From: an uncultured Desulfobulbus sp.
Lineage (GTDB): Bacteria; Desulfobacterota; Desulfobulbia; Desulfobulbales; Desulfobulbaceae
DNA length: 64,000 nucleotides
Assembly (NCBI RefSeq): GCF_963665445.1
Contig: NZ_OY762276.1
Coordinates: 4,148,601 to 4,212,600 of the forward strand
Direction of reading: 5' to 3'
In this document: positions 1-64,000 of the stretch, piece by piece
How positions within the stretch are numbered: position 1 is the stretch's first letter
Layout: every line of letters begins with the position of its first letter
Notes under the pieces: generated by a model
What the model saw: the letters and a program-made list of their open reading frames with translations, nothing else
The model's database searches: none
What the model was told of the DNA's origin: nothing
Program-made: the position numbers and the translations under genes

Positions 1-485
1 CGTAAGGCGTGACCATGGGCAACAAGCAGCCACACCGCCAGGACCATCAGGGGCACAAAGATATCCGGCATCAACTGGGCGGCATACCAGGGCAAACTGG
101 TCAAGAGGGACAGCAGTGTTGTCACCGCCAGCAGTGGTGCTCCTCCGCCCGGCAGATGATGGCACCGCCAGAGCAGCTGGAGTATCCACAGGGTACATCC
201 GGCCTGAACAGCGATCACTCCCCAAAAGGACCACCAATTCAAGGAAAAAATCTGGAGAAAGAGTCCATAGAAATAGGAGCGCCCCGGGACGAGATATCTT
301 CCCATGGCGGCCTCGACATAGCCACCGGTGTCATAAAAGACAAGGGCATAGCCGTTCCACAGAGCCGGTGCCATCAGCACCAGCAGGCAGGTGCACAGGG
401 AGGGGAAGGTGAAGAGGCGAGCGAACAAGGAGGCATTGACAGGGTCCTTCAGCTGTTTTTTGAAAGTATGCACTGATCTATTCAT
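1..485 (-). CDS. Integral membrane protein, N-terminal part (cut by window edge)
   Basis: Translating the minus strand from the ATG at 485 gives an uninterrupted frame of about 161 codons that runs off position 1, so the C-terminus is missing. After a basic N-terminus (starts MNRSVHTFKKQLKD) there are hydrophobic stretches around residues 26-44, 72-95 and 110-160, separated by a polar loop containing YDTGGYVEAAMGRYL. An acidic, aromatic loop after the first membrane segment resembles polytopic GT-C glycosyltransferases, which use polyprenol-linked sugars, but the visible part is too short to be sure. It is divergent from the gtrB/gtrA-like pair that begins at 739, which would fit a role in the same surface glycosylation pathway. 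Function is inference; the open frame and membrane character are seen directly. Confidence 0.65.
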   Translation of the reverse strand, partial: MNRSVHTFKKQLKDPVNASLFARLFTFPSLCTCLLVLMAPALWNGYALVFYDTGGYVEAAMGRYLVPGRSYFYGLFLQIFSLNWWSFWGVIAVQAGCTLWILQLLWRCHHLPGGGAPLLAVTTLLSLLTSLPWYAAQLMPDIFVPLMVLAVWLLVAHGHAL

Positions 486-738
486 TTCCAGGCTGGGAGG
501 GGGTTGTGACCATGCAGCGATGTTACCTGCAAGGGCTTCTTCTGCAGTCAAAAAAGGCATCCAGGGGCGTTGTATGGCCTCAGGCACCTCAACGCGGTTC
601 GTCGGGCTCGTGCACTTGAAAAAAGCGCATGTTTCCTTTAAGTAAAGAGGTAGTGAATACCGTTCATCATGATCCCTTCTCTCGACTATGTTCCCGATGA
701 TGCGAGACCATCCTCAAGATATCAGGTAAACAAGATCA

Positions 739-1683
739 ATGAGCCACCAACCTCTCCCGCAGTCACCGACCATTGCCGTCCTCATCCCCTGTTACAACGA
801 AGAGCTCTCCATTGTCCAGGTGATACAGGCTTTCCGCCGTTGCCTCCCTGAGGCCTCGATCTATGTATACGACAACAACTCACAGGATAGGACCAGGGCG
901 GTCGCCAAGGCGGCTGGCGCCATTGTCCGCAGCGAATCCCTGCAGGGAAAAGGCAATGTGGTCCGGCGCATGTTTGCCGATGTCGAGGCCGACATCTATG
1001 TGCTGATCGATGGTGACGACACCTATGAGGCGACCAAGATTCCGGAGATGATTCAATGCCTCATTGACAATCAACTCGATATGGTCAACGGTGCGAGGGT
1101 CACCACGGTTGAGGCGGCCTATCGCCGGGGGCATCGTTTCGGCAACTGGATGCTGACCGGTATCGTCCGCTGGATCTTCGGTGATCGCTTCCGGGACATG
1201 CTCTCAGGATTCCGTGTTTTTTCAAGGCGTTACGTAAAAAGCTTCCCTGCCCTGGCCGTGGGCTTCGAGATCGAAACCGAATTGACGGTCCATGCACTGC
1301 ACCTGCGCATGCCCACCGCCGAAATTGAGACCGCCTACAGGGAGCGGTCGGAAGGCTCCTTGAGCAAGCTCTCCACCTTCAAGGATGGCTGGAAAATCCT
1401 GTGGATGATCCTCGTCCTTGTTAAAGAGGAAAAACCCCTGCCGTTTTTCACGGCCATCTCGGCCAGCTTTGCCACCCTGTCCATCCTCCTCATGCTGCCG
1501 ATCCTGGCTGAATTCTTACAGACAGGACTCGTTCCACGGCTACCGACGGCAGTTTTGTCCATGTTCATGATGGTGCTGGGTTTTCTCTCTCTGACCTGTG
1601 GACTTATCCTCCAGACGGTCACCCGTGGGCGTATTGAGATGAAACGCCTGCAATATCTCAGCATCCCTCTGGTAAAGAAATGA
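739..1683 (+). CDS. GtrB/DPM1-like family 2 glycosyltransferase
   Basis: A 314-aa protein of the polyprenyl-phosphate glycosyltransferase type (GtrB, Dpm1, ArnC relatives), which transfers a sugar from a nucleotide donor to a lipid phosphate at the inner face of the cytoplasmic membrane. The N-terminal GT-A fold starts with IAVLIPCYNEE (about residues 12-22). A second diagnostic stretch is YDNNSQDRT (44-52), and the metal-binding DGDD sits at 91-94 in YVLIDGDDTYEA. Two C-terminal hydrophobic segments, about 232-260 and 272-295, would anchor it. The start ATG has only a weak Shine-Dalgarno sequence. It overlaps the next gene by 4 bp (ATGA), so the two are translationally coupled. The sugar specificity cannot be read from the sequence. 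Confidence 0.88.
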   Translation: MSHQPLPQSPTIAVLIPCYNEELSIVQVIQAFRRCLPEASIYVYDNNSQDRTRAVAKAAGAIVRSESLQGKGNVVRRMFADVEADIYVLIDGDDTYEATKIPEMIQCLIDNQLDMVNGARVTTVEAAYRRGHRFGNWMLTGIVRWIFGDRFRDMLSGFRVFSRRYVKSFPALAVGFEIETELTVHALHLRMPTAEIETAYRERSEGSLSKLSTFKDGWKILWMILVLVKEEKPLPFFTAISASFATLSILLMLPILAEFLQTGLVPRLPTAVLSMFMMVLGFLSLTCGLILQTVTRGRIEMKRLQYLSIPLVKK

Positions 1684-2153
1684 ACGTGCGGGACAAAGAA
1701 AAACCGGAGTGCGGTCCACAGGGACAGCAACGACTCCTTCGCCAGATGTGGCGTTTTTTTCTCGTGGGTAGCGCGGCCTTTATGGTCAATGGTGTCCTGG
1801 TGGAGATACTGGTGCATCCCATCGGTCCGGTCAAGGCGCAACTGTTCGCCTTTCCCCTGGCGGCGACCGTGGCTTGGTGGTTGAACCGAACGTATACCTT
1901 TGGCGCCAGCAGCTCCGCACTTCACCGTGAATGGTTCACCTATATCATGGCGAATGGTATCGGCTGGCTGATCAACAACGGGGTGTACTTGCTTTTGATC
2001 TACCGGTTCCGCCTGGTGGCGCAACACCCTTCGCTGGCCGTTGCTGCCGGATCCATCGCCGGGATGTTTGTCAATTTCATTCTCTCGCGTCAGCTGGTTT
2101 TCCGAAAAAACGACGTACCACCCTTGCCGAAGACCTCCTCCTCACTCCACTGA
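1680..2153 (+). CDS. GtrA family membrane protein
   Basis: A 157-aa protein with about four transmembrane segments and the GtrA-family pattern: RFFLVGSAAFMVNGVLVEIL near residue 23, a basic WWLNRTYTF motif near residue 64, and a last helix followed by NFILSRQLVFRK. GtrA proteins are thought to flip or assist flipping of polyprenyl-phosphate-linked sugars across the membrane. The ATGA overlap with the GtrB-like gene (1680-1683) supports a functional pair: GtrB loads the sugar and GtrA helps move it outward. A dedicated GtrC-type transferase is not obvious, although the divergent membrane protein at 1-485 is a candidate. The last 20 residues are polar and poorly conserved-looking. Confidence 0.85.
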   Translation: MNVRDKEKPECGPQGQQRLLRQMWRFFLVGSAAFMVNGVLVEILVHPIGPVKAQLFAFPLAATVAWWLNRTYTFGASSSALHREWFTYIMANGIGWLINNGVYLLLIYRFRLVAQHPSLAVAAGSIAGMFVNFILSRQLVFRKNDVPPLPKTSSSLH

Positions 2154-2180
2154 AGTCCTCCAACCATTGAATAAAGGCTC

Positions 2181-2891
2181 TCAACGATCTGCAGAAACCT
2201 CCCGTGCCGCATCCGCCAGTACCTGCCAGGCCGCAGCATGGCTCTCACGCACATCGGGCACAATCACCAGCCGCTGCGCAAAACCGTAGTCAGTGAGCGC
2301 CTTGCGGCATTCCACAAGCGTATCCTGAACGATTTCCTTGGGATGATCGCCGTAGAGGTTGTACACCAGGCCGAGGAAGGGAATTTCGCGGGCCTTGATC
2401 GCCTCCAGGCTGAGGCGAATGTGGTTGATCGAGCCCAAACGCGGTGAGCCGACAAGCACCATCGGCATCTTGCGTGCGGCGTAAAAATCAAGCAACACAC
2501 GATCCGCGGTCAGGGGCACCAGCAATCCACCGGCACCTTCGACCAGCAGCCACTGATGCCGTTTTTGCAGGGTGGCAATGGCCTGGTCCAGCACCGACTC
2601 TTCGATGGTCTTGCCGACCATGCGTGCCGCAAGCACCGGGGAGGCGGGAAAGGGAAAGAGGTATGGGCAGGTGGTCCCTTCACGGTCGAAATCGGTGAGC
2701 GGCTGTCCCATCAGTTTGCGGTGGAGGAGGATATCCTCGGACATCTCGGTGCAGCCGGTCTGCACCAACTTGAGCGTGGTGACGGTGTGCCCGAGTTGCA
2801 GCAGGTACCGGGCAAACAGGCCGGTGATGTAGCTTTTGCCGACATCGGTATCAATACCGCCGATGGCAAGGGTGTATTGTGGTTGGGTCAT
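2181..2891 (-). CDS. bioD: Dethiobiotin synthetase BioD
   Basis: A 236-aa ATP-dependent dethiobiotin synthetase, which carboxylates and closes the ureido ring of 7,8-diaminopelargonate in biotin synthesis. The P-loop is GGIDTDVGKS (residues 11-20), the BioD signature variant. The segment LVEGAGGLLVPL near residue 117 is the other strongly conserved block. Length is normal for the family (about 220-240). It lies 48 bp downstream of bioC on the same strand, so the two probably form an operon. No bioA, bioB or bioF is seen nearby, meaning the pathway is split across the genome or continues elsewhere. Confidence 0.93.
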   Translation of the reverse strand: MTQPQYTLAIGGIDTDVGKSYITGLFARYLLQLGHTVTTLKLVQTGCTEMSEDILLHRKLMGQPLTDFDREGTTCPYLFPFPASPVLAARMVGKTIEESVLDQAIATLQKRHQWLLVEGAGGLLVPLTADRVLLDFYAARKMPMVLVGSPRLGSINHIRLSLEAIKAREIPFLGLVYNLYGDHPKEIVQDTLVECRKALTDYGFAQRLVIVPDVRESHAAAWQVLADAAREVSADR

Positions 2892-2939
2892 GGCTGCCCC
2901 TTGGTTGAGGTTGCATCGACGCCTCTTTGCAGGAGGGTT

Positions 2940-3737
2940 CTACGACCTCGGACGGGCGACGACAAACATGGGATGGTAGGTGAGCCGGACGCCCCGCTCG
3001 CCGCCAAAGAGATGCTGATACTGGTGTATGAATTCATTCACCTGCCGCCGCGTCCAGGCCTGCTGGCCGATGGAGTTGACTCCGGTTGCCCGCAGGTGCT
3101 TGAGCACGGCCAGAGGATCGGCGTACCACAGGACTTCCCGGGCCTCTTCCGCCGCCAAAATCTCAAACCGTTCCGACATCACCGTCAACAGTTGATCGAG
3201 GTTGCGATACACCAGGCCGACCCCGGTCACATCGCGAATTTCGCGCAGGTTGTCCTTGCCGTACAAGGAGAGGGCAAAGATGCCGCCTGTATGCAGCTGC
3301 CGATGCAGCTTGGTGCAGAGGGCCGGTAAATCGTGGACCCAGTGGAGGGTGGAGGAGGAGATGATCAGATCAAAGGAGCCGGGCAGGCGCACCGATTCAA
3401 TATCGCCGGCAACAAAGGTGATATTTTCCGCCTTGGGCCCGATCTTGCGGCAGACGCACTCTTCAAAGGCGGCAACCAGATCACTGATGGTCAAATGGGA
3501 AAGAGCTGGAAAACACTCAAAGATACGCTGAGTCAGCAGTCCGGTGCAGCAACCGATCTCCAGCGCCTGATCGGGCGCAAGTCCGGGCGCGGCCTCGGCC
3601 AGCATGGCCAGGAGATGCTCGGCCACCCGGTGCTGAACCGTGGCATGCTGTTCATAGGTGGACGCCGCCTGTTCAAAACGGAGTCGTATCAGTTTCTTAT
3701 CGGGAATCATCGGTATCGATCGGGTTACGTCGTACAT
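2940..3737 (-). CDS. bioC: Malonyl-ACP O-methyltransferase BioC
   Basis: A class I SAM-dependent methyltransferase of the BioC type. It methylates malonyl-ACP so that the fatty-acid synthase can build the pimeloyl chain of biotin. The N-terminal block IRLRFEQAASTYEQHATVQ is characteristic of BioC, followed by the SAM-binding motif ALEIGCCTGLLTQ and the later block FDLIISSSTLHWV. I chose the ATG at 3737 because GAGG lies 11 nt upstream; a TTG at 3761 extends the frame and an ATG at 3710 lacks a ribosome site. bioD follows after 48 bp. The final residues (VVARPRS) end close to the usual family length of about 260. Confidence 0.9.
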   Translation of the reverse strand: MYDVTRSIPMIPDKKLIRLRFEQAASTYEQHATVQHRVAEHLLAMLAEAAPGLAPDQALEIGCCTGLLTQRIFECFPALSHLTISDLVAAFEECVCRKIGPKAENITFVAGDIESVRLPGSFDLIISSSTLHWVHDLPALCTKLHRQLHTGGIFALSLYGKDNLREIRDVTGVGLVYRNLDQLLTVMSERFEILAAEEAREVLWYADPLAVLKHLRATGVNSIGQQAWTRRQVNEFIHQYQHLFGGERGVRLTYHPMFVVARPRS

Positions 3738-3854
3738 ATTTTCAAAAACCTCGCAACCCAACGATCAAACGTGGTGCAGATGGGGTGAAAATAAAACGAG
3801 AAACTTCTGGACGATCACTACGCTGCCAACTACCTCTACTACGCCTGCCTCTGC

Positions 3855-4316
3855 TTACTTGCCCCAGAGCAGGCTCCCCAATATCCAGCCGGATACGCCC
3901 TGGTCATGTTCGACATGGATCCAGCCGCCCTGGGATCCCAGCACATGGAAGACCGTGCCATAATTGGCCCTGGCCACGATTTCCGCATCAGTCTTGGGCT
4001 CTTTGCGAACATTGATCTGCTGCCCGTTGTCTTTGTTGGCCCGAACAATGACATAGGCATCCTGCTGGGTCGTCTTGCGGTGCACCCAGCCGGTACTGCC
4101 CTCGAAATCGCGCACCTGCAGCCAATCGCCTTTTTTACTGATGACTTCCAGCGGATAACCGCTGCCCAGTTTCCACAGAATCCCTTGATCGGTCCCCGGC
4201 CCGGAGCGCATGTTGATATCTTCCCCGGCAATGGCAACCATCTCAGCCCCGGCAGCCCCATGCAGGTGCAGCAGCAAAAAACAGGCAACGGACAACACCA
4301 GGTGGCGTCCCTTCAT
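3855..4316 (-). CDS. Exported protein with two bacterial SH3 domains
   Basis: A 153-aa protein with a clear signal peptide (MKGRHLVLSVACFLLLHLHGAAGA) followed by two SH3b-type repeats: residues about 27-85, with INMRSGPGTDQGILWKL and the ending GSTGWVHRK, and about 92-152, with INVRKEPKTDAEIVA and the ending VSGWILGSLL. Such domains bind peptidoglycan or peptides in the periplasm. The start ATG overlaps the stop of the ferredoxin gene upstream (ATGA at 4313-4316), so it is translationally coupled to it. A role in the same membrane complex or in the envelope is inference. No catalytic domain is present. Confidence 0.85.
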   Translation of the reverse strand: MKGRHLVLSVACFLLLHLHGAAGAEMVAIAGEDINMRSGPGTDQGILWKLGSGYPLEVISKKGDWLQVRDFEGSTGWVHRKTTQQDAYVIVRANKDNGQQINVRKEPKTDAEIVARANYGTVFHVLGSQGGWIHVEHDQGVSGWILGSLLWGK

Positions 4317-5221
4317 CCCTTGGCTCCCTGTTGTTGGGGTTCATCTGAGGACAACGGCGGACCTATGGTCACGCCATAGCCGGCAATATCAAGACCAAGT
4401 GCACCAGAACGGCAGGCTTCGGTGCAACATTTGAGACAGCGAATGCAGCTGCCGCTGTTGACCATCTCGTTGACTCGAATCTCAACCGGGCAAATCCGGT
4501 GGCACGCACCGCACTTTGTACATTTATCCGCATCAAATTTCAACCTAATCAGGCTGATCCGGTTGAACAGACCATAAAAAGCCCCCAACGGACACAGGAC
4601 GCGGCAAAACGGACGGGAGACAAACACGCTGGCAACAAGGGTGATCGCCAGGAGGACGAGTTTATTGACAAAGAGCCAGCCGACGCTGCTGCGCAGGTCC
4701 GCATCCAAAAGCAAGAGGGGGATACCCGCCTCCAGCGTTCCGGCCGGACAGAGAAACTTGCAGAACCAGGGGAGGCCAAGGTCGAACTCGTTGATCACCA
4801 GCAGGGGGAGGAGGATCACCGATAAGACGAGCACCAGGTGGCGGATCCACCCCAGCCATTGGGGGAGGGAAAATTTCGGTCCGGGAATACGGTGGAGCCA
4901 CTCCTGGATCAGGCCAAAGGGGCAGGCCCAGCCGCAAACAAAGCGACCGAAGACGACCCCAAGCAGGCCGATCGCCCCCAGGACGTAGGTGCCGATGAAG
5001 AGTTGGCCCGCAGCAAAGGACATGCGGATCCCGAGCAGCAGCTGCTGCAGGCTGCCGATGGGACAAAAGGTGGTCGAGGCGGGGCAGGAGTAGCAGTTCA
5101 GCCCCGGAGAGCAGAGGACCTTCAGTGGCCCCTGGTAGATGCTGCCGCTCTGGGGAAAGCCCCAATAGCCGTTGGTCAGCAGGGTAAAAAGCAGCTGCAG
5201 CCAGTGTCGTAGCCGCTGCAT
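4313..5221 (-). CDS. NapH/MauN-type membrane 4Fe-4S ferredoxin
   Basis: Starting at the ATG at 5221 gives a 302-aa polytopic membrane protein of the NapH/CcoG/RdxA-like family. It has two C-x3-C-P cysteine signatures next to membrane helices (GWACPFGLIQEW, and CRVLCPLGAFYG after the last helix) and two C-terminal 4Fe-4S clusters (CTKCGACHRICP and CIRCLKCCTEAC). An unusual extra cysteine block lies in the first loop (CSPGLNCYSCPA). Such proteins pass electrons between the quinone pool and periplasmic or membrane partners. The frame extends upstream to 5470 but would then overlap parB, and that extension looks non-native. The start overlaps the stop of the CXXC mini-protein (TGATG) and the end overlaps the SH3 gene. 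Confidence 0.88.
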   Translation of the reverse strand: MQRLRHWLQLLFTLLTNGYWGFPQSGSIYQGPLKVLCSPGLNCYSCPASTTFCPIGSLQQLLLGIRMSFAAGQLFIGTYVLGAIGLLGVVFGRFVCGWACPFGLIQEWLHRIPGPKFSLPQWLGWIRHLVLVLSVILLPLLVINEFDLGLPWFCKFLCPAGTLEAGIPLLLLDADLRSSVGWLFVNKLVLLAITLVASVFVSRPFCRVLCPLGAFYGLFNRISLIRLKFDADKCTKCGACHRICPVEIRVNEMVNSGSCIRCLKCCTEACRSGALGLDIAGYGVTIGPPLSSDEPQQQGAKG

Positions 5222-5343
5222 CAGCCGATCCCGATGCAGGCCAGACAGATCGAGCGGGCCTGCTCCAACACTCGAGACGGCTCGTCCAGGGTGATGCCGA
5301 TCAGGAGCAGGAGGAGAAAGAACGCCATCAGCACGAGCGGCAT
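5221..5343 (-). CDS. CD1871A-type CXXC mini-protein
   Basis: A gene too short for ordinary ORF thresholds: 40 codons from ATG 5343, MPLVLMAFFLLLLLIGITLD then a short helix ending in CLACIGIG. The single hydrophobic segment followed by a C-terminal CxxCIGIG matches what I recall of the CD1871A family of CXXC-motif mini-proteins, which sit beside NapH-like ferredoxins; that is the arrangement here. Its stop overlaps the start of the ferredoxin gene as TGATG. An in-frame GTG at 5397 would add 18 mostly basic residues (RQEKRRGRTSPRR), which would suit an N-in topology, so the true start may be there. A redox role with the neighbouring ferredoxin is inference. Confidence 0.72.
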   Translation of the reverse strand: MPLVLMAFFLLLLLIGITLDEPSRVLEQARSICLACIGIG

Positions 5344-5405
5344 CCTTCGGGGCGATGTCCGTCCTCGGCGCTTCTCCTGTCGCGTTGTACCCGCCACGAC
5401 CCCGG

Positions 5406-6284
5406 CTACTCGCGGGAGAGCATACCGACCAATCGATCGAGATCGTCACTTGAATAGTATTCGATCTCAATCTTGCCCCGGGTGCCCTGTTGAACGATGC
5501 GCACCTTGGTATGCAGTTGGTTGGTCAGTTGGGTCATCAGGGTGTTGCAGTAGGTGGCCGGTAGTTCTTCCTTGACCACCGTTTGCGTACGCGCCTCGGC
5601 TGCCTTGGGGGCGTTTTTGGACTGTTGCGCACTGCAGAGACGTTCCGCGGCCCGAACCGACAGTTCCTCGGCGACAATCCTATCGCGCACGATCTGCATC
5701 TGGTCCGGATCATCCTTAACCCGCAACAGGACCCGGGCATGGCCCTCGCTGATCCGCCCCTGAACGACATCCTCCTGAAGCGAAGCAGGCAGCTGCAACA
5801 ACCGCAGCACATTGGTGATGGTGGATCGCTGACGGCCGACCCGTTTTGCCACCTCCTCCTGGGTGAGCTTGAATTCCTCCATCAGACGGCTATAGGCCTG
5901 GGCCTCTTCAATGGGATTGAGATCATGCCGCTGAATATTCTCGATCAGGGCCAGTTCAAGCCGTTCCCGATCTCCGGCCTCATCCATCACCACCACCGGC
6001 ACCTCGTTAAGACCGGCCAGTTTGGCTGCCCGCAGACGTCGCTCACCGGCGATCAGGGTATATCGGCTGCCGCTGCCCTTGACGACCAAAAGGGGCTGAA
6101 TAACCCCTTTTTCCGCGATGGAATCAGCCAACTGCTGCAGCTTTTCCGGATCGAAATAACTGCGCGGCTGGTGGGGATTCGGAACTATTTTATCAATGTC
6201 GCAGTTAAAATATTTTTCGTCCTCTTCCAGGCTCTCTTCCGGCAACAGTGCGCCGACGCCACGGCCCAAAACACTCTTTGCCAT
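5406..6284 (-). CDS. parB: Chromosome partition protein ParB
   Basis: A 292-aa ParB/Spo0J protein, the CTP-dependent clamp that loads at parS and spreads. Visible blocks are the N-terminal LGRGVGALLPEE, the ParB box with PNPHQPRSYFDPEKLQQLADSI and the CTP-binding AGERRLRAAKLAG. Then come ENIQRHDLNPIEEAQAY, the helix-turn-helix LTQEEVAKRVGRQRSTITNVLRLL (about residues 140-163), and a C-terminal dimerisation segment. Length is typical. It overlaps parA by TAATG at 6282-6286. A perfect parS lies at 7270-7285, about 1 kb away. The downstream CXXC/ferredoxin/SH3 genes follow with almost no gap and may be cotranscribed. Confidence 0.95.
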   Translation of the reverse strand: MAKSVLGRGVGALLPEESLEEDEKYFNCDIDKIVPNPHQPRSYFDPEKLQQLADSIAEKGVIQPLLVVKGSGSRYTLIAGERRLRAAKLAGLNEVPVVVMDEAGDRERLELALIENIQRHDLNPIEEAQAYSRLMEEFKLTQEEVAKRVGRQRSTITNVLRLLQLPASLQEDVVQGRISEGHARVLLRVKDDPDQMQIVRDRIVAEELSVRAAERLCSAQQSKNAPKAAEARTQTVVKEELPATYCNTLMTQLTNQLHTKVRIVQQGTRGKIEIEYYSSDDLDRLVGMLSRE

Positions 6285-7060
6285 TACGCCCTCCCTTTGG
6301 CTCGCTTAAGAAATTCCGTGCCCAACTGTTTGTAGGCTTTTGCTCCCGGACAACCGGGATCATACTCGATAATGGTCTGCCCGTGGCTGGGGCTTTCACT
6401 TAAACGCACATTCCGAGGAATGACCGTCTTGTAGACCTGCTCCCCGAAATGTTTTTGGATCTCGCTGGCCACGGAATGGGTCAAGCGATTACGCCGGTCA
6501 TACATGGTCAACAACAACCCCTCGATGTATAAATCCCGATTCAGGCTTTTCTTCACCTTGCGAATGGTGGAGATCAGCTGCGCCAACCCCTCCATGGCGA
6601 AATATTCGCACTGCAGGGGAATCAGCACCGAATCGGCGGCGGTGAGGCTGTTGACGGTCAACATCCCCAACGAAGGCGGACAATCGACGAGGATGTAATC
6701 AAAGGAATCGCGAACAGGACGGAGCACGGACTTGAGGCGCTTTTCACGATTTTCCTGGCTAAGCAGTTCCACTTCCACCCCGACCAGATCGATCGAGGCA
6801 GGCAGGACGGACAGATTCTTGACGTTGGTCGTCTGGATGCAATCGCCGGTCTCTTTGGTGCCGGTGTAGCAACTGTAGATATTTTGTTCCGTGTTCGACT
6901 TGAACACCCCCACACCGCTGGAGGCATTCCCCTGTGGATCGGAATCGACCAGCAGTACCTTTTTCCCTTTGCTCGCCAAAACGGCAGCGAGATTCAATGC
7001 GGTTGTGGTTTTACCGACACCGCCCTTTTGGTTGGCTAAGGCGATAATGTGTGTTTCCAC
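6284..7060 (-). CDS. parA: Chromosome partition ATPase ParA (Soj)
   Basis: A 258-aa ParA/Soj Walker ATPase that moves ParB-parS complexes along the nucleoid. The deviant Walker A motif KGGVGKTT is at residues 12-19, the switch/Walker B regions are LVDSDPQGNASSG and YILVDCPPSLGMLT, and the C-terminal part has IIEYDPGCPGAKAY. The N-terminus begins directly with METHIIALANQ, without the DNA-binding extension found in plasmid type Ia ParA, so this is the chromosomal kind. It overlaps parB at the stop codon. It lies divergent from nadB across a 246-bp gap that contains parS. Confidence 0.96.
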   Translation of the reverse strand: METHIIALANQKGGVGKTTTALNLAAVLASKGKKVLLVDSDPQGNASSGVGVFKSNTEQNIYSCYTGTKETGDCIQTTNVKNLSVLPASIDLVGVEVELLSQENREKRLKSVLRPVRDSFDYILVDCPPSLGMLTVNSLTAADSVLIPLQCEYFAMEGLAQLISTIRKVKKSLNRDLYIEGLLLTMYDRRNRLTHSVASEIQKHFGEQVYKTVIPRNVRLSESPSHGQTIIEYDPGCPGAKAYKQLGTEFLKRAKGRA

Positions 7061-7269
7061 GGTAAATCTTCTCCTGACAGCTCTTTGTTAATGAAACATT
7101 CACGGAGTATACTATACTCTTGCCCCCCAGAGAATAGTTCTCTTACCACCTCAATCACTTTGCCCATGTGGCCATTCTCGTGGAAGACTCGAGGATGAAG
7201 CTTCGCGTGCGCAAGAGCCTGTTTTTGCGAGACGCGATCTTTCGTTGTTAGACTTTTACAAAGCCACCA

Positions 7270-7285
7270 TGTTTCACGTGAAACA
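7270..7285. promoter_or_regulatory. parS centromere site
   Basis: The 16-bp sequence TGTTTCACGTGAAACA is a perfect palindrome and identical to the canonical bacterial parS. It lies between parA and nadB, 22 bp before the nadB start. ParB would load here, which places this window in the origin-proximal part of the chromosome. Confidence 0.97.
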
Positions 7286-7306
7286 TTGCCGGCGCGGGAC
7301 CCAAGT

Positions 7307-8911
7307 ATGACGGATTATAGCGATGTACTCATCATAGGTAGTGGTGTATCGGGACTGTCGTTTGCGTTGAAGGTTGCGCAGTTTTCCAAAGTCACCCTGA
7401 TCACAAAGAAAAAGAAAGCCGATACGGCCACCAATTTGGCCCAGGGCGGCGTGGCTGCGGTCCTCTCTGTCGAGGATTCGGTGGAAGCACATATTAAGGA
7501 CACCCTCTGCTCTGGGGATGGCATCTGCAACGAGGAGATTGTTCGCGTGGTCACCACCGAGGGACCGGATCGGGTGCGCGAACTGATGGAACTCGGTGTC
7601 CAGTTTCAGCGGGGCGAGAACGGCGAGGGATTTGACCTGGGCATGGAAGGCGGCCACTCGGCCCGCCGTGTGGCCCATGCAACCGACATCACCGGCAAGG
7701 AGATCGAACGGGCCCTGCTGGTCCAAATCGATGCCAATCCCAACATCACGGTGCTTGAAGATCACCTGGCCATTGACCTGCTGATCGAATCCAAGGCCCT
7801 TGGCCGCGAGCGCACCAACGGCGACCGCTGCCTCGGAGCCTATGTGCTCAATCGCAGCACCGGAGAAGTCGAAACCCACTGCGCCGGGGTGACCGTGCTC
7901 TGCACCGGCGGCTGCGGCAAGGTCTATCTCTATACCACTAACCCGGATATCGCCACCGGCGACGGTGTGGCCATGGCCTATCGCGCCGGAGCCAAGGTCG
8001 CCAACCTGGAATTCATTCAATTCCATCCCACCTGTTTTTTCAACCGCGAAGCAAAAAACTTCCTTATTTCCGAAGCGGTGCGCGGCGAGGGCGGCATTCT
8101 CATCAACCAGCAGGGAGAAGCCTTCATGAAGAAGTATGACCCCCGCGGCGACCTCGCCACCCGTGATGCCGTTGCCCGTGGCATCGATGCCGAGATGAAA
8201 TCGACCGGCACGGATTGTGTCTTTCTCGACATTACCCACAAGCCCGCCGATTTTCTCCGCGAACGATTCCCCAACATCTATGGTACCTGCAAGAAGTACG
8301 GCGTCGACCTGACCGAAAAGCCGATTCCGGTTGTCCCTGCAGCCCACTACATGTGCGGCGGGGTGGTTGTGGATGAATACGGTCGCAGTTCAATAAACAA
8401 CCTGATGGTGCTGGGTGAAACCGCCTGTACCGGCTTGCATGGGGCCAACCGCCTGGCCTCGAACTCCCTTCTGGAGGCAGTGGTCTTTGCCCACCGGGCG
8501 GCCAAACTGATCAAGGAGAAGATAGAGGCTATCCGCGCACTGCCGCGCATAGAGATCGAACCCTGGCGAACCGGTGGGGCGGAGATCCTCGATGAATCCA
8601 TCCTGGTGAAGCACAACTGGGATCAGGTCCGGCAGTTGATGTGGGATTATGTAGGCATCGTCCGACGGCAGAAACGGTTGGATCTGATCCAGACCCGTCT
8701 CAGTTGGATGGTCAAGGAGATCAAGGAACACTTTTATGACTACCTGCTCACACCAGACCTGGTTGAGCTGCGCAACCTGGCGGTTGTTGCCGACCTGATC
8801 GTGCAGAGTGCCAGCCTGCGCAAGGAGTCGCGCGGCCTCCATTACATCCTTGATTACCCGGAAAAGAACGACCGGGATTATAGAAAAGACACTATCCTGC
8901 AGAAGCGGTGA
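7307..8911 (+). CDS. nadB: L-aspartate oxidase NadB
   Basis: A 534-aa FAD-dependent L-aspartate oxidase, first enzyme of de novo NAD synthesis, making iminoaspartate. The dinucleotide motif IIGSGVSGLS is at residues 9-18. LAQGGVAAVLS follows, then the substrate-site stretch EFIQFHPTCFF, and the C-terminal flavin block GLHGANRLASNSLLEA. Length is standard. The frame extends to a TTG at 7286 inside parS, but the ATG at 7307 (MTDYSDVLIIG) fits the family start. A strong hairpin terminator follows at 8922-8959. No nadA or nadC lies beside it. Fumarate or oxygen could be the electron acceptor; fumarate is expected in an anaerobe. Confidence 0.95.
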   Translation: MTDYSDVLIIGSGVSGLSFALKVAQFSKVTLITKKKKADTATNLAQGGVAAVLSVEDSVEAHIKDTLCSGDGICNEEIVRVVTTEGPDRVRELMELGVQFQRGENGEGFDLGMEGGHSARRVAHATDITGKEIERALLVQIDANPNITVLEDHLAIDLLIESKALGRERTNGDRCLGAYVLNRSTGEVETHCAGVTVLCTGGCGKVYLYTTNPDIATGDGVAMAYRAGAKVANLEFIQFHPTCFFNREAKNFLISEAVRGEGGILINQQGEAFMKKYDPRGDLATRDAVARGIDAEMKSTGTDCVFLDITHKPADFLRERFPNIYGTCKKYGVDLTEKPIPVVPAAHYMCGGVVVDEYGRSSINNLMVLGETACTGLHGANRLASNSLLEAVVFAHRAAKLIKEKIEAIRALPRIEIEPWRTGGAEILDESILVKHNWDQVRQLMWDYVGIVRRQKRLDLIQTRLSWMVKEIKEHFYDYLLTPDLVELRNLAVVADLIVQSASLRKESRGLHYILDYPEKNDRDYRKDTILQKR

Positions 8912-8921
8912 TCACCGCACG

Positions 8922-8959
8922 AAAAAAAGCCCCCGGAGCGTTGTGCGCCGGGGGCTTTT
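8922..8959. terminator. Bidirectional rho-independent terminator
   Basis: GCCCCCGG (8929-8936) pairs with CCGGGGGC (8948-8955). It has seven A on the left side, giving a T run on the minus strand, and four T on the right. It separates nadB from the converging gene at 8980-9855 and serves both. Confidence 0.9.
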
Positions 8960-8979
8960 CCATTCGTATGCCGCGGGGG

Positions 8980-9855
8980 TTACTGCTGCCGCATTTTCTG
9001 CATCTGCTCCATGGCCTCTCGCATCTGCCGCATCATCTCCTGCTGTTCCTCGCCGCTCATCCCATCAAGTTCCATCGCCTTTTGCCGCTCGGGCATCATC
9101 ATGGTTGCGCCTTGAGCCTGCTGCTGCATCTTGACGGCACCATCCGGCTCCTTGAGGGAACTCACCATCTGCTGTATCGTGCCCTGCATCATGGCCTCGG
9201 CCTGGAGATCAAGCTCGGCGGTGATCCCGGATGGCGGGGAAAAGACGCTCTCCGGAATGGCAGTACTGGTATCGACCTTGGTGGCGATGGTGCTGTTCAT
9301 CATCCCCATCATCGAGATCTCACTTTTCAACGGGATATCCGTCCCCTGGAAAACTGTGCTGGTGGACATCCCCTGGATCGTCACCACATCACATACGTAG
9401 TCCATGAAGGTCGCGCTGGTCCGGGTAACGCTGCCGCCCATCTGCGCCATCATACCGGCTCCAAGGACTTTGGCATTTTTCTCGAAATTCTTCTTCTCGC
9501 TGCTGCTGAGCTTGGTATATTCTTGCTTGAACAGCTTGCTGGGGTTGGTGCTCTTGGAACCGGTCTTTGCCACCAAGTCATAGGTGAAGATCCAGTCCGG
9601 ATCCTGCATCTCCACGGTTTCGGTGCGGGTGGACATCCCCATCACCGTGGTTGCCCCCTTATGGTATTTGGCCCTGAGCCTGCCGTAATCCTTGATGTAG
9701 AGGGTCTCTTCGCCCTGTTCGGTTCCCTTGAGTTGGTAGTGGATGGTCGCTTCTTTGAATGGGAGTTGCACCTCCCAGGGAAAGTCGGCACTCCAGCCGG
9801 GGGATCCGCTCACTAAAATCCCCATAAATACGCCCAGCAGATATCGCATGTTCAT
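8980..9855 (-). CDS. Exported methionine/glutamine-rich hypothetical protein
   Basis: A 291-aa protein with a signal peptide (MNMRYLLGVFMGILVSGSPGWSA) and no family that I recognise with confidence. The mature part begins like outer-membrane-linked DUF4412-type proteins: LKGTEQGEETLYIKDYG, mention of WIFTYDLVAKTG, then a central TIQGMSTSTVFQGTDIPLKSE resembling a domain that reports on ion or metal treatment. The last 80 residues are helical and extremely rich in Met, Gln and Glu (MMRQMREAMEQMQKMRQQ), a likely coiled coil or metal-binding tail. Convergent with nadB and sharing its terminator. Function unknown. Confidence 0.7.
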   Translation of the reverse strand: MNMRYLLGVFMGILVSGSPGWSADFPWEVQLPFKEATIHYQLKGTEQGEETLYIKDYGRLRAKYHKGATTVMGMSTRTETVEMQDPDWIFTYDLVAKTGSKSTNPSKLFKQEYTKLSSSEKKNFEKNAKVLGAGMMAQMGGSVTRTSATFMDYVCDVVTIQGMSTSTVFQGTDIPLKSEISMMGMMNSTIATKVDTSTAIPESVFSPPSGITAELDLQAEAMMQGTIQQMVSSLKEPDGAVKMQQQAQGATMMMPERQKAMELDGMSGEEQQEMMRQMREAMEQMQKMRQQ

Positions 9856-9950
9856 ACACCGCTCCTTTGTTCTCTATTGATAGGTTTCACCTCATCCTGC
9901 AGTGTACCCCATTGTAACGCCCCGAAGCGACAACTCAAGAGAAACCGCCG

Positions 9951-10337
9951 ATGCTTTCCATCATCCAGCAGATCGCCGAACGCAAAATCCAACAGGCCAT
10001 GGAAGAGGGCGCACTGCCCGATCTGAGCCACTGGAAGAACAAACCTCTCCCCCAGGAAGACCTCAGCAATGTTCCTCCAGACCTGCGCATGGCCTATCGA
10101 CTCCTCAAAAACGCCGGTTACGTACCGGAAGAGGTGGCCCTGCAGAAGGAGATCACCCGCATGGAGCAGTTGCTTGAAACCTGTCGAGATGAAAAGGAGA
10201 AGGTACGGCAGCTGAAAAAAATCGGCTGCCTCAGGACCAAGCTCGAATGCCGCATAGGGCGCAGCATCGAGCTTGGTGAAGAGGGGCCGTATTACGAGAG
10301 AGTGGTGGACCGATTGGCCACCCCAAAAAAGAAGTAG
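9951..10337 (+). CDS. DUF1992 (DnaJ-homologue C28-like) protein
   Basis: A 128-aa protein opening with IIQQIAERKIQQAMEEGALPDLSHWKNKPLP, the hallmark of the DUF1992 domain that is shared with human DNAJC28 and bacterial YhdN-like proteins. The usual GKGKPL motif is replaced here by HWKNKPL. The second half is a basic helical region ending in KKK. The function of the family is not established. It is a single gene between two minus-strand neighbours, stopping 9 bp before the end of the M16 protease gene. Confidence 0.8.
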   Translation: MLSIIQQIAERKIQQAMEEGALPDLSHWKNKPLPQEDLSNVPPDLRMAYRLLKNAGYVPEEVALQKEITRMEQLLETCRDEKEKVRQLKKIGCLRTKLECRIGRSIELGEEGPYYERVVDRLATPKKK

Positions 10338-10346
10338 GCCCGGAGT

Positions 10347-13271
10347 TCAGGCCTCCGTTACCTCACCGAACAGATCCCTGTTCTGTTCGATCTTATCCCG
10401 ATTGCCGATGGTGACCCGATAGCGATCTTGCTGCAGTCGATGAAACAGCGGCGCATAGCTGCGCAATTCATCAACCCCGGTACGGATAATCTGCTCCACA
10501 CGCTGCTGACGAAAGGCTGTGGTCATCCCGGTCAAATAATCGTTGCGCGCGTTGGCCCCCTTGGCTGCGGGCCCCTGATGCGGCGTTGCCGAACCATAGG
10601 CCCCGACAACCAGCTGCTGCATCGATTCCTGGGAGAGCTGCAGGCCTCCGATCACCGAGGGCAAGGCCTCATAGGCATCATAGGTTTTCCTGACCTGCGG
10701 ATCACGGTAACTGACCATGCCAAAATTACCGGTCACATGGTTGAACTGAATGAAGCAACCGTAGGCTCCGCCCATCTGCCGCACCGTATTCCACAGATAG
10801 TCGCGTGACAACCAGGTACGGAGGACCTCGAAACTGCCGCTGTACCCCTCGGCATTCGGAAACAGCGAACAGGCCTGGATGTTGTAGACGATCTCCGCCG
10901 AGGTGGTGAAGGCCTGGGTCTTGGGCGCTGTGGGAAAGGTGATCTGGGCCGGGGCAATGATCCCGCCCGGCAGCTGTTGGACAAGACCGAGACCGAGATG
11001 TTGGAAGCGGGCAATGTCCTTGTCCTCGGCGGTGATCGAAATGACCATCCCTTGACGCCGCAGCAAAAGCTCACGGATCTGTCCCAGGGCCGCATGCAGT
11101 TGCGCCTCACCGTTGAGATAGTCAGCGGCCAGCTTCTTCAGGTGGAGATAGCTGGACATGCCCTGGACATGCTCATTGTACTGTCCGGCCAGGCTCAGTT
11201 GGGAGAAGGCACGGGTGACGGCAAGGGAGTAGCCCTCGCTCTGCACCGAGTGCTCGGCCCAGGCGAACTCACGCTGGACGATCTCTTCGATATGATGCTC
11301 ATCGGAAAAATCCACCGAGGTCAAGACCTCTGTCACCAACTCGATGGCCTGGTCAAGATAGGAGGACAGGGCCTTGACATGGAGCCAGAGAATTGGCCGA
11401 ACAACGTCCCGCTCGCCAGCTTTTATGTAGGCCTGAAAGGAATGGGAGAAGTCGCCGGTGCACAGGTTGATGGCCTTGGCGAACTGCATGTAGTCCTTGT
11501 TGGCTGTCCCGATCTCAGTGAGGATGGTGGCAAAAAGATCGAGGTAGGGGAGCAACTCCAGGGGCAGGGTAGAGCAATCGAATCCGAAATCCAGGTAGCA
11601 GATGCCGTTGGTCTCCAGGCTGTTGACCAGCAGTTCGGTCTCACCCAGCACGGTTGGTGTGACAGCATGAAAAGGCGGGTGGGCGTCCAGGTCGTCCAGA
11701 CCGAGTCGAGGAAGACGGCGCAGGTCCTCCACCGTGTTGGACTCAGCCTGAAGGGCCATCAGTTCCCGGGTCCGTTCCACCAGTTTCTTGCGGGCCTCCG
11801 CATCAAGGGATTGGTTGAACCCGTCCAGCTGTTGCTGTTCCTCAAGGACATTTTGCGCCATCTTCTCCGGATCCGGTGCGAGGGTGACGGTGACCGTGGC
11901 CGGGTTGTCCAGCAGATAGGTCCGGATCAGGTGTTCGAAGTAGCCCTCCTCAATGGCCTCACGGCGGATCTCGGCCAAGAGGGCATCGACCGCCAGTGCC
12001 TCATAGGGAGAGACCCCGCCCTTCATCGCCGGCAGGGCCTTGCCGATCAGATCGAGTCCACGCTGGGCCTTGTTCATCTCCTCGCGCACGGCAAACTCAT
12101 ATTTGTTCAACTCGGACAGCATCAACTCATGGTCCAGTCCCTGGTCCACCATGCGGGTGAGGGTCGCCTTGTAGAGGGCCAAGAAGTGGTCACGCTTCTC
12201 CGTATCCGTCCCCACCAGGTAGGTGATGATCAAGGATTTGATGCTCGAGTTGGACAGGAACAGGCCACCAAAGTCCTTGCAGACACCGGAGTTGAACACT
12301 GCCTTTTTCAACGGCGATCCATCGGAGTTGAACAGGATGTTGGCGATAATCTGAAAGGCGGTGTTGAGCTTGCGGTCCTGAATTGTACCGATCACCGAGC
12401 TGATGGCGAGAAAGGTCCGTTCGCTGGTCGGGCTGCCCGGCTGAACTGGATAACTGTCTGTAACGGACAACGGCGCGGACACCTCCTTCCCTTCCTGAAT
12501 TGCGGCCTTTTCCACCGGCTGGGCAAATTTCTCTAAAAACCGCTCCTGGACAAAGGCCAGCTCCGCATCGAGATCGGCATCACCGTAAAAAAAGATGGTA
12601 CTGTTGGAGGGGTGATAGTGGGAGCGATGGAACTCGACAAACTGCTCATAGCTCAAATCCGGAATGCGGCGCGGATCGCCCCCGGACTCATGGGCATAGG
12701 TCGACTCCGGCATCAACGCCTGGTAGATGTTGTGGAACAGCGAGCGGATCGGATCGGAGTAGGCGCCCTTCATCTCGTTGAACACCACCCCCATGAACTG
12801 CAGATTGTCCTCCTCGTTCTCCAGATGATAGTGCCAGCCTTCCTGCTCAAAGGTGGAGCGAAGCAGGAGCGGGTTGAACACCACGTCGCAGTAGACATCC
12901 ATGATGTTGAAGTACTCCTTGAGGTTGCGCGTGGCAAAGGGGTACCAGGTGGTGTCCGCTCCGGTCATGGCGTTGAGGAAGGTCATCAGGCCGCCCTTGT
13001 TGATCTCACCGAAGACATCCTTGACCGGATACTTTTCCGAGCCCATCAGCACCGAATGTTCGAGAATATGGGCCACGCCGGTGGAGTCTTCAGGTACGGT
13101 GCGGAAGGAGACGCAGAAGGTCTTGTTCGGGTCCTGATTCTTGATCGCCAGGACCTGGCAACCGAGCACCGCATGGGTAAAGAGATAGACGGTCGAGTTG
13201 ATCTCCTCGACAAAGGAAACACGATCCAGGGTGAAACCGTGGTAGGTCGAGCCAAGGGAAAATGTGGTCAT
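10347..13271 (-). CDS. PreP-type M16C metalloprotease
   Basis: A 974-aa zinc metalloprotease of the presequence-protease (PreP/Cym1) branch of peptidase family M16. The inverted zinc motif HxxEH is seen as HILEH at residues 68-72 (VAHILEHSVLMGS), and the length matches the two-halves, four-domain PreP architecture. No signal peptide is visible, so a cytoplasmic peptide-degrading role is likely. It is the last gene of a minus-strand run with dtd (12 bp upstream) and rsmE. The C-terminal half keeps GGAYGCFIQFNHVTG, equivalent to the substrate-binding R/Y region of the family. Well supported. Confidence 0.92.
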   Translation of the reverse strand: MTTFSLGSTYHGFTLDRVSFVEEINSTVYLFTHAVLGCQVLAIKNQDPNKTFCVSFRTVPEDSTGVAHILEHSVLMGSEKYPVKDVFGEINKGGLMTFLNAMTGADTTWYPFATRNLKEYFNIMDVYCDVVFNPLLLRSTFEQEGWHYHLENEEDNLQFMGVVFNEMKGAYSDPIRSLFHNIYQALMPESTYAHESGGDPRRIPDLSYEQFVEFHRSHYHPSNSTIFFYGDADLDAELAFVQERFLEKFAQPVEKAAIQEGKEVSAPLSVTDSYPVQPGSPTSERTFLAISSVIGTIQDRKLNTAFQIIANILFNSDGSPLKKAVFNSGVCKDFGGLFLSNSSIKSLIITYLVGTDTEKRDHFLALYKATLTRMVDQGLDHELMLSELNKYEFAVREEMNKAQRGLDLIGKALPAMKGGVSPYEALAVDALLAEIRREAIEEGYFEHLIRTYLLDNPATVTVTLAPDPEKMAQNVLEEQQQLDGFNQSLDAEARKKLVERTRELMALQAESNTVEDLRRLPRLGLDDLDAHPPFHAVTPTVLGETELLVNSLETNGICYLDFGFDCSTLPLELLPYLDLFATILTEIGTANKDYMQFAKAINLCTGDFSHSFQAYIKAGERDVVRPILWLHVKALSSYLDQAIELVTEVLTSVDFSDEHHIEEIVQREFAWAEHSVQSEGYSLAVTRAFSQLSLAGQYNEHVQGMSSYLHLKKLAADYLNGEAQLHAALGQIRELLLRRQGMVISITAEDKDIARFQHLGLGLVQQLPGGIIAPAQITFPTAPKTQAFTTSAEIVYNIQACSLFPNAEGYSGSFEVLRTWLSRDYLWNTVRQMGGAYGCFIQFNHVTGNFGMVSYRDPQVRKTYDAYEALPSVIGGLQLSQESMQQLVVGAYGSATPHQGPAAKGANARNDYLTGMTTAFRQQRVEQIIRTGVDELRSYAPLFHRLQQDRYRVTIGNRDKIEQNRDLFGEVTEA

Positions 13272-13283
13272 AGCACTCCGTTG

Positions 13284-13733
13284 TCAGAAAGTTTTATGGG
13301 AATCTAAAAGAATTGTGACCGGGCCATCGTTTGTCAAGGAGACCTCCATCATGGCCTGGAAAACGCCGGCCTCTGTGGGGATCTGCCGCTGACGGCACAA
13401 GGCGATGAGCCGATCATAGAGATCTTTGGCCAGCTCCGGGGGGGCGGCCTCGTTCCAGGACGGCCGACGCCCCTTGCGGCAATCGCCGTACAGGGTGAAC
13501 TGGCTCACCACCAGCAGCTGGCCGCCGATGTCATCGAGGGAGCGGTTCATCAGCCCCTGCTCGTCTTCAAAGATGCGAAGGTGTTGAATCTTGTCGGCCA
13601 TCCATACCAGGTCTTTCTCGGTGTCGTTTCGATGGACACCCAACAGGACAAGGAGTCCCTGGGAAATGGCCCCGGTAATTTGGCCGTCGACTTCAACCCG
13701 GGCCTGTGAGACTCGTTGAATTACAGCACGCAT
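13284..13733 (-). CDS. dtd: D-aminoacyl-tRNA deacylase Dtd
   Basis: A 149-aa D-aminoacyl-tRNA deacylase that removes D-amino acids mischarged on tRNA. It begins [17 protein letters not shown], keeps the active-site block [12 protein letters not shown], and ends with the cross-subunit motif [12 protein letters not shown]. The frame extends upstream to a TTG at 13772, but the family start is MRAVIQRV at 13733. It sits between rsmE and the M16 protease in one direction with gaps of 31 and 12 bp, implying a shared transcript concerned with translation quality. Confidence 0.94.
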
Positions 13734-13764
13734 AGAAAAGTTGGGGGAGGGATGAGGGTTGGTA

Positions 13765-14493
13765 TCAGGCAAGCGGCGGTTTGAGTGCGCCGCTCAGGTA
13801 CTGGACAATGGAGACAGCGGCCAGGGCGGCGGTCTCGCCGCGGAGGATGTGCGGCCCAAGCGAAAAGGCGGCAAAACGCTGCTCCTGCAATGCTGCGACC
13901 TCAGAGGCATGCAGACCGCCCTCGGGACCGAGGAGCAGACAAATGGCGCCGGGTTGATCAGCGAAATCCGTGGGCAGGGGGGCACACAATTCCGACTCCC
14001 ATGCGACCAACCGGTAGACATAGGGCACAGTGTCGATCTCCGCGAGGGGTGTCACCGGCGCGATCTCCATGGGGGTGGCACGGTGGCATTGCTTGCAGGC
14101 CTCGATCATGATCCTCTGCCATCGCTCCACCGGGTTGCGATCCCCGCGATTCTCGCAATAGCGTGAGACCACGGGGAGGAAGGTCTGCACGCCAAGCTCG
14201 GTGGCCTTCTGCACCAGCAGATCCATCTTCTTGCCCTTGAGCAGGCACTGAGCCAGGGTGAGCGGCGTCCGCACGGACAGTTCCTCCCGGCGGGTGTCGA
14301 CCACCTCGGCAATGACGCCATGCTTTCCCACCTCAGTGAGCACAGCGGTATGCACCAGGCCGTGCCCGTCAAAAAACTCGACCCGCCGGCCGGGGGGCAA
14401 CCGCAGGACCATGGCCATGTGCCGGGCTTCCTGGCCGCTGATTTCAATTCGATCGGCCTGAAGGGAATGGGGGGGGAGGTAAAAACGTCGCAT
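13765..14493 (-). CDS. rsmE: 16S rRNA m3U1498 methyltransferase RsmE
   Basis: A 242-aa SPOUT-class methyltransferase that methylates U1498 of 16S rRNA. The N-terminal PUA-like part carries [16 protein letters not shown]. The knot region carries [21 protein letters not shown], the conserved [14 protein letters not shown], and a C-terminal [21 protein letters not shown] chose the ATG at 14493 (MRRFYLPP), the usual family start; an ATG at 14508 would add five residues. No strong ribosome site precedes either. Followed by dtd. Confidence 0.94.
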
Positions 14494-14556
14494 GATTTTT
14501 TCTAGCATAAAACGGAACGGCGTGCATGCACTGCCCTGGAAATCGACAAAAAAAAT

Positions 14557-15066
14557 TTAGGGGCAATTCTTCCAAGCATGCGTTTCCTTCGGGATCCGGC
14601 GGTACACGGTTATAGTCACCGGCACGGTGGCGGAAAGATTTCGGCTGTCCACCTGGACAAAGTCATCCGCGGAGAATTCGGGAAAAGAGGCATCACCGGC
14701 AAATTCCTGTCCTATCCAGCTGATGATCAGGGTGTCGGCCAGGGGTAAGGCGGCCTGGTAGAGCATGCTGCCACCGATAACAAAGATTTGCTTCGCATCA
14801 CGACAGAGGTCGATGGCGGCCTCCAGAGAGGGCACCTTTTCGCAGGCCGGATGCGGGCTGAATGCCGCTGAGGTACTCACCACAATGCAGCGACGGCCGG
14901 GCAGGGGGCCGCCAATTGATGCATAGGTCAACCGCCCCATGATCAGCGGCGAGCCCATGGTGGTCGTTTTAAAATGGGCCATCTCTTCCGGTATCTGCCA
15001 GGGAATGGTATTATGGCGGCCGATGACCCTATTGGCCGCAACCGCGGCGATGATGATCAGTTCCAC
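14557..15066 (-). CDS. folA: Dihydrofolate reductase FolA
   Basis: A 169-aa dihydrofolate reductase, reducing dihydrofolate with NADPH. Conserved features are IIAAVAANRVIGRHNTIPW (residues 4-22), IPEEMAHFKTTTMG, where a Glu takes the place of the catalytic acid, the NADPH-binding LIMGRLTYASIGGPLPGRRCIVVS, and FVIGGSMLYQAAL. Length is normal. It is divergent from panE across about 105 bp. thyA is not adjacent. Confidence 0.93.
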   Translation of the reverse strand: MELIIIAAVAANRVIGRHNTIPWQIPEEMAHFKTTTMGSPLIMGRLTYASIGGPLPGRRCIVVSTSAAFSPHPACEKVPSLEAAIDLCRDAKQIFVIGGSMLYQAALPLADTLIISWIGQEFAGDASFPEFSADDFVQVDSRNLSATVPVTITVYRRIPKETHAWKNCP

Positions 15067-15171
15067 GCTGGTCCTCTGGGGTTAGAGGCAATTGAACAGG
15101 ATGATGATGGCTGGAAGGTACGCCTTTTCACCGTCTCCGGCAAGGGTGCACACAGGTGCAGGGAGAAAGTA

Positions 15172-16128
15172 ATGCAAATTTTGATTTATGGGGCCGGCGC
15201 CCTGGGCCAGGCCATCGGCTGCATGCTCGCCGCCGACGGTCACCGGGTGGGGCTTGTCCTCCGTCCCCGCTTCGTCGAGACCATCGCCGCCGACGGTCTT
15301 GAGGTGAGGGGCATCTTCGGCGACTACCGGGTCACGGGCGACCAGCTTGAACTGTTCACCAGCCTCAAGGGCCGTAGCGGCAGCGGCTACGACATGATCA
15401 TCATCACCACCAAGACCTACGATACGGACAGGGCGATTAGCGACATTGTCGGCCTGTACCAGTGCTACTGTCCGGTGGTGTCGCTCCAGAATGGCTGCGG
15501 CAACCTGGAGAAACTCGAGGAGCGGCTCGGCCGGGAACGCAGCCTGGCAGGCCGAGTCATCACCGGCTTTGAGATCGATCGGCCGGGCCGGGTCAAGATC
15601 ACGGTCTCCGCCGACAAGGTGCATATCGGCGGCTGCGTGCGCGGATCCGTGCCCACCGCTGCCAGGCGCCTGGCCGAGGCCCTGGACAGTGCCGGCCTGC
15701 CCAGTATTGCCGTGGATGATGTGTACCAGTCACTCTATGCCAAGCTCCTCTACAACTGTGCGCTCAACCCCCTGGGTGCCATTCTCGGTGTCCACTACGG
15801 AGCCCTGGGAGAGAGCGGGGACACCCGCAACATCATGGACCAGGTGATCGAGGAGACCTTTGCGGTGATCGACGCCATGGGCGGCAACACCCCTTGGGCC
15901 AATGCCGCCGCCTATCGACGGATTTTTTACAGTACCCTGATCCCAGCCACCTTCGACCACCGGGCCTCCATGCTCCAGGACCTGGAAAACAACAAGCCGA
16001 CCGAGGTCGAGGCCATGGTCGGCTACGTGGCATCTCAGGGTAGGAAATACGGGGTCCCCACCCCGGCCAGCGACTTTCTCGCCGCCCTGGTCCGCTTCAA
16101 ACAAGGACAGGGTTTGGCCAAGGAATAA
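15172..16128 (+). CDS. panE: 2-dehydropantoate 2-reductase family protein (PanE/ApbA)
   Basis: A 318-aa NADPH-dependent ketopantoate reductase family member, making pantoate for pantothenate and coenzyme A. It begins MQILIYGAGALGQAIGCMLA with the Rossmann GAGALG motif, and has the catalytic-lysine block YAKLLYNCALNPLGAI and the C-terminal GRKYGVPTPASDFLAAL. The ATG at 15172 has a GGGAG ribosome site 8 nt before it; the open frame extends further upstream over folA and is not used. The family also holds broader 2-oxoacid reductases, so the pathway assignment is probable rather than certain. Confidence 0.85.
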   Translation: MQILIYGAGALGQAIGCMLAADGHRVGLVLRPRFVETIAADGLEVRGIFGDYRVTGDQLELFTSLKGRSGSGYDMIIITTKTYDTDRAISDIVGLYQCYCPVVSLQNGCGNLEKLEERLGRERSLAGRVITGFEIDRPGRVKITVSADKVHIGGCVRGSVPTAARRLAEALDSAGLPSIAVDDVYQSLYAKLLYNCALNPLGAILGVHYGALGESGDTRNIMDQVIEETFAVIDAMGGNTPWANAAAYRRIFYSTLIPATFDHRASMLQDLENNKPTEVEAMVGYVASQGRKYGVPTPASDFLAALVRFKQGQGLAKE

Positions 16129-16144
16129 ACAGCTGGCCCCCTGC

Positions 16145-16834
16145 TCAAGGCAATCGGTTCAGCAGGGTGGCGAGCAGATGCTGGTTGGCGGCAAACAGGG
16201 CCGGATCAACGGCCCTGATTTGCTCCTCACTTTGAATATACGGGCCATCCACCACCTCATCACCGCAGTGGGCCAGCATCGACTCCACCGTGTCCGGGGT
16301 GGACTCGAGATGAAACTGCAGCCCAAGGATACGATGGTCATAGAGAAAGGCCTGAGAGGGGCACCCCTCGCTTCGAGCCAGATGCAGGGCACCCTGGGGA
16401 ATATCAAAGGTGTCGCCGTGCCAGTGAAAAACCCTCGGCTGAAGGGGGAGTCCCCCCCAAAGATCGCTTTGCCCGCCCTCTTCGGTGACCTCGATGGGCA
16501 GCCAGCCGATCTCTTTATTTTTGCCTCTGTACACCGGTGAGCCAAGCGCATCGGCCAGCAACTGCGCCCCAAGGCAGATCCCTACCGCCGACTTGCCGGC
16601 AACAATCGCCTCACGAATGAAGGCGCGTTCCTGAACCAACCAGGGATAACTGTCGTCCTCGTAGATGTTCATCGGCCCGCCCATGATCACCAGCCGGTCG
16701 AAATCCGAGAGACAAGGCAACGTCTCCCCGGCGTACAGCCGGGTCATACGCAGCAAATCTCCCTGGTCCACAATCCACTTGCTGATAAAGCCGAGCCCTT
16801 CAAAGGCTACATGCTGCAATCCATGTATACGCAC
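16145..16834 (-). CDS. Class I glutamine amidotransferase (GMP synthase-like)
   Basis: A 229-aa class I glutamine amidotransferase domain protein, the stand-alone kind often labelled GMP synthase-like or YfeJ-like. The nucleophile elbow is GICLGAQLLADALG (about residues 83-96) and the His-Glu pair is in GLQFHLESTPDT (about 173-184). The N-terminal MRIHGLQHVAFEGLGFISKWI is typical of this branch. No synthetase domain is present, so the acceptor substrate is unknown. It converges on panE with 16 bp between stops. Confidence 0.85.
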   Translation of the reverse strand: MRIHGLQHVAFEGLGFISKWIVDQGDLLRMTRLYAGETLPCLSDFDRLVIMGGPMNIYEDDSYPWLVQERAFIREAIVAGKSAVGICLGAQLLADALGSPVYRGKNKEIGWLPIEVTEEGGQSDLWGGLPLQPRVFHWHGDTFDIPQGALHLARSEGCPSQAFLYDHRILGLQFHLESTPDTVESMLAHCGDEVVDGPYIQSEEQIRAVDPALFAANQHLLATLLNRLP

Positions 16835-16964
16835 AACCTCTTCCTCCTCGTACCAATATGCTGATTTAACCCGTTTGCCAAGCTGTGCTTGAGCCTGTTT
16901 TCAAAGGCAAACAGTAGGGAAGCTTGGCCTGGGCGACAATTGCAAAAACCCATACCCATCAAAC

Positions 16965-16992
16965 TTGACATTGCCGGCGCCACTGCTATGCT
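16965..16992 (+). promoter_or_regulatory. Sigma70-type promoter of the hybrid kinase gene
   Basis: TTGACA at 16965-16970 and TATGCT at 16987-16992 with a 16-bp spacer, about 75 bp upstream of the kinase start. The only gene downstream in this direction is the kinase. Confidence 0.6.
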
Positions 16993-17065
16993 GAATCATA
17001 ACTTCCAATAGTTTCGATGCATTTAGCCTCTTTTGCCATGGTTATCCTCTTACATGGAGGTCCGT

Positions 17066-20000
17066 TTGTCGCCAAAATCATTGATTCCCTCTCTGCCACG
17101 TTCCCGGACCTCCTGGGCCATGGCAGGGTTCATTCTGCTCATCGGTGGGCTTATAAGCTGGCAAGTCGCCCTGCTCGACGTCCGGCAACAACGTATCGAA
17201 CAGAAAGGCGAGGCCATCAACGAACTTGCTCCCATTCGGGCACGACTCGAAGGGGCGGTTCTCAACCTCTTCAGCGCCACCTCCGGAATAGCCGGAGTGA
17301 TCGCTCACAAGGGTGCAATCAGCGAGGACCTTTTTCAGGCCCTGGCAACACAGGCGATCCATGACCACCCCTATATCCATAATATCGGTCTTGCCCCCAA
17401 CGACATCATCAGCCAGATCTACCCCCTCGAGGGCAACCACCAGGCCATTGGCCTGAACTATGCAAAAAATCCCACGCAATTTGTCGACGTTCGCCAAGCT
17501 CGCCTCAGCAGGCAGCCCGTATTCTCCGGCCCCCATCAGTTGGTGCAGGGCGGCCAGGGCCTGATCGCCCGGGTTCCTGTCTTTACCAAGGCCTCACCAA
17601 CCGACGGAGAGGAGCATTACTGGGGCGTGGTCTCAGTGGTGACCGACGTGCAGCTGTTGCTGGCAGCAGCCGACCTACAATCGAAAAACGGTTTTGCCAT
17701 TGGTCTAAAAAAGCTGGGTGATCACGCCTCTGCTGCGGACACCATGCTCCTTGGCACGAGCGCGTATCTTTCCGCCCGTCATCCCGTCTGCATGGAGGTC
17801 AAGGTCCCCGGTGCCGCGTGGCAACTCTGCGCCATTCCCAAGGGGGGCTGGGCGATCATTCCCGCCACCCAATCCGTGCGCCTCTATATCGGCCTGCTGT
17901 ATACCATCTCGCTTGCCCTGTTGATCGCCTGGTTGACAGAACGTCCCCAACGGATGCAGCACCACAACCTCAAGCTGCAACATGAAATCGACGAACGGAT
18001 CAAGACCGAGGAATGCCTCCGCCTCTCCGAGCAGAAATATGCCTCCATCTTTCAACTGATGCCGGACATGGCCGGCATCACTCGCCTTGAAGACGGCTGC
18101 TTTCTCGAGATCAACGAGGGATTTACTCAGGTCTCGGGTTTGACAGCCGAAGAAGTCATCGGCCATACCTCCATCGAATTGGGGCTGTGGACCATTGAAG
18201 AGCGACACCAGGCCACAGAGCGTTTGCGGACCGATGGCCATCTGGAAAACTTTCCCTTCATGCTCAGGCTCAAATCGGGGGAACTGCATCACGCCTTGAT
18301 GTTTCTCACTCCGATTCAGGTCGACGGAAAGGCATGCCTCTATTTCATGGCCCGTGATGTCAATGCCCTGAAAAATGCCCAGATGTCCCTGGAACGGGAA
18401 CGATCCCATCTGCGCAACCTGTTGCAGACGGTTCCGGCGCTGATCTGGATGAAGGATCAGGCAGGAAGATACATGAGCTGCAACATTCGCTTTGAACGTT
18501 TCGTCGGCCAGAAGGAGGCGATGATCGTCGGCAAAAACGACTATGAACTCTTTCCCCAAGAAGTTGCCGATTCTTTCCGCGCCTACGATCAGAAGTCCGT
18601 TGAGACGCATACAGCCAGCGTCAACGAGGAATGGGTCACCTATGCCGACGACGGTCATCGGGAGTTGTTGGAGACCATCAAAACCCCGGTCTATGATCCG
18701 GCCGGAACCCTGCTTGGTGTTCTCGGCATAGCCTGGGACATCACCGAAAAAAAACGGATCGAGGAGGAACTGCTCAAGGAACGGGAGAGGTTTCTCAACC
18801 TGGTGGACTCGGTGGACGGCATTGTCTGGGAAACCGACACCTGCACCCTTGCTTTCACCTACGTCAGCCGGGAGGCACAGCGTCTCCTCGGCTACCCGAT
18901 CGAAGCCTGGTACGAGGACCAGTTCTGGTTCTCCCACCTCCATCCCGACGATCGACAACGGGTCTACGAGGCCACGGTCAAGGCCACGAACAACGGCCAG
19001 GATCACGATCTCAACTACCGTTTCCTCGCTGCCGATGGTCGGACTGTTTGGATCCAGGATCGGATCAATGTGGTTTTGGAAAAGGGGTTGCCGCGATGGC
19101 GGCGGGGCATCATGGTCGACACCACCAGTGAGAAGGAGGCCGAACACCGGCGCCTGATGCTGGAGAATCAATTGCGCCAGGCCCAGAAAATCGAGGCTAT
19201 CGGCCGTCTTGCCGGTGGCGTGGCCCATGATTTCAACAATCAGCTCTCGGTAATTCTCGGATACGCCGACCTGATGCAGCAGAGCAATACCACCGAGGAA
19301 AAACGGCATGGCTATATCAACCAGATCATTCGTGCCGCCACCCAGTCGCGGGATATCACCCAGCAGTTGCTGGCCTTTTCACGCCAGGAGGAGATCTCTC
19401 CTCAGGTGCTGGACCTCAACATCCTGGTCAAGGGCATCAAGAAGGGCTTGGGCCGGTTGATTCGTGAGGATATCCGCGTTGAAGTGCACACCAATCCCAC
19501 TCTGTGGCCGGTGTTCATGGATTCCACCCAGATGGATCAGATCCTGATGAATCTGATCGTCAACGCCCGCGATGCCATTGGCGGCCGGGGTCTGGTCACC
19601 ATCGCCACCGAGAACGTCATTCTGGATGCCGACTTTACCGATCAGTATCCCGACCTGGAACCGGGCGAGTATGTGCAGCTCAGTGTTACGGATACCGGTT
19701 GCGGCATGAGCCATGAGACCATGCTCCACATCTTCGAACCCTTTTACACCACAAAGGAATCCGGAAAAGGAACGGGGCTGGGGCTGGCCACGGTCTACGG
19801 CATCGTCACCCAGAATAGGGGCCAGGTGGTGGTCGAAAGCGAGCTCGGCGCCGGTTCCACTTTCCGGGTCTTTCTTCCCCGAACTCATGTCCCCCTTGAG
19901 GAGAATGTGGAGCGCTCGATGGAAATGGAGCGGCCCCAACATACGGCAACAATCCTCCTGGTGGAAGATGAGGAGAGTGTACGCCAGATGGCCAAGGATA

Positions 20001-20302
20001 TCCTGACCGCAAGCGGCTACTCGGTTCTGGTTGCCTCAGGCCCGACCGAGGCGCTGCGAATCTGTTCCGATCCTGGGCAGGAGATCGACCTCCTGCTCAG
20101 CGATGTGATCATGCCGGAGATGAACGGCCGCGAACTCTGTAAAAAAATCCATGGTATTCGCCCAGCGCTCAAGACTGTCTTCATGTCCGGCTATGCAGGG
20201 GATATCCTCCAGGAGGAAAACGACTGTCAGGTGCCCCTGATCAACAAACCCTTTACCATGCATGCACTGCTCAAGACCATCGAGGAACAGCTTCCCCGTT
20301 AG
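17066..20302 (+). CDS. Hybrid sensor histidine kinase (CHASE-PAS-PAS-PAS-HisKA-REC)
   Basis: A roughly 1078-aa membrane-bound hybrid kinase. In order: a transmembrane helix (about 15-35), a periplasmic CHASE-like domain (about 60-240, with SGIAGVIAHKG and GVVSVVTDV), a second helix (about 270-290), and three PAS domains (about 330-700; the third includes WETDTCTLAFTYVSREAQRLLGY). Next come the HisKA phosphoacceptor GGVAHDFNNQLSVILGYADL, a HATPase with NLIVNARDAIGG, DTGCGM and GKGTGLGLATV, and a C-terminal receiver with the acceptor Asp in LLLSDVIMPEMNG. I prefer the TTG at 17066 because GGAGG (17056-17060) lies 5 nt before it; an ATG at 17054 has no ribosome site. No partner regulator is adjacent. 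Confidence 0.93.
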   Translation: MSPKSLIPSLPRSRTSWAMAGFILLIGGLISWQVALLDVRQQRIEQKGEAINELAPIRARLEGAVLNLFSATSGIAGVIAHKGAISEDLFQALATQAIHDHPYIHNIGLAPNDIISQIYPLEGNHQAIGLNYAKNPTQFVDVRQARLSRQPVFSGPHQLVQGGQGLIARVPVFTKASPTDGEEHYWGVVSVVTDVQLLLAAADLQSKNGFAIGLKKLGDHASAADTMLLGTSAYLSARHPVCMEVKVPGAAWQLCAIPKGGWAIIPATQSVRLYIGLLYTISLALLIAWLTERPQRMQHHNLKLQHEIDERIKTEECLRLSEQKYASIFQLMPDMAGITRLEDGCFLEINEGFTQVSGLTAEEVIGHTSIELGLWTIEERHQATERLRTDGHLENFPFMLRLKSGELHHALMFLTPIQVDGKACLYFMARDVNALKNAQMSLERERSHLRNLLQTVPALIWMKDQAGRYMSCNIRFERFVGQKEAMIVGKNDYELFPQEVADSFRAYDQKSVETHTASVNEEWVTYADDGHRELLETIKTPVYDPAGTLLGVLGIAWDITEKKRIEEELLKERERFLNLVDSVDGIVWETDTCTLAFTYVSREAQRLLGYPIEAWYEDQFWFSHLHPDDRQRVYEATVKATNNGQDHDLNYRFLAADGRTVWIQDRINVVLEKGLPRWRRGIMVDTTSEKEAEHRRLMLENQLRQAQKIEAIGRLAGGVAHDFNNQLSVILGYADLMQQSNTTEEKRHGYINQIIRAATQSRDITQQLLAFSRQEEISPQVLDLNILVKGIKKGLGRLIREDIRVEVHTNPTLWPVFMDSTQMDQILMNLIVNARDAIGGRGLVTIATENVILDADFTDQYPDLEPGEYVQLSVTDTGCGMSHETMLHIFEPFYTTKESGKGTGLGLATVYGIVTQNRGQVVVESELGAGSTFRVFLPRTHVPLEENVERSMEMERPQHTATILLVEDEESVRQMAKDILTASGYSVLVASGPTEALRICSDPGQEIDLLLSDVIMPEMNGRELCKKIHGIRPALKTVFMSGYAGDILQEENDCQVPLINKPFTMHALLKTIEEQLPR

Positions 20303-20322
20303 CTTTTGACGCTCCTGCCATA

Positions 20323-20361
20323 AAAAAAGCCGGTTCAGAGACACTCTGAACCGGCTTTTTT
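20323..20361. terminator. Bidirectional terminator
   Basis: An 18-bp perfect stem (AAAAAAGCCGGTTCAGAG at 20323-20340 with its complement at 20344-20361) and a 3-nt loop ACA. It lies between the converging kinase and degP genes and has a T run in both directions. Confidence 0.95.
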
Positions 20362-20379
20362 CGTTATCGTGGACGAGTC

Positions 20380-21846
20380 TTATTCACTCTGCAGCACCAC
20401 ATATTGGCTGTGATCGCCGGAACGGACGCGGAGCAACACCTGCTTGCCGCGGCCACTTTTCTTGAGCGCCTGGCGCAACTCCTGCAGATTGTGCACCCGC
20501 ATCCGGTTCACCTCTTCAATCAGCATCCCTGACTGCAGGCCGAGTTCGGCGCCCGGGGTCCCCGCCTCAACCTCGACGATCAACACCCCCTGATCCTTCT
20601 TGTAGCCGAACTGGTCGGCCAGTTCCTGGGTCAGGTCCTGCAGTGACAGGCCAAAACCATCCAGGTCCGCGCCAGTCCCCGATTTCTTGGCAAAGGCCGA
20701 CATATCCGCGGGCTGTTCGCCAATGCTGACAACCAGCTCTTTCTCTTTCCCGTCCCGGAGCACATCCAGCTTCAGCTCGGTGTTGGGCGGAGTCATGGCG
20801 ATCTTGTTACGCAGGTCAGCGACATCGGTAACTTTTTCACCGTTGATGGCGGTGATGATATCGCCCTGCAGCAAGCCGCTCTTCTTGGCCGGAGAACCGT
20901 CGGTCACCTCGGAGACAAGGGCCCCGCCGACCTCGCCGCCAAAGGATTTGGCCAGGTCCTCATTCACATCCTGAATCATGACCCCCAGCCAACCACGGGC
21001 AACTTTGCCGTTTTTCCGCAGCTGCTGCTCGATATTTTTCGCCATATTGATCGGGATGGCAAAGCCGATACCCATATAGCCTCCGCTCCTGGAAAAAATA
21101 GCGGTGTTCATGCCCACAGCCTCGCCGTGAATGTTCAGCAGCGGGCCACCCGAGTTGCCGGGATTGATGGCGGCATCGGTCTGGATAAAGTTTTCATAGT
21201 CGGTGATACCCATGCGGTTGCGGCCCTTGGCACTGACCACGCCCACGGTGACGGTCTGGTTCAACTCAAAGGGATTACCGATGGCGATCACCCACTCGCC
21301 GACCTCCAGGCTGTCGGAGTTGCCCAGCGGCAAAACCGGCAGATCCTTGGCATCGATCTTGACCAGGGCGACATCCGACTGGGGATCGGTTCCAACCACC
21401 TTGGCCTTGAATTCACGTTTGTCGGCCAAACGAACGGTGATCCTGTCGGCGTCGGCAACCACGTGGTTATTGGTGAGAATATACCCGTCGCTTGCGATGA
21501 TGAAACCGGAACCAGCGGCCTGCTGTTTGTAGGTCCGCTTTTCTTTGTTGGGGTTATTGCGCGGATTACGGAACTGGGGGCCGAAAAAACGCTCGAAGAA
21601 AGGGTCATTGAACAGTTCAAGAGGATCCCGCCCTTGCGCGGTTTTTTCTTTTTCGACCGCCACGTGCACCACCGCAGGGCCGGCTTTTTTCACCACCGAG
21701 GCAAAGGCCTTGGCCGAGCGATCAAGGAAGGCGATGTCATCCTCGCTCTGGGCATGGAGAGGTTGATAGCTGCCCGCCAGCAGTGTCAGACAGAGCAGGC
21801 AGGAGGCAAAGGCAATTTTTCCGGAAGATCTGGCATTCTTGTACAT
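20380..21846 (-). CDS. degP: Periplasmic serine protease DegP/HtrA (Do)
   Basis: A 488-aa HtrA-family protease and chaperone of the periplasm. It has a signal peptide (residues about 1-33, ending AGSYQPLHAQ) and a trypsin-like domain with His128 (TNNHVV), Asp158 (QSDVALVKID) and Ser232 (INPGNSGGPL). Two PDZ domains follow (about 285-375 with GGALVSEVTDGSPAKKSGL, and 395-485 with GVLIVEVEAGTPGAELGL). I chose the ATG at 21846; the frame extends to 21912 but that part precedes a normal signal peptide and GGAG lies upstream of 21846. Single gene with its own terminator. No rseA/rseB-type regulator gene is adjacent. Confidence 0.95.
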   Translation of the reverse strand: MYKNARSSGKIAFASCLLCLTLLAGSYQPLHAQSEDDIAFLDRSAKAFASVVKKAGPAVVHVAVEKEKTAQGRDPLELFNDPFFERFFGPQFRNPRNNPNKEKRTYKQQAAGSGFIIASDGYILTNNHVVADADRITVRLADKREFKAKVVGTDPQSDVALVKIDAKDLPVLPLGNSDSLEVGEWVIAIGNPFELNQTVTVGVVSAKGRNRMGITDYENFIQTDAAINPGNSGGPLLNIHGEAVGMNTAIFSRSGGYMGIGFAIPINMAKNIEQQLRKNGKVARGWLGVMIQDVNEDLAKSFGGEVGGALVSEVTDGSPAKKSGLLQGDIITAINGEKVTDVADLRNKIAMTPPNTELKLDVLRDGKEKELVVSIGEQPADMSAFAKKSGTGADLDGFGLSLQDLTQELADQFGYKKDQGVLIVEVEAGTPGAELGLQSGMLIEEVNRMRVHNLQELRQALKKSGRGKQVLLRVRSGDHSQYVVLQSE

Positions 21847-22094
21847 TTTCTGTGCTCCACAGATGCATGAAAATTGAGGGTCATCCACAAGATGACGTCT
21901 GAGTACGAACACAACAGGCAGTTTATAGGCACCTCAGATAATTATACCGCAGCCCAGGTTCGTCAAGAGGGTGATGTTCGCAGCGTCGCCGTCAAGAAAC
22001 GATCTGCCCCCATTGATTAGAACTCCGAATTTTTTATCCGGCAGACCGCACCGACAAAAAACAATTCTTATACATTCAAATAAATTAGACTATA

Positions 22095-22118
22095 TAATGA
22101 TAGTTTTAATTATCATTA
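22095..22118. promoter_or_regulatory. Palindromic operator candidate overlapping a -10 box
   Basis: TAATGATA (22095-22102) and TATCATTA (22111-22118) are 8-bp inverted arms with an 8-bp spacer. A TATAAT box at 22093-22098 overlaps the left arm, so a bound protein would block the promoter of the mini-protein pair that begins at 22216. The half sites resemble Fur-box halves, but the spacing is not the classic one. The remainder of 21847-22215 is AT-rich and shows no gene. Confidence 0.45.
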
Positions 22119-22215
22119 ATACCATATTCTCCCCCTATTGTAGCCCTGTATTTTCTGCTTACATTTGCAGGCAAGAGCAAATCTCACATGAAAAAAACAT
22201 CCAAAGGAGGATGAC

Positions 22216-22383
22216 ATGAGCGGATATGATTCACTGGCCTGGATTAAAGATAAGAATGGAAAAGAGTATGTCTGCCCGATCAGCGTGCTGAAAGGCGATA
22301 CCAGCGACCGAGGCGAACTCAATGAGGAGGAGCGTCGGCAGTGCATGGATATCAATCAGATCATTGGCACTGAACGCTGGTAG
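22216..22383 (+). CDS. Mini-protein, first of a tandem paralogous pair (GTERW family)
   Basis: A 55-aa protein with a textbook ribosome site (AAAGGAGG, 22204-22210) 5 nt before the ATG. It reads SGYDSLAWIKDKNGKEYVC near the N-terminus and ends CMDINQIIGTERW. The next gene encodes a 66-aa protein with the same plan: GYESVVWVRDGKGSEFSC at the start and CMNVNDIVGTERW at the end. Both keep exactly two cysteines, one after a YV or FS pair and one in CM(D/N). I do not recognise the family. Two conserved cysteines and acidic, soluble composition would suit a small redox or metal-binding protein; this is inference. An operator-like palindrome precedes it. Confidence 0.8.
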   Translation: MSGYDSLAWIKDKNGKEYVCPISVLKGDTSDRGELNEEERRQCMDINQIIGTERW

Positions 22384-22437
22384 CTTCGTCACTGTTGAAC
22401 ACTTTTAAAGAATAGAATTATATATATGGAGAATATC

Positions 22438-22638
22438 ATGGAATTCAACGAAAGAGATCGCAATATCGGTAGTGTTGGCTATGAGTCGGTAGTATGGGTT
22501 CGTGACGGTAAAGGAAGCGAGTTCAGTTGCACCCTGGACAGAGCACGCGACGGTGTCCGCAGCATGGACGACCTGAGTGATCACGAGCGTTCCAGCTGCA
22601 TGAATGTCAACGACATCGTGGGAACGGAACGCTGGTAA
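22438..22638 (+). CDS. Mini-protein, second of a tandem paralogous pair (GTERW family)
   Basis: A 66-aa paralogue of the 55-aa protein 54 bp upstream. The start at 22438 has GGAG (22428-22431) 6 nt before it; an in-frame ATG at 22426 overlaps that ribosome site and is less likely. Shared positions are GY(D/E)S, VWV/AWI, the first Cys at the centre, an acidic stretch (MDDLSDHERSSC against ELNEEERRQC), and the C-terminus N(D/Q)I(V/I)GTERW. A strong terminator follows 14 bp after the stop, so the pair is transcribed as its own unit, with the photolyase operon beyond it. Function unknown. Confidence 0.8.
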   Translation: MEFNERDRNIGSVGYESVVWVRDGKGSEFSCTLDRARDGVRSMDDLSDHERSSCMNVNDIVGTERW

Positions 22639-22652
22639 TTCTGTACACTTCC

Positions 22653-22688
22653 CCCCGGTGGCGGACCTCGCCACCGGGGATTTTTTTT
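22653..22688 (+). terminator. Terminator after the mini-protein pair
   Basis: CCCCGGTGGCG (22653-22663) pairs with CGCCACCGGGG (22669-22679), loop GACCT, followed by eight T (22681-22688). It lies only 14 bp before the photolyase start, so the photolyase needs readthrough or a promoter within the hairpin region. Confidence 0.92.
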
Positions 22689-22702
22689 GCCCGCAGAGAG
22701 TT

Positions 22703-24079
22703 ATGGAGCAGCAGACAGACCCAAGACGCATTCGTCGATACAACGGCAACAGCAACCCCGGGGGACCGGTCGTCTATTGGATGCACCGTGAATTTCGTGC
22801 CCAAAACAACTGGGGCCTCATTCATGCCCGAGAAGAGGCGCTCAGGCGGCAGGTTCCACTGGCGGTGGTGTTCTGCATGGCCCCAGGTTTTCTCGGTGCC
22901 GCCCTGCGCCAGTTCGATTTTCTCCTCAAGGGTCTGGAAGCATCGGCCCCCGCATTAGCCCAGGCGGGAATCCCCCTCGTCCTGCGCAGCGGCGAGCCTG
23001 GCCAAGAAATGATTCGCCTCTGCAACGAGTTGCACCCGTCCCTGGTGGTGACGGACTTCGACCCGCTGCGCATAAAGCGGCAGTGGCTGCAGTCCTTGCT
23101 GGAACACCAGGGCGCACCGGTGCATGAGGTGGATTCGCGCAACATCGTCCCCGCCTGGATTGCCTCTCCCCGTCGGGAATACATGGCCAGGACAATTCGG
23201 CCCAAAATCCATCGCCTGCTGCCGGAATTTCTCACCCCCTTCCCCCTGCTGCCTCCCCATCCCCACCCCTGGTCTCAGCTGCCGCAGAACCTCTCCTTTG
23301 CCGATCTACGCAAGACGCTCAAGGTCGACACCGCTGTCGGTCCGGTGAGTTGGCTCCAACCCGGCGAGGCCCATGGCCGGCACACGCTGGATATCTTTCT
23401 TCAGGAGCGTCTGGATCGCTACGACCAGCGCAACGATCCCAACAAAGAAGCCTGCTCCGACCTCTCGCCCTATCTTCATTTCGGCATGATTTCCGCCCAG
23501 GCCGTTGTCCTTGAGCTGCAAAACCGTGGACTGCGAGGCGACAAGGTGGACAGCTTTATCGAGGAATTGGTGGTGCGGCGGGAGCTATCGGACAACTTCT
23601 GCCTCTATACCGCGGACTACGACCAGGTCTCGGGATTTCCCGACTGGGCCAGGCGTACCCTTGAGGACCACCGCAAGGATCGACGTACATATACCTACAG
23701 CCTCGAACAGTTCGACCGGGCCCAAACCCACGATCCCCTGTGGAATGCGGCACAACAACAGTTAACCATCAGTGGCGCCATGCACGGCTATATGCGCATG
23801 TATTGGGCCAAAAAAATTCTTGAATGGACCCCGGATGCTTCCGAGGCCCTGCGAATTGCCATTCACCTCAACGACCGCTATGCCCTCGATGGCCGCGAAA
23901 GCAACGGCTACACCGGCATCGCCTGGTCCATAGGCGGCGTCCATGACCGGGGCTGGACCAGGCGCCCGATCTTCGGCACCATTCGCTACATGAACGATTC
24001 CGGCGCCCGCCGCAAATTCGATGTCCAACAGTACATACGCACCTGGTCGGGCCAGCAACACCCCTCCCTTTTCAGCTGA
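22703..24079 (+). CDS. phr: Class II CPD photolyase
   Basis: A 458-aa cyclobutane pyrimidine dimer photolyase of class II. The N-terminal VVYWMHREFRAQNNWGLIHAREEAL is the class II opening (class I lacks the N-terminal tryptophan-rich stretch). The FAD domain has SDLSPYLHFGMISAQ, the C-terminal RMYWAKKILEWT and RYALDGRESNGYTGIAWSIGGVHDRGW blocks. Such enzymes use blue light and FADH- to split UV dimers. I chose the ATG at 22703; the frame runs upstream over the preceding mini-gene and terminator. It is followed after 19 bp by the FKBP-methyltransferase fusion and then an SRPBCC protein, apparently one operon. Confidence 0.93.
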   Translation: MEQQTDPRRIRRYNGNSNPGGPVVYWMHREFRAQNNWGLIHAREEALRRQVPLAVVFCMAPGFLGAALRQFDFLLKGLEASAPALAQAGIPLVLRSGEPGQEMIRLCNELHPSLVVTDFDPLRIKRQWLQSLLEHQGAPVHEVDSRNIVPAWIASPRREYMARTIRPKIHRLLPEFLTPFPLLPPHPHPWSQLPQNLSFADLRKTLKVDTAVGPVSWLQPGEAHGRHTLDIFLQERLDRYDQRNDPNKEACSDLSPYLHFGMISAQAVVLELQNRGLRGDKVDSFIEELVVRRELSDNFCLYTADYDQVSGFPDWARRTLEDHRKDRRTYTYSLEQFDRAQTHDPLWNAAQQQLTISGAMHGYMRMYWAKKILEWTPDASEALRIAIHLNDRYALDGRESNGYTGIAWSIGGVHDRGWTRRPIFGTIRYMNDSGARRKFDVQQYIRTWSGQQHPSLFS

Positions 24080-24098
24080 AACCATCTTCGGAGCAATC

Positions 24099-25307
24099 AT
24101 GAACCTCATCGATGCACACAGTTGCGTTACCGCGGAATTAACGCTGAGCTGGCACAGCAGCGATGCCATGCACAGCGAAAAACTCTGGGCCCATCTGATC
24201 AGCCTCTGGCGGGATCTGCTTGATCCCGGCCTGGTCAAGAAACTCATCGGCAAAGGCGTGGGCGACAAGGCCGAAGTTGCCATCCCCGCCGACCGCTTCA
24301 CCTCTCCCTATGCTCCCGGCAAACGAGTCCTCATTCGCCCGGAGCAATTTCAGGGAACCGATATACAAGGAAACGCGGTTACACCGGTACCGGGACGTTT
24401 TTACCCCCAGGGCATGCTCCACGGCCTGGGCGGCATTTATCAGTCCACGACCGCGCCCTGTCGCTTTCTCGGACAGGAGGGGGGCAGGTGGCTCTTTGAC
24501 CTCAACCATCCCCTGGCTGGACGCGACCTCACCCTGGAGATCGAGATCATGGCCCTGAAGCCGCAAAATAAGGAACGCGGCGGCCGCTGCGAGGATTGGT
24601 TGGAACGGATCGCCAACGACGGCCCCGGGATGCAGGCCCGTTTCGCAGGCGATACGGCAGGTTTCTTTGCCCCGGAGCACTTTCTCCGGAGCGATGTTTC
24701 GGCGGATAGCGATTTCTACCGTAAACCGCGCCTGGTCCAGCATCTGGACAGCACCGCCCGGGCAACCGTCCGTTCCAGGTATGCCAGTCTCATTCCCGCA
24801 GGCAGCCGGGTACTTGATCTCATGGCCAGTTGGGACTCGCACCTGCCGCAGGAGGCGGCGCTCTCGCACTTGGCCGTTCTCGGTATGAATGAAGAAGAGC
24901 TCTGGCACAACAAACAGGCCAACGAGATCCTGGTTCAGGATCTCAACCTGCAGCCACAGCTGCCCTATGAAGACACCAGCCTGGATGCGGTGATCTGTAC
25001 CGCCTCCATCGAATACCTGACCCATCCCCTGGCGGTGATGGCCGAGGTCCGCCGGGTGCTTCGACCGGGCGGCCTTGTTGCCCTTGCCTTTTCCAACCGC
25101 TGGTTTCCGCCCAAGGTTATCAAGCTCTGGACCGAGATGCACGAGTTCGAACGGATGGGCTGGGTGGCGCAACTGCTGCGCAGCACCGGCGGCTTCCGCG
25201 ACCTGTCCACCCTGTCCAGACGGGGCCTGCCAAGACCGGCCGACGATCCGCATCAGGAGCTCTGGTTCAGCGACCCGGTCTACATGGTCTGGGCATTCAA
25301 AGCCTGA
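24099..25307 (+). CDS. SlyD-type FKBP domain fused to a methyltransferase-like domain
   Basis: A 402-aa two-domain protein with a good ribosome site (GGAG, 5 nt before the ATG). Residues about 1-150 look like a SlyD-type peptidyl-prolyl isomerase: GKGVGDKAEVAIPADRF, then the insert-in-flap, and the diagnostic FDLNHPLAGRDLTLEIEI. Residues about 180-400 form a SAM methyltransferase fold of a branch in which the glycine-rich motif is altered to RVLDLMASWDSHLPQ. It keeps YEDTSLDAVICTASIEYL and EVRRVLRPGGLVALAFSN, and ends with a WF-rich tail. The domain junction is in one continuous frame. The substrate is unknown. Cotranscription with photolyase suggests a light- or stress-linked role, which is inference. 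Confidence 0.82.
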   Translation: MNLIDAHSCVTAELTLSWHSSDAMHSEKLWAHLISLWRDLLDPGLVKKLIGKGVGDKAEVAIPADRFTSPYAPGKRVLIRPEQFQGTDIQGNAVTPVPGRFYPQGMLHGLGGIYQSTTAPCRFLGQEGGRWLFDLNHPLAGRDLTLEIEIMALKPQNKERGGRCEDWLERIANDGPGMQARFAGDTAGFFAPEHFLRSDVSADSDFYRKPRLVQHLDSTARATVRSRYASLIPAGSRVLDLMASWDSHLPQEAALSHLAVLGMNEEELWHNKQANEILVQDLNLQPQLPYEDTSLDAVICTASIEYLTHPLAVMAEVRRVLRPGGLVALAFSNRWFPPKVIKLWTEMHEFERMGWVAQLLRSTGGFRDLSTLSRRGLPRPADDPHQELWFSDPVYMVWAFKA

Positions 25308-25318
25308 GAGGTGGAAAT

Positions 25319-25783
25319 ATGTACATCCTGGAGCGACAGCAGAAAGTCAGCGGCAGCCTGGAGCAGGCCTGGAATTTCCTCCAGAATCCGGCCAACCTCG
25401 ACCGTATCACGCCGCCAGATCTCAAGTTCCGCATCGTCACCGATGTCCCGGAGATCATGTACAACGGCCTGATCATCGAGTACCGCATCACTATACCCCT
25501 GATCGGCACCCATTCCTGGATCACCGAAATCAAACACATCCGTGAGGGACTCAGCTTTGTCGACGAGCAACGGTTGGGGCCGTACCGTTTCTGGTTCCAC
25601 TATCATGAAATCCGCCAGGAGGAGGACGGCGTGCTCCTGATCGACCGGGTCCATTACCAGCCGCCGATGGGTCTTGTGGGAAGGATACTGCACCGACTCT
25701 ATATCCGGCGTACCCTGGAGGGGATCTTTGAGTATCGTCGTGAGCGGCTGGAGGCGTTCCTCGGTGGAGTGAAACAGGGATGA
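25319..25783 (+). CDS. SRPBCC/START-like ligand-binding protein
   Basis: A 154-aa protein of the SRPBCC helix-grip fold (polyketide cyclase/START-like). The opening YILERQQKVSGSLEQAWNFLQNPANLDRITPP is typical, followed by ITEIKHIREGLSFVDEQRLGPYRFWFHYH and VHYQPPMGLVGRILH. These proteins bind hydrophobic ligands, and close relatives often sit next to photolyase genes. It begins 11 bp after the fusion gene and is the last gene of the plus-strand operon (22703-25783). Ligand unknown. Confidence 0.85.
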   Translation: MYILERQQKVSGSLEQAWNFLQNPANLDRITPPDLKFRIVTDVPEIMYNGLIIEYRITIPLIGTHSWITEIKHIREGLSFVDEQRLGPYRFWFHYHEIRQEEDGVLLIDRVHYQPPMGLVGRILHRLYIRRTLEGIFEYRRERLEAFLGGVKQG

Positions 25784-25827
25784 ACGGCAAGGAGGGCGAA
25801 GCGAGATGCGCCCACCGGAGCGTGAGC

Positions 25828-26448
25828 TCAGTTAAGCTTGCGTTTACTCGCCCTGAGGCGTGAACGGGCAAACCAGCCCAGGCCGATAACGGCGATCACC
25901 ACGATCACGATGTCGACCTGATGGGAGTATTTCTGGACCACGGTCCAGTGCTCCCGCAACCGCATCCCCAGCACCAGGAGAAAACCGTTCCACAGGGTGG
26001 CCCCGATCAGGGTCGCCACCATGAAGGGGAGCAAGCGCATCTTGCCCATACCGGCTGGAATGGAGATGAAATGGCGGATCACCGGAATAAACCGGGCAAT
26101 GAACACGGTGAGCACGCCCTGGCGTTTGCTGAAATAGCGCTCCGTCAACTCCAGATCGTGCCGGTTCAAGAGCAGATATTTCCCCACCTTCAACACCAGC
26201 GGCTTACCGCCGTAATACCCCATCCAGTAGGAGAGCAGCGAGCCCGCCAACGAGCCCAAACTGGTGGCGAGCAGGGCCAGCCACAGGTTCCACTTGCCGT
26301 CCGTGACCAGAAAGCCGACAAAGGGCATGACCGCCTCACTGGGCACAGGCGCGATCATGCTTTCCAGGGCCATGAGTATAAATGCGCCCGCATAGGCGGC
26401 GGTATCGAGAATACGGACAGCGGTGTGGCTGATCAATTCGGTAAGCAT
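25828..26448 (-). CDS. DedA family membrane protein
   Basis: A 206-aa polytopic DedA/SNARE-associated family protein. It shows the family motifs EAVMPFVGFL (residue about 35) and GSLAGSLLSYWMGYYGG. It also has the basic FISIPAGMGKM with RFIPVIRHFISIPAG, the membrane re-entrant block with essential arginine. DedA proteins, which include UptA, are implicated in undecaprenyl phosphate recycling across the inner membrane. That matches its position 9 bp downstream of uppP, the pyrophosphatase for the same lipid carrier. Confidence 0.9.
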   Translation of the reverse strand: MLTELISHTAVRILDTAAYAGAFILMALESMIAPVPSEAVMPFVGFLVTDGKWNLWLALLATSLGSLAGSLLSYWMGYYGGKPLVLKVGKYLLLNRHDLELTERYFSKRQGVLTVFIARFIPVIRHFISIPAGMGKMRLLPFMVATLIGATLWNGFLLVLGMRLREHWTVVQKYSHQVDIVIVVIAVIGLGWFARSRLRASKRKLN

Positions 26449-26457
26449 AGCGCTCCA

Positions 26458-27258
26458 TCAACGAAGGAAATAGACTAGGGCAATGGCCCCGAAGATAACC
26501 CGGTACCAGGCAAAGAGACGAAAATCGTGGTGGGCCACGAAACGAATCAGCCCCTTGATAGCCAGGAGGGCACTGAAAAATGCGGTGATGAAGCCCACCG
26601 CAAAAAAGGCCGGATCCGCGCTGCCCAGGGCCTGCCATGATTTCATCACATCGTAGCCGGTGGCGAGAAACATGGTGGGAATGGCGAGGAAAAAAGAAAA
26701 TTCCGTGGCCGCCTGCCGTGACAGGCCAAAGAGCATGCCGCCGATAATGGTGGCACCGGAACGTGAAGTCCCGGGGATGAGCGAAAAAACCTGGGCAAAC
26801 CCGACCTTGAGTGCATCCTGCCAGCTCATCTGGTCGACATCGCTGATCCGCACCCGCATCGGACGTCGCTCCACCACGAAGATGATCAGTCCGCCGACGA
26901 TCAAGGCCACCGCCACCACCAACGGATCGAAAAGATAGGCTTTAATGATCTTGTGCAGGGCCAGTCCGAAGATTGCCGCAGGTACCACGCCGACAATCAG
27001 ATTGATGACGAAACGCCAGGCCGCGGCATCGCCTCGCAAGCCGTGAATGACCCGCATCAGGCGCTCGCGATAGTGCCAGCAGACCGCAAGGATGGCCCCT
27101 AGCTGAATGACGATCTCGAAGGTTTTGGCCTGCTCGCCGGTATAGCTGAGCAGATCGCCACTGATGATCAGGTGGCCGGTGGAGGAAATCGGTAAAAACT
27201 CGGTGAGTCCTTCGACAATGCCGAGCACAACACTTTGGAGAAAGGCAAAAAGCTCCAT
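26458..27258 (-). CDS. uppP: Undecaprenyl-diphosphatase UppP (BacA)
   Basis: A 266-aa membrane phosphatase that dephosphorylates undecaprenyl pyrophosphate so that the lipid carrier can be reused for cell-wall synthesis. The two catalytic motifs are [15 protein letters not shown] (about residues 15-29) and [15 protein letters not shown] (about 161-175). About eight hydrophobic segments are seen. It precedes dedA with a 9-bp gap. Length is standard. Also known to give bacitracin resistance when overexpressed. Confidence 0.95.
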
Positions 27259-27426
27259 GGAATCAACACACTAGGGACAGCATAAAAAGGGGATCGCTCT
27301 TTCCCCCATGGAAAGAGCAGATCAGGCCCAAGGGCACTCTGCCTGTAACTCGAAAAGGCTTTCCATGTCAAGGAGATACCGGAAAATGGGTGGTGCCGCC
27401 CGCCGGGAGGTAGCGTCAAAATCGAT

Positions 27427-28509
27427 TCAATCCCCGTTGCGATCAAGATGCTCAAAGTAGGGCTGGTACTCGCGAAAATACATATCCGAGAGGGTGAGGA
27501 AGGCTGTGAGGGCCAGGGGCCCATAGATGATTCCCATCAGGCCGCACATGCTGATGCCGCCGATGATCGACAGCAGTACCAACAGCGGCGGCAACTGGGC
27601 CTGATTGCCGACAAATCTCGGTTTGAACAGATAATCGATGGAAAAGGAAAGCAGGGTATAGAAGATCACGGCAAACAGGGCCTGCCATACATGGCCCTTG
27701 AGGTAGAGAATCACGGCCGTGGGCATAAAAACCAGGCCAATGCCGACTATGGGCATGAACGCCATCACCGCCATCACCGCCCCCCAGAGCACAGGGGAAA
27801 TGTAACCCATTACCGCAAAGTAAATACCGCCGCAAACGCCCTGGATCAGGCCGCTAAGGGTATTGCCCACGAGAATCGCTCCGGAAATGGAGGAAAAACG
27901 CGCAATCAGAAACCGGTTCTGCGCTTCGGGCAGGGGGGAAAGCCGGAGGAGAAAGTCGGTCAGGCGCTCAAACTCGATCAGCAGAAAAAAAACACCGGTG
28001 ATGACGATACAGAACTGAAAGATAAAACTGATGATATCCGCGGCCAACTTTGAAACCTGGTTGTAGAGGAACAGGCCGACGGTGGTGGAAAACTTGGTGA
28101 TCATCTCCGGCAACTTGTCGATGTCGACGTGGATGCCGAAACCGCCAAGAAAATCAGTGATCCAGTGAACCTGGGGATTGTTTGCCAAGGTTTGCTGGAG
28201 GAGTTCCACAAGATCGTTCTTTTTCGCCAGTTGGATAACACCCGGAATTTCTGCGGAGAGCGAACCAATACTGAACAAGAGTGGCAGGAAGACGCACAGG
28301 GTGATCAACAGGCAGGTCAGGCTTGCCGCAATCCAGGGCCGAATGCGGGCAGTCATCCTGAGATGGGCCGGATGAAAGACCGTGGCCAAAAGAAAGGCGA
28401 GGAAAAGTTGGGTCCAGAACGGCCACAGCACCACCCCCAACATCAGGCAGGAAAGGGAAAAAATCACTAAAAAGGTGACACGCTGAATCGTTGGCGGTGA
28501 AGAGGCCAT
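27427..28509 (-). CDS. AI-2E family permease (PerM/YdiK type)
   Basis: A 360-aa membrane protein of the AI-2E transporter family (UPF0118). It has about eight hydrophobic segments, with a pair at the N-terminus (FLVIFSLSCLMLGVVLWPF), a central amphipathic region around residues 65-150, and the conserved GISMCGLMGIIYGPLALTAFLTL near the C-terminus. Members export diverse small molecules or ions, and only a few are truly AI-2 exporters. It is 168 bp upstream of uppP and may be transcribed separately. Confidence 0.88.
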   Translation of the reverse strand: MASSPPTIQRVTFLVIFSLSCLMLGVVLWPFWTQLFLAFLLATVFHPAHLRMTARIRPWIAASLTCLLITLCVFLPLLFSIGSLSAEIPGVIQLAKKNDLVELLQQTLANNPQVHWITDFLGGFGIHVDIDKLPEMITKFSTTVGLFLYNQVSKLAADIISFIFQFCIVITGVFFLLIEFERLTDFLLRLSPLPEAQNRFLIARFSSISGAILVGNTLSGLIQGVCGGIYFAVMGYISPVLWGAVMAVMAFMPIVGIGLVFMPTAVILYLKGHVWQALFAVIFYTLLSFSIDYLFKPRFVGNQAQLPPLLVLLSIIGGISMCGLMGIIYGPLALTAFLTLSDMYFREYQPYFEHLDRNGD

Positions 28510-28777
28510 ACATACTCCGGGAACTGCTCATCCACAAAAAACCGGTCAAAGCCGGACAGAAAAGACGATTGCTGTCATTGTAAAACCGAACCATCAAGAA
28601 CGCCAGCCTATTGTCACTGGGTGGTCGCCGACATCCGTAGGCGAGCTTGCGACCGAACAATTATCAGGTAAGGAAAAGAAAATTCCGCCGATTTCACCGC
28701 CGATTCGGCAGGGAAAATTCTTGCAAGGCCGAAATGAATGGTGTAGATAAGTTTTCCTTGCAGCATAGTCAATATGT

Positions 28778-28855
28778 CGGGGCGTAGCGCAGCCTGGTTA
28801 GCGCGCCTGCCTTGGGAGCAGGAGGTCGAGTGTTCGAATCACTCCGCCCCGACCA
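28778..28855 (+). tRNA. tRNA-Pro (anticodon UGG)
   Basis: A cloverleaf with CGGGGCG at 28778 pairing with CGCCCCG before ACCA. The anticodon stem CCTGC/GCAGG encloses the loop CTTGGGA (anticodon TGG), and the T loop is TTCGAAT. CCA is encoded. It is immediately followed by a terminator and then by a truncated integrase gene, which suggests that this tRNA served as an integration site. Confidence 0.95.
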
Positions 28856-28867
28856 TTAAATATAATG

Positions 28868-28905
28868 AAAAGCCAAATACCTACAAGGTGTTTGGCTTTT
28901 TTTTT
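28868..28905 (+). terminator. tRNA-Pro terminator
   Basis: AAAAGCCAAATACCT (28868-28882) pairs with AGGTGTTTGGCTTTT (28886-28900), loop ACA, T run to 28905. It also ends the minus-strand integrase remnant. Confidence 0.88.
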
Positions 28906-28910
28906 GGTGC

Positions 28911-29453
28911 TTATTCCATTTTTTGGTGGCGGTTGTCAGTGGCGGTTTTGCTCTCGCCATTGGAAAATCGGCCTTCCAGGCCCTTCATAGCGGCTACCTG
29001 AGAATCACCAATCGAGTGCAAATATATTTCGGTGGTGGTCAAAGACTTATGACCGAGAATCTCGGAAATGGTCTTCTTGCTTATGCTCTTGCTGTCGGCC
29101 AGAACGCTGGCAATAAAGTGCCGGAGTTCATGATAATGAATCGGTGGATGAATCCCGGCCCTTTTGTTAATCCCATACAGCATTTTTCGCCTGTTCCTGA
29201 ATCGGTCCCCTGTTTCCTCATTCAAAAATACCCATTGTTCATGCTTACGGTTTCTGTATAGAAACTGAAAATTTTCCAATAAATCATCGTTCATATAAGT
29301 AATAATCGGCTCATACCCGCCGCCACGGCGTTTTTTTGTCCATCGGGTAACTGTACGGTTTTTAAAATCGACATCATCCCAGGTTAGACGAAGCACTTCA
29401 TCAACACGGGCCGCAAGGTGGATCAGCCACTTTTTTTGGGGTAAGCAGAGCTG
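28911..29453 (-). pseudogene. 5'-truncated tyrosine recombinase (integrase)
   Basis: The catalytic half of a phage-type tyrosine integrase. The open frame runs from a TGA at 29454-29456 with no usable Met before about 29396, so the N-terminal arm- and core-binding domains are missing. Catalytic residues are still visible: the first Arg in LAARVDEVLRLTWDDVD, HELRH for the His-x-x-Arg box, LGHKS for the second His, and the Tyr in TTTEIYLH. A run of seven A/T at 29432-29438 may be the break point. Because it abuts tRNA-Pro, it is probably the remnant of an element integrated there. The fragment could not act alone. Confidence 0.8.
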
Positions 29454-29472
29454 TCATTTTTCTTTCTCGTTC

Positions 29473-29501
29473 TTGACGCAAAGATTTTTTGTATATACAT
29501 T
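29473..29501 (+). promoter_or_regulatory. Promoter of the BrnT/BrnA operon
   Basis: TTGACG (29473-29478) and TACATT (29496-29501) with a 17-bp spacer; TATACA at 29494 is an alternative -10. It lies just upstream of brnT. In known systems the BrnA-BrnT complex represses this promoter. Confidence 0.5.
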
Positions 29502-29507
29502 AATTCC

Positions 29508-29786
29508 ATGAAAATTGAATTCGACCCGGTCAAATCCGAAAAAAACAAGAATCAAAGAGAACTGCCTTTTGACAAGGCATCGGAATTTGATTGGGAGAAT
29601 GCGGTTTACCTTGAAGATGAAAGAAACCCGTATCCAGAAAGGAGATTCATAGCGGTTGGATACCTGGAGCACAGGTTGTACGTTCTTTGTTTCACACCAA
29701 TCCCGGATGGAGTCAGAATAATTAGTTTTCGGAAGGCTAACGAAAGGGAGGCGAAACGATATGGCAAAACAATTACCCTTGACTGA
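29508..29786 (+). CDS. brnT: BrnT ribonuclease toxin
   Basis: A 92-aa toxin of the BrnT family (RelE-like fold RNase). The opening MKIEFDPVKSEKNKNQRELPF and FDWENAVYLEDERNPYPERRF are the family signature, and the C-terminal VRIISFRKANEREAKRY is the conserved catalytic region. It overlaps the antitoxin gene by 26 bp, in the usual toxin-first order. The copy looks intact. It sits inside the accessory segment next to the tRNA-Pro integrase remnant, where it would stabilise the island. Confidence 0.93.
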   Translation: MKIEFDPVKSEKNKNQRELPFDKASEFDWENAVYLEDERNPYPERRFIAVGYLEHRLYVLCFTPIPDGVRIISFRKANEREAKRYGKTITLD

Positions 29787-30039
29787 TAAAGACGGAGAAG
29801 TCCGGGAGTTAACAAAGGAGGATTTCAAAAAATTCAAGCCTGCCAGCGAAGTCTTACCCAAAGAACTCATTGCAGTTCTGCCCAAAAGGGGGAGACCACA
29901 AACGGCATCGCCTAAAAAGCCGGTGAATATACGGCTATCTGATGATGTGCTTTCAGCATTCAAAGCGACTGGTAAGGGCTGGCAAACTAGAATCAATGAA
30001 GCTCTCCGAGATTGGTTAAAGGAAAATCGCCCAGCATAA
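29761..30039 (+). CDS. brnA: BrnA antitoxin
   Basis: A 92-aa antitoxin of the BrnA family. The N-terminal part (LTDKDGEVRELTKEDFKKFKPASEVLP) wraps and neutralises BrnT. The C-terminal ribbon-helix-helix KPVNIRLSDDVLSAFKATGKGWQTRINEALRDWL binds the operator as a dimer. It starts inside the end of brnT. The system appears complete and functional by sequence. Confidence 0.93.
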   Translation: MAKQLPLTDKDGEVRELTKEDFKKFKPASEVLPKELIAVLPKRGRPQTASPKKPVNIRLSDDVLSAFKATGKGWQTRINEALRDWLKENRPA

Positions 30040-30234
30040 TTTCTTTACCCCCCCGGCAAACGCTGCTGCCGTTTGTCGATAGGTTGCTTCTCTTCGCGGA
30101 TCGCGGCTTGAGGGCTTGGTGGTTACGGATTCAGCGGTTTTTCGCTGAAAGATTGTACCGGCGCGCTTCGCCCCCTGGTTACCTGCTGCGCAGAACTGCA
30201 GAGAGCGCGAAGTTGTTCCGGGGTAAGCGGGAGT

Positions 30235-30915
30235 CTATCCCGCGAGCGTTGCCCTGAATTCGTTGCGCTTGGTTTCCATCTTCTTGATGAAAGCTTGTTC
30301 ATCTTCAAAGAAGGCGTGCAAGTCTTCCTCAATCATGCCTTGGCAGAGGAAGACGATTTTATCGATGTCGTTGGGCTGCACTTCCAGGGAAGCGCAGACG
30401 GACATGAGAATGCCGCGGGCCTGCTTGCGGAGCATGACAATATCACGGTGTTTCACGGGGTGGGTCCGGACGTAGCCGAAAACACCGGTCCAGATAACAG
30501 CCTGGACCTTTTCCCAGAACTCGGAAACCTTGGCCTTTGTCTGGTTGTGGTTGCGGTTAACCGGGCTGTCGGAATGCCGGGTCCATTCGGTGGTGAGATA
30601 CCCCCAGAGACTTTTCAAGGCGTTGACCAGGTCAACAACCGTGTTGATCTGATTGCCTTCTCCGTCGGAAAATTCTCGGAGTTTTGGCCGGCGGAGCTGG
30701 TATTCGACACGGGTAACGGGTTGCTGATCGTAGGTGTTGACGCCCCAGATCTCGGAAAAGATCTGTTGTTTATGGGTAGCGCGGGTGCCTTTAAGTTCGG
30801 CAACCTTGTCATAGATGCGAAGCATCAGGTTCCCCTTGCCGACGCGGACCCCGGAAAACTTGCGGTTGGTGTAATCACGGTCGAACTCGAGGACGTCCGG
30901 ATCTGGTTCCGGGTG
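30235..30915 (-). pseudogene. Eroded phage/plasmid-type replication initiator
   Basis: The 196-aa frame from the Met at 30825 continues upstream in frame for about 30 more codons (DVLEFDRDYTNRKFSGVRVGKGNLMLRIYDK) until a TGA at 30916-30918, and has no start of its own. GVRVGKGNLMLRIYDK and TRVEYQLRRPKLREF are typical of replication initiation factors of the Rep_trans/RstA kind found in filamentous phages and small integrative elements. The remaining C-terminus is helical and acidic. The N-terminal part and its catalytic tyrosine region are missing, so I call this a remnant. It fits a replicative integrative element formerly inserted at tRNA-Pro. Confidence 0.6.
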
Positions 30916-30975
30916 TCACCGCCGCTTGTAAACAATGAACAGAGCGTCTATGGCAAGCTTAAAAATTGAGGTTCC

Positions 30976-31101
30976 TTATCTCTTGTCGCTGATCCTCTGT
31001 ATTTTCAGCCTATTTGGATTGCCGCAGGTTAGTTGGCGATCACCAGGCCTGGGATTGGCCGTGTACAGCTTCCGACATATCCGACATGGACGCTTTCGAT
31101 T
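30976..31101 (-). pseudogene. Zinc-ribbon protein remnant (transposon-associated type)
   Basis: The minus-strand frame reads NRKRPCRICRKLYTANPRPGD followed by RQLTCGNPNRLK. This closely matches the N-terminus of the zinc-ribbon protein encoded at 53353 in the second IS21-type transposon (KKRPCRICRKWFTPDPRVGD then RQKTCGNPECMKK). The second cysteine of the second pair is lost and the frame ends soon after, so it is a decayed third copy of this gene family. Nothing else of the transposon is clearly visible beside it. Confidence 0.6.
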
Positions 31102-31380
31102 CCGGAGTTGTTCGCTCACTGTCCATCCCTGGAGGTTCATCTCTCTCCAGGGATGGAAGGTAAAGAAAGTGATCACAGGTCAACAAAAAAAGCGGGGTTG
31201 GGAAAAATGAAGAGGCGGGTTGATCGGTAGTGACTTTCCATGGAGTACAAAATCGTCTCCGCTTGGGTACTTTGACGCCCCTGTTAGTTAAAGCCTGGGG
31301 AGATCTTTTTCCACGAAATCGGGAAAGAGTCTTGGCCGGGATTCTCCCGCTCGTTATTACCAGGAAATGGTAAGAAAGAC

Positions 31381-31408
31381 AAAAAAGGCGGAACCGTTTA
31401 GCTCCGCC
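31381..31408 (-). terminator. Terminator of the minus-strand PEP-CTERM gene
   Basis: GGCGGA (31387-31392) pairs with TCCGCC (31403-31408). On the minus strand it is followed by six T (31386-31381). It is 28 bp past the stop of the PEP-CTERM gene. Confidence 0.8.
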
Positions 31409-31435
31409 CTCCACTTTCCGACATTTCGGAATAAA

Positions 31436-32056
31436 TCAGTTAGCTTTTCTCCGGCCAAACGCTGCTAAACCAATTATACCTGTTCCGAAAAGGACCATAG
31501 TGCCAGGTTCAGGCACAAGATTTTGCGATGTGGCGACCGTGACATTATCCAGGATTGCACCTAAATTATCTCCCCCCGAATTGCTAAAACTTAACGCTCC
31601 ACTACTGCTGGTTGTAAGTGTAAAATTTTTCAGGACCAGACCGTCACCAGTGGAGACGGTAAAAACTTGAGACCAATCTCCGAGGGTTACCGTAACTACA
31701 TTCGTATCTCCCCTGGTCGATCCTCCAAGATAAAACGAGAGTTCGTAAGTACCTGCTGTAAAGGAATATTTAGATTGGAGCACACCGGCGTTGCTGGTTG
31801 ATCCATCCAAGTCGACATAGAGGCCGTTACCAGGAAAAAAATCATAGAATCCATTTCCGACAAGATCTACTGTTCCATCAAACACAGACCATTTCGAAAA
31901 CGAGTTGTAATTTAGGACTCCAACGCCTCCATTTTCAGTATCAAAGTTATCTTGAAATATTGTGGTAGCCTGAGCCGAAATAACGCTGACAAACAGCAGG
32001 CCAACAAGGGACACTACCGAAAAAAATTTTTTCCCCTGAGTCAGGTGAACCTCCAT
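31436..32056 (-). CDS. PEP-CTERM secreted protein
   Basis: A 206-aa exported protein. It has a signal peptide (GKKFFSVVSLVGLLFVSVISAQA), a beta-rich Ser/Thr/Gly-rich body starting IFQDNFDTENGGVGVLN, and a C-terminal PEP-CTERM sorting signal VPEPGTMVLFGTGIIGLAA followed by FGRRK. The PEP motif, hydrophobic helix and basic tail are recognised and removed by an exosortase, usually in bacteria that make extracellular polysaccharide. I chose the ATG at 32056; the frame extends to 32107. The body resembles carbohydrate-binding or choice-of-anchor type modules. No exosortase gene is in this window. Confidence 0.88.
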   Translation of the reverse strand: MEVHLTQGKKFFSVVSLVGLLFVSVISAQATTIFQDNFDTENGGVGVLNYNSFSKWSVFDGTVDLVGNGFYDFFPGNGLYVDLDGSTSNAGVLQSKYSFTAGTYELSFYLGGSTRGDTNVVTVTLGDWSQVFTVSTGDGLVLKNFTLTTSSSGALSFSNSGGDNLGAILDNVTVATSQNLVPEPGTMVLFGTGIIGLAAFGRRKAN

Positions 32057-32208
32057 TTTCTTTAGTCTATACCTTAATTGCTCGATCCTCGAATCGAAAG
32101 CTGGCAACTCTATATTAATTTATGCAAAGAACATTCCTCAACCCATTCACCAAGTTTAGAAGTAATGGAAACAATATATTGTGATTATAATAAAAATTTT
32201 AATCTTTA

Positions 32209-32780
32209 CTGAATTTTGGAGTTTCTGATCGGCCCAGACGGTAGGCGGGTTTTGGGCCCATCTGGAAAAATATAAAAAAATTGACATAGGTGCATAATTG
32301 TCGTTCTCGTAAAAAGCCTCGAGAACGACGTTTCGAGCTTCGTAAGTTGCTGATTTCACGACGTGTGATATCCTGGCTTTTGACTTTTTACGAAGCCATC
32401 ATAATTGCGGCCCCCTCGCTTTCCCTGGAGAGCGCGGCCTCCAGAAGAGAACAACTTCACTCTTCCGGAGGCCAACGTGGGCAACAAGGGATATAGCAGT
32501 ATCCCCCGCGACCCTGTTTGAATCTATCACATTCCTCGCCAGGGCTGTACCGGTACCTTCGATTGCAACCTTTATCGAGCTGCTGATTGGGGCCATGCTC
32601 ACCCAGACCGTGTTTGACAACCGGGGCCTGGCTGGCGATTACGCCGTTGTACAGTTTACAGTTGGAGCGCTTAGTACAAAACACATGCCTCCAGGAGGGC
32701 AAGTGGTCTTTGACCGCCTTCCGGGTGCGGATTGCCCGGATGATGGTAACCTTATTTCACCAACTGGTCTGGTTTCTGAT
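32209..32780 (+). pseudogene. Eroded copy of the DDE insertion sequence found at 45032
   Basis: The sequence parallels the intact element at 45032-46584 from its left end (TTTTGGAGTTTC near 32214 against the TIR GTTTGGAGTTTC). It continues through an A-rich leader, the hairpin region, and the first part of the transposase (CAACAAGGGATATAGCAG, CATGCTCACCCAGACC). Single-base changes, indels and a 103-bp MITE insertion (32299-32401) break it, and similarity stops around 32780. It is clearly a dead copy. Confidence 0.75.
32299..32401. mobile_element. 103-bp MITE, copy A, related to the IS1182-like element
   Basis: It begins TGTCGTTCTCGTAAAAAG and ends with the complement of TGATGGCTTCGTAAAAAGTC, sharing TCGTAAAAAG with the ends of the IS1182-like element at 34348. 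TAAT flanks it on both sides (32295-32298 and 32402-32405), a 4-bp target duplication. It is non-coding. It has inserted into the leader of the eroded IS at 32209. A second copy of the same length is at 36241. Confidence 0.85.
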
Positions 32781-32901
32781 CTATGCTTACCCACTGCGCG
32801 GCATGCGTCCACGGAGGAATTTGAGGATGCTGATAGTGGAGACAAGAGCGAAGAGGAATGGCTCCTCTTTTCATGTTGACTGGGCCTGTGGGGAGGAATA
32901 G

Positions 32902-33195
32902 GTGGACTGCTCCTTGGTCGGTGGTACGCAAATTGTTTGGAGCGGCACCACGGAAGGCATCATTTTCCTTAAAACAGGAAAAAACCAGGGAGCGATCACT
33001 AGCCCGATCGGCTACAACCTGTTCAAATATGGGGCATTGCCCATTTCCATCCGGAGCAAACCGCTCCCCCTCAATTTTTCCGAAAAATTGAAAAAGTTCG
33101 CATGGTCTGCCAATGCCCGCCCATGGAGTTTTTCAATACCTGCAAATCAATATGGCGTAATCTTTACACAACTTAACTTGAGTAAAATTATATGA
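32902..33195 (+). CDS. Hypothetical protein (GTG start)
   Basis: A 97-aa frame starting with GTG, preceded by GGGGAGG about 5 nt upstream. It reads CSLVGGTQIVWSGTTEGIIF and later GYNLFKYGALPISIRSKPL, and has no family that I recognise. Composition is not biased toward rare codons. It lies between an eroded IS and a PEP-CTERM gene and could be part of a broken older gene. Low certainty that it is expressed. Confidence 0.35.
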   Translation: MDCSLVGGTQIVWSGTTEGIIFLKTGKNQGAITSPIGYNLFKYGALPISIRSKPLPLNFSEKLKKFAWSANARPWSFSIPANQYGVIFTQLNLSKII

Positions 33196-33311
33196 ATAAG
33201 GGATAATTTTTGCATAAAATTGGTAAAGTTGACGTCTCAAAGGGTCTCGGTTTTCGCAAACAGGGCCAAGAAAACAATTTCACAAAGTAACTACCTAAAA
33301 AGAGGGCATTT

Positions 33312-33986
33312 ATGAAAAAGTTTACAGCGATGTTTCTTGGAGGATTTTTATTCTGTAATTTTACCTCTTCGGCAAATGCAGGGCACATCGATTGGGTTGA
33401 CTGGACGAGTTCAGGAAATAAGAGTGCACAAGGTACCCTGGCCGGAGGGACAATCGCTGTGACCTATAATGGGGAGTGGAGTTTTGTTCAGACGGGTGCT
33501 GGAACAAACTATTGGACAGAAGGAAGCCCTGCACCGTATACCGGCAACTCGGTGGTGGACAATGCGCCAACTCCTGCTGAAGGGATCGCACTCAGCACCG
33601 CTGGAACGAAAACAATCACCTTTAGCCAAGCTGTTTTGAACCCGGTATTTGCGTTCAACAGCTGGAACGGAAACAGTATTGATTTCGGCACAGCGATAAC
33701 CATCCTGTCCACTGGACAAGGGTACTGGGGATCTGGCTCGATCGCCCTGGCGGCCGACGGGAAGGGCTGGAATTGGATATCCGGCGAACCGCATGGCGTT
33801 CTCCAATTGACAGGAACCTTCACATCAATCACCTTTACCGATACACTAAATGAGAATTGGCACGGTTTCACGATCGGCATTGAAGGCGTTGCCCCGCCCA
33901 ACAATCCTGTCCCGGAACCCACGGCCATGCTTCTCTTCGGAACCGGCCTTGCGGGGCTTGCAGCGGTAGGTCGCAGACGTAAATAA
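33312..33986 (+). CDS. PEP-CTERM secreted protein
   Basis: A 224-aa exported protein with signal peptide MKKFTAMFLGGFLFCNFTSSANA and a beta-rich body beginning GHIDWVDWTSSGNKSAQGTLAG. It ends in the PEP-CTERM signal VPEPTAMLLFGTGLAGLAA followed by VGRRRK. The body (IDFGTAITILSTGQGYWGSG, ITFTDTLNENWHGFTIGI) looks like the choice-of-anchor type domains common in PEP-CTERM proteins. It faces away from the other PEP-CTERM gene 1.3 kb upstream. A terminator follows at 34053. The cognate exosortase must be elsewhere. Confidence 0.9.
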   Translation: MKKFTAMFLGGFLFCNFTSSANAGHIDWVDWTSSGNKSAQGTLAGGTIAVTYNGEWSFVQTGAGTNYWTEGSPAPYTGNSVVDNAPTPAEGIALSTAGTKTITFSQAVLNPVFAFNSWNGNSIDFGTAITILSTGQGYWGSGSIALAADGKGWNWISGEPHGVLQLTGTFTSITFTDTLNENWHGFTIGIEGVAPPNNPVPEPTAMLLFGTGLAGLAAVGRRRK

Positions 33987-34052
33987 TTTCATTCATAAAC
34001 GACCACCTTTCCGTGGTGAGAGGCTGTCGTTTAAGGAGTCAAAACAGAGCAC

Positions 34053-34087
34053 GCCCTTGTGGAAGTATTTCCATGAGGGCTTTTTTT
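34053..34087 (+). terminator. Terminator of the plus-strand PEP-CTERM gene
   Basis: GCCCTTGTGGAA (34053-34064) pairs with TTCCATGAGGGC (34069-34080) with one mismatch, followed by seven T (34081-34087). Confidence 0.85.
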
Positions 34088-34281
34088 GTGCACGGCTTCA
34101 GTGAGATGAAAAGGATCTGCAAACAGCAGGATTGCACCAATGCAGGTCGGTGTCTTGCCCCGCACGTGCCTAACACGGTTCTCATCGCATTTTGATCAAG
34201 GGCTAACCCGTTCATATTGAACACCGGGTTTAATAGGATCGTTCACAGGTCCTCACGGTCAAATGAACGCTCCTGCCTCCG

Positions 34282-34323
34282 TGCCCCTTTGCTGCCTTCA
34301 CCCCTTTTGGCAGCAAAGGGGCA
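34282..34323. repeat. 15-bp perfect hairpin in the intergenic gap
   Basis: TGCCCCTTTGCTGCC (34282-34296) pairs perfectly with 34309-34323 around a 12-nt loop. No T run follows, so it may be an older terminator or repeat. The rest of 33987-34347 shows no gene. Confidence 0.55.
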
Positions 34324-34347
34324 TTCTCAATTTTCTGGTTCAATATT

Positions 34348-36236
34348 TGATGGCGTCGTAAAAAGTATTTCTATTTAACTGGTTAATTTTCCAGGATTAA
34401 CGTCTGGATTACCATTGTCATTTTTCTCGCATTCTGTTAATATATTTGCGTAATATCAATTAAATGCGAGACGAGATAATGTTTCACGTGAAAAACCACA
34501 AACAGCTCAACATCCTCGACCCATGGGCCCATTTGGGACCCAAACGACGCGCCCTCCTGGATAACTCATGGGCAGGTCTTTTTCAGAAGCATATCCTGCC
34601 TGAACTCCCGGTGGAGTCCCTGCGCCACCATTATCATGACTACAATGGCCGACCCACCAAGGAACTGTATGCCATGATGGGGGTGATGATCCTCCAGCAA
34701 ATGCATGATTGTACTGATCAGGAGGCGGTTGAGCAGTTCTGTTTCAATATCCAGTGGCACTATGCCCTCAACATCACCTCGTGCTCCGACGCGGCTGTAT
34801 ACCTCAGCCACAAAACGCTCTGGACCATGCGCGATCACCTGGCCTCGGATGCGAGCTATGCCGAGATATTTGATGCCTCCCTGGGCATCCTGGCCAAGTT
34901 GCTCAAGGCCGATATGAATAAGCAGCGCATGGACTCGGTGCATGTCAAATCCAACATGCGCAATCTGGGTCGTATCGGGTTGTTCACCAAAACGATCAAG
35001 AAGTTCCTCGTCAACCTGAAGCGACACCACCGGGAACACTTTGATCAACTCAACACGGAGTTGACCCAACGGTATCTGAGCAAATCGCAGGCGTCTTTGT
35101 TCGCCATGGTCAAACCCACCGAGTCCACCCGCACCCTTGATCAGTTGGCTGCGGATGTGCTGCTCTTGACCGAGCGTTTTGCCGCCGTGGACGAGGTCAG
35201 CACCATGCAGAGCTTCAAACTGCTGAGCCGGTTGTTCGCCGAACAGTGTGTCATCGAGGAAGACACCACCGCCGATTCTGGCAAGAAAGCCGTGGCCCGG
35301 CCGAACAAGGAGGTGCCCTCCGATTCACTGCAAAACCCCTCCGATGCGGATGCCGGCTACAGCAGTCATAAAGGCCAAGGGTATCAGGTGCAGTTGGTGG
35401 AAAACTACACTACCACCGATGAGCGTGGACCATCCCTGATCACGCAGGTGGCGGTGGAATCCGCGGATCAGCATGATGCCAATGCCCTCCTGCCCGCCTT
35501 GGCCCAACTGGAGCAGAAGGCGATGCTGCCGCAGCAAATGCTGGCCGATTCCCTCTACGGCAGCGACAGCAATTGTGAAACGGCCCTGCAGGAGCATCAG
35601 GTGGCAGTCATCTCCCCGGTCATGCCGGGCAATCAGAAGAAGTTCAACCTGACCGAATTCACCCTTGATGACCAGGGCAAGGTTCTCACCTGCCCCCAGG
35701 CCACGGCACCCGACACGGTGAAGAAATCAAAATCCGGCTACAGCGCACTCTTCCCCATCGCTGTTTGTCAGAACTGCTCCTCGTTTGACCGGTGCCCCGT
35801 CTCCATCGGAAAAAAGGGCTATTACTACCGCTACACCGACAAGGATATCCGCCTGACCCGACGGCGACAGGAAGAAGAAAGCCCGGAGTTCAGGGAGAAG
35901 TACCGGTACCGGGCCGGCGTTGAGGCGACCATGTCGGAATTCGACCGGCGCACCGGTGTCAAACATCTCCGGGTTCGTGGCATGAAAGCAGTGCGGTTTG
36001 CCGCCTTCATGAAGGCCATCGGCTTGAACATATTGCGGGCCAGCAGGCACTGGGGCGAGAAAACCAGCCCAATGACGTCCTTTTACAGCCTATTTTTTTT
36101 CTCTTTGGCTTTCCAAACATATTTCAAAGAACTTTTTCGGGAAGACTTCTCAACAAGAACTCACGAAGGCACAAACTTTCAACCAGTCGCTTCTTTTCGA
36201 GCGGATTGGGCGGTTTGACTTTTTACGAGGTCATCA
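34348..36236 (+). mobile_element. IS1182-like insertion sequence, complete
   Basis: Terminal repeats TGATGGCGTCGTAAAAAGT (34348-34366) and its near-complement at 36218-36236 (17 of 19 match). TATT is duplicated at both ends (34344-34347 and 36237-36240). The single intact transposase gene spans the element. The right-hand TATT is shared with the adjoining 103-bp MITE. Confidence 0.9.
34479..36218 (+). CDS. IS1182 family transposase
   Basis: A 579-aa DDE transposase. Features are the IS1182-type N-terminal helix region (NGRPTKELYAMMGVMILQQMHDCTDQEAVEQF), NKQRMDSVHVKSNMR with the first Asp, and DSLYGSDSNCETAL with the second. The C-terminal zinc-like cysteines are seen as CQNCSSFDRCPVS, with the Glu region in YRYRAGVEATMSEFDRRTGVKHLRVRG. 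I chose the ATG at 34479. Its first codons, ATGTTTCACGTGAAAAA, form a near-perfect parS. The stop lies inside the right terminal repeat. Intact by sequence. Confidence 0.92.
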   Translation: MFHVKNHKQLNILDPWAHLGPKRRALLDNSWAGLFQKHILPELPVESLRHHYHDYNGRPTKELYAMMGVMILQQMHDCTDQEAVEQFCFNIQWHYALNITSCSDAAVYLSHKTLWTMRDHLASDASYAEIFDASLGILAKLLKADMNKQRMDSVHVKSNMRNLGRIGLFTKTIKKFLVNLKRHHREHFDQLNTELTQRYLSKSQASLFAMVKPTESTRTLDQLAADVLLLTERFAAVDEVSTMQSFKLLSRLFAEQCVIEEDTTADSGKKAVARPNKEVPSDSLQNPSDADAGYSSHKGQGYQVQLVENYTTTDERGPSLITQVAVESADQHDANALLPALAQLEQKAMLPQQMLADSLYGSDSNCETALQEHQVAVISPVMPGNQKKFNLTEFTLDDQGKVLTCPQATAPDTVKKSKSGYSALFPIAVCQNCSSFDRCPVSIGKKGYYYRYTDKDIRLTRRRQEEESPEFREKYRYRAGVEATMSEFDRRTGVKHLRVRGMKAVRFAAFMKAIGLNILRASRHWGEKTSPMTSFYSLFFFSLAFQTYFKELFREDFSTRTHEGTNFQPVASFRADWAV

Positions 36237-36240
36237 TATT

Positions 36241-36343
36241 TGTCGTTCCCGTAAAAAGCCTCGAGAACGACGTTTCGATCTTCGTAACTAGCTGATTTCA
36301 CGATGCGTGACATTCAGGCTTTTGACTTTTTACGAAGCCATCA
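36241..36343. mobile_element. 103-bp MITE, copy B
   Basis: Same length and layout as copy A (32299-32401): starts TGTCGTTCCCGTAAAAAG and ends with the complement of TGATGGCTTCGTAAAAAGTC, with about 8 differences. TATT flanks it (36237-36240 and 36344-36347), and the left TATT is also the right target duplication of the IS1182-like element. Confidence 0.85.
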
Positions 36344-36509
36344 TATTTGACGGGCAACAACCATCACCGCTTGATCATTGAGCTCTGCAATGGGCAAGCA
36401 ATCAGGGGTAACCCCGCGGCTTTGGCGCATAATCTGAACCGAGCCGGTAATGCCGATACAAAAAGGATTCACCGATCCTCAGGCAACCCCTCTCTCTGAT
36501 CGCCGACAA

Positions 36510-37130
36510 TCAGCGGATAAAACTCATCTTCTGGCGGGCCTCAATCTCCGGGTAAGGAACATCGGTTTTAGCCTTGTCGATACATTTCAACAACCAGGCC
36601 ATGTTTCGCCCGAGGATTCTCATCATCTGCAGCCCCTCCACATCCTGTTGCGCCTCCTCTGCGGTATTGCCGTGAATCTCGTTCCAGTAATGGGAAGAGA
36701 CGATCGGCATCTGGGCAAAGGTGAAGTACTTGTTGAGCCGATCAAAGGCTGCACTGTTGCCCCCGCGACGACTGCTTACTACGGCGGCGCCTGGTTTAAA
36801 GGCGTACGGATCTGCCTTCTGATAGAAAACACGGTCGAGAAAGCCGCAGAGCGAGCCATTGGGCCCGGCAAAATAGACCGGAGAACCGACCACAAGGCCA
36901 TCTGCCGCCTTCAACAGGTCAATACACTCATTGACCTTGTCATCCTTGAAGACACAGTAGCCTGTTTTCACACACCCCATGCAGGCGGTGCAGCCCGCAA
37001 CACCCCGCTTGCCAATATGGAGAATTTCACTTGCAATCCCGTTGAGTTCCAACTCCTTGGCCACTTCGTTCAAGGCAGTGTAGGTGCATCCCTTGTCATG
37101 GGGACTGCCATTTATCATCAAGACCTTCAT
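36510..37130 (-). CDS. Flavodoxin-fold NAD(P)H-dependent oxidoreductase
   Basis: A 206-aa flavodoxin-family FMN protein. The FMN-phosphate loop is INGSPHDKGCTYTAL (about residues 6-20). It has a cysteine-rich segment CTACMGCVKTGYC typical of the iron-sulfur flavoprotein (Isf-like) branch, and VVGSPVYFAGPNGSLCGFLDRVFY. Such proteins take part in electron transfer or quinone or flavin reduction in anaerobes. The four cysteines suggest that a 4Fe-4S cluster may be bound. Single gene flanked by non-coding DNA; it starts the core-like block after the IS region. Confidence 0.88.
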   Translation of the reverse strand: MKVLMINGSPHDKGCTYTALNEVAKELELNGIASEILHIGKRGVAGCTACMGCVKTGYCVFKDDKVNECIDLLKAADGLVVGSPVYFAGPNGSLCGFLDRVFYQKADPYAFKPGAAVVSSRRGGNSAAFDRLNKYFTFAQMPIVSSHYWNEIHGNTAEEAQQDVEGLQMMRILGRNMAWLLKCIDKAKTDVPYPEIEARQKMSFIR

Positions 37131-37757
37131 TTGCTACTCCTTACAATGAATTTCTGGAGGCAGGGGAAAAATTCCTCGCGTTCATGGGCTGCCAACCTAG
37201 CGCAAACGTCCCGAGTTTTCCAGAATATCATCTTGTATTTATTGAAATTTTCTCGTGAACTGCAATCAATATTGAAAACGGCGCATAGGAAATCTATCGA
37301 AAATTTAGTCCGTTAGACTGCAAACGAATATCCCCTCAACTTCCCTTCAGCAACAATCATTGCATCCACCGGTTTCGATCAAACGGGGAACCTCTCCAAG
37401 AAGGAAGCCCACCCACCATGTACGGATCGACGATGGCGAAAAATCTGGCGAAGACCTTAGCAGAAAATCAACAAAAGAATAACTCCATGATAACAGCACT
37501 CTTAAGAAACACAGGTAATGAGGAACGGTTTATGATCCAGCGTCTTTTCCCCTGAAATTCACCTTTCAGCAGGCGCTGTTCTTCTCCATGCCCGATGCCC
37601 CCTCTGCATGTTCCACGACCGATGCCGAGCCGGTTCCGGACGGGTGTCAAACGGCAAACCTTGCAGGATTGAGACAAGCAGTATTGAACAATGCGACCGG
37701 CCCTATCTCACCAAGAGACGGGGCCAGTCGCACACATGCGTAATGGAGGGATGTGCT
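37131..37757. other. 627-bp gap without a recognisable gene
   Basis: Both strands were read. It holds only short frames without ribosome sites or family features. The left part is AT-rich and may contain the promoter of the flavodoxin gene; the right part contains the leader of the 5'-nucleotidase gene. Confidence 0.5.
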
Positions 37758-39488
37758 GTGGGGAAATTACCGGATAACAATCAAAGAACCTTTTTTCTCT
37801 TGAGTCTGATTACTTTTTTGGCTATCGCTGCCTTCAGTTTGCCGATTCAAGGCCACTGCGGACAGCATCTAAACAAAAAACCACTGAAAACCACATCGGT
37901 CCAGATTCTGGCGATCAATGACTTTCATGGCCAGATCGTCGAAGGTGTCAAGGTGAGCAGCAGACCGGTCGGAAGTGCGCCGGTTCTCGCCGCCTACCTC
38001 AAAGAAGCTGAAAAGGGGATGGAGGATCATACCATCATCGTTCATGCCGGTGATGTGGTGGGAGCCTCTCCGCCGGAATCGGCACTGTTGCAGGATGAGC
38101 CAACTATCATGTTTCTCAATATGCTGGCCAACAAACATTGCAAGCGGGCTGGTTCGTTGAACCCTAAATGCAGCATGGTGGGCACAGCGGGCAACCATGA
38201 GTTTGATGAAGGCCAGGATGAATTGCTTCGCCTGATTTACGGCGGGAATCACGAAAACGGCCCTTTTCTTGAGGATCCTTGGCGGGGAGCCAAATTCCCA
38301 TATGTCTGCGCCAACGTCATTCGCGAATCAAACGGCAAGCCGTTTCTCCCGCCCTTTGTCATCAAAATGATCGATTCCATACCTGTTGCCTTCATTGGTG
38401 CGATCCTCCAGGATACACCGTCTATTGTTACAGCCTCGGGAATTGAAGGCCTCGAATTTATCGACGAGGCCACGGCGATCAACAAACAGGTTCGATTCCT
38501 CAAGAAACATGGTGTGCATACGATCATCGTCCTCCTCCATCAGGGAGGCAGCCAAACTTCGTATGAGGGCGTAACCGGCACTGAGGACACCACAATAAAC
38601 GGTGACGTGCTCGAAATCGTCGAGAACCTGGACAGCGAGGTCGACGTGGTCGTCAGCGGGCACTCCCACGGATTTTCCAACGCTCTGGTAACCAACAACG
38701 ATGGCGCGGAAATCCTTGTGACCCAATCCTGGTCAAAGGGATCTGCCTATGCGGATATCGACTTGGAAATCAATAACAAAACCCTTGATGTGACCAGCAA
38801 GACCGCACAGATCGTGACCACCTGGGCCGATGCAGGGGTTGGACTTAAACCGGACAGCAAGGTCCAGACCCTGGTTGACAAGGCAAAGGCAGCCACCGAG
38901 GTGTACACCGCTGAAGTCATTGGCACCGCCGCCGACGATATTAAACGTGCCAGCTCCACCGAGGAATCGGCCTTGGGCAACCTGATCGCCGATGGCCAAC
39001 GCGCTGCCATGGCAACCGATTTCGCCTTCATGAATCCGGGCGGCATCCGTGCCGACATTGCGGCCGGCGAGGTAACCTGGGGTGAATTGTACACAGTGCA
39101 ACCCTTTAACAACTATCTGGTCACAATGCATCTGACCGGAGCGCAGATCTATACCTTGCTCAATCAGCAATTTTCCCCCAATCAGAGTTCGACCAAGCTG
39201 CTGCAGATTTCAGGACTGACCTACACCTATGATGAGAGCAGGGCAGAGGGCGATAAAATCGTGCAGGTACTCAAAGATGGCAGCGAAATTGGCCAAGATA
39301 CGCTCTATAGCCTGACTGTGAACAGCTTTCTTGCCGGCGGTGGGGACAATTTTTCCGTGTTGACCGAAGGGACCGACCAGGTGGTTGGCCCCATTGATCT
39401 CGATGCCCTGGTTCAGTACATTAAAGGTCTTGACCAGCCTTTCAGCGCACCACCACTCGGCAGAATTACCAAAATCACAAGTGAATAA
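37758..39488 (+). CDS. Secreted 5'-nucleotidase / UshA-like phosphoesterase
   Basis: A 576-aa periplasmic nucleotidase. It has a signal segment (FFLLSLITFLAIAAFSLPIQG), then a metallophosphatase domain with AINDFHGQIV, HAGDVVGASPPESAL, TAGNHEFDEG and VSGHSHGF holding the two-metal centre. The C-terminal 5'-nucleotidase substrate domain has STEESALGNLIADGQRAAM and FMNPGGIRADIAAGEVTWGELYTVQPFNN. It hydrolyses nucleotides or UDP-sugars for salvage. I chose the GTG at 37758, which has GGAGGG 7 nt before it; an ATG at 37743 overlaps that site. A terminator follows. Confidence 0.9.
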   Translation: MGKLPDNNQRTFFLLSLITFLAIAAFSLPIQGHCGQHLNKKPLKTTSVQILAINDFHGQIVEGVKVSSRPVGSAPVLAAYLKEAEKGMEDHTIIVHAGDVVGASPPESALLQDEPTIMFLNMLANKHCKRAGSLNPKCSMVGTAGNHEFDEGQDELLRLIYGGNHENGPFLEDPWRGAKFPYVCANVIRESNGKPFLPPFVIKMIDSIPVAFIGAILQDTPSIVTASGIEGLEFIDEATAINKQVRFLKKHGVHTIIVLLHQGGSQTSYEGVTGTEDTTINGDVLEIVENLDSEVDVVVSGHSHGFSNALVTNNDGAEILVTQSWSKGSAYADIDLEINNKTLDVTSKTAQIVTTWADAGVGLKPDSKVQTLVDKAKAATEVYTAEVIGTAADDIKRASSTEESALGNLIADGQRAAMATDFAFMNPGGIRADIAAGEVTWGELYTVQPFNNYLVTMHLTGAQIYTLLNQQFSPNQSSTKLLQISGLTYTYDESRAEGDKIVQVLKDGSEIGQDTLYSLTVNSFLAGGGDNFSVLTEGTDQVVGPIDLDALVQYIKGLDQPFSAPPLGRITKITSE

Positions 39489-39529
39489 TAGGGGATAGCG
39501 GGTTCTCCGCCCCCCTTGTTCTTTCCATC

Positions 39530-39561
39530 GAGGCGCTCTCATCGGGGGCGCCTCCTTTTTT
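39530..39561 (+). terminator. Terminator of the 5'-nucleotidase gene
   Basis: GAGGCGC (39530-39536) pairs with GCGCCTC (39548-39554), followed by a T run to 39561. The stretch 39562-39733 shows no gene. Confidence 0.8.
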
Positions 39562-39733
39562 CAAGTGGAGGCGAAGTACCCAGATGCAGTGGTAGCCTGT
39601 CTCCTTCAGGTGGCGCTGCTCGATGAGCGGACGCACCGCATGGCCGCTGTGCTCTCGTCAACACCGCCACACCATGACATTTCACAAGGGCCGCTCAACA
39701 GATCAAGCAAACTTTTTGGTGCATTTCGGAAAT

Positions 39734-41575
39734 TTACCTGCAAAGCAGGGTAATGGTCATCTCGCAGGCATCGCAGTTGAACCGCACCAGATAGCGGCCG
39801 GTGTTGTCGACGAGGATGAGCGGTTCGCCCTCAGCATGACCATCCTTTTCCTTTCGCAAACAGATCCCCAGTTGGCGTCTGATGCAGTACCTGGTGTGCA
39901 TGAGCGTACAGTGCTCAGCCTCCTCCGGACGTAGAGCCGCATGATCCACCGCCGTCACCCCATGCCGCATGAAAAAGGTCGCCGCCTGGGAATTGCTGAT
40001 GTTGTCACGGTAATCGACCTCGGCCCGCAACCAGGGGACACCGTTCGGCGATAGCGGAGCACGCTCACGCACGTACGAATCAAGTCGGTGCTGCCGGTGG
40101 TTCTCCAGAGCCCGTCGCCGCAGTTCATTGAACACCGATGCCGGCACAAAGAGGTCTTCATCGAGTTGCAATCCCACCGCATCGACATGAAAGATGGTAC
40201 CACCACTCTTGCGCAGCTGTTTTTCAGCCACCAGCGCAAGCGCTCCCGTAGTGTTGGCCTTTTCCTTGGCAACATCAAGAGAGGTGACCGAGCAAAGGCC
40301 CTCTTCATCCTCCAGGTCCAAGCGCAGACCGCTTGCGGTCTCAGAGAGCAAGAGCTGCAGCCCGATACTCCGGCAATTCCCGCTCTGCTCCAGCTGCCCG
40401 TTGAACAGGGGATCGCTGTTGCGGTAGAGTTCCACACCCTTGCGCAGACCGAGTTTGGCTGATCCGTCTTTGGGAAACACACGATTCCCTTCCACCCGGT
40501 TCACCCGTAGGCCGATGAGGTTGCCACGGTTATCGAAAAAGCAGAGACCATCCCCGTTATGCAGCGGTTCCTCTCCCTGAACCGTAAAGGATTTGGCGTC
40601 AACGGTGCTTACCAGCCCCACGCGCCTGCCAATGGATTTGGGGGTACGAATCTCCGCCATTTTCGCGCGCGGCCCGTGCAGGAAGTAGTCGGTCGCTCCC
40701 CGGCTGAAGGAGCGGGAAGGTTCGGGAGCAAAGCTGAATCGACAGCGGCCTGCCGAGGCCCGCACCAGATCATCGCGACCATCGATAATGGTATCCAGGG
40801 CCTGCCGGTAGGCGGCGGTGACGTTTTTGACGTAGTGGCTGTCTTTGAGACGTCCCTCGATCTTGAACGAACGCACTCCGGCATCGACCAGCTCTTGAAG
40901 GTGCCGGAAAAGATCCAGGTCCTTGAGGCTGAGCAGGTAGCGATCCCTGGCAATCTCCTTGCCTGATTGGTCAAAAAGGTCGAATTTGTGGCGGCAGAAC
41001 TGGGCACACTCGCCCCGGTTGGCGCTCCTTCCCGCCATGATCTCACTGATATAGCACTGGCCACTGTAGGAGACGCAGAGCGCTCCATGAACAAAACATT
41101 CCAGGGGAACGCTGGTGGCGGCGCGGATGGCCTTGATCTGCTGCAGGCTGAGTTCCCGGGCTAAAACCACCTGGGTAAAGCCCACCTGTTCGAGAAAGCG
41201 GACCTTTTCCGGAGTGCGGTTGTTGAGCTGGGTGGAGGCGTGCAGGGGAATCGGCGGCAAATCACACTCCAACAGGCCCAGATCTTGAATGATCAGGGCA
41301 TCGACCCCTATGGCATCCAGCCGATGACAGAGCTCCACCGCCTGCTGCAGTTCCTCCTCATGAAAAAGGGTGTTGAGGGCCACATAGACGCGGACGCGGA
41401 AAAGATGAGCATACCGCACCAGCTGCTCGATATCCTGCAGACTGTTGGCGGCAGCGGCTCGGGCACCGAACCGGGGGCCGCCGATATACACTGCATCCGC
41501 ACCGTGGTCAATGGCGGCCATCCCGCAGGCGAGATCGCGTGCAGGCGCTAAAAGTTCGATGTCCCGTACTTGCAT
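39734..41575 (-). CDS. U32 family protein with DUF3656 (RlhA-like)
   Basis: A 613-aa member of peptidase family U32. It starts IELLAPARDLACGMAAIDHGADAVYIGG and carries the U32 signature ECFVHGALCVSYSGQCYISE with the further cysteines GECAQFCRHKF. The long C-terminal part matches the DUF3656 type of RlhA/YdcP, which uses prephenate to hydroxylate C2501 of 23S rRNA. Other U32 proteins act in ubiquinone hydroxylation or tRNA modification, so RlhA is the best but not certain match. The ATG at 41575 has GGGGG 4 nt before it. It is divergent from the M23 gene. Confidence 0.85.
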   Translation of the reverse strand: MQVRDIELLAPARDLACGMAAIDHGADAVYIGGPRFGARAAAANSLQDIEQLVRYAHLFRVRVYVALNTLFHEEELQQAVELCHRLDAIGVDALIIQDLGLLECDLPPIPLHASTQLNNRTPEKVRFLEQVGFTQVVLARELSLQQIKAIRAATSVPLECFVHGALCVSYSGQCYISEIMAGRSANRGECAQFCRHKFDLFDQSGKEIARDRYLLSLKDLDLFRHLQELVDAGVRSFKIEGRLKDSHYVKNVTAAYRQALDTIIDGRDDLVRASAGRCRFSFAPEPSRSFSRGATDYFLHGPRAKMAEIRTPKSIGRRVGLVSTVDAKSFTVQGEEPLHNGDGLCFFDNRGNLIGLRVNRVEGNRVFPKDGSAKLGLRKGVELYRNSDPLFNGQLEQSGNCRSIGLQLLLSETASGLRLDLEDEEGLCSVTSLDVAKEKANTTGALALVAEKQLRKSGGTIFHVDAVGLQLDEDLFVPASVFNELRRRALENHRQHRLDSYVRERAPLSPNGVPWLRAEVDYRDNISNSQAATFFMRHGVTAVDHAALRPEEAEHCTLMHTRYCIRRQLGICLRKEKDGHAEGEPLILVDNTGRYLVRFNCDACEMTITLLCR

Positions 41576-41665
41576 TTTCCCCCGATTGGTTGAACCATAT
41601 TGGCAAGACTTTATGAAAATCAATTCGCGTCACAACCATATCGTGTTGGAGCAGGAGGCCGCATC

Positions 41666-42670
41666 ATGCATATAAGCCACAGATTACCCGTTGCAGCGCT
41701 TCTCTCTATCCTTGTTCTGTTCTGCCCAGACGTCAAGGGATATGCGGCGCAACCCGTATTGCAGCTGCCCATAGCCTGCCGCCCGGGCCATGACTGCTAC
41801 ATTCAAAACTACATCGACCATGACCCCAGCCCCGGCTGGCAGGATTATACCTGTGGCCCGCTAAGCTACAACGGCCACCGGGGGACGGATTTCGCCCTCC
41901 CCACCGTGAAAATGATGGAGGAGGGCGTCAATGTCCTGGCGGCAGCCCCGGGAACGGTTATGGCCATTCGGGATGGTGAACCGGACATCTCGGTGCGAAT
42001 ACGTGGCCGGGCCGCCTTGGCGGGAAAAGATGCCGGCAACTCGGTGCGCGTTCGCCATGCCGGTGGTTGGGAAACCCAGTACAGCCATATGAAAGAGGGG
42101 AGCATCGCGGTGCAGATCGGGCAGAAAGTCGAAACCGGCATGGTCCTTGGCCAGGTGGGCCTGTCGGGCAATACCGAATTTCCCCACCTCCACTTTTCAC
42201 TGCGTTTCCGTGGCCGGGATATCGACCCCTTTGCCCCGAAACCGCAACAATGCGGCACACCACAATCCACCCTCTGGGCGCCGTCGCTGAAAACGGACCT
42301 GAAATATCGCCCAAGCGGATTGCTCAACGTCGGATTTTCGACGGAAATTCCCCAGCGCGAGTTGGTTGACGCCGGTGCCTACACCGCCGAACATTTTGCC
42401 ATCGATGCACCGTCCCTCATTCTCTGGTCGGTCATCTATGGTATTCACGCCCAAGACAGCATTGCACTGCGCCTCTTCGCCCCGGATGGGCAACTGCTCC
42501 ACCAGGAACAACGGCAGGCCACCAAAAATCAAGCCATGCTCTTTGCCTATACGGGAAAACGGCTGACCGCATCACGCTGGCCGCCCGGCCGCTATACCGG
42601 GCAGATCATCCTGACCCGCCGGAGGAGCAAGCTCATCGATGTGACCAAGACTCTTGACCTTAAAGAATAG
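41666..42670 (+). CDS. M23 family metallopeptidase (LytM-type), exported
   Basis: A 334-aa exported protein. It has a signal peptide (VAALLSILVLFCPDVKGYAA) and a cysteine-containing region (CRPGHDCYIQNYIDH). The LytM/M23 domain has zinc ligands in YNGHRGTDFALP (HxxxD) and FPHLHFSLRF (HxH), with a long insertion between them. A C-terminal beta domain of about 120 residues may serve as a substrate- or partner-binding module. It is probably a peptidoglycan endopeptidase or amidase activator. The ATG at 41666 has GGAGG 7 nt upstream; the frame extends to 41600 but lacks a signal there. Confidence 0.88.
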   Translation: MHISHRLPVAALLSILVLFCPDVKGYAAQPVLQLPIACRPGHDCYIQNYIDHDPSPGWQDYTCGPLSYNGHRGTDFALPTVKMMEEGVNVLAAAPGTVMAIRDGEPDISVRIRGRAALAGKDAGNSVRVRHAGGWETQYSHMKEGSIAVQIGQKVETGMVLGQVGLSGNTEFPHLHFSLRFRGRDIDPFAPKPQQCGTPQSTLWAPSLKTDLKYRPSGLLNVGFSTEIPQRELVDAGAYTAEHFAIDAPSLILWSVIYGIHAQDSIALRLFAPDGQLLHQEQRQATKNQAMLFAYTGKRLTASRWPPGRYTGQIILTRRRSKLIDVTKTLDLKE

Positions 42671-42805
42671 ACACCGCAATACAATGCATCTTCAGTTCAG
42701 GGAACAAGAGACTGGAGGCAAAAAGAAGAGTTCTAGTAGGGGACGCTATTTTTGCGGAGAAGGGGCGATTGTAACTTTGAGGGAAGGCGGGGGATGAAAC
42801 AACCT

Positions 42806-42880
42806 TGGAGCCCACGATCGGACTTGAACCGATGGCTTCCTCCTTACCAAGGAGGTACTCTACCACTGAGTTACGTGGGC
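42806..42880 (-). tRNA. tRNA-Thr (anticodon GGU)
   Basis: On the minus strand GCCCACG pairs with CGTGGGC before TCCA. The anticodon stem CCTCC/GGAGG encloses TTGGTAA with anticodon GGT, and the T loop is TTCAAGT. CCA is encoded. It is downstream of tRNA-Gly in the same direction, 40 bp apart. Confidence 0.95.
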
Positions 42881-42920
42881 GTAGAGCAACGCCCAAGATT
42901 CCTCGCCGGCATTACACTAT

Positions 42921-42995
<75 letters not shown>

Positions 42996-43268
42996 TCAAT
43001 AATTTACGCAGAAAGAAATAATAACAAGGTTATCAGTCAATTGTCAACAAACAATTCAGTGTTGTTGTCTATTCCAAAACGCTCGCCACAGTTCTCCTCC
43101 CAAGACGACTCCTATCACTTTGAATCAGGGCAAGAAGATCAACGCGAGGAAAGTGAGGGGGGAGGCAGCCACACAGCATGCAAGGCCTTCGGCGGTCAAA
43201 AATATTTGATTGAGGTTGCCCCTCAACATTTGCAGGGACGTCTTGCTGAGCAGGAGATGGGCTGGTGG

Positions 43269-43964
43269 CTAAAAGTTGTTGTTTAATTCGTTCGTCAGGC
43301 AATCATAAAGTTGTCGCTTCTGGACCTCATCCATATCAGTAAACTGGATGACGAACATGTCCTCGTTAACTCGTATCACTTTTGACTGCAGTGCAAAGGA
43401 TGTCAACGGCTTGTCTTTCTTGCCTAGTTCAAAGGTAACGGCAAGTTCCAGATCGACCTCGAGGTTCTTTGTTTGCCCTCGAATACTGCAACCACTCGTC
43501 GATATATCGACAATGTCCCCTCTGATTTGTTCTCCATGAACCTGGTAGTTCAACGGTCGATCATGGAGTTGAAAACGTATGCCGCCTGGTTTGTTTGGCG
43601 AACTCAACTCTTGCTCCGCCTCTTCCATGTTCGACACATATATCGGCTTGTAACACTTGAACTTCATTTCAATGGCAATGAGCTGTTTCAGAATTATCCC
43701 CATATCGCTGACAACTCGTACTATCCGGCCCACTTTATGGGCTGTTAAGTAGGAAGATATCTTCCATAAAACCGGAATGGCATTGAGGTGACCGATGGAA
43801 CAATGGGTGAGGTCCGTGACAACATCAAATCCTGGTTGGAGATCAGCTACTCCGAACCGAATCTCAGCGTATATATTTTCTAATTCCTTGAGGGTAACAC
43901 AAGCTGGCAGGATGATCGTGAGCCTGTTGTTTTTGATATCGACTTTGACTTTGGACTTACCCAT
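43269..43964 (-). CDS. PilZ-domain protein with a STAS-like N-terminal domain
   Basis: A 231-aa cytoplasmic protein. Residues about 10-110 resemble a STAS/SpoIIAA-like fold (LTIILPACVTLKELENIYAEI, VVTDLTHCSIGHLNAIPVLW). Residues about 125-225 form a PilZ domain with RPLNYQVHG and the second c-di-GMP contact DISTSGCSIRG. The first arginine motif is weak, so c-di-GMP binding is likely but not certain. I prefer the ATG at 43964 (MGKSKVKV); one at 44006 is also in frame. Neighbours are tRNA genes and the island border. The gap 42996-43268 shows no gene. Confidence 0.75.
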   Translation of the reverse strand: MGKSKVKVDIKNNRLTIILPACVTLKELENIYAEIRFGVADLQPGFDVVTDLTHCSIGHLNAIPVLWKISSYLTAHKVGRIVRVVSDMGIILKQLIAIEMKFKCYKPIYVSNMEEAEQELSSPNKPGGIRFQLHDRPLNYQVHGEQIRGDIVDISTSGCSIRGQTKNLEVDLELAVTFELGKKDKPLTSFALQSKVIRVNEDMFVIQFTDMDEVQKRQLYDCLTNELNNNF

Positions 43965-44180
43965 TTCATTCTCAAAATGCTTTCCCACATACGAGCAATA
44001 CGCCAATCAAAAGTCGTTCCTCATGAAGCAATTCCATAATTTTGGAAGGTTGACTAGAGGTAGCGTTGGCAACGCTGAAGCGATTGGGATGAAACAATTT
44101 ATTGATAAATTGAACCACGGCGAGATAGAGAATGTCAAAATGAATCGATCCTCGTTCAAGAGGCCATGAGACCCAAAGAA

Positions 44181-44215
44181 CAAAAAAAGCACCTAGCCGA
44201 CAACGACGAGGTGCT
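44181..44215 (-). terminator. Terminator downstream of the left tRNA-Arg fragment
   Basis: AGCACCT (44188-44194) pairs with AGGTGCT (44209-44215). On the minus strand it ends in seven T. It follows the tRNA-Arg 3' end by 8 bp, the layout of a native tRNA terminator. Confidence 0.75.
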
Positions 44216-44223
44216 TGATTTTC

Positions 44224-44269
44224 TGGCGCGCCCGGAGGGATTCGAACCCCCGACACTCGGATTCGAAGT
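44224..44269 (-). pseudogene. tRNA-Arg(UCG) 3' fragment, left copy
   Basis: On the minus strand the sequence runs from the anticodon loop ACTTCGAA through the 3' anticodon stem TCCGA, a T arm with loop TTCGAAT, the acceptor strand CGGGCGC and GCCA. The 5' half that should give GCGCCCG and the D arm is absent; what lies upstream is shared with the right copy instead. This is how the displaced half of a tRNA looks at the far end of an integrated element. Confidence 0.75.
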
Positions 44270-44495
44270 ACTATTCGCTACTCCTGCCAAACTCACCAAT
44301 TCTTCCTTTATTTTCAATCTGCTATAATTGTTCATCGAGTTCTCAAACTATTGCCAGTGAAACTATAGTGAAACTTTTTGGTTCTCGAACCTCTCTATAG
44401 TCTCATTTTCTATATACCAGATTTTTGAATTTGTTTCATTGGCACAATCCCGCCAGAGCCCTGAGAAGATCTATCAAGCATGGTGCCCTTCCCCA
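44224..44495 (-). repeat. 272-bp inverted repeat, left copy (attachment-site-like)
   Basis: It matches 57648-57919 in opposite orientation over exactly 272 bp with about nine mismatches and no gaps by eye. It comprises the 46-bp tRNA-Arg fragment plus about 226 bp of element-type DNA, including two nearly adjacent copies of AGTTTCACT. Positions 44496-44829 beyond it hold no supported gene. Confidence 0.9.
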
Positions 44496-45132
44496 GCCCA
44501 ATTCAGCCAGTCATGACAATGGTTGATAAAGAAAAACATTTAACGAAAGAATCCCTGGGGTAGATTTGGGTAGAAAATCAGGGACCGCCAAGAGCCATAG
44601 AAAATTATCATTTCGCTTAAACTACCCTTTAAGAACAATTCCTGATTTATTGGGTATCCCAAGAGATCACATTGATTGCCGAATTAAGGAGAGAGGGAAA
44701 CAGAGGTAGATCCCAGATGAAGAAAGCTATGGTTCCGATCCACGGAATCTTTGTAGGGTTAGAGAAAGACTTTCTTTTAGTTAAATCGCTCGGGAGGCCA
44801 AACGGAAGACAGAGAGGGGGGATGAGGAGCATAGCCGTCAGGCTAAGGAGAAGACTCCAAGGGGGTGGTTGTATTCAGACAATTAGGCGCGACAAAACCG
44901 TCAAAGCCCCAGCCTCATAATGGCACCCTTTCTACCCGAGAATGATTACTAATCACTCTCGGAGATTGATGTTGAAGTTTTGCTAAATATAGCCCTTTTT
45001 TCAGCATTTTGCATCATTTTTTACCATTAGGCTGGAGTTTGGAGTTTCAGGCTGGCCCGGCCGGAAGGCGATTTGGGGGGCAAAACTAAAAAAATATAAA
45101 AAAATTATTGACATAGCTGCCGAAATGCGGCA

Positions 45133-45187
45133 GCCGCGCTTTCCTTAGAAAGCGCGGCCTTCAGAAGAGAACAACTTCACTCTTCTG
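45133..45187 (+). promoter_or_regulatory. Two hairpins in the leader of the transposase mRNA
   Basis: GCCGCGCTTTC (45133-45143) pairs with GAAAGCGCGGC (45148-45158), and CAGAAGAG (45162-45169) pairs with CTCTTCTG (45180-45187). The second ends directly at the ribosome site GGAGG before the ATG at 45197. In insertion sequences such structures block translation from transcripts entering from outside; that role here is inference. Confidence 0.6.
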
Positions 45188-45196
45188 GAGGCCGCC

Positions 45197-46552
45197 ATGG
45201 GCAACAAGGGATATGGCAGTATCCCCGGGACCCTGTTTGAATGTATCACATTCCTTGCCAGGGCTCTACCGGTACGTTCCGTTCCAACCTTTATCGAACT
45301 GCTGATCGGTGCCATGCTCACCCAGACCGGGTTTGTTACCGGAGCCTGGCTGGCGATCAGACCGCGACGCAGTTGGAGCGCCTATTACAAATGGCTCCAG
45401 GAAGGCAAGTGGTCCTGGGTCGCCCTTGGGGTGCAGATGGCCCGGATGGTAGTGACCTTCTTTCCCCAGCTGGTCTGGTTCCTGATCATTGACGACACCT
45501 TCGTCTACCGGGCTTCCCGAAAGGCGCCGGGAAGCGGAATCTATCACCAGCACGGCAACAAGGCCAATCGACCCCAGTATGCCCGCGGCCAGTGCTGGGT
45601 GAGCATGGCCCTGTCGGTAACCAGGGGCAAAAAGCACTCGGCGATCCCTTTGCTCTCCCGGCTGATGCGCACCGACGGCAACACCGGCAAGCTCGATGCG
45701 GCGAAGGTCCTGCTCAGGACCGTAGCACGGGTGTTCACCGGCAAAAAGGTCTGTCTCCTAGTGGACAGCTGGTATATGAAGTACCCTTTGATCGCCTTTG
45801 TCCTGGCCCTTGGCTTTCAGGTGATCGGCCAGGTCCGACGGGATACGGCGCTGTACGCGCTTCCAGTGGCCACCGGCAAACGGGGGCGGCCGGCCAAGTA
45901 TGGCGCCAAATACACCCCGGATGAGGTTGCTCTCTTGCCGGAGGTACGCCATTGGCTGTTCCTCTACGGCAAGTGGCAATGGGTACGCTACCGGAGTGCT
46001 GTCTGCCTGGCTAAATTCCTTCGCGGCCATCGGGTCAGGGCCGTGTGGATGCAGTTCGAAGACGAGGATGGCGAGCTCAGTAAGCCACGCCTGCTCATCT
46101 CCACCAACAGTCAGCTGAGTGCAGACGAGGTGTTCAAGTTCTACGCCCGCCGCTGGGCCATCGAAGACCTCTTCAACCAGATGAAGAACGGTTGGGGCTG
46201 GCGCGAGGCCTGGCAGCAGTCCCGCCAAGTGCTGCACCGCTGGACTCAGATCCTTTCGGCCGCCTATGCCCTGCCGCAACTGCTGAGCATGTATTGCAGC
46301 GAGCAGATGCACGGACTGCTGCAACTGACGCCATGGCGGAAAAAGGCCCCGGTGACCGCCGGCCAGATTCGCTTGGGACTACGGATGTTTTTCAGCCATG
46401 TCCGGGTTCGGGACTGGTGGAACCCGACATGCCGAAAATTCGAACCCGGTTCACCCCTTGGGAAATCGGGCAATACTGCCGATTCAGGAAAAAACTCCAG
46501 GAAACGGAGAGAAAGGAACAATAGGGTAACTCATCCGGCACCGCCATCGTGA
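45197..46552 (+). CDS. DDE-superfamily transposase
   Basis: A 451-aa transposase. Visible are FLIIDDTFVYRASRKAPGSG with the first catalytic Asp, VCLLVDSWYMKYPLI with the second, and the C-terminal YARRWAIEDLFNQMKNGWG with the Glu, followed by WREAWQQSRQVLHRW. This spacing and the YARRWAIE block recall the IS701/DDE_5-like transposases, but the 9-bp target duplication is not typical of IS701, so I leave the family open. The ribosome site GGAGG is close to a hairpin. A basic tail of about 30 residues ends the protein. Intact. Confidence 0.88.
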   Translation: MGNKGYGSIPGTLFECITFLARALPVRSVPTFIELLIGAMLTQTGFVTGAWLAIRPRRSWSAYYKWLQEGKWSWVALGVQMARMVVTFFPQLVWFLIIDDTFVYRASRKAPGSGIYHQHGNKANRPQYARGQCWVSMALSVTRGKKHSAIPLLSRLMRTDGNTGKLDAAKVLLRTVARVFTGKKVCLLVDSWYMKYPLIAFVLALGFQVIGQVRRDTALYALPVATGKRGRPAKYGAKYTPDEVALLPEVRHWLFLYGKWQWVRYRSAVCLAKFLRGHRVRAVWMQFEDEDGELSKPRLLISTNSQLSADEVFKFYARRWAIEDLFNQMKNGWGWREAWQQSRQVLHRWTQILSAAYALPQLLSMYCSEQMHGLLQLTPWRKKAPVTAGQIRLGLRMFFSHVRVRDWWNPTCRKFEPGSPLGKSGNTADSGKNSRKRRERNNRVTHPAPPS

Positions 46553-46593
46553 CGGTGGCTTAACCATGAAACTCCAAACTCCAGACCATTAGG

Positions 46594-47263
46594 AGAGTAG
46601 GAGATAAGAAATATCGGCTGATTGAAGAATCTATCAGGAAACAGCTTCACTGCTTCTTTACCGCGCAGGAAATCGACCTGTTAGCTCGTAAGAGCAAGTT
46701 CGTTCAGCGGTCAAGCGTGCTTGGTGGATTCACTTTTCTCTGCCTGCTGGCTTTTAATAGCGATGCTTTGGCTTTTGAGAGTCTCAACGATCTCACCGTT
46801 AAGCTGGAATTGGACCATGCCATATGCATAAAAAAACAATCCCTGGATGAGCGCTTCAATCAGCATGCGGTTTCGTTTCTCACAGCAGCCCTTTCAGAGT
46901 TGTTTAACAAGCAGTTGTCAGAGGGAAAATCGCTGTTGATGAGTTGTGATCAGTTTGCAAGGATTTTGATTAAAGATTCTGTTTGTTTTCAAATAGATCA
47001 ATCTTTATCCAAGTATTACCCCGGTAGCGGCGGCAGTGGCTCTGCGGCCAGTGTCAGAATCCAGTTTGAATATGATTTAGTGTCCGGCAGAATCGTTGAT
47101 CTCAGCCTGAATGCGTTTAACGACCAGGATGCAACCAATTCAACGCTGACCATTGATGTTGTCAGAGAAGGTGACCTTGTTATTCGCGACCTCGCTTACA
47201 TGCATATATCTGCACTGCGAGGCATCTTGCAGAACCTTGGTGACTTTTTGTGCCGCCTGCAGG
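46594..47263 (+). pseudogene. IS4-family transposase, piece 1 (N-terminal)
   Basis: The frame reads EIDLLARKSKFVQRSSVLGG, FTFLCLLAFNSDALAFESLN and later FNDQDATNSTLTIDVVREGD, typical of the N-terminal half of IS4-type transposases with the first Asp in LLMSCDQFARILIKDS. It ends at LGDFLCRLQA where the IS1634-like element begins. The piece has no clear start codon after the DDE element was inserted in front of it, and a reading from 46717 would be a chance start. It continues exactly in frame at 49211. Confidence 0.85.
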
Positions 47264-49210
47264 CTTATGTTTGCGGGTTGTAGGCACATTTTAGTGCAGT
47301 GCCGGAGAAAATATCACGCAATTTCAATGTGATAAAATTTTACGCGTGGTGAAAATCTCAAAATCTGTGGGCACACGCGAAGCGATATTTCAGTTGAAAT
47401 ACGCGAATTAGCACGCTAACGTGGTGGGCAGTCATGTATCTGCGAACCACGAAACGAAAAAACAAGAACGGCACCGTTACCGAGTATCTCCAGCTCGCCC
47501 ACAACGAGCGGAATCCGGAGACCAACTCCACCGTTGCCCGCATCATCCACAGCTTCGGACGCGCCGATCAGCTCGACCGTGAGGCCTTGGTGCGGCTCGC
47601 CCGATCTATAGCCAGAGTCTGCGGGGTAACCATTGTTGACCCCGCTGGTAGCGAGGAGGCTCAAGGTGGTGGACTGCCCGACGATCTTGAGATCCTGCGC
47701 ACAGTCGAACTCGGCACAGTGCTGGTCATCGAAACCCTTTGGGAGCGGTTGGGTATCGGCAAAGCGCTGCGGTCTCTGCTGGACAAAGGCAAGTATGCCG
47801 TTGCCTATGACCAGGCCCTGCTGGCCATGACCGCCAATCGTCTCTGCGCACCGGAATCCAAACTCGGTGTTTGGGATCGGTGGCTGGAGCAGGTCCATCT
47901 GCCCAAATGCCAAGGCCTGAAACTGCGGCAGATGTACGAGGCGATGGATTTCCTCCACAAGCATATCGACGCGGTAGAGGAAGCAGTCTTTTTTCAGACC
48001 GCCAACTTGTTCAACCTCTCGGTTGATCTGATCTTTTACGATACGACGACGGCTTCATTCTCCATTGATTACGAGGACGAGGAAGACGAAAACGACGGTC
48101 TGCGTCAGTACGGTCATTCCAAAGAGGGCACGTGGACGCCGCAAATCGTGGTCGCCCTGGCGGTTACCCGAGAGGGATTGCCGGTAAAAAGTTGGGTTTT
48201 TCCCGGTAACACGGCGGATGTATCCACGATCGAGCGTATCAGAAAGGACCTGCGAGGCTGGAACCTCGGTCGAGCGCTGTTCGTGGCCGACTCGGGTATG
48301 AACTCCTCCGCTAACCGAGAAGAACTTGCACGGGCCTGTGGCAAATACCTGCTGGCCACCCGCATGGCATCGGTGGCCGAAATCAAGAAAGAGGTCCTCT
48401 CGCAACCAGGTCGCTTCACCACCTTCACCGACAACCTGCAAGCCAAGGAAGTTGTTATCGGCGATGGCGAGCGACGGCGGCGATACATCCTCTGCTTCAA
48501 CCCAAAGGAAGCAGAGCGGCAACGAATACAACGGGAAGAGATCGTCGGCATGCTCGAAGAGCAGCTTGCCGGCCATAAAGACCGTGATGCTTCCGCCCAA
48601 TGGGCCGTCGAACTGCTGGCCTCAAAACGATACAAGCGATACCTGAGAACAACCGAGGCCGGAAAAATTCGCCTGGACCGAGCAGCCATCACCGAGGCCA
48701 AACGCTACGACGGCAAGTGGGTGCTGGAAACCAACGATGACACCATCAGCCTTGAAGATGCGGCCCTTGGCTACAAAGGGCTTTTGGTTATCGAACGGTG
48801 TTTCCGATCCCTCAAGCGCACCCAGATCAAAATGATGCCTATGTATCATTGGGCCGCACGGCGCATCGAAACGCATGTAAAAATCTGTGTTCTGGCGCTG
48901 CTCATAGAGCGCGTTGCGGAACGTGAGTGCGGGGAGCCCTGGTCCCGGATACGGCGCAACTTAGCCAAACTTCAAGCCACTGAGTTTCAAAAAGACCAGC
49001 ACAGTTTTTTTCAGATTAATTCAGCGCCGGAAGCCTGTCGTGAACTGATGAAAAAACTTGTAACTCCGCTACCGACCAAAATTTTTGGCATTAAGCCCCT
49101 TGAAAAATAAGTGCAATACCTGTGGGCACACGCCAAAATCGGCACCACCCGCCAACGCCCACCAGGCAAGGCTTTGCGGCTAGGCGTGTTCCACAACCCG
49201 TAAACCCAGG
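47264..49210 (+). mobile_element. IS1634-like insertion sequence, complete copy
   Basis: The outer ends CTTATGTTTGCGGG (47264) and CCTGGGTTTACGGG (complement, ending 49210) are imperfect inverted repeats. GCAGG is duplicated at 47259-47263 and 49211-49215. It has split the IS4 transposase frame between LCRLQA and NKQVYQLRG. A second, frameshifted copy begins at 62764, which confirms the end at CCTGGG. Confidence 0.85.
47434..49110 (+). CDS. IS1634 family transposase
   Basis: A 558-aa DDE transposase. The N-terminus MYLRTTKRKNKNGTVTEYLQLAHNER is the usual IS1634 opening. Catalytic blocks are LIFYDTTTASFSIDYED with the first Asp, ALFVADSGMNSSANRE with the second, and the C-terminal GLLVIERCFRSLKRTQIKMM with the Glu, then YHWAARRIETHVKICVLALL. 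Length is normal and no stop interrupts it, so this copy could be active and could be the source of the truncated copy at 62764. Confidence 0.92.
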   Translation: MYLRTTKRKNKNGTVTEYLQLAHNERNPETNSTVARIIHSFGRADQLDREALVRLARSIARVCGVTIVDPAGSEEAQGGGLPDDLEILRTVELGTVLVIETLWERLGIGKALRSLLDKGKYAVAYDQALLAMTANRLCAPESKLGVWDRWLEQVHLPKCQGLKLRQMYEAMDFLHKHIDAVEEAVFFQTANLFNLSVDLIFYDTTTASFSIDYEDEEDENDGLRQYGHSKEGTWTPQIVVALAVTREGLPVKSWVFPGNTADVSTIERIRKDLRGWNLGRALFVADSGMNSSANREELARACGKYLLATRMASVAEIKKEVLSQPGRFTTFTDNLQAKEVVIGDGERRRRYILCFNPKEAERQRIQREEIVGMLEEQLAGHKDRDASAQWAVELLASKRYKRYLRTTEAGKIRLDRAAITEAKRYDGKWVLETNDDTISLEDAALGYKGLLVIERCFRSLKRTQIKMMPMYHWAARRIETHVKICVLALLIERVAERECGEPWSRIRRNLAKLQATEFQKDQHSFFQINSAPEACRELMKKLVTPLPTKIFGIKPLEK

Positions 49211-49484
49211 GCAGGCCAACAAGCAGGTGTATCAACTTCGAGGCAAGAAAAAGCTTGAGCTGAATTTTTCCCGGATTGTTCGAGCCATGACCGATGCAGG
49301 AATTGAAAAAATTGAAGACAGAGTATTCCTTGACCGGGATCTGACATTAGAGGTTCGCCTCTTTGTTTATCTGTTACCTGAAAGCGTCTACCAGGAACGA
49401 ATGCGCAAGGCCAACCTGAATGCCCAAAAGAAAGGGCGGCAAATAGGGAAAGAATTCAAAGCCCGAGCAAGGCTCAATCTGTTC
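49211..49484 (+). pseudogene. IS4-family transposase, piece 2
   Basis: It continues piece 1 in frame: ANKQVYQLRGKKKLELNFSR, then GIEKIEDRVFLDRDLTLEVR, LFVYLLPESVYQERMRK and KARARLNLF. The last 8 bp ATCTGTTC (49477-49484) are duplicated at 52945 on the far side of the first IS21-type transposon. Joining across the transposon gives CTC-AAT-CTG-TTC-ATC-ACC, reading LNLFIT without a break. Confidence 0.9.
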
Positions 49485-49512
49485 TGGGGCCAGCGATCTA
49501 CTTTCCATCCAA

Positions 49513-49559
49513 AATCATCGGCGTAAAAGTCGACACAATCAGCGGTTGAAACCCAACCA
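49513..49559 (+). repeat. IstA-binding-type repeats, left end of transposon 1
   Basis: Two tandem units 24 bp apart, starting AATCATCGG (49513) and AATCAGCGG (49537), both followed by an A-rich core and a CA(G/A)CCA-like tail. They match the right-end units in inverted orientation. IS21 ends normally carry such multiple sites for the transposase. Confidence 0.75.
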
Positions 49560-49599
49560 CTGACCTCTTTTTTCTTCCTTTTCTTTTTTCCTCCTTAAA

Positions 49600-49617
49600 A
49601 CCTGATGTATATCAGGT
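49600..49617. promoter_or_regulatory. Palindrome upstream of the zinc-ribbon gene
   Basis: ACCTGAT (49600-49606) and ATCAGGT (49611-49617) are 7-bp inverted arms around GTAT, 84 bp upstream of the zinc-ribbon start. A candidate operator for a transposon-encoded regulator. Confidence 0.4.
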
Positions 49618-49700
49618 GGATTTTCTTCTATTTTTTCCTTTGTAGTTTCTTTGTATTCTTGCTGTTCGGCAAGCACGTCTCTCAACACATGGAGGTGCAA

Positions 49701-50138
49701 ATGAAACGGGCCACCTTTCGCTGCGCCTGTTGCAGGCGGATTCTGCCAAGAAACTCCAAAGTGAAAAATCAACGATACTGCGGTGATAAAGCGTGTCAGC
49801 GGGCGAGAAAACGCAAGTGGCAACGAGAAAAGCTGGAAGCGGATCCCGATCACCGGGCCAACAAACGAGAGAGTCAACGGGCCTGGCAAAATAAAAATCC
49901 TACTTATTGGCAGGAGTATCGCCGGAGAAATCCCGATTCCGGTGAACGTAACCGTCGGCTGCAGCGGTTACGAGACAGGACGAAACGTCAGGGAGCCGGG
50001 AACGATCTTGCAAAGAAGGACACGTCAACGCGGCTTTTCAACGATACATCAATAATTTATTACATTTCATCCAACATGGGGAATCTTGCAAAGATGGACG
50101 CGTTGCCCGTAAAAATCATCCCTATTACAGCAGGATAG
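49701..50138 (+). CDS. Transposon zinc-ribbon protein
   Basis: A 145-aa basic protein preceded by GGAGG 5 nt upstream of the ATG. Residues about 8-32 form a CxxC...CxxxxC zinc ribbon (FRCACCRRILPR, QRYCGDKACQRARKRKW). A long Arg/Lys-rich helix follows (residues about 33-95, with YWQEYRRRNPDSGERNRRLQ). Its tail contains LAKKD and LAKMD, which are encoded by copies of a 17-bp DNA repeat, so the tail may be shaped by DNA constraints. A homologue with the same cysteine spacing opens the second transposon at 53353, and a decayed one is at 30976. A DNA-binding role in transposition or its control is inference. Confidence 0.78.
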   Translation: MKRATFRCACCRRILPRNSKVKNQRYCGDKACQRARKRKWQREKLEADPDHRANKRESQRAWQNKNPTYWQEYRRRNPDSGERNRRLQRLRDRTKRQGAGNDLAKKDTSTRLFNDTSIIYYISSNMGNLAKMDALPVKIIPITAG

Positions 50139-50159
50139 CCACATCTTGCAAAGAAGGAC
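50005..50159 (+). repeat. Three copies of a 17-bp repeat
   Basis: ATCTTGCAAAGAAGGAC at 50005 and 50143 and ATCTTGCAAAGATGGAC at 50083 (one mismatch), 78 and 60 bp apart, all in the same orientation. The first two lie in the end of the zinc-ribbon gene and the third in the gap before the next gene. Flanks differ, so these look like protein-binding iterons. Confidence 0.8.
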
Positions 50160-50212
50160 TCGATGGCCTCAGGTCTTTCGATGCGCTACCGTGCTCAAGA
50201 AAGGAGGTCTTT

Positions 50213-50617
50213 ATGAGAAACGCACTGCTTCCCCAACGAGTACGAACGATCAACGGCAGCTTCGCTTATATCGAACACCGGTTCCTGCGCCACGGCTTCT
50301 GGGCCAGTCTCGCTCATCATGAACTGCTCCTCTATTTCTTCCTGGTCATGGTCGCCGATAGACAGGGGCTGTCGTTTTATGCCTACGACAAGATTTGCTC
50401 TCTGCTTGCCATCAGCCTGGATGAGTACATCCTGGCCCGCGACAGTCTTATCAGCAAAGACCTGCTGGCCTTTGACGGCACTTTTTTCCAGGTCCTGTCC
50501 CTGCCTGGGGAAGCAGTCCGTAACACCAAGTTGCTCCGGGCGCCTGAAGATATGCAGCGAAAAGATCCGGCAACCATTGACCGGCTTATCCGGCACAGTA
50601 TGGAGATGGGCAGATGA
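50213..50617 (+). CDS. Transposon accessory protein, unrecognised
   Basis: A 134-aa protein with AGGAGG 6 nt before its ATG. The sequence (FAYIEHRFLRHGFWASLAHHELLLYFFLVMVADRQGLSFYAYDKICSLL, split here as helices and turns) looks like a winged-helix DNA-binding or replication-type domain: a helix-rich first half, then DEYILARDSLISKDLLAFDG and FFQVLSLP. It ends with an ATGA overlap (50614-50617) with istA, so it is translationally coupled to the transposase. It occupies the place that the ParB-like gene has in transposon 2. I do not recognise a named family. Confidence 0.72.
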   Translation: MRNALLPQRVRTINGSFAYIEHRFLRHGFWASLAHHELLLYFFLVMVADRQGLSFYAYDKICSLLAISLDEYILARDSLISKDLLAFDGTFFQVLSLPGEAVRNTKLLRAPEDMQRKDPATIDRLIRHSMEMGR

Positions 50618-52086
50618 TCGGCAGGCGAACGGTTCTGGAAATTGTGGAGCTCAAGGAACAGGGATTTTCTATCCGCAGTATTGCCAGGCAGTTACAGTTG
50701 AATCGCGAGACCGTGGCAAAATACCTCGCCGACGATACGCCGAAGCGGACCAAGGTTAAAAAAGCGTCCAAGCTGGATCCCTACAGAGAGATGATTGCCG
50801 AGATGGTTGCACGCTGTCCGGACATAAAGGCGCCGGTGGTGCTGCAGAGAATCAGTAGTAAGGGGTTCAACGGTGAAATCACTATAGTGCGGGACCTGCT
50901 CAGACGATTGCGTGGTCAGCGATCTCAGCGCCAACCTTTTATCCGTTTTGAGTCGGAACCGGGCGAGCAAATCCAGATCGATTGGGGCCACTTTTCCGGC
51001 CTTTCCTATGGTGAGAGCAGCAGGAAACTCTATGCGCTTGCCGTGCTGGAAGGCTACAGCCGCATGCTCTACGTTTATTTTACCCACAGTCAGCAACAGG
51101 AGTCGCTGCATCAGGGATTGCTGGAAGCATTCAGGTATTTCGGCGGGACGCCGAAAGAAATCGTGGTCGACAACATGCTCACCGCAGTGACGGAGCGGGT
51201 GGGTTCGATCATCCGTTTCAATGACGCCTTTCTCGAATTTATCGGCAATTTCGGCATCCGGCCCCATGCCTGTAGCATCCGGGCGCCCCATGAAAAAGGC
51301 AAGGTGGAGAATGCCATCAAATACATCCGTACCAACTTCTGGCCCCTGCGGGAGATAACCAGCCTCGACCAGGCCCAGGAGCAGGTGCGGCACTGGCTGG
51401 ACACCGTGGCCAACGTCAGAAAGCACGCCACCACCGGCCAGCGCCCCATAGACCGGCTGCAGGGGTTGCAACCGCTGCCCGACCCACTACCGGACTGCCG
51501 GCAGGTCTGTGCGCTTCAGGTCCACAAGGACTTTGGAGTACGTTTCGATGCCAACGTCTATTCCGTACCGCCATGGGCCGTTGGTAAACAGGTTGTTCTC
51601 AAGGCTGACAACCAACGAGTCTCCATCTACCTCAAAGACAAAATGATCGCCTGCCATTGCCGGTGCTGGCAGCGGAGACAGCGCCTGGAGCTACCAGGCC
51701 ACCGGGAACAGGTACAGAAAATCAAGAAGAGAACGCTTCGCGATCGACAGGTGATGATTTTCCTCTCTCTGGGAGAAATCGCGCTGCGGTATCTCAACCA
51801 GCTGACCGATCTTCGGCTCCCGATCAAAAAGAATATCGTCGCCCTATTGCTGCTGGGGGATGAATACGGCGAGTCCGCGCTGCGCTATGGACTGGAAAAA
51901 TCATTGGAGAAAAAGGCTATCGGCGCCGACTATGTCCGCAACATCCTCTACCAGGAGATGACACCGGTCAATGATCACCCGCCGGTACGGCTTGACCAGG
52001 AGAACCTCAATGACATCAGGCTCACAACTCCGTCTTTGGCCGAGTACGACGCCATTGCCCTTAAAAGGAGATCCGGCAATGGTTAA
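50614..52086 (+). CDS. istA: IS21 family transposase IstA
   Basis: A 490-aa IS21-type DDE transposase. The N-terminal helix-turn-helix is IVELKEQGFSIRSIARQLQL. The catalytic triad lies in IQIDWGHFSGL (Asp), KEIVVDNMLTAV (Asp) and KGKVENAIKYIRTNFW (Glu), followed by a beta-barrel-like part DFGVRFDANVYSVPPWAVG. Length is typical. It is coupled to the 134-aa gene upstream (ATGA) and overlaps istB downstream. No frameshift; it appears functional. Confidence 0.95.
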   Translation: MIGRRTVLEIVELKEQGFSIRSIARQLQLNRETVAKYLADDTPKRTKVKKASKLDPYREMIAEMVARCPDIKAPVVLQRISSKGFNGEITIVRDLLRRLRGQRSQRQPFIRFESEPGEQIQIDWGHFSGLSYGESSRKLYALAVLEGYSRMLYVYFTHSQQQESLHQGLLEAFRYFGGTPKEIVVDNMLTAVTERVGSIIRFNDAFLEFIGNFGIRPHACSIRAPHEKGKVENAIKYIRTNFWPLREITSLDQAQEQVRHWLDTVANVRKHATTGQRPIDRLQGLQPLPDPLPDCRQVCALQVHKDFGVRFDANVYSVPPWAVGKQVVLKADNQRVSIYLKDKMIACHCRCWQRRQRLELPGHREQVQKIKKRTLRDRQVMIFLSLGEIALRYLNQLTDLRLPIKKNIVALLLLGDEYGESALRYGLEKSLEKKAIGADYVRNILYQEMTPVNDHPPVRLDQENLNDIRLTTPSLAEYDAIALKRRSGNG

Positions 52087-52807
52087 AGAGATCCAGGGGA
52101 AGTTCAAGGCATTGCGCCTTAAACACTGCGCGGAAAACATAGAATCCATCCTGGAGCAGGGGAAACAGAAAAACCTCTCTGCCCTGCAGGCGATGCATCG
52201 CCTGCTCGACCTGGAGCTCGAGCAGCGTCGTCGGGCAAGAATTATGCTGTGCTTCAAACAGTCGAAACTGCCGGAGCAGCCGACCATCGATCAGTTTGAT
52301 TTCAACTTTCATTCATCACGCAGTCAGCACAAAACAACCATTCTTGGGCTGCTGGATCTTGAATTTATCCGCCGTAAAATGGACGTCATCCTCATCGGCA
52401 ATCCTGGCGTGGGGAAAAGTCTCCTGGCAAAGACCATTGCCTATGGAGCCACCCAGGACGGCATCAAAACGCTTTTCACTTCGGCAATGGATATGATCAA
52501 CCAGTTGGTCGCCGCTCAGGACAATCGAACCCTTTTAAGCAAACTCAAAACATACCAAAGTCCGGATCTGCTTGTGATAGATGAGATCGGGTATCTACCG
52601 CTTGGCCAACAGGGCTCAAACTTATTTTTCCAAGTTATCAGTGCTCGGCATAAACAGAAGTCGACCATCATAACGACCAATTTGCCCTTTGCACAATGGG
52701 GAAACATCTTTGATAACACCACTGTTGCCACGGCGATTGCCGACCGACTCGTCTACAACTCGGAGATCCTTGTCATGGAGGGAAAAAGCTATCGAAAAAG
52801 GGCATAA
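52079..52807 (+). CDS. istB: IS21 family ATPase IstB
   Basis: A 242-aa AAA+ ATPase helper of IS21 transposition, similar to DnaC. Walker A is GNPGVGKSLLAK and Walker B is LLVIDEIGYLPL, with the sensor region STIITTNLPFAQW. The ATG at 52079 overlaps the istA stop and has AAAGGAG 8 nt upstream; the open frame extends back to 51971 inside istA. IstB oligomerises on target DNA and recruits IstA. Intact. Confidence 0.94.
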   Translation: MVKEIQGKFKALRLKHCAENIESILEQGKQKNLSALQAMHRLLDLELEQRRRARIMLCFKQSKLPEQPTIDQFDFNFHSSRSQHKTTILGLLDLEFIRRKMDVILIGNPGVGKSLLAKTIAYGATQDGIKTLFTSAMDMINQLVAAQDNRTLLSKLKTYQSPDLLVIDEIGYLPLGQQGSNLFFQVISARHKQKSTIITTNLPFAQWGNIFDNTTVATAIADRLVYNSEILVMEGKSYRKRA

Positions 52808-52893
52808 TCGGCAAAAACACAATCAGACAAGACAATCGAGGAGGTGCGTTTTCGCATTATTCCGAGACGCAGTGGTCCGCCTTACCCTCAAAG

Positions 52894-52941
52894 TGGCTGG
52901 TTTTTATCCGTTGATTTTGGCTGGTTTTCAAACCGCTGATT
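52894..52941 (-). repeat. IstA-binding-type repeats, right end of transposon 1
   Basis: Two units in inverted orientation to the left end, 52918-52941 and 52894-52916, each with AATCA(G/A)CGG on the minus strand followed by an A-rich core and CCAGCCA, 24 bp apart. Confidence 0.78.
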
Positions 52942-52944
52942 ACA

Positions 52945-53185
52945 ATCTGTTCATCACCTCCGCCTCAGAGGAGTTGCTTGATATTGAAAATGCGTGGAAG
53001 GCATACACGTTGCGCTGGCAAATCGAGCTTGTCTTTAAGATCTGGAAATCACTGTGGAAAATCGACAAGGTCAAAAAGGTGAAAAAGGAACGCCTTGAAT
53101 GCTATATTTACTCGAAATTATTCATTATTGTACTCAGCCTGAACATGTTATGGATAACGCATAACCTCATGCGCGGGCTGTACGG
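52945..53185 (+). pseudogene. IS4-family transposase, piece 3
   Basis: It continues piece 2 in frame after removal of transposon 1: NLFITSASEELLDIENAWKA, then YTLRWQIELVFKIWKSLWKI with the catalytic Glu, LECYIYSKLFIIVLSLNMLW and THNLMRGLYG. TGTACGG at its end (53179-53185) is nearly repeated as TGTATGG at 57373, past transposon 2. Confidence 0.9.
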
Positions 53186-53193
53186 TGTCACCG

Positions 53194-53281
53194 CCGATCT
53201 GAAACGAACCCACCCGCCGACGAAAAACTGACCCACCATACCGGTGTTTCCGTCTGAGAATCCACCGATTTAAAACCCCAC
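53194..53281 (+). repeat. End repeats of transposon 2, left
   Basis: Three units: CCGATCTGAAACGAACCCA (53194), CCGACGAAAAACTGACCCA (53217) and CCGATTTAAAACCCCAC (53265), spaced 23 and 48 bp. The same unit occurs inverted at the right end (57344-57364 and 57264-57282). Confidence 0.78.
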
Positions 53282-53352
53282 TTTTTGCTTTATTCTTCGT
53301 TTGTTCCTTTTCTTCTTAAGTATTGTTTCATCTCCAATGCCGGGAGGGAACA

Positions 53353-53778
53353 ATGCCACGTCTGAAAAAGCGTCCTTGTCGAATCTGTCGAAAATGGTTC
53401 ACGCCTGATCCAAGGGTCGGGGATCGGCAGAAAACCTGTGGTAATCCTGAGTGCATGAAAAAATGGCATGCCAAAAAATGCGCTGAATGGAATCGAAAGA
53501 ATCGCACCTGTGCTCAGGAGAATTATTTGTACGAAAAGCTGGCGCGTGCGACCAAACAAAGCTATGGCGGCAAAAAGGCATTGCCTGCAGACGCTCCGGT
53601 CAAACCTCCTCCCGCTTTTTTTCCCCAACTTCCCCGTTGTCTCATTCAAGAGGTGATGGGGGTGCAACAATTCGTAATCATAGAACATATCTCGCAACAA
53701 CTCTTCAAGGCCGTTCAAGAGGTGATAAGTATCCAACACGCTGAAAATACAAGAGCTCCATCACGACTTCTCCATTGA
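53353..53778 (+). CDS. Transposon zinc-ribbon protein
   Basis: A 141-aa protein with GGGAGG 5 nt before the ATG at 53353. It has the same N-terminal plan as the protein at 49701: RPCRICRKWFTPDPRVGDRQ, then KTCGNPECMKKWHAKKCAEW, that is CxxC and CxxxxC pairs, followed by a basic stretch. After about residue 75 the sequence differs completely (VKPPPAFFPQLPRC and a helical tail). The DPRVGDRQKTCGNPEC wording is also found in the remnant at 30976. It is probably a small DNA-binding protein of the transposon; its exact role is unknown. Confidence 0.78.
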   Translation: MPRLKKRPCRICRKWFTPDPRVGDRQKTCGNPECMKKWHAKKCAEWNRKNRTCAQENYLYEKLARATKQSYGGKKALPADAPVKPPPAFFPQLPRCLIQEVMGVQQFVIIEHISQQLFKAVQEVISIQHAENTRAPSRLLH

Positions 53779-53853
53779 TGCCGCTAAGAGGCGATGGCGT
53801 GTGCCGCAGATAATGAGCTATGAAGAGGCATCATTTTTTGCACAGGAGGCACC

Positions 53854-54777
53854 ATGTCAACCTCACCCATATCCACCGCTGATATTCTTGAACTTTCCCT
53901 GGATAAAATTGGAGAAAGATTCGCTCCCCTGCGGATCGTCAATCCGGCAGCCGACAGCGCCATGCTTCAGTCTGTGGAGCGCTACGGCCAGATCATGCCG
54001 GTGGTTGTCTGCGAGGCCCAGCAAAACGATTATCAACTGCTCGATGGCTTCAAACGGCTGCGAAGCGCCAGAAGGCTTGGCATGAAGTCACTCAAGGCCC
54101 AGGTAATGCGGCTTACCCTGCGTGCCGGCAAGGCGGCGCTGGTGCAGCTGAACTGGGTGGGGAAGTCAATCAGTAATATGGAAGAGGCGCTGGTGGTGCA
54201 TTCACTGTTCCATGAAGACAGCTTGAGCCAGGTGGAGATCGCCACGTTGCTGGGACGGCATAAAAGCTGGGTTTGTCGGCGAATATCCTTGATTGACCGA
54301 TTGTGCGATGAGGGGTTGGCCCAGATAAAGCTCGGTCTGCTGCCGATCAGCATGAGCCGGGAACTTATCAAGTTGCCACGTGGCAACCAGGAACTCCTCA
54401 TTCAAGCGATTGCCAACCATCATCTCAGTTGCCGTGATACCGGCAGGCTGGTTGAAGAACTACAGGGCCGGCCGGAATATGAACACAGGCCGATTCTGGA
54501 AAGGCCGTGGGAAATACTCCAGTATCAAGACCATTTGGATACGACGGCAAGCAGGCTTTTTTCACCGGCTGTTCGGAGTATCCATCACAAAATTCTGCTT
54601 ATGGAGCGGTACTGCCTGGCGGTTTCCTGCACCATGCAAACCACAGAGATCAAACAATTTGAGGAGAAAGAAGAGCTCTTTATACGCGCTTGCTGCGGGG
54701 AAGCCGTGCGAACCCTTGAACACACCGTCAAGGAGGTCGGCCGAGTTGCGGTGCCGGATGCAGAGGCCGGACAATGA
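53854..54777 (+). CDS. ParB/KorB-like protein carried by transposon 2
   Basis: A 307-aa protein with GGAGG 4 nt before the ATG. The N-terminal half is ParB-like: VERYGQIMPVVVCEAQQNDY and LLDGFKRLRSARRLGMKSLK. The usual GERRLRAA of the CTP-binding pocket becomes GFKRLRSA. The central LSQVEIATLLGRHKSWVCRRISLIDRL is a KorB/ParB helix-turn-helix, and the second half is helical. Its stop overlaps the start of istA (ATGA, 54774-54777), so the two are coupled. A ParB-like protein next to a transposase recalls site-specific DNA loading or target choice; that is inference. Whether it binds CTP cannot be told from sequence alone. Confidence 0.85.
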   Translation: MSTSPISTADILELSLDKIGERFAPLRIVNPAADSAMLQSVERYGQIMPVVVCEAQQNDYQLLDGFKRLRSARRLGMKSLKAQVMRLTLRAGKAALVQLNWVGKSISNMEEALVVHSLFHEDSLSQVEIATLLGRHKSWVCRRISLIDRLCDEGLAQIKLGLLPISMSRELIKLPRGNQELLIQAIANHHLSCRDTGRLVEELQGRPEYEHRPILERPWEILQYQDHLDTTASRLFSPAVRSIHHKILLMERYCLAVSCTMQTTEIKQFEEKEELFIRACCGEAVRTLEHTVKEVGRVAVPDAEAGQ

Positions 54778-56397
54778 CCGTCATCGTTCATAGCCGAGAA
54801 GAGTTGGAACGACTGCTGATAACCATGCACAGCGAAGGTTGGAGCATCCGTAAACTCGCGGGTTATTTTTCCATCAGCCGCAATACGGTACGGCGTATCC
54901 TGCGCAAACATGCCGCAGCCCGGGACACGGGTCATGGTGCCGTTTGCCGGCAAAAACAACAACCGACACTGCGCGAAAGCAAACTCGAGCCCTTTCTCGA
55001 CCGGATTACGGAGCTGCTCAAGGATTTCCCCAAGATAACCGGTCAACGCGTGTACGAAGAGATTACCGCCGCCGGTTACGACGGCGGCATAAGTATTTTG
55101 CGTGCTCGGTTACGCAGCCTGCGGCCGACACCGAAAAAGACGCCGGTGATCCGTTTTGAGACAGAGCCCGGTCTGCAGGGGCAAATGGACTGGAGCCCCT
55201 ATGCCATACCATTCCAGCGTCAAGGCAAGATCACGGTCAATTGTTTTTTCGTATATCCTTGGATTTTCCAGACGACAATATATCGATTTCACCCCACGCC
55301 GGGATCTCTTCACCCTGATCCGCCGTCACCTGGATAGTTTTTCCCACTTCAACGGCTCGCCTCGCCAGTGTCTGTATGACAACGAAAAGACCGTTGTTCT
55401 GCGCTGGGAGGCCGGCCGGCCGGTATTCAATCCCTCTTTTGCCTCGTTTATCACCCATTACCGGTGCAAGCCCATCGCCTGCTTTCCCAACCGACCGCAA
55501 ACAAAGGGCAAAATAGAAAGGCCCTTCCAGTATGTAGAAAACAATCTCCTCGGTGGCCGAAAGTTTCAGGACCTCGATGATCTGAAAGCATGTGCCCGCT
55601 GGTGGCTGCAAAACCGGTCGGACACGCATATCCATGACACGACGGGCAGGCCCCCGCTGGAGTTGTTTCTGGAAGAAGAGCAGGAGGCGCTGACCATGTT
55701 GCCACGGTGTCCCTATGATGCCTCCGAGGTGGCCTTACGTGTCTGCAATATTGAAGGATATCTCGAGTTCGAGACCAATCGCTATCCGATTCCTTATGAA
55801 TATGTGACCGATATCCTGACCGTAAAAGCCACGGAGCAGGAAATTTATGTCTACTCACCGGAGCTGACCCTGATCGTTCGCCACGAACGATTGCCGGCAG
55901 GAGCGGTGATTACCCTTGATGCAGCCGGTATCCACGGACCACGCGCCGTTCGTTACGGCCTGGAGCCGGTCCGAGACCAATTTCTTGCCTTGGGTGATGA
56001 TGCCGAACTTTTTTTACGGGGACTTACGGAGCAACAGCCCAAGAACAGCGGATTCCACGCCAGGGCCATACTGCGGCAAAAAGAGGCCTACCACTGCGAC
56101 GACATTCATCGTGCCATCAGTCACGCCTGTCGCTATCACGCCTACGACCACCGAGCGGTGGAGCGTATTCTCAAAATCAAGGCAAAACCGCGTACTCTGG
56201 AATCGTGTCGCAACGAACGGGCAGCGGAACATCTGCGCCAGGCCCTGCCGCCGATCAAACAGCGGTCGTTACAGGAGTACAGTGCACTTTTAGGAGACAA
56301 TAACCATGAAGCAGGGACAGATAACGGAGAGCATGCAGCGGATCAAAAGCAGCTTGAAAGCTCTCAAACTCGACACGATAGCAAGGATTCTCGATGA
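54774..56397 (+). pseudogene. istA: IS21 family transposase IstA with a single frameshift
   Basis: Two overlapping frames together make a complete IstA. The first (54774 to about 55244) has the helix-turn-helix EGWSIRKLAGYFSISRNTVR and GQMDWSPYAIPF with the first Asp. The second (about 55250 to 56397) has YILGFSRRQYIDFTPRRDLF, QCLYDNEKTVVL with the second Asp and TKGKIERPFQYVENNLL with the Glu. The break is in the T6 run at 55244-55249: one T fewer gives a continuous NCFSYILGFSRR. The move needed is +1, so a classic -1 slippage does not explain it. It is a dead gene, or a sequencing indel. Confidence 0.85.
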
Positions 56398-57109
56398 AGA
56401 ATTGGCCAGGTCGGCCCAATCGGCAACACCGCCGACCGAGTTACTGGAACGTCTCCTGACAGCCGAGACGGATGCCCTGATCCAACGGAGAATCGAACGT
56501 CGGATCAAGGAATCAAGGCTACCGGAACGAAAACTGCTGGCGGACTTTGATTTTGATTTCCAGAAAGGAATCGATAAGGCTCAAATCCTCGAGTTGGCTC
56601 AGCTTGACTTTATCCGCCGCAAACAGGGGGTAATTCTTGCCGGTAATTCCGGTACCGGCAAGAGTCACATCGCCAAGGCGCTCCTGCTGCTTGCCTGCAA
56701 GGAAACCTACCGCTGTCGCTATACCACGGCAAGCGACATGCTCCGGGATCTCTTTTCAGGACTGGCCGACGACACTCTCGCTCTCAAACTCAAGCGCTAT
56801 CTGACGCCTGACCTGCTGCTCATAGACGAAGTCGGCTTTGACCGCCTTGAGCAACAGGATCCGTGTAACGCCTGCCTCTTTCATAAAGTGATTGACGGAC
56901 GTTACTGCAAGAGTTCGACAATGCTGACCTCAAATATCGATTTCAAGGAACTGGGGGATTATCTGGGGGATCCTGTCATTACCACCGCGATCGTCGACAG
57001 GATGGTTCACCATTCCATTATCCTGAGCATCCAGGGTCCTTCCTGGCGTCTTCATCAATCACAACAATTAAACCATTGCAGTGACCGCCCCAAGAGTGAG
57101 GTGGAATAA
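56306..57109 (+). CDS. istB: IS21 family ATPase IstB
   Basis: A 267-aa AAA+ ATPase. Walker A is GNSGTGKSHIAKALLLLA and Walker B is LLLIDEVGFDRLEQQ. The N-terminal KALKLDTIARILDEELARSA is the usual IstB helix, and ADFDFDFQKGI matches the DFD motif. It overlaps the end of istA by 92 bp. The ATG has AGGAG upstream. It is about 25 residues longer than its counterpart in transposon 1, with an extra C-terminal tail (HCSDRPKSEVE). Intact. Confidence 0.93.
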   Translation: MKQGQITESMQRIKSSLKALKLDTIARILDEELARSAQSATPPTELLERLLTAETDALIQRRIERRIKESRLPERKLLADFDFDFQKGIDKAQILELAQLDFIRRKQGVILAGNSGTGKSHIAKALLLLACKETYRCRYTTASDMLRDLFSGLADDTLALKLKRYLTPDLLLIDEVGFDRLEQQDPCNACLFHKVIDGRYCKSSTMLTSNIDFKELGDYLGDPVITTAIVDRMVHHSIILSIQGPSWRLHQSQQLNHCSDRPKSEVE

Positions 57110-57149
57110 CCCTCACTGACTCTGCATTTCAGAAAGCCTCCTTTCCCAC

Positions 57150-57214
57150 CAACGCCCCATGGCGGGGACGCCTTTCGCCCTACGGGCTCCAGGCGTCCCC
57201 GCCATGGGGCGTTG
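57150..57214. repeat. 24-bp perfect inverted repeat (strong hairpin) near the right end
   Basis: 57150-57173 is perfectly complementary to 57191-57214 (24 bp, very GC-rich, containing CCATGGCGGGGACGCC). The 17-nt loop itself holds GCCC/GGGC (57177-57180 and 57184-57187). It is 40 bp after istB and about 160 bp before the transposon end. It could end transcription or block polymerase entry; no T run follows closely. Confidence 0.85.
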
Positions 57215-57263
57215 CAAACTCGTCTACTTTTTCATTTTTTCTTGTTGCGTTGAAGCTCCAGAA

Positions 57264-57364
57264 GGTGGGTCTGTTAATCGGTGCAAATGCGGCTCATATT
57301 TTCACAACACGCAACTTATGGGTGAGTCCGCTTTATTCACTCAAATGGGTTCATTTTAGATCGC
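57264..57364 (-). repeat. End repeats of transposon 2, right
   Basis: Units in inverted orientation relative to the left end: complement of GCGATCTAAAATGAACCCA (57344-57364, next to the tip) and complement of ACCGATTAACAGACCCACC (57264-57282). Confidence 0.7.
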
Positions 57365-57372
57365 TGGTGACA

Positions 57373-57614
57373 TGTATGGTAAAAATCTCAGTTTCTACAA
57401 AGCTTTAAAGACCTGGATAAGATCTCTTGGCCGGTTCAAAGAGGCATTTTTCACCGGAATAGAAGCTGTGACCAATTTGTTAAAAAAATTTCTCGAGCTG
57501 AGTTGCCGGAAACATTTGTTGGAGAAGAGAAAAAATGGAAACTATTCTCCGGAAATTGTTCAAGGCATTTTTATCTTGAGAATCGAAGGGGAGCCAATAC
57601 CATGTGCGGCATAA
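57373..57614 (+). pseudogene. IS4-family transposase, piece 4 (C-terminal)
   Basis: It continues piece 3 after removal of transposon 2: GKNLSFYKALKTWIRSLGRF, then GIEAVTNLLKKFLELSCRKH and LLEKRKNGNYSPEIVQGIFI, ending at the TAA at 57612-57614. The wording is characteristic of the IS4-type C-terminus. The apparent Met start (ATG at 57375) is a product of the insertion and has no ribosome site. Confidence 0.88.
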
Positions 57615-57647
57615 TCAATGCCGCCATGGCTTCGCCTGACGGCTATG

Positions 57648-57919
57648 TGGGGAAGGGCACCCTGCTTGATAGATCTTCTCGGGGCTTTGGCGGGATTGTG
57701 CCAATGAAACAAATTCAAAAATATGGTATGTAGAAAATGAGACTATAGAGAGGTTCGAGAACCAAAAAGTTTCACTATAGTTTCACTGGCAATAGTTTGA
57801 GAAACCGATGAACAATTATAGCAGATTGAAAATAAAGGAAAAATTGGTGAGTTTGGCAGGAGTAGCGAATAGTACTTCGAATCCGAGTGTCGGGGGTTCG
57901 AATCCCTCCGGGCGCACCA
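57648..57919 (+). repeat. 272-bp inverted repeat, right copy (attachment-site-like)
   Basis: Partner of 44224-44495 in opposite orientation. Its left border coincides exactly with the right tip of the IS4-family element (57647), so that element appears to have cut into a once longer repeat. It ends with the tRNA-Arg fragment. Positions 57920-58273 beyond it hold no supported gene. Confidence 0.9.
57874..57919 (+). pseudogene. tRNA-Arg(UCG) 3' fragment, right copy
   Basis: Same 46-bp fragment as at 44224-44269: anticodon loop ACTTCGAA, stem TCCGA, T arm with TTCGAAT, CGGGCGC, then ACCA, where the left copy has GCCA. The 5' half of the tRNA is absent. A weaker hairpin with AACCGC/GCGGTT and a T-rich tail follows within 55 bp. 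Confidence 0.75.
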
Positions 57920-58273
57920 ATAATAACCGCAAAATCAAGGAGTTAATGCTCATTGGTTCAGCGGTTTTCTTTTTTCCAAGTTTTATTCAAATTAAATTCA
58001 GTAATAACGGTAAGTTGTAATATTTCATGCCGATTTTCACCCTGCTATAATCAAGCAACATCGTCATCGATTTCTCTCTTATCTCGACAACCTCCTCGAG
58101 GATCAGTTCTCAAGGAAAACAGTTGCAATATAAGGCTGGCGATTTTGGAAATTTTTTAAGTTTATGGTTGGCAAGATTGATGTCCACATTTCCCGTGCTA
58201 TCTCAAGTTTTTTCCACTCCCTGAAAATTGAAGCGATCCATGGAGAGACCTTTCGCCACGCGTGAAGAAATGC

Positions 58274-58521
58274 GTCACAATTTGGTGGCTGAAAAAATGG
58301 TGCTCTGTATAAGCGATGCCTGAAACCGACATGCACGGCATTGATAGAGTTGTCTGCGATGAATCTCGCTATAAGCCGCATGGCCACATTTGGGACAAAC
58401 AAAGCCTTTAGGCCAGCGCATCTTAAAAAGCGCATCACGCGCATTGGCATTCAGATGAATATCGAGCAAGAAACTCAGGCAAATTCGAACCTTTCTGAAA
58501 CTGAATTTTGTTCTTCGGCAT
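58274..58521 (-). pseudogene. IS1595-family transposase remnant
   Basis: On the minus strand the ATG at 58521 starts MPKNKIQFQKG. After one or more frameshifts the sequence continues as ARDALFKMRWPKGFVCPKCG, HAAYSEIHRRQLYQCRACRF and QASLIQSTIFSATKL. The CPxC...CxxC zinc ribbon with the WP.GF.CP.C wording is the N-terminus of IS1595-type transposases. The catalytic part is missing, so the gene is dead. An inverted pair TGGTAGGACA (58569) / TGTCCTACCA (58584) lies just upstream. Confidence 0.8.
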
Positions 58522-58710
58522 GGCTAGCGCTCCTGGAAGAGTTGATCTTGAGCACACTATGCCAAAGTTGGTAGGACAAATAGTGTCCTACCAGTAGAAA
58601 TATTTTCAGCTGAGGTTGAGTGGTAATCATAAAACAGATTTTCCTTGAATCTTTCCAGGAAATGTTGCCTTCATCCCTGGACCAAATGGGGAGCCGTTTT
58701 TTTTATTTGT

Positions 58711-58852
58711 GAGCCTCTTGCAAAATGAGCCGTTACAACGTTTCGTCATCATTCCCGAGCAAGCTTTAATCTGTAACCATTTGATTTTGGATGAACTTTA
58801 TTTCAGAAGACTACCTCGAAAATAGACAAAACCGTCTTTTTGCAAGAGGCTC
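58711..58852. mobile_element. 142-bp MITE with IS5-like ends
   Basis: GAGCCTCTTGCAAAA (58711-58725) is perfectly inverted at 58838-58852, and TTGT is duplicated outside (58707-58710 and 58853-58856). The inside is non-coding. GAGxCTTTGCAAAA-type ends are common in IS5-group elements. It ends immediately before the stop of the hydrolase gene. Confidence 0.85.
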
Positions 58853-58856
58853 TTGT

Positions 58857-60908
58857 TTATCGCCTTATGTTCTGGTCGTGTGGTACGATCACGTTAACCG
58901 TTGCAGTTGCGGTATTGTTAGCCATATCTGTGCATGCGATACTTATTTCATACTGACGATCTCTTTTCGCACCATCTCTCTCCGCACGTAATTCCACTAA
59001 AAGATCACTGATCAACCTCCAGTCAGGTTCCTTTTTATTGAGTTGCCCATTACTGCTTACCGCTCTTATGGAACAACGAGGTTGGGAATCACAGTTATCA
59101 TGAGCTTTTACATCAATGGTTACTTGTATCATTTTGTGGTTAGGTGGCCAGAGCCGATCTGGGCTCGCTTGGACGAAGTAGATTTGGGGAGGTGTACGAT
59201 CTTTAATAATAACATTTTGTTGTTGAATACTGCTGTTGCCGTTGTCGTCAACATAATTCCAGGTGATCTGATGAGTGCCTTGTTCATTAAATACGCTAGG
59301 ATTTTCTGTATATCCGGTTATGGTTCCGAAACAATTGTCATTAGCCATGGGGTGGATAGTTATCTTTGCAGAGCATTCGTCCTCAATTGTTGGCAATTCA
59401 TCCTTGATGGGTTCGGGAGGTAAGGTATCTTTGATTATTACATTTTGAAGTTGACTTGAGCTATTTCCAGCTTTGTCGGTATAGGTCCAAAGAATAGTAA
59501 ATAGCCCCTGCTGATCGTAATAAAGTAGATCTTGCGAGATCCCTGAAATAGTACCATCAATATCATCTGTTGCGGTAGGTGCTGTTCCAATGGTGACCGA
59601 GCATTGTCCATTAATGTCTGGAAGCTCTTCTGCATTAGGCTCTGGAGAGGTTATGTCAGCAACAGTGGAAGTGCCTCGAAGATATTCAATTCGTTCCCAA
59701 GCTTTCACCGCATTGATTGGCTGGACGTAATAGTCCAAAAAGTAAACTTGATCAGGGGAGGTCCACCAGAATGGTGGTAACCACCAAATATATTCAGATG
59801 CATGACGGTACGGGGCACGATAAAGCAAACGGCCATGAAGTGGTGGTGCTGTATTTGAGAGAAGAATATTGTAATCTCTCCCGAGCAAACCAAATGAAAT
59901 GTCATAAGTCGAAAACGATACAGGCAAAAAACTTACGGAATGCATAAGCAAATATTCGATTTCAGGATATGCATACATCTCATCAACAAAGTTGGTGAAG
60001 TCATCCTTTGGCGTACCAATAAAAACACTGTCTGCAAACTCGATATTTCCCCATTCAGAACCACTCATCAACCTTTCGGCGATACTTCTTGCAATACGAT
60101 AATGAGCGCTGAGTCGATCATCCGTTAATGCCATCCAAGCTGTGACCGGTAATAATGTGGCGGCATGGCCATCGATTTCTCTATTGCCATCCAGTGTTTC
60201 ATGGGACCCTCGAATGGAGACAAGCATGTCTTTTACTTTTGTGGGGTCATATTCAGGAATAATCGGTTCGAATCTTAATGAACGTTCATCGCGCGCATAG
60301 ATTCCAATAAATTGTGATACATTATTGGGAAGGGTGAGTTTATTACCAAACGCGCCTACTGGATCGCTATAAATATTTAAAGTAGGGGTAACACCAGGTA
60401 CAGGATCAAAGGTAAGGATATTGATTTTTTTGACAACTCTATTGTTAGAGTGCAACCAACGAGCCATGAGCATTGGCAATACACCACCTCGACTATATCC
60501 TATTAAATTCAGAACCAATTCGGTGCTTTGGCCTACACTATCAAATGCTTGGATAGCGTCTTCCAAACATTCATTATATCCCCTACAGCAGAGCGGTAGC
60601 GGGCAGGTATCCATCGGATCTGCTATGCTTGCTATACAACCGCTTGTACCTATACCATCGACAAAATATTTAAATTTTCCTCCTGCGCTTGAGAGATTAT
60701 TGCTTGACGTATCATCCGCGTAGAGTGCGGACATCAATTCCGGTTTGTACTTGGGGAATCCTTCGAAAATTTCAGCCCCATCCATAGTGTTGCCTGTGCC
60801 AGCGAAGTAAATACTGAGCACTTTTTCTCCGGCAAAAACTGGGGTGAACAAGAAACCGTAAAGCATTGCGAGAATGAATGAATATTGCAGGAGTGCTAAC
60901 TTTTTCAT
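58857..60908 (-). CDS. Secreted Tle1/DUF2235-like hydrolase with HYR-like domains
   Basis: A 683-aa exported protein with GGAGGGG 4 nt before the ATG at 60908 and a signal peptide ending FTPVFAGEK. Residues about 28-370 form an alpha/beta-hydrolase of the DUF2235 type (relatives include Tle1 phospholipases): LSIYFAGTGNTMDG, the nucleophile elbow GYSRG at 137-141, and the region IGIYARDERSLRFEPIIPEY with HETLDGNREIDGHAA. Residues about 425-600 hold two HYR-like beta repeats (ELPDINGQCSVTIG..., DELPTIEDECSAKIT... each ending NVIIKD). A third, cysteine-containing domain follows (SPDRLWPPNHKMIQVTIDVK). A secreted lipase or adhesin-linked enzyme is likely. Confidence 0.78.
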   Translation of the reverse strand: MKKLALLQYSFILAMLYGFLFTPVFAGEKVLSIYFAGTGNTMDGAEIFEGFPKYKPELMSALYADDTSSNNLSSAGGKFKYFVDGIGTSGCIASIADPMDTCPLPLCCRGYNECLEDAIQAFDSVGQSTELVLNLIGYSRGGVLPMLMARWLHSNNRVVKKINILTFDPVPGVTPTLNIYSDPVGAFGNKLTLPNNVSQFIGIYARDERSLRFEPIIPEYDPTKVKDMLVSIRGSHETLDGNREIDGHAATLLPVTAWMALTDDRLSAHYRIARSIAERLMSGSEWGNIEFADSVFIGTPKDDFTNFVDEMYAYPEIEYLLMHSVSFLPVSFSTYDISFGLLGRDYNILLSNTAPPLHGRLLYRAPYRHASEYIWWLPPFWWTSPDQVYFLDYYVQPINAVKAWERIEYLRGTSTVADITSPEPNAEELPDINGQCSVTIGTAPTATDDIDGTISGISQDLLYYDQQGLFTILWTYTDKAGNSSSQLQNVIIKDTLPPEPIKDELPTIEDECSAKITIHPMANDNCFGTITGYTENPSVFNEQGTHQITWNYVDDNGNSSIQQQNVIIKDRTPPQIYFVQASPDRLWPPNHKMIQVTIDVKAHDNCDSQPRCSIRAVSSNGQLNKKEPDWRLISDLLVELRAERDGAKRDRQYEISIACTDMANNTATATVNVIVPHDQNIRR

Positions 60909-62186
60909 TAAACCCCTCCGAGTTATAGTCAAGTCTGGTGTTTAGGAATAGCTCATAGGCGAGACGGCTCTGTTGAGTTGCTTTCTGTCAAAGGGGGGAG
61001 AGGGACAGACTCCTCATCCTTGAACTTTACGCCCGTATTACCTCGGCAAGCTGTTTGAATCCCCGCAGCTTTCGCATCTTTTTCTCTGTATTCAATCTAA
61101 ATTTAAATTGTGCAGTCCTGCCCGTCACCATTGACCAGCTATTTGCCGAGCCTATTGGGCATACGCCTGTGCCTTTCCTGGACAATCATCCCATAGAGAT
61201 TGACTTGCACTTGCTGTCATTATTCATTGCTTTAAGAGTATCTCCGCTAAAGACATTAACGACCTTGCCTGTCCAGGCGAGGGGGAAGGGCAGGAATAAA
61301 AAGGCTGAAGAGCAGGGGTGAATTGAGGCGGACTTTCAGGGGTTTGGCCATGTGTCACTTCATGCAAGTGGTTTACTGTTAAGGCTTGTAAAAAAATACC
61401 TTCATTTTTACAAATTGCCAATCCGGCAAAATTACTCATTCAGCGATAAGTATTTCTGCCTATGTCTAGGCAATGTGTGAAGCATATTAAGGCGTTCTCC
61501 TGTTATCAGGAGGATGTTTGTAACATCAAATAAGTTCATTATTTTTATTCAATTTCAAGTTTCTATGTTGCCTAACTGTTCGATACAAGGCTATTGTTGA
61601 CCATTTTATGCCTTTTGCTGAGAAAAATTTTAGGTATAATAACTACATTTTTTCGCCAAATAGCTGCAGTTATTCTTGGCGCAATCAACAAATGAATAGT
61701 CAAGAATTCGCCATTAAGTTCGTTGGTTCAGCGTGATAGATCAATGCCGAAATTTGAGATTCTATGTTGTGAAATTTCGGTGGCAAATTTCATTGGAGGA
61801 GGGAAGAGCCCGAAAAATACAAGAGCTGATGAGGGATAACAGGTAAGGTTAATCGATTGGTTTTGGGCCAAGAATGTATGTAAAATTAAGTGCTTGAATG
61901 CAGCAACATAACCGAGGCTTCTCTTGTCCATGATGACAAAAACAAAAATGGCTTCGATTTATTAGACAGAATCAGGGGGGAGATAAGATTGATGCTGGCA
62001 GCGTCAACATGTTCTGCACAGGCAAGGATTGAGATTATTCCTGATTATCGCCAGAGGGACAGTGAATATACATTTTAAACTTATCACTGCCCCCTGGGGT
62101 ATTTTTTCAGATTTGATCGAAAACATGATCGTTGTGGGTCAGATCGAAATTTTATTTATCTACCGAAGGTTTCACGGCTAAATTTC
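60909..62186. other. 1.3-kb AT-rich gap without a recognisable gene
   Basis: Both strands were read. Only short frames without ribosome sites or family features occur. It separates the hydrolase gene from the truncated recombinase and probably contains decayed mobile DNA. Confidence 0.5.
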
Positions 62187-62763
62187 TCAAAAAATCTCGT
62201 CAATAACCATACTCGCATTTTTGACGGATTCATTTGATAAATGGGCATAACGCATGGTCAGTGAAACATCTTGATGCCCAAGAAGGGTTTTCAGTGTGTA
62301 GATGTCAACTTTTCCGGATGAAGCAAGATGTGAAGCAAAGGTGTGGCGGAGATTGTGAAACCGATGATCAAGGTTGATACGTTTTTTCAACCGTGCCCAT
62401 GCCCAATTGAAACCGTTGTAATAATTGTGGCCAGTAGACGAGGGAAAGACGAATTTCGATATTTTTTCTTCCTTTGCTGCCAAGATCACTTCATATGCTT
62501 TTTCATTCAAGGGGAACGATAGAGTTCTGCCGTTCTTGGTTTGGCGGCAGGTTATCGTCCTATTTTCCAGATCAACATCCCTCCATTCAAGATTTGTAAT
62601 CTCACCTTTCCGACGACCAGTGTATAAAGCGAACAGAATCACGTTTGCTGCGCGAAAATTTTTCCAACTTTTTATGTAGGCAACCAGTTCGCCAATTTCT
62701 TCAGAGCTCAAATAATCTGTTACCCGATTATCATACTTCGGCGGTTTGATTGTGTTACACAGG
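62187..62763 (-). pseudogene. Tyrosine recombinase cut by an IS1634-like element
   Basis: The C-terminal about 190 residues of a phage-type integrase: RVTDYLSSEEIGELVAYIKS, FALYTGRRKGEITNLEWRDV with the first Arg, HNLRHTFASHLASSG with His-x-x-Arg, LLGHQDVSLTMRYAHLS with the last His and the Tyr. The reading frame continues into the insertion sequence at 62764, where the matching residues end, so the DNA-binding N-terminus has been cut away. The Met given by the IS-derived sequence is not the natural start. The other side of the insertion is outside this window. Confidence 0.85.
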
Positions 62764-64000
62764 CCTGGGTTTACGGGTTGTGGAACACGCCTAGCCGCAA
62801 AGCCTTGCCTGGTGGGCGTTGGCAGGTGGTGCCGATTTTGGCGTGTGCCCACAGGTATTGCACTTATTTTTCAAGGGGCTTTATGCCAAAAACCTTGGTC
62901 GGAAGAGGAGTTGCGAGTTTTTTCATCAAGTCGCGGCAGGCTTCCGGTGCTGAATTAATCTGAAAAAAACTGTGTTGGTCATTGTGGAACTCAGTGGCTT
63001 GAAGCTTGGCTAAATTGCGTCGAATCTGAGCCCACGGTTGACCACACTCACGTTCTGCAACGCGCTCGATGAGCAACGCCAGCACACAGATTTTCACATG
63101 CGCTTCGATGCGCCGCGCAGCCCAATGATACATAGGCATCATCTTGATCTGGGTACGCTTGAGGGAGCGGAAACACCGTTCGATAACCAAAAGCCCTTTG
63201 TAGCCAAGGGCCGCATCTTCAAGGCTGATGGTGTCATCGTTGGTTTCCAGCACCCACTTGCCGTCGTAGCGTTTGGCCTCGGTGATGGCTGCTCGGTCCA
63301 GGCGAATTTTTCCGGCCTCGGTTGTTTTCAGGTATCGCTTGTATCGTTTTGAGGCCAGCAGTTCGACGGCCCATTGGGCGGAAGCATCACGGTCTTTATG
63401 GCCCGGCAAGCTCCTCTTCGAGCATGGCGACGATCTCTTCTCGATGTATTCGTTGCCGCTCTGCTTCCTTTGGGTTGAAGCAGAGGATGTATCGCCGCCG
63501 TCGCTCGCCATCGCCGATAACAACCTCCTTGGCTTGCAGGCTGTCGGTGAAGGTGGTGAAGCGACCTGGTTGCGAGAGGACCTCTTTCTTGATTTCGGCC
63601 ACCGATGCCATGCGGGTGGCGAGCAGGTATTTGCCACAGGCCCGTGCAAGTTCTTCTCGGTTAGCGGAGGAGTTCATACCCGAGTCGGCCACGAACAGCG
63701 CTCGACCGAGGTTCCAGCCTCGCAGGTCCTTTCTGATACGCTCGATCGTGGATACATCCGCCGTGTTACCGGGAAAAACCCAGCTTTTTACCGGCAATCC
63801 CTCTCGGGTAACCGCCAGGGCGACCACGATTTGCGGCGTCCACGTGCCCTCTTTGGAATGACCGTACTGACGCAGACCGTCGTTTTCGTCTTCCTCGTCC
63901 TCGTAATCAATGGAGAATGAAGCCGTCGTCGTATCGTAAAAGATCAGATCAACCGAGAGGTTGAACAAGTTGGCGGTCTGAAAAAAGACTACTTCCTCCA
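62764..64000 (-). mobile_element. IS1634-like insertion sequence, second copy, partial
   Basis: It begins with the same CCTGGGTTTACGGG end as the copy at 47264-49210 and is nearly identical to it as far as the window edge. Orientation is opposite to the first copy. It interrupts a tyrosine recombinase gene. Confidence 0.9.
62864..64000 (-). pseudogene. IS1634 family transposase, frameshifted and cut by window edge
   Basis: Two overlapping frames match the intact transposase at 47434. The C-terminal part (62864 to about 63410) keeps ALGYKGLLVIERCFRSLKRT and the N-terminal part (about 63400 to the edge) keeps LIFYDTTTASFSIDYED and ALFVADSGMNSSANRE. The break is an extra C/G at 63402-63404 (CCC against CC in the intact copy), turning LAGHKD into LAGP-stop. 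The gene is therefore inactive. The first part of the protein lies beyond position 64000. Confidence 0.88.

Follow-up and report, generated by a model that had tools for sequence, protein, structure and literature searches.

Two IS21-type transposons at the locus

The window, which is the whole stretch of 64,000 nucleotides analysed here from contig NZ_OY762276.1 of an uncultured Desulfobulbus sp., contains two IS21-type transposons on the plus strand, T1 (49485..52944, 3460 bp) with TG...CA ends and T2 (53186..57372, 4187 bp) with TGTCACC...GGTGACA ends. The genes of T1 are zn1, which codes for a zinc-ribbon protein (49701..50138), p134 (50213..50617), istA (50614..52086, 490 aa) and istB (52079..52807, 242 aa), and those of T2 are zn2 (53353..53778), a gene for a ParB/Noc-like protein (53854..54777), istA (54774..56397) and istB (56306..57109, 267 aa), all on the plus strand. 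Both elements have the order zn, accessory gene, istA and istB, and both accessory genes overlap the start of istA by ATGA (50614-50617 and 54774-54777), as the initial annotation had described; its start of T1 at 49485 and end of T2 at 57372 also hold. IstA of T1 matched transpos_IS21 (E 4.2e-77) and scored 259.6 bits against the NCBI IS21 transposase model, above the cut-off of 160, and the IstB proteins of T1 and T2 matched IS21_help_AAA (E 2.3e-71 and 6.7e-66) and scored 240.2 and 222.3 bits, respectively, against the helper ATPase profile, above its cut-off of 200. The istA of T2 is frameshifted in the window copy into two ORFs of 187 and 413 aa, which match the IS21 model in two pieces, neither of which reaches the cut-off (97 and 148.5 bits), and in the three other T2 copies IstA reads intact with 540 aa.

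T1 is present in three genomic copies that have the same ends, the two others being 100% and 99.97% identical to the window copy, and T2 in four, the three others being 99.2-99.9% identical to it. Both elements have inverted terminal repeats and duplicate a short stretch of the target. In the window, T1 is flanked by the same 8 letters, ATCTGTTC, on the left (49477..49484) and on the right (52945..52952), and across its three copies the duplications are ATCTGTTC, TGCGATGG and, in the third copy, just 6 bp (TTACAT). Inside its ends T1 has a subterminal repeat of 24 nt (49505..49528, plus strand) that is 79% complementary to an inverted copy (52901..52924, minus strand). The T2 duplications are TGTACGG on the left (53179..53185) and TGTATGG on the right (57373..57379) in the window, which differ by one mismatch, and GGTATAT, CATTCAGG and TTCTTTTG in the other copies. 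At another locus, L022, the window flanks 49211-49484, 52943-53186 and 57373-57647 are joined end to end with neither T1 nor T2 present, and L022 is therefore the empty site for both elements. T1 and T2 are thus recently mobile IS21 transposons, and the target duplications and the empty site place the zn and accessory genes inside their ends. We had considered that zn1 lies outside T1 because T1 repeats sit between zn and p134 and could mark a transposon end; this was ruled out by the identical ends in the three copies. A tRNA gene as the target at 57.9 kb was also ruled out, as ARAGORN found no gene in 57000-58600. T1 has 6 terminator-like sites where 1.2 are expected.

The zinc-ribbon and accessory proteins

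The proteins Zn1 (145 aa) and Zn2 (141 aa) belong to two subtypes, A and B, respectively. Both have the CxxC...CxxxxC motif that had been noted before; it is kept in homologues of Zn1, C7, C10, C26 and C31 being invariant in 59 of them. The AF2 model of Zn1 has a mean pLDDT of 84.5, and the Zn proteins are predicted to be basic with long helices, the N-terminal half being the well predicted part. The decayed zinc-ribbon gene that had been placed near 30976 is real; it lies at 31003..31104 on the minus strand and is of the T2 type, subtype B (68% over 34 aa, E 5.5e-10). When Zn proteins were compared with Pfam there was just a weak match to zf-CGNR in 6 of 15 members (best E 0.0011), with NCBIfam one of 52 matched (E 0.009), with the PHROGs and PADLOC models neither Zn1 nor Zn2 matched, with PDB sequences there was nothing at E <= 1, and Foldseek with the predicted structure found no solved relatives at E <= 0.001; none of these comparisons places Zn in a known zinc-ribbon family. 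Zn2 as query had no relative in viral_contigs and Zn1 had none in phages. A role as defence genes was ruled out, the four accessory proteins being without a PADLOC match.

The 134-aa protein of T1, p134, is predicted to be a winged-helix protein. Its homologues matched HTH_36 at E <= 1 in 21 of 24 cases (best 4.7e-7), the window protein itself scored 14.4 bits against PF13730 (cut-off 25), and the AF2 model (pLDDT 82.9) has the order helix-strand-helix-helix-strand-strand. The 307-aa protein of T2 scored above the cut-offs for ParB_N (28.5 bits, cut-off 26.3) and HTH_ParB (35.9 bits, cut-off 22.6) and matched the solved ParB 7bnr (E 4.8e-11), and it was below the cut-offs of the full-length models TIGR00180 and TIGR04285 and of the KorB domain PF08535 (19.3 bits, cut-off 22.3). 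That p134 and the ParB-like protein are equivalents, or alternative versions of one part, was ruled out because in two loci (L066 and L067) both genes occur together in one element.

An array of sites at the 3' end of zn

At the 3' end of zn and just downstream of it there are 1-4 direct repeats of about 18 bp each. In T1 the subtype is TTGCAAAGATGGACGCGT, and the three sites are TTGCAAAGAAGGACACGT (50008..50025) and TTGCAAAGATGGACGCGT (50086..50103) within zn1 and TTGCAAAGAAGGACTCGA (50146..50163) 3' of the zn1 stop codon. In T2 two subtype-B sites that begin with TTCAAGAGGTGAT lie within zn2 (53645..53669 and 53714..53738). All five are on the plus strand. In a set of 80 zn loci, ranked by full-length similarity and therefore favouring zn genes that retain repeats, all 80 have at least one site, 43 have at least two and 37 have a single good one. 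The same loci gave 35 exact matches and 88 at <= 1 mismatch, compared to 0 with 20 shuffled motifs. When 874,052 bases were searched at <= 3 mismatches, 142 of 150 matches were near the zn 3' end on the coding strand, and sites also lay past stop codons, with 10 non-coding ones. In serine-recombinase loci the second copy has six mismatches in seven of the eight examined, and no second copy was seen in the remaining one. Every site has the same orientation and is inside the zn transcript, and the sites do not sit at element ends. An RNA target would also explain the common orientation.

Within the sites the codons are frozen: Ala is GCA in 56/56 and 40/41 cases, Leu is CTT in 25/25, and Ala is GCG in 26/28 and 35/36. 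The conserved N-terminal residues of Zn have codon use that is mostly as expected, and one column outside the repeats, Ile141, is also biased (z -8.1). Because synonymous codons are frozen, and because copies occur after stop codons and in shifted reading frames (L137 and L178), the sites are nucleic-acid signals and the constraint on them is at the nucleic-acid level; the same three observations rule out that the AKMDA repeats are a peptide motif. RNA structure at the sites was looked for and none was found (mean z -0.07 over 119). Sites 2 and 3 of subtype A lie 59-60 bp apart in eight loci and 69-71 bp apart in six; the difference is about one DNA turn, and since periods from 9.5 to 12 score alike the helical phasing is suggestive only. 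Promoter scans of the coding strand upstream of zn in T1 and T2 showed nothing like a sigma-70 site, and matches in the scans were no more than in shuffles.

The site sequence goes with the zn subtype and not with the host or the recombinase. IS21 elements have site subtypes A, B, C or D and RIT elements have A or B, and two subtypes coexist in this genome (A and B), in G010 (A and B) and in G161 (two kinds). This points to Zn as the binder rather than to a host factor or the recombinase.

zn precedes unrelated effector genes

Relatives of zn are found upstream of IS21 genes, RIT trios, pairs of tyrosine-recombinase genes, serine recombinase, ParB and RepB genes, an ISNCY-like transposase, a putative transposase and AAA pair, and TrfA initiators (PF07042, E 1.8e-18). 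TrfA replication initiators carry out no DNA recombination; the feature common to all zn partners is an effector gene for which dose is important. Three consecutive tyrosine-recombinase genes, as in RIT elements, are present in L058, L060 and L125 (the L058 trio was checked with profiles), and in all three the trio is preceded by zn and in L058 and L060 additionally by p134. The p134 gene is absent from some RIT loci and from all serine-recombinase loci, and for the serine-recombinase cassette the element ends were looked for and could not be fixed. The zn and p134 genes of RIT loci form no single clade, in a zn tree with too few columns and poor resolution, which suggests that the cassette has moved between machineries.

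When 25 IstA-like places (E <= 1e-40) were examined for about 1.5 kb upstream, 13 were without zn and 12 had neither zn nor p134 in that stretch. The layout does recur with defined ends in other genomes, as the initial annotation would have it. Its view that this marks a special IS21 lineage found no support, because the same zn family and array also precede RIT, serine-recombinase, ISNCY-like, putative transposase and AAA, and TrfA genes and because 13 of the 25 IstA-like places are without zn in the stretch examined.

Proposed mechanism and alternatives

A probable explanation is that zn and its site array are a shared control switch for the frequency at which several kinds of mobile DNA move. 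We consider it somewhat better than an even chance that T1 and T2 carry a portable cassette in which Zn would bind its own array and control the operon downstream. The constant parts would be the zn gene and the array of 1-4 direct sites, which is in the transcribed path between the zn start and the effector genes, so that Zn bound there would block transcription of the recombinase operon or modulate it. Such negative feedback would allow a burst of expression on entry into a naive cell and thereafter a low, self-limited mobility, and the winged helix of p134 and the ParB-like protein may be optional further DNA-binding regulators. We infer that Zn is the binder, and that it most likely binds the array as DNA. 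A wider reading, to which we give slightly less than an even chance, is that the cassette is a mobility control independent of recombination chemistry and spread across several bacterial phyla, in which Zn and cognate sites would co-diversify into distinct specificities, elements in one cell would be controlled separately, and whole cassettes would be swapped among DDE transposons, elements with tyrosine or serine recombinases, and the initiators of plasmids.

The initial annotation had proposed built-in target selection or regulation. The second is in line with our preferred reading; the first fared badly. In Tn7-like elements TnsD/TniQ select the target, and Zn, p134 or ParB could likewise choose where IstA/IstB insert, as IstB is an AAA+ regulator as in the Tn7 group and the accessory proteins all look DNA-binding. 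For the zn1 sites, which were the ones examined, no defined target outside the element was found: in this genome the zero-mismatch subtype-A sites are 9/9 inside T1, and at two mismatches there are 9 matches vs 5 for the reversed pattern. As the seven T1/T2 insertion sites are also without a visible common sequence, and the cassette also occurs with serine and tyrosine recombinases and TrfA, we regard target selection as very unlikely. That the accessory genes are passive passengers is more doubtful still; the altered zn2 C-terminus in one T2 copy (L023) and the 13 IstA-like places without zn in the stretch examined would fit it, whereas the frozen codons in the sites, the position of zn as always first in the operon and the repeated pairing with unrelated effectors speak against it.

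Binding of Zn to the repeats in its own transcript, by which the downstream genes would be controlled at the level of elongation, decay or translation, agrees with sites that are all on one strand within the zn transcript. There is, however, no structure around the sites, and the subtype-A step near one DNA turn hints at DNA as far as a spacing that other periods fit equally can do so; we hold this alternative to be improbable. It is likewise unlikely, if a little less so, that Zn on the array serves transposition as a co-factor or enhancer, helping to assemble the recombination complex, and does not regulate expression. In phage Mu an internal operator-enhancer helps to assemble the recombination complex. 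The cassette is inside the ends of recently mobile elements, and, in the parts of the reports consulted, GInts and SEs have small auxiliary genes that recombination requires, ginD (PMC5385486) and srap (PMC10214605), respectively. Such a role would, however, require Zn to make contact with recombinases of the DDE, tyrosine and serine types; in the TrfA loci no gene of the cassette is assigned as a recombinase, the sites are away from the element ends, and 12 of the 25 IstA-like places are without zn and p134 in the stretch examined.

Comparison with known systems

IS21, a model transposase system, is regarded as an element of two genes, and T1 and T2 represent a recurrent four-gene form of it whose extra genes are common to unrelated recombination systems. 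If Zn controls these systems, one small protein family would regulate many kinds of mobile DNA and the sites would be a simple mark in the sequence by which such elements could be found. Coexisting Zn/site subtype pairs in one cell would make a natural orthogonal set of DNA-binding proteins and allow the evolution of specificity to be tested directly, and the sites within coding sequence would plainly illustrate how regulatory DNA can hold synonymous codons fixed. In the literature that we searched, as far as the sources were accessible, no description of a zn/site cassette was found.

The IS21 archetype is described, in the portion of the source seen, with terminal inverted repeats carrying L1/L2 and R1/R2 and with two essential proteins (PMC11208146). 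T1 and T2 resemble it in their istA and istB genes, in TG...CA ends that have further repeats inside them, and in duplicating a short stretch of the target; they differ from it by two further genes and an array of sites that lie within the ends, upstream of istA. RIT elements consist of three consecutive tyrosine-recombinase genes (PMC3414803, PMC2864759), and L058, L060 and L125 have this trio; they differ in that zn (in L058 and L060 also p134) precedes it, a feature that goes unmentioned in the parts of these two papers seen. In GInt elements and SEs a small non-catalytic protein, ginD (PMC5385486) and srap (PMC10214605), respectively, is encoded by the fourth gene after the recombinases according to the excerpts available. 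Zn is likewise a small non-catalytic protein that accompanies recombinases; ginD and srap are set apart from it by their descriptions only, in which, as far as seen, no zinc ribbon or site array appears. The bimAB module of Cupriavidus plasmids pairs a recombinase with a putative repressor gene in the part of the report seen (PMC2864759). The zn cassette may be likened to bimAB on this description only.

The Kor regulon of IncP plasmids, where HTH and ParB/KorB-type proteins act as repressors of trfA and of other operons, offers an analogy in the way it works: zn, winged-helix and ParB-like genes adjoin recombinases, and zn adjoins TrfA. It differs in that the ParB-like protein of T2 is below the KorB cut-off, and we know of no counterpart of Zn. 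TnpB is one accessory gene common to the unrelated transposases of IS200/IS605 and IS607, and zn resembles it as an accessory gene found with unrelated transposases. However, TnpB is a guided nuclease, whereas Zn, a small protein, comes with an array of DNA sites and has no recognised catalytic domain.

Location of zn within the transposons

Comparison of genomic copies set the ends of the two enlarged IS21-type transposons at 49485-52944 (T1) and 53186-57372 (T2), both with TG...CA termini. The host genome is a single contig of 5,081,812 bases and has three identical copies of the zinc-ribbon gene of T1 (zn1) plus one at 79%, and four copies of that of T2 (zn2) plus a decayed piece inside the window. 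Target duplications were 7-8 bp long, apart from a 6-bp one at a single T1 copy, and the two repeats around the window's T2 differ at one base; the window's flanking DNA occurs without T1 or T2 at L022. From the ends, the duplications and this empty site it follows that zn and the accessory genes, encoding a 134-aa protein (p134) in T1 and a ParB-like protein in T2, are located within both transposons and not outside the ends, the case that the initial annotation had named as fatal to its proposal. The recurrence with defined ends that it had looked for was also found in independent elements: inverted repeats of 52 and 56 nt enclose zn through istB in IS21 loci L065 and L119, and in the recombinase-in-trio (RIT) loci L058, L060 and L125 TTATGTTGCGAGTT-type repeats were read by eye on either side of the zn-to-ritC block. 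L044, whose contig ends match, is a further such case.

A single older gene resembling a transposase (49122-49484, 52945-53185 and 57373-57647), IS4-type in our reading, is interrupted by both T1 and T2 at points 234 bp apart; an uninterrupted copy of this gene is present in L022. IS21 models match istA and istB of both transposons, and the T2 istA is frameshifted in the window's copy (54774-56397) and open in the three other genomic copies. Within T2, 3' of istB, an inverted repeat at 57150-57214 (31-nt arms, 90% complementary, 3-nt loop) is a possible terminator or structural end. A terminator-like hairpin at 49600-49617 (+), upstream of zn1 and inside the left end of T1, could shield the T1 operon against transcription from outside; terminator-like sites in the T1 region numbered 6 compared to 1.2 in shuffles. 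Beside T2, the stretch 57850-57920, which ends in ...GGTTCGAATCCCTCCGGGCGCACCA, looks like the 3' portion of a tRNA gene; ARAGORN found no full tRNA gene there. An ORF at 58275-58469 (-) with CPKCG...CRAC is presumably an IS1595-type transposase remnant.

Proteins of the cassette

The T2 accessory protein is ParB/Noc-type. A direct family search with p134 gave no match above cut-off; with E values of at most 1, HTH_36 was matched by 21 of its 24 homologues (best 4.7e-7). The structure predicted for p134 (mean pLDDT 82.9) is a winged helix, for which Foldseek matched winged-helix regulators, none at E <= 0.001. Zn, the zinc-ribbon protein, had no useful match among profile models and solved structures, the nearest fold by Foldseek, YacG, being not significant (E 2.3). 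Its predicted structure has a zinc-binding N-terminus and four helices at 29-46, 48-64, 68-75 and 77-97, in which pLDDT exceeds 90. The C-terminus is poorly defined, and the part of the gene encoding it holds the repeats described below. A Cys-rich ORF (L156:2587-3018 (-); CAGC, CSYC, CSGGC), which the zn queries did not match, precedes the istA of a more distant IS21 element and is perhaps a further zinc-ribbon companion.

Genes associated with zn

Among 247 genomes of the phylum, own genome counted, relatives of zn1 were found in 10 and of zn2 in 7. When the T1 IstA was used as query against them (E <= 1e-40) there were 25 places in 17 genomes, and in the approximately 1.5 kb upstream zn was present at 12, six of which are the T1 and T2 copies of the own genome; one more had p134 without a complete zn, with a zn tail fragment close by, and 12 had neither. 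The close IstA relatives (G010, G184, G047 and G122; 51-58% identity) had both in 4/4.

Searching the genome collection yielded 117 zn relatives; the 80 best-matching loci, containing 84 zn genes, were retained, and effectors were assigned on the same strand within 3.5 kb downstream. A serine recombinase followed 44 of the 84 (near-copies included), IS21 followed 19 (12 with p134, 4 with ParB, 2 with both and 1 with neither), TrfA 4, RIT 3 (2 with p134) and a tyrosine recombinase of another kind 2, each time with p134. No effector was assigned to 12, of which 3 have ParB and some lie at contig ends; L084, one of the 12, is classed elsewhere as a serine locus. The serine loci L078-L136 have the order zn, serine recombinase, ParB, RepB-like, and this cassette is 93-99% identical over at least 5 kb among several Betaproteobacteria genera. 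Outside the best 80, L207/L208 is a 1907-bp element, 99.8% identical across two genera, in which zn is accompanied by a transposase of ISNCY-like type (148.3 bits against a cut-off of 250). L197-L199 are three copies (> 99%) of another element, 4462 bp long, that has inverted ends and duplications of 5-6 bp. Besides zn it carries a CHC2 zinc finger, a protein of 195 aa, a putative transposase of 563 aa with weak profile support, and an AAA protein below cut-off. A CHC2 (DnaG-type) zinc-finger gene is found together with zn in two unrelated elements (L043:8667-9203 and L199:5766-6116). Four plasmid records had a zn relative, the three with gene tables being two serine cassettes and one IS21 with ParB, as did six viral-collection contigs (4 serine, 1 TrfA, 1 unassigned); the phage collection had none. 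Thus zn is not tied to IS21, and the proposal that it marks a special IS21 lineage is not supported, since relatives also precede serine, tyrosine/RIT, TrfA and ISNCY-like genes.

A zn-domain tree was built by a quick method from 87 rows and 91 columns and is poorly resolved; on it the seven effector labels need 11 changes, the minimum possible being 6, and the well-supported branches force at least two RIT origins and three IS21 changes. In the p134 tree (24 rows, few forks strongly supported) the three RIT rows are non-monophyletic (AU p = 0.009; 0/200 bootstrap trees). As read from these trees, IS21 and RIT elements have exchanged the cassette.

Direct repeats at the 3' end of zn

T1 has three direct repeats, two within zn1 and one 3' of its stop codon, which in relatives translate as AKMDA. 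Judged by codon usage, the constraint on these repeats is on nucleic acid and not on protein. Codon choice within the repeats is frozen in 59 zn genes, most of them sharing < 85% identity (Ala GCA 56/56 and 40/41, Leu CTT 25/25, Ala GCG 26/28 and 35/36; in the full zn set Leu CTT 52/52, Ile ATT 23/23, Ala GCA 91/93), with bias z of -8.7 to -23.7 compared to -5.9 to +1.5 in conserved N-terminal columns; Ile141 is one further biased C-terminal column (z -8.1). Scanning 874,052 bases with up to 3 mismatches gave 150 matches, of which 142 lie close to the 3' end of a zn gene and on its coding strand; the reversed motif gave 2 and 20 shuffled motifs a mean of 2.05 (maximum 5). At least one site was present in 80/80 loci and at least two in 43/80, in a set that favours zn genes with repeats because loci found by N-terminal patterns were ranked over the whole protein. 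The consensus from 108 distinct sites (<= 2 mismatches) is 18 bp, TTGCAAAGATGGACGCGT, with flanking information near zero; the mismatch limit partly accounts for conservation in the 17 scanned bases and leaves the codon test unaffected. No RNA structure was found at the sites. In four serine cassettes (L094, L114, L117, L134) the 18-bp site also has a minus-strand match (2-3 mismatches) at a like position, close to where the RepB-like gene ends; as these sequences are homologous, the match may have arisen by chance.

Repeats of a different sequence occupy the equivalent place in other zn clades: GTTCAAGAGGTG in subtype B (T2, L137), GCGTTACAAGAT in C (e.g. L149, L174, L175; three copies about 60-69 bp apart), GATACAAGA in D (L139, L178-L180; three copies), GAGATACAAGCCGAG in L145/L207 (four copies) and the less regular TTTACAAGATG in L138, and none were seen in short or truncated zn genes such as those of L140, L141 and L148. 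TNCAAGA is common to most subtypes, subtype A having TTGCAAAGA. Two subtypes coexist in G000, the window's own genome, and in G010 (both A and B) and in G161 (C and L138 type). All of A, B, C and D are represented among IS21 elements, and A and B among RIT elements; the site therefore appears, as a correlation across loci, to go with zn rather than with host or recombinase.

Proposed role of Zn

Participation of Zn in the recombination chemistry is unlikely, because it would have to work with recombinases of the DDE, tyrosine and serine types as well as with a replication initiator. The factor common to all zn-associated effectors is control of dose. The array is located downstream of the zn start and ahead of the effector, away from the element ends, and all nine zero-mismatch sites in the window's genome are in T1, so that Zn1 has no evident host target. 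Effector diversity, the internal array and this lack of a host target together favour the reading, which we consider rather probable, that Zn binds its own array and controls the downstream operon. Zn would bind the sites at the 3' end of its own gene, and the bound protein would control, with a sign that we infer, the operon downstream, acting perhaps as a roadblock or perhaps on a promoter, with possible roles for p134 and ParB; a consensus search found no promoter.

Searches of the open-access literature found no account of the zn cassette. Regulators that are carried by transposons and act on operators are already known as a kind, and TnpB is a precedent for accessory genes being shared; what appears to be new is the zn family, the arrays within the zn gene and the spread over unrelated machineries.
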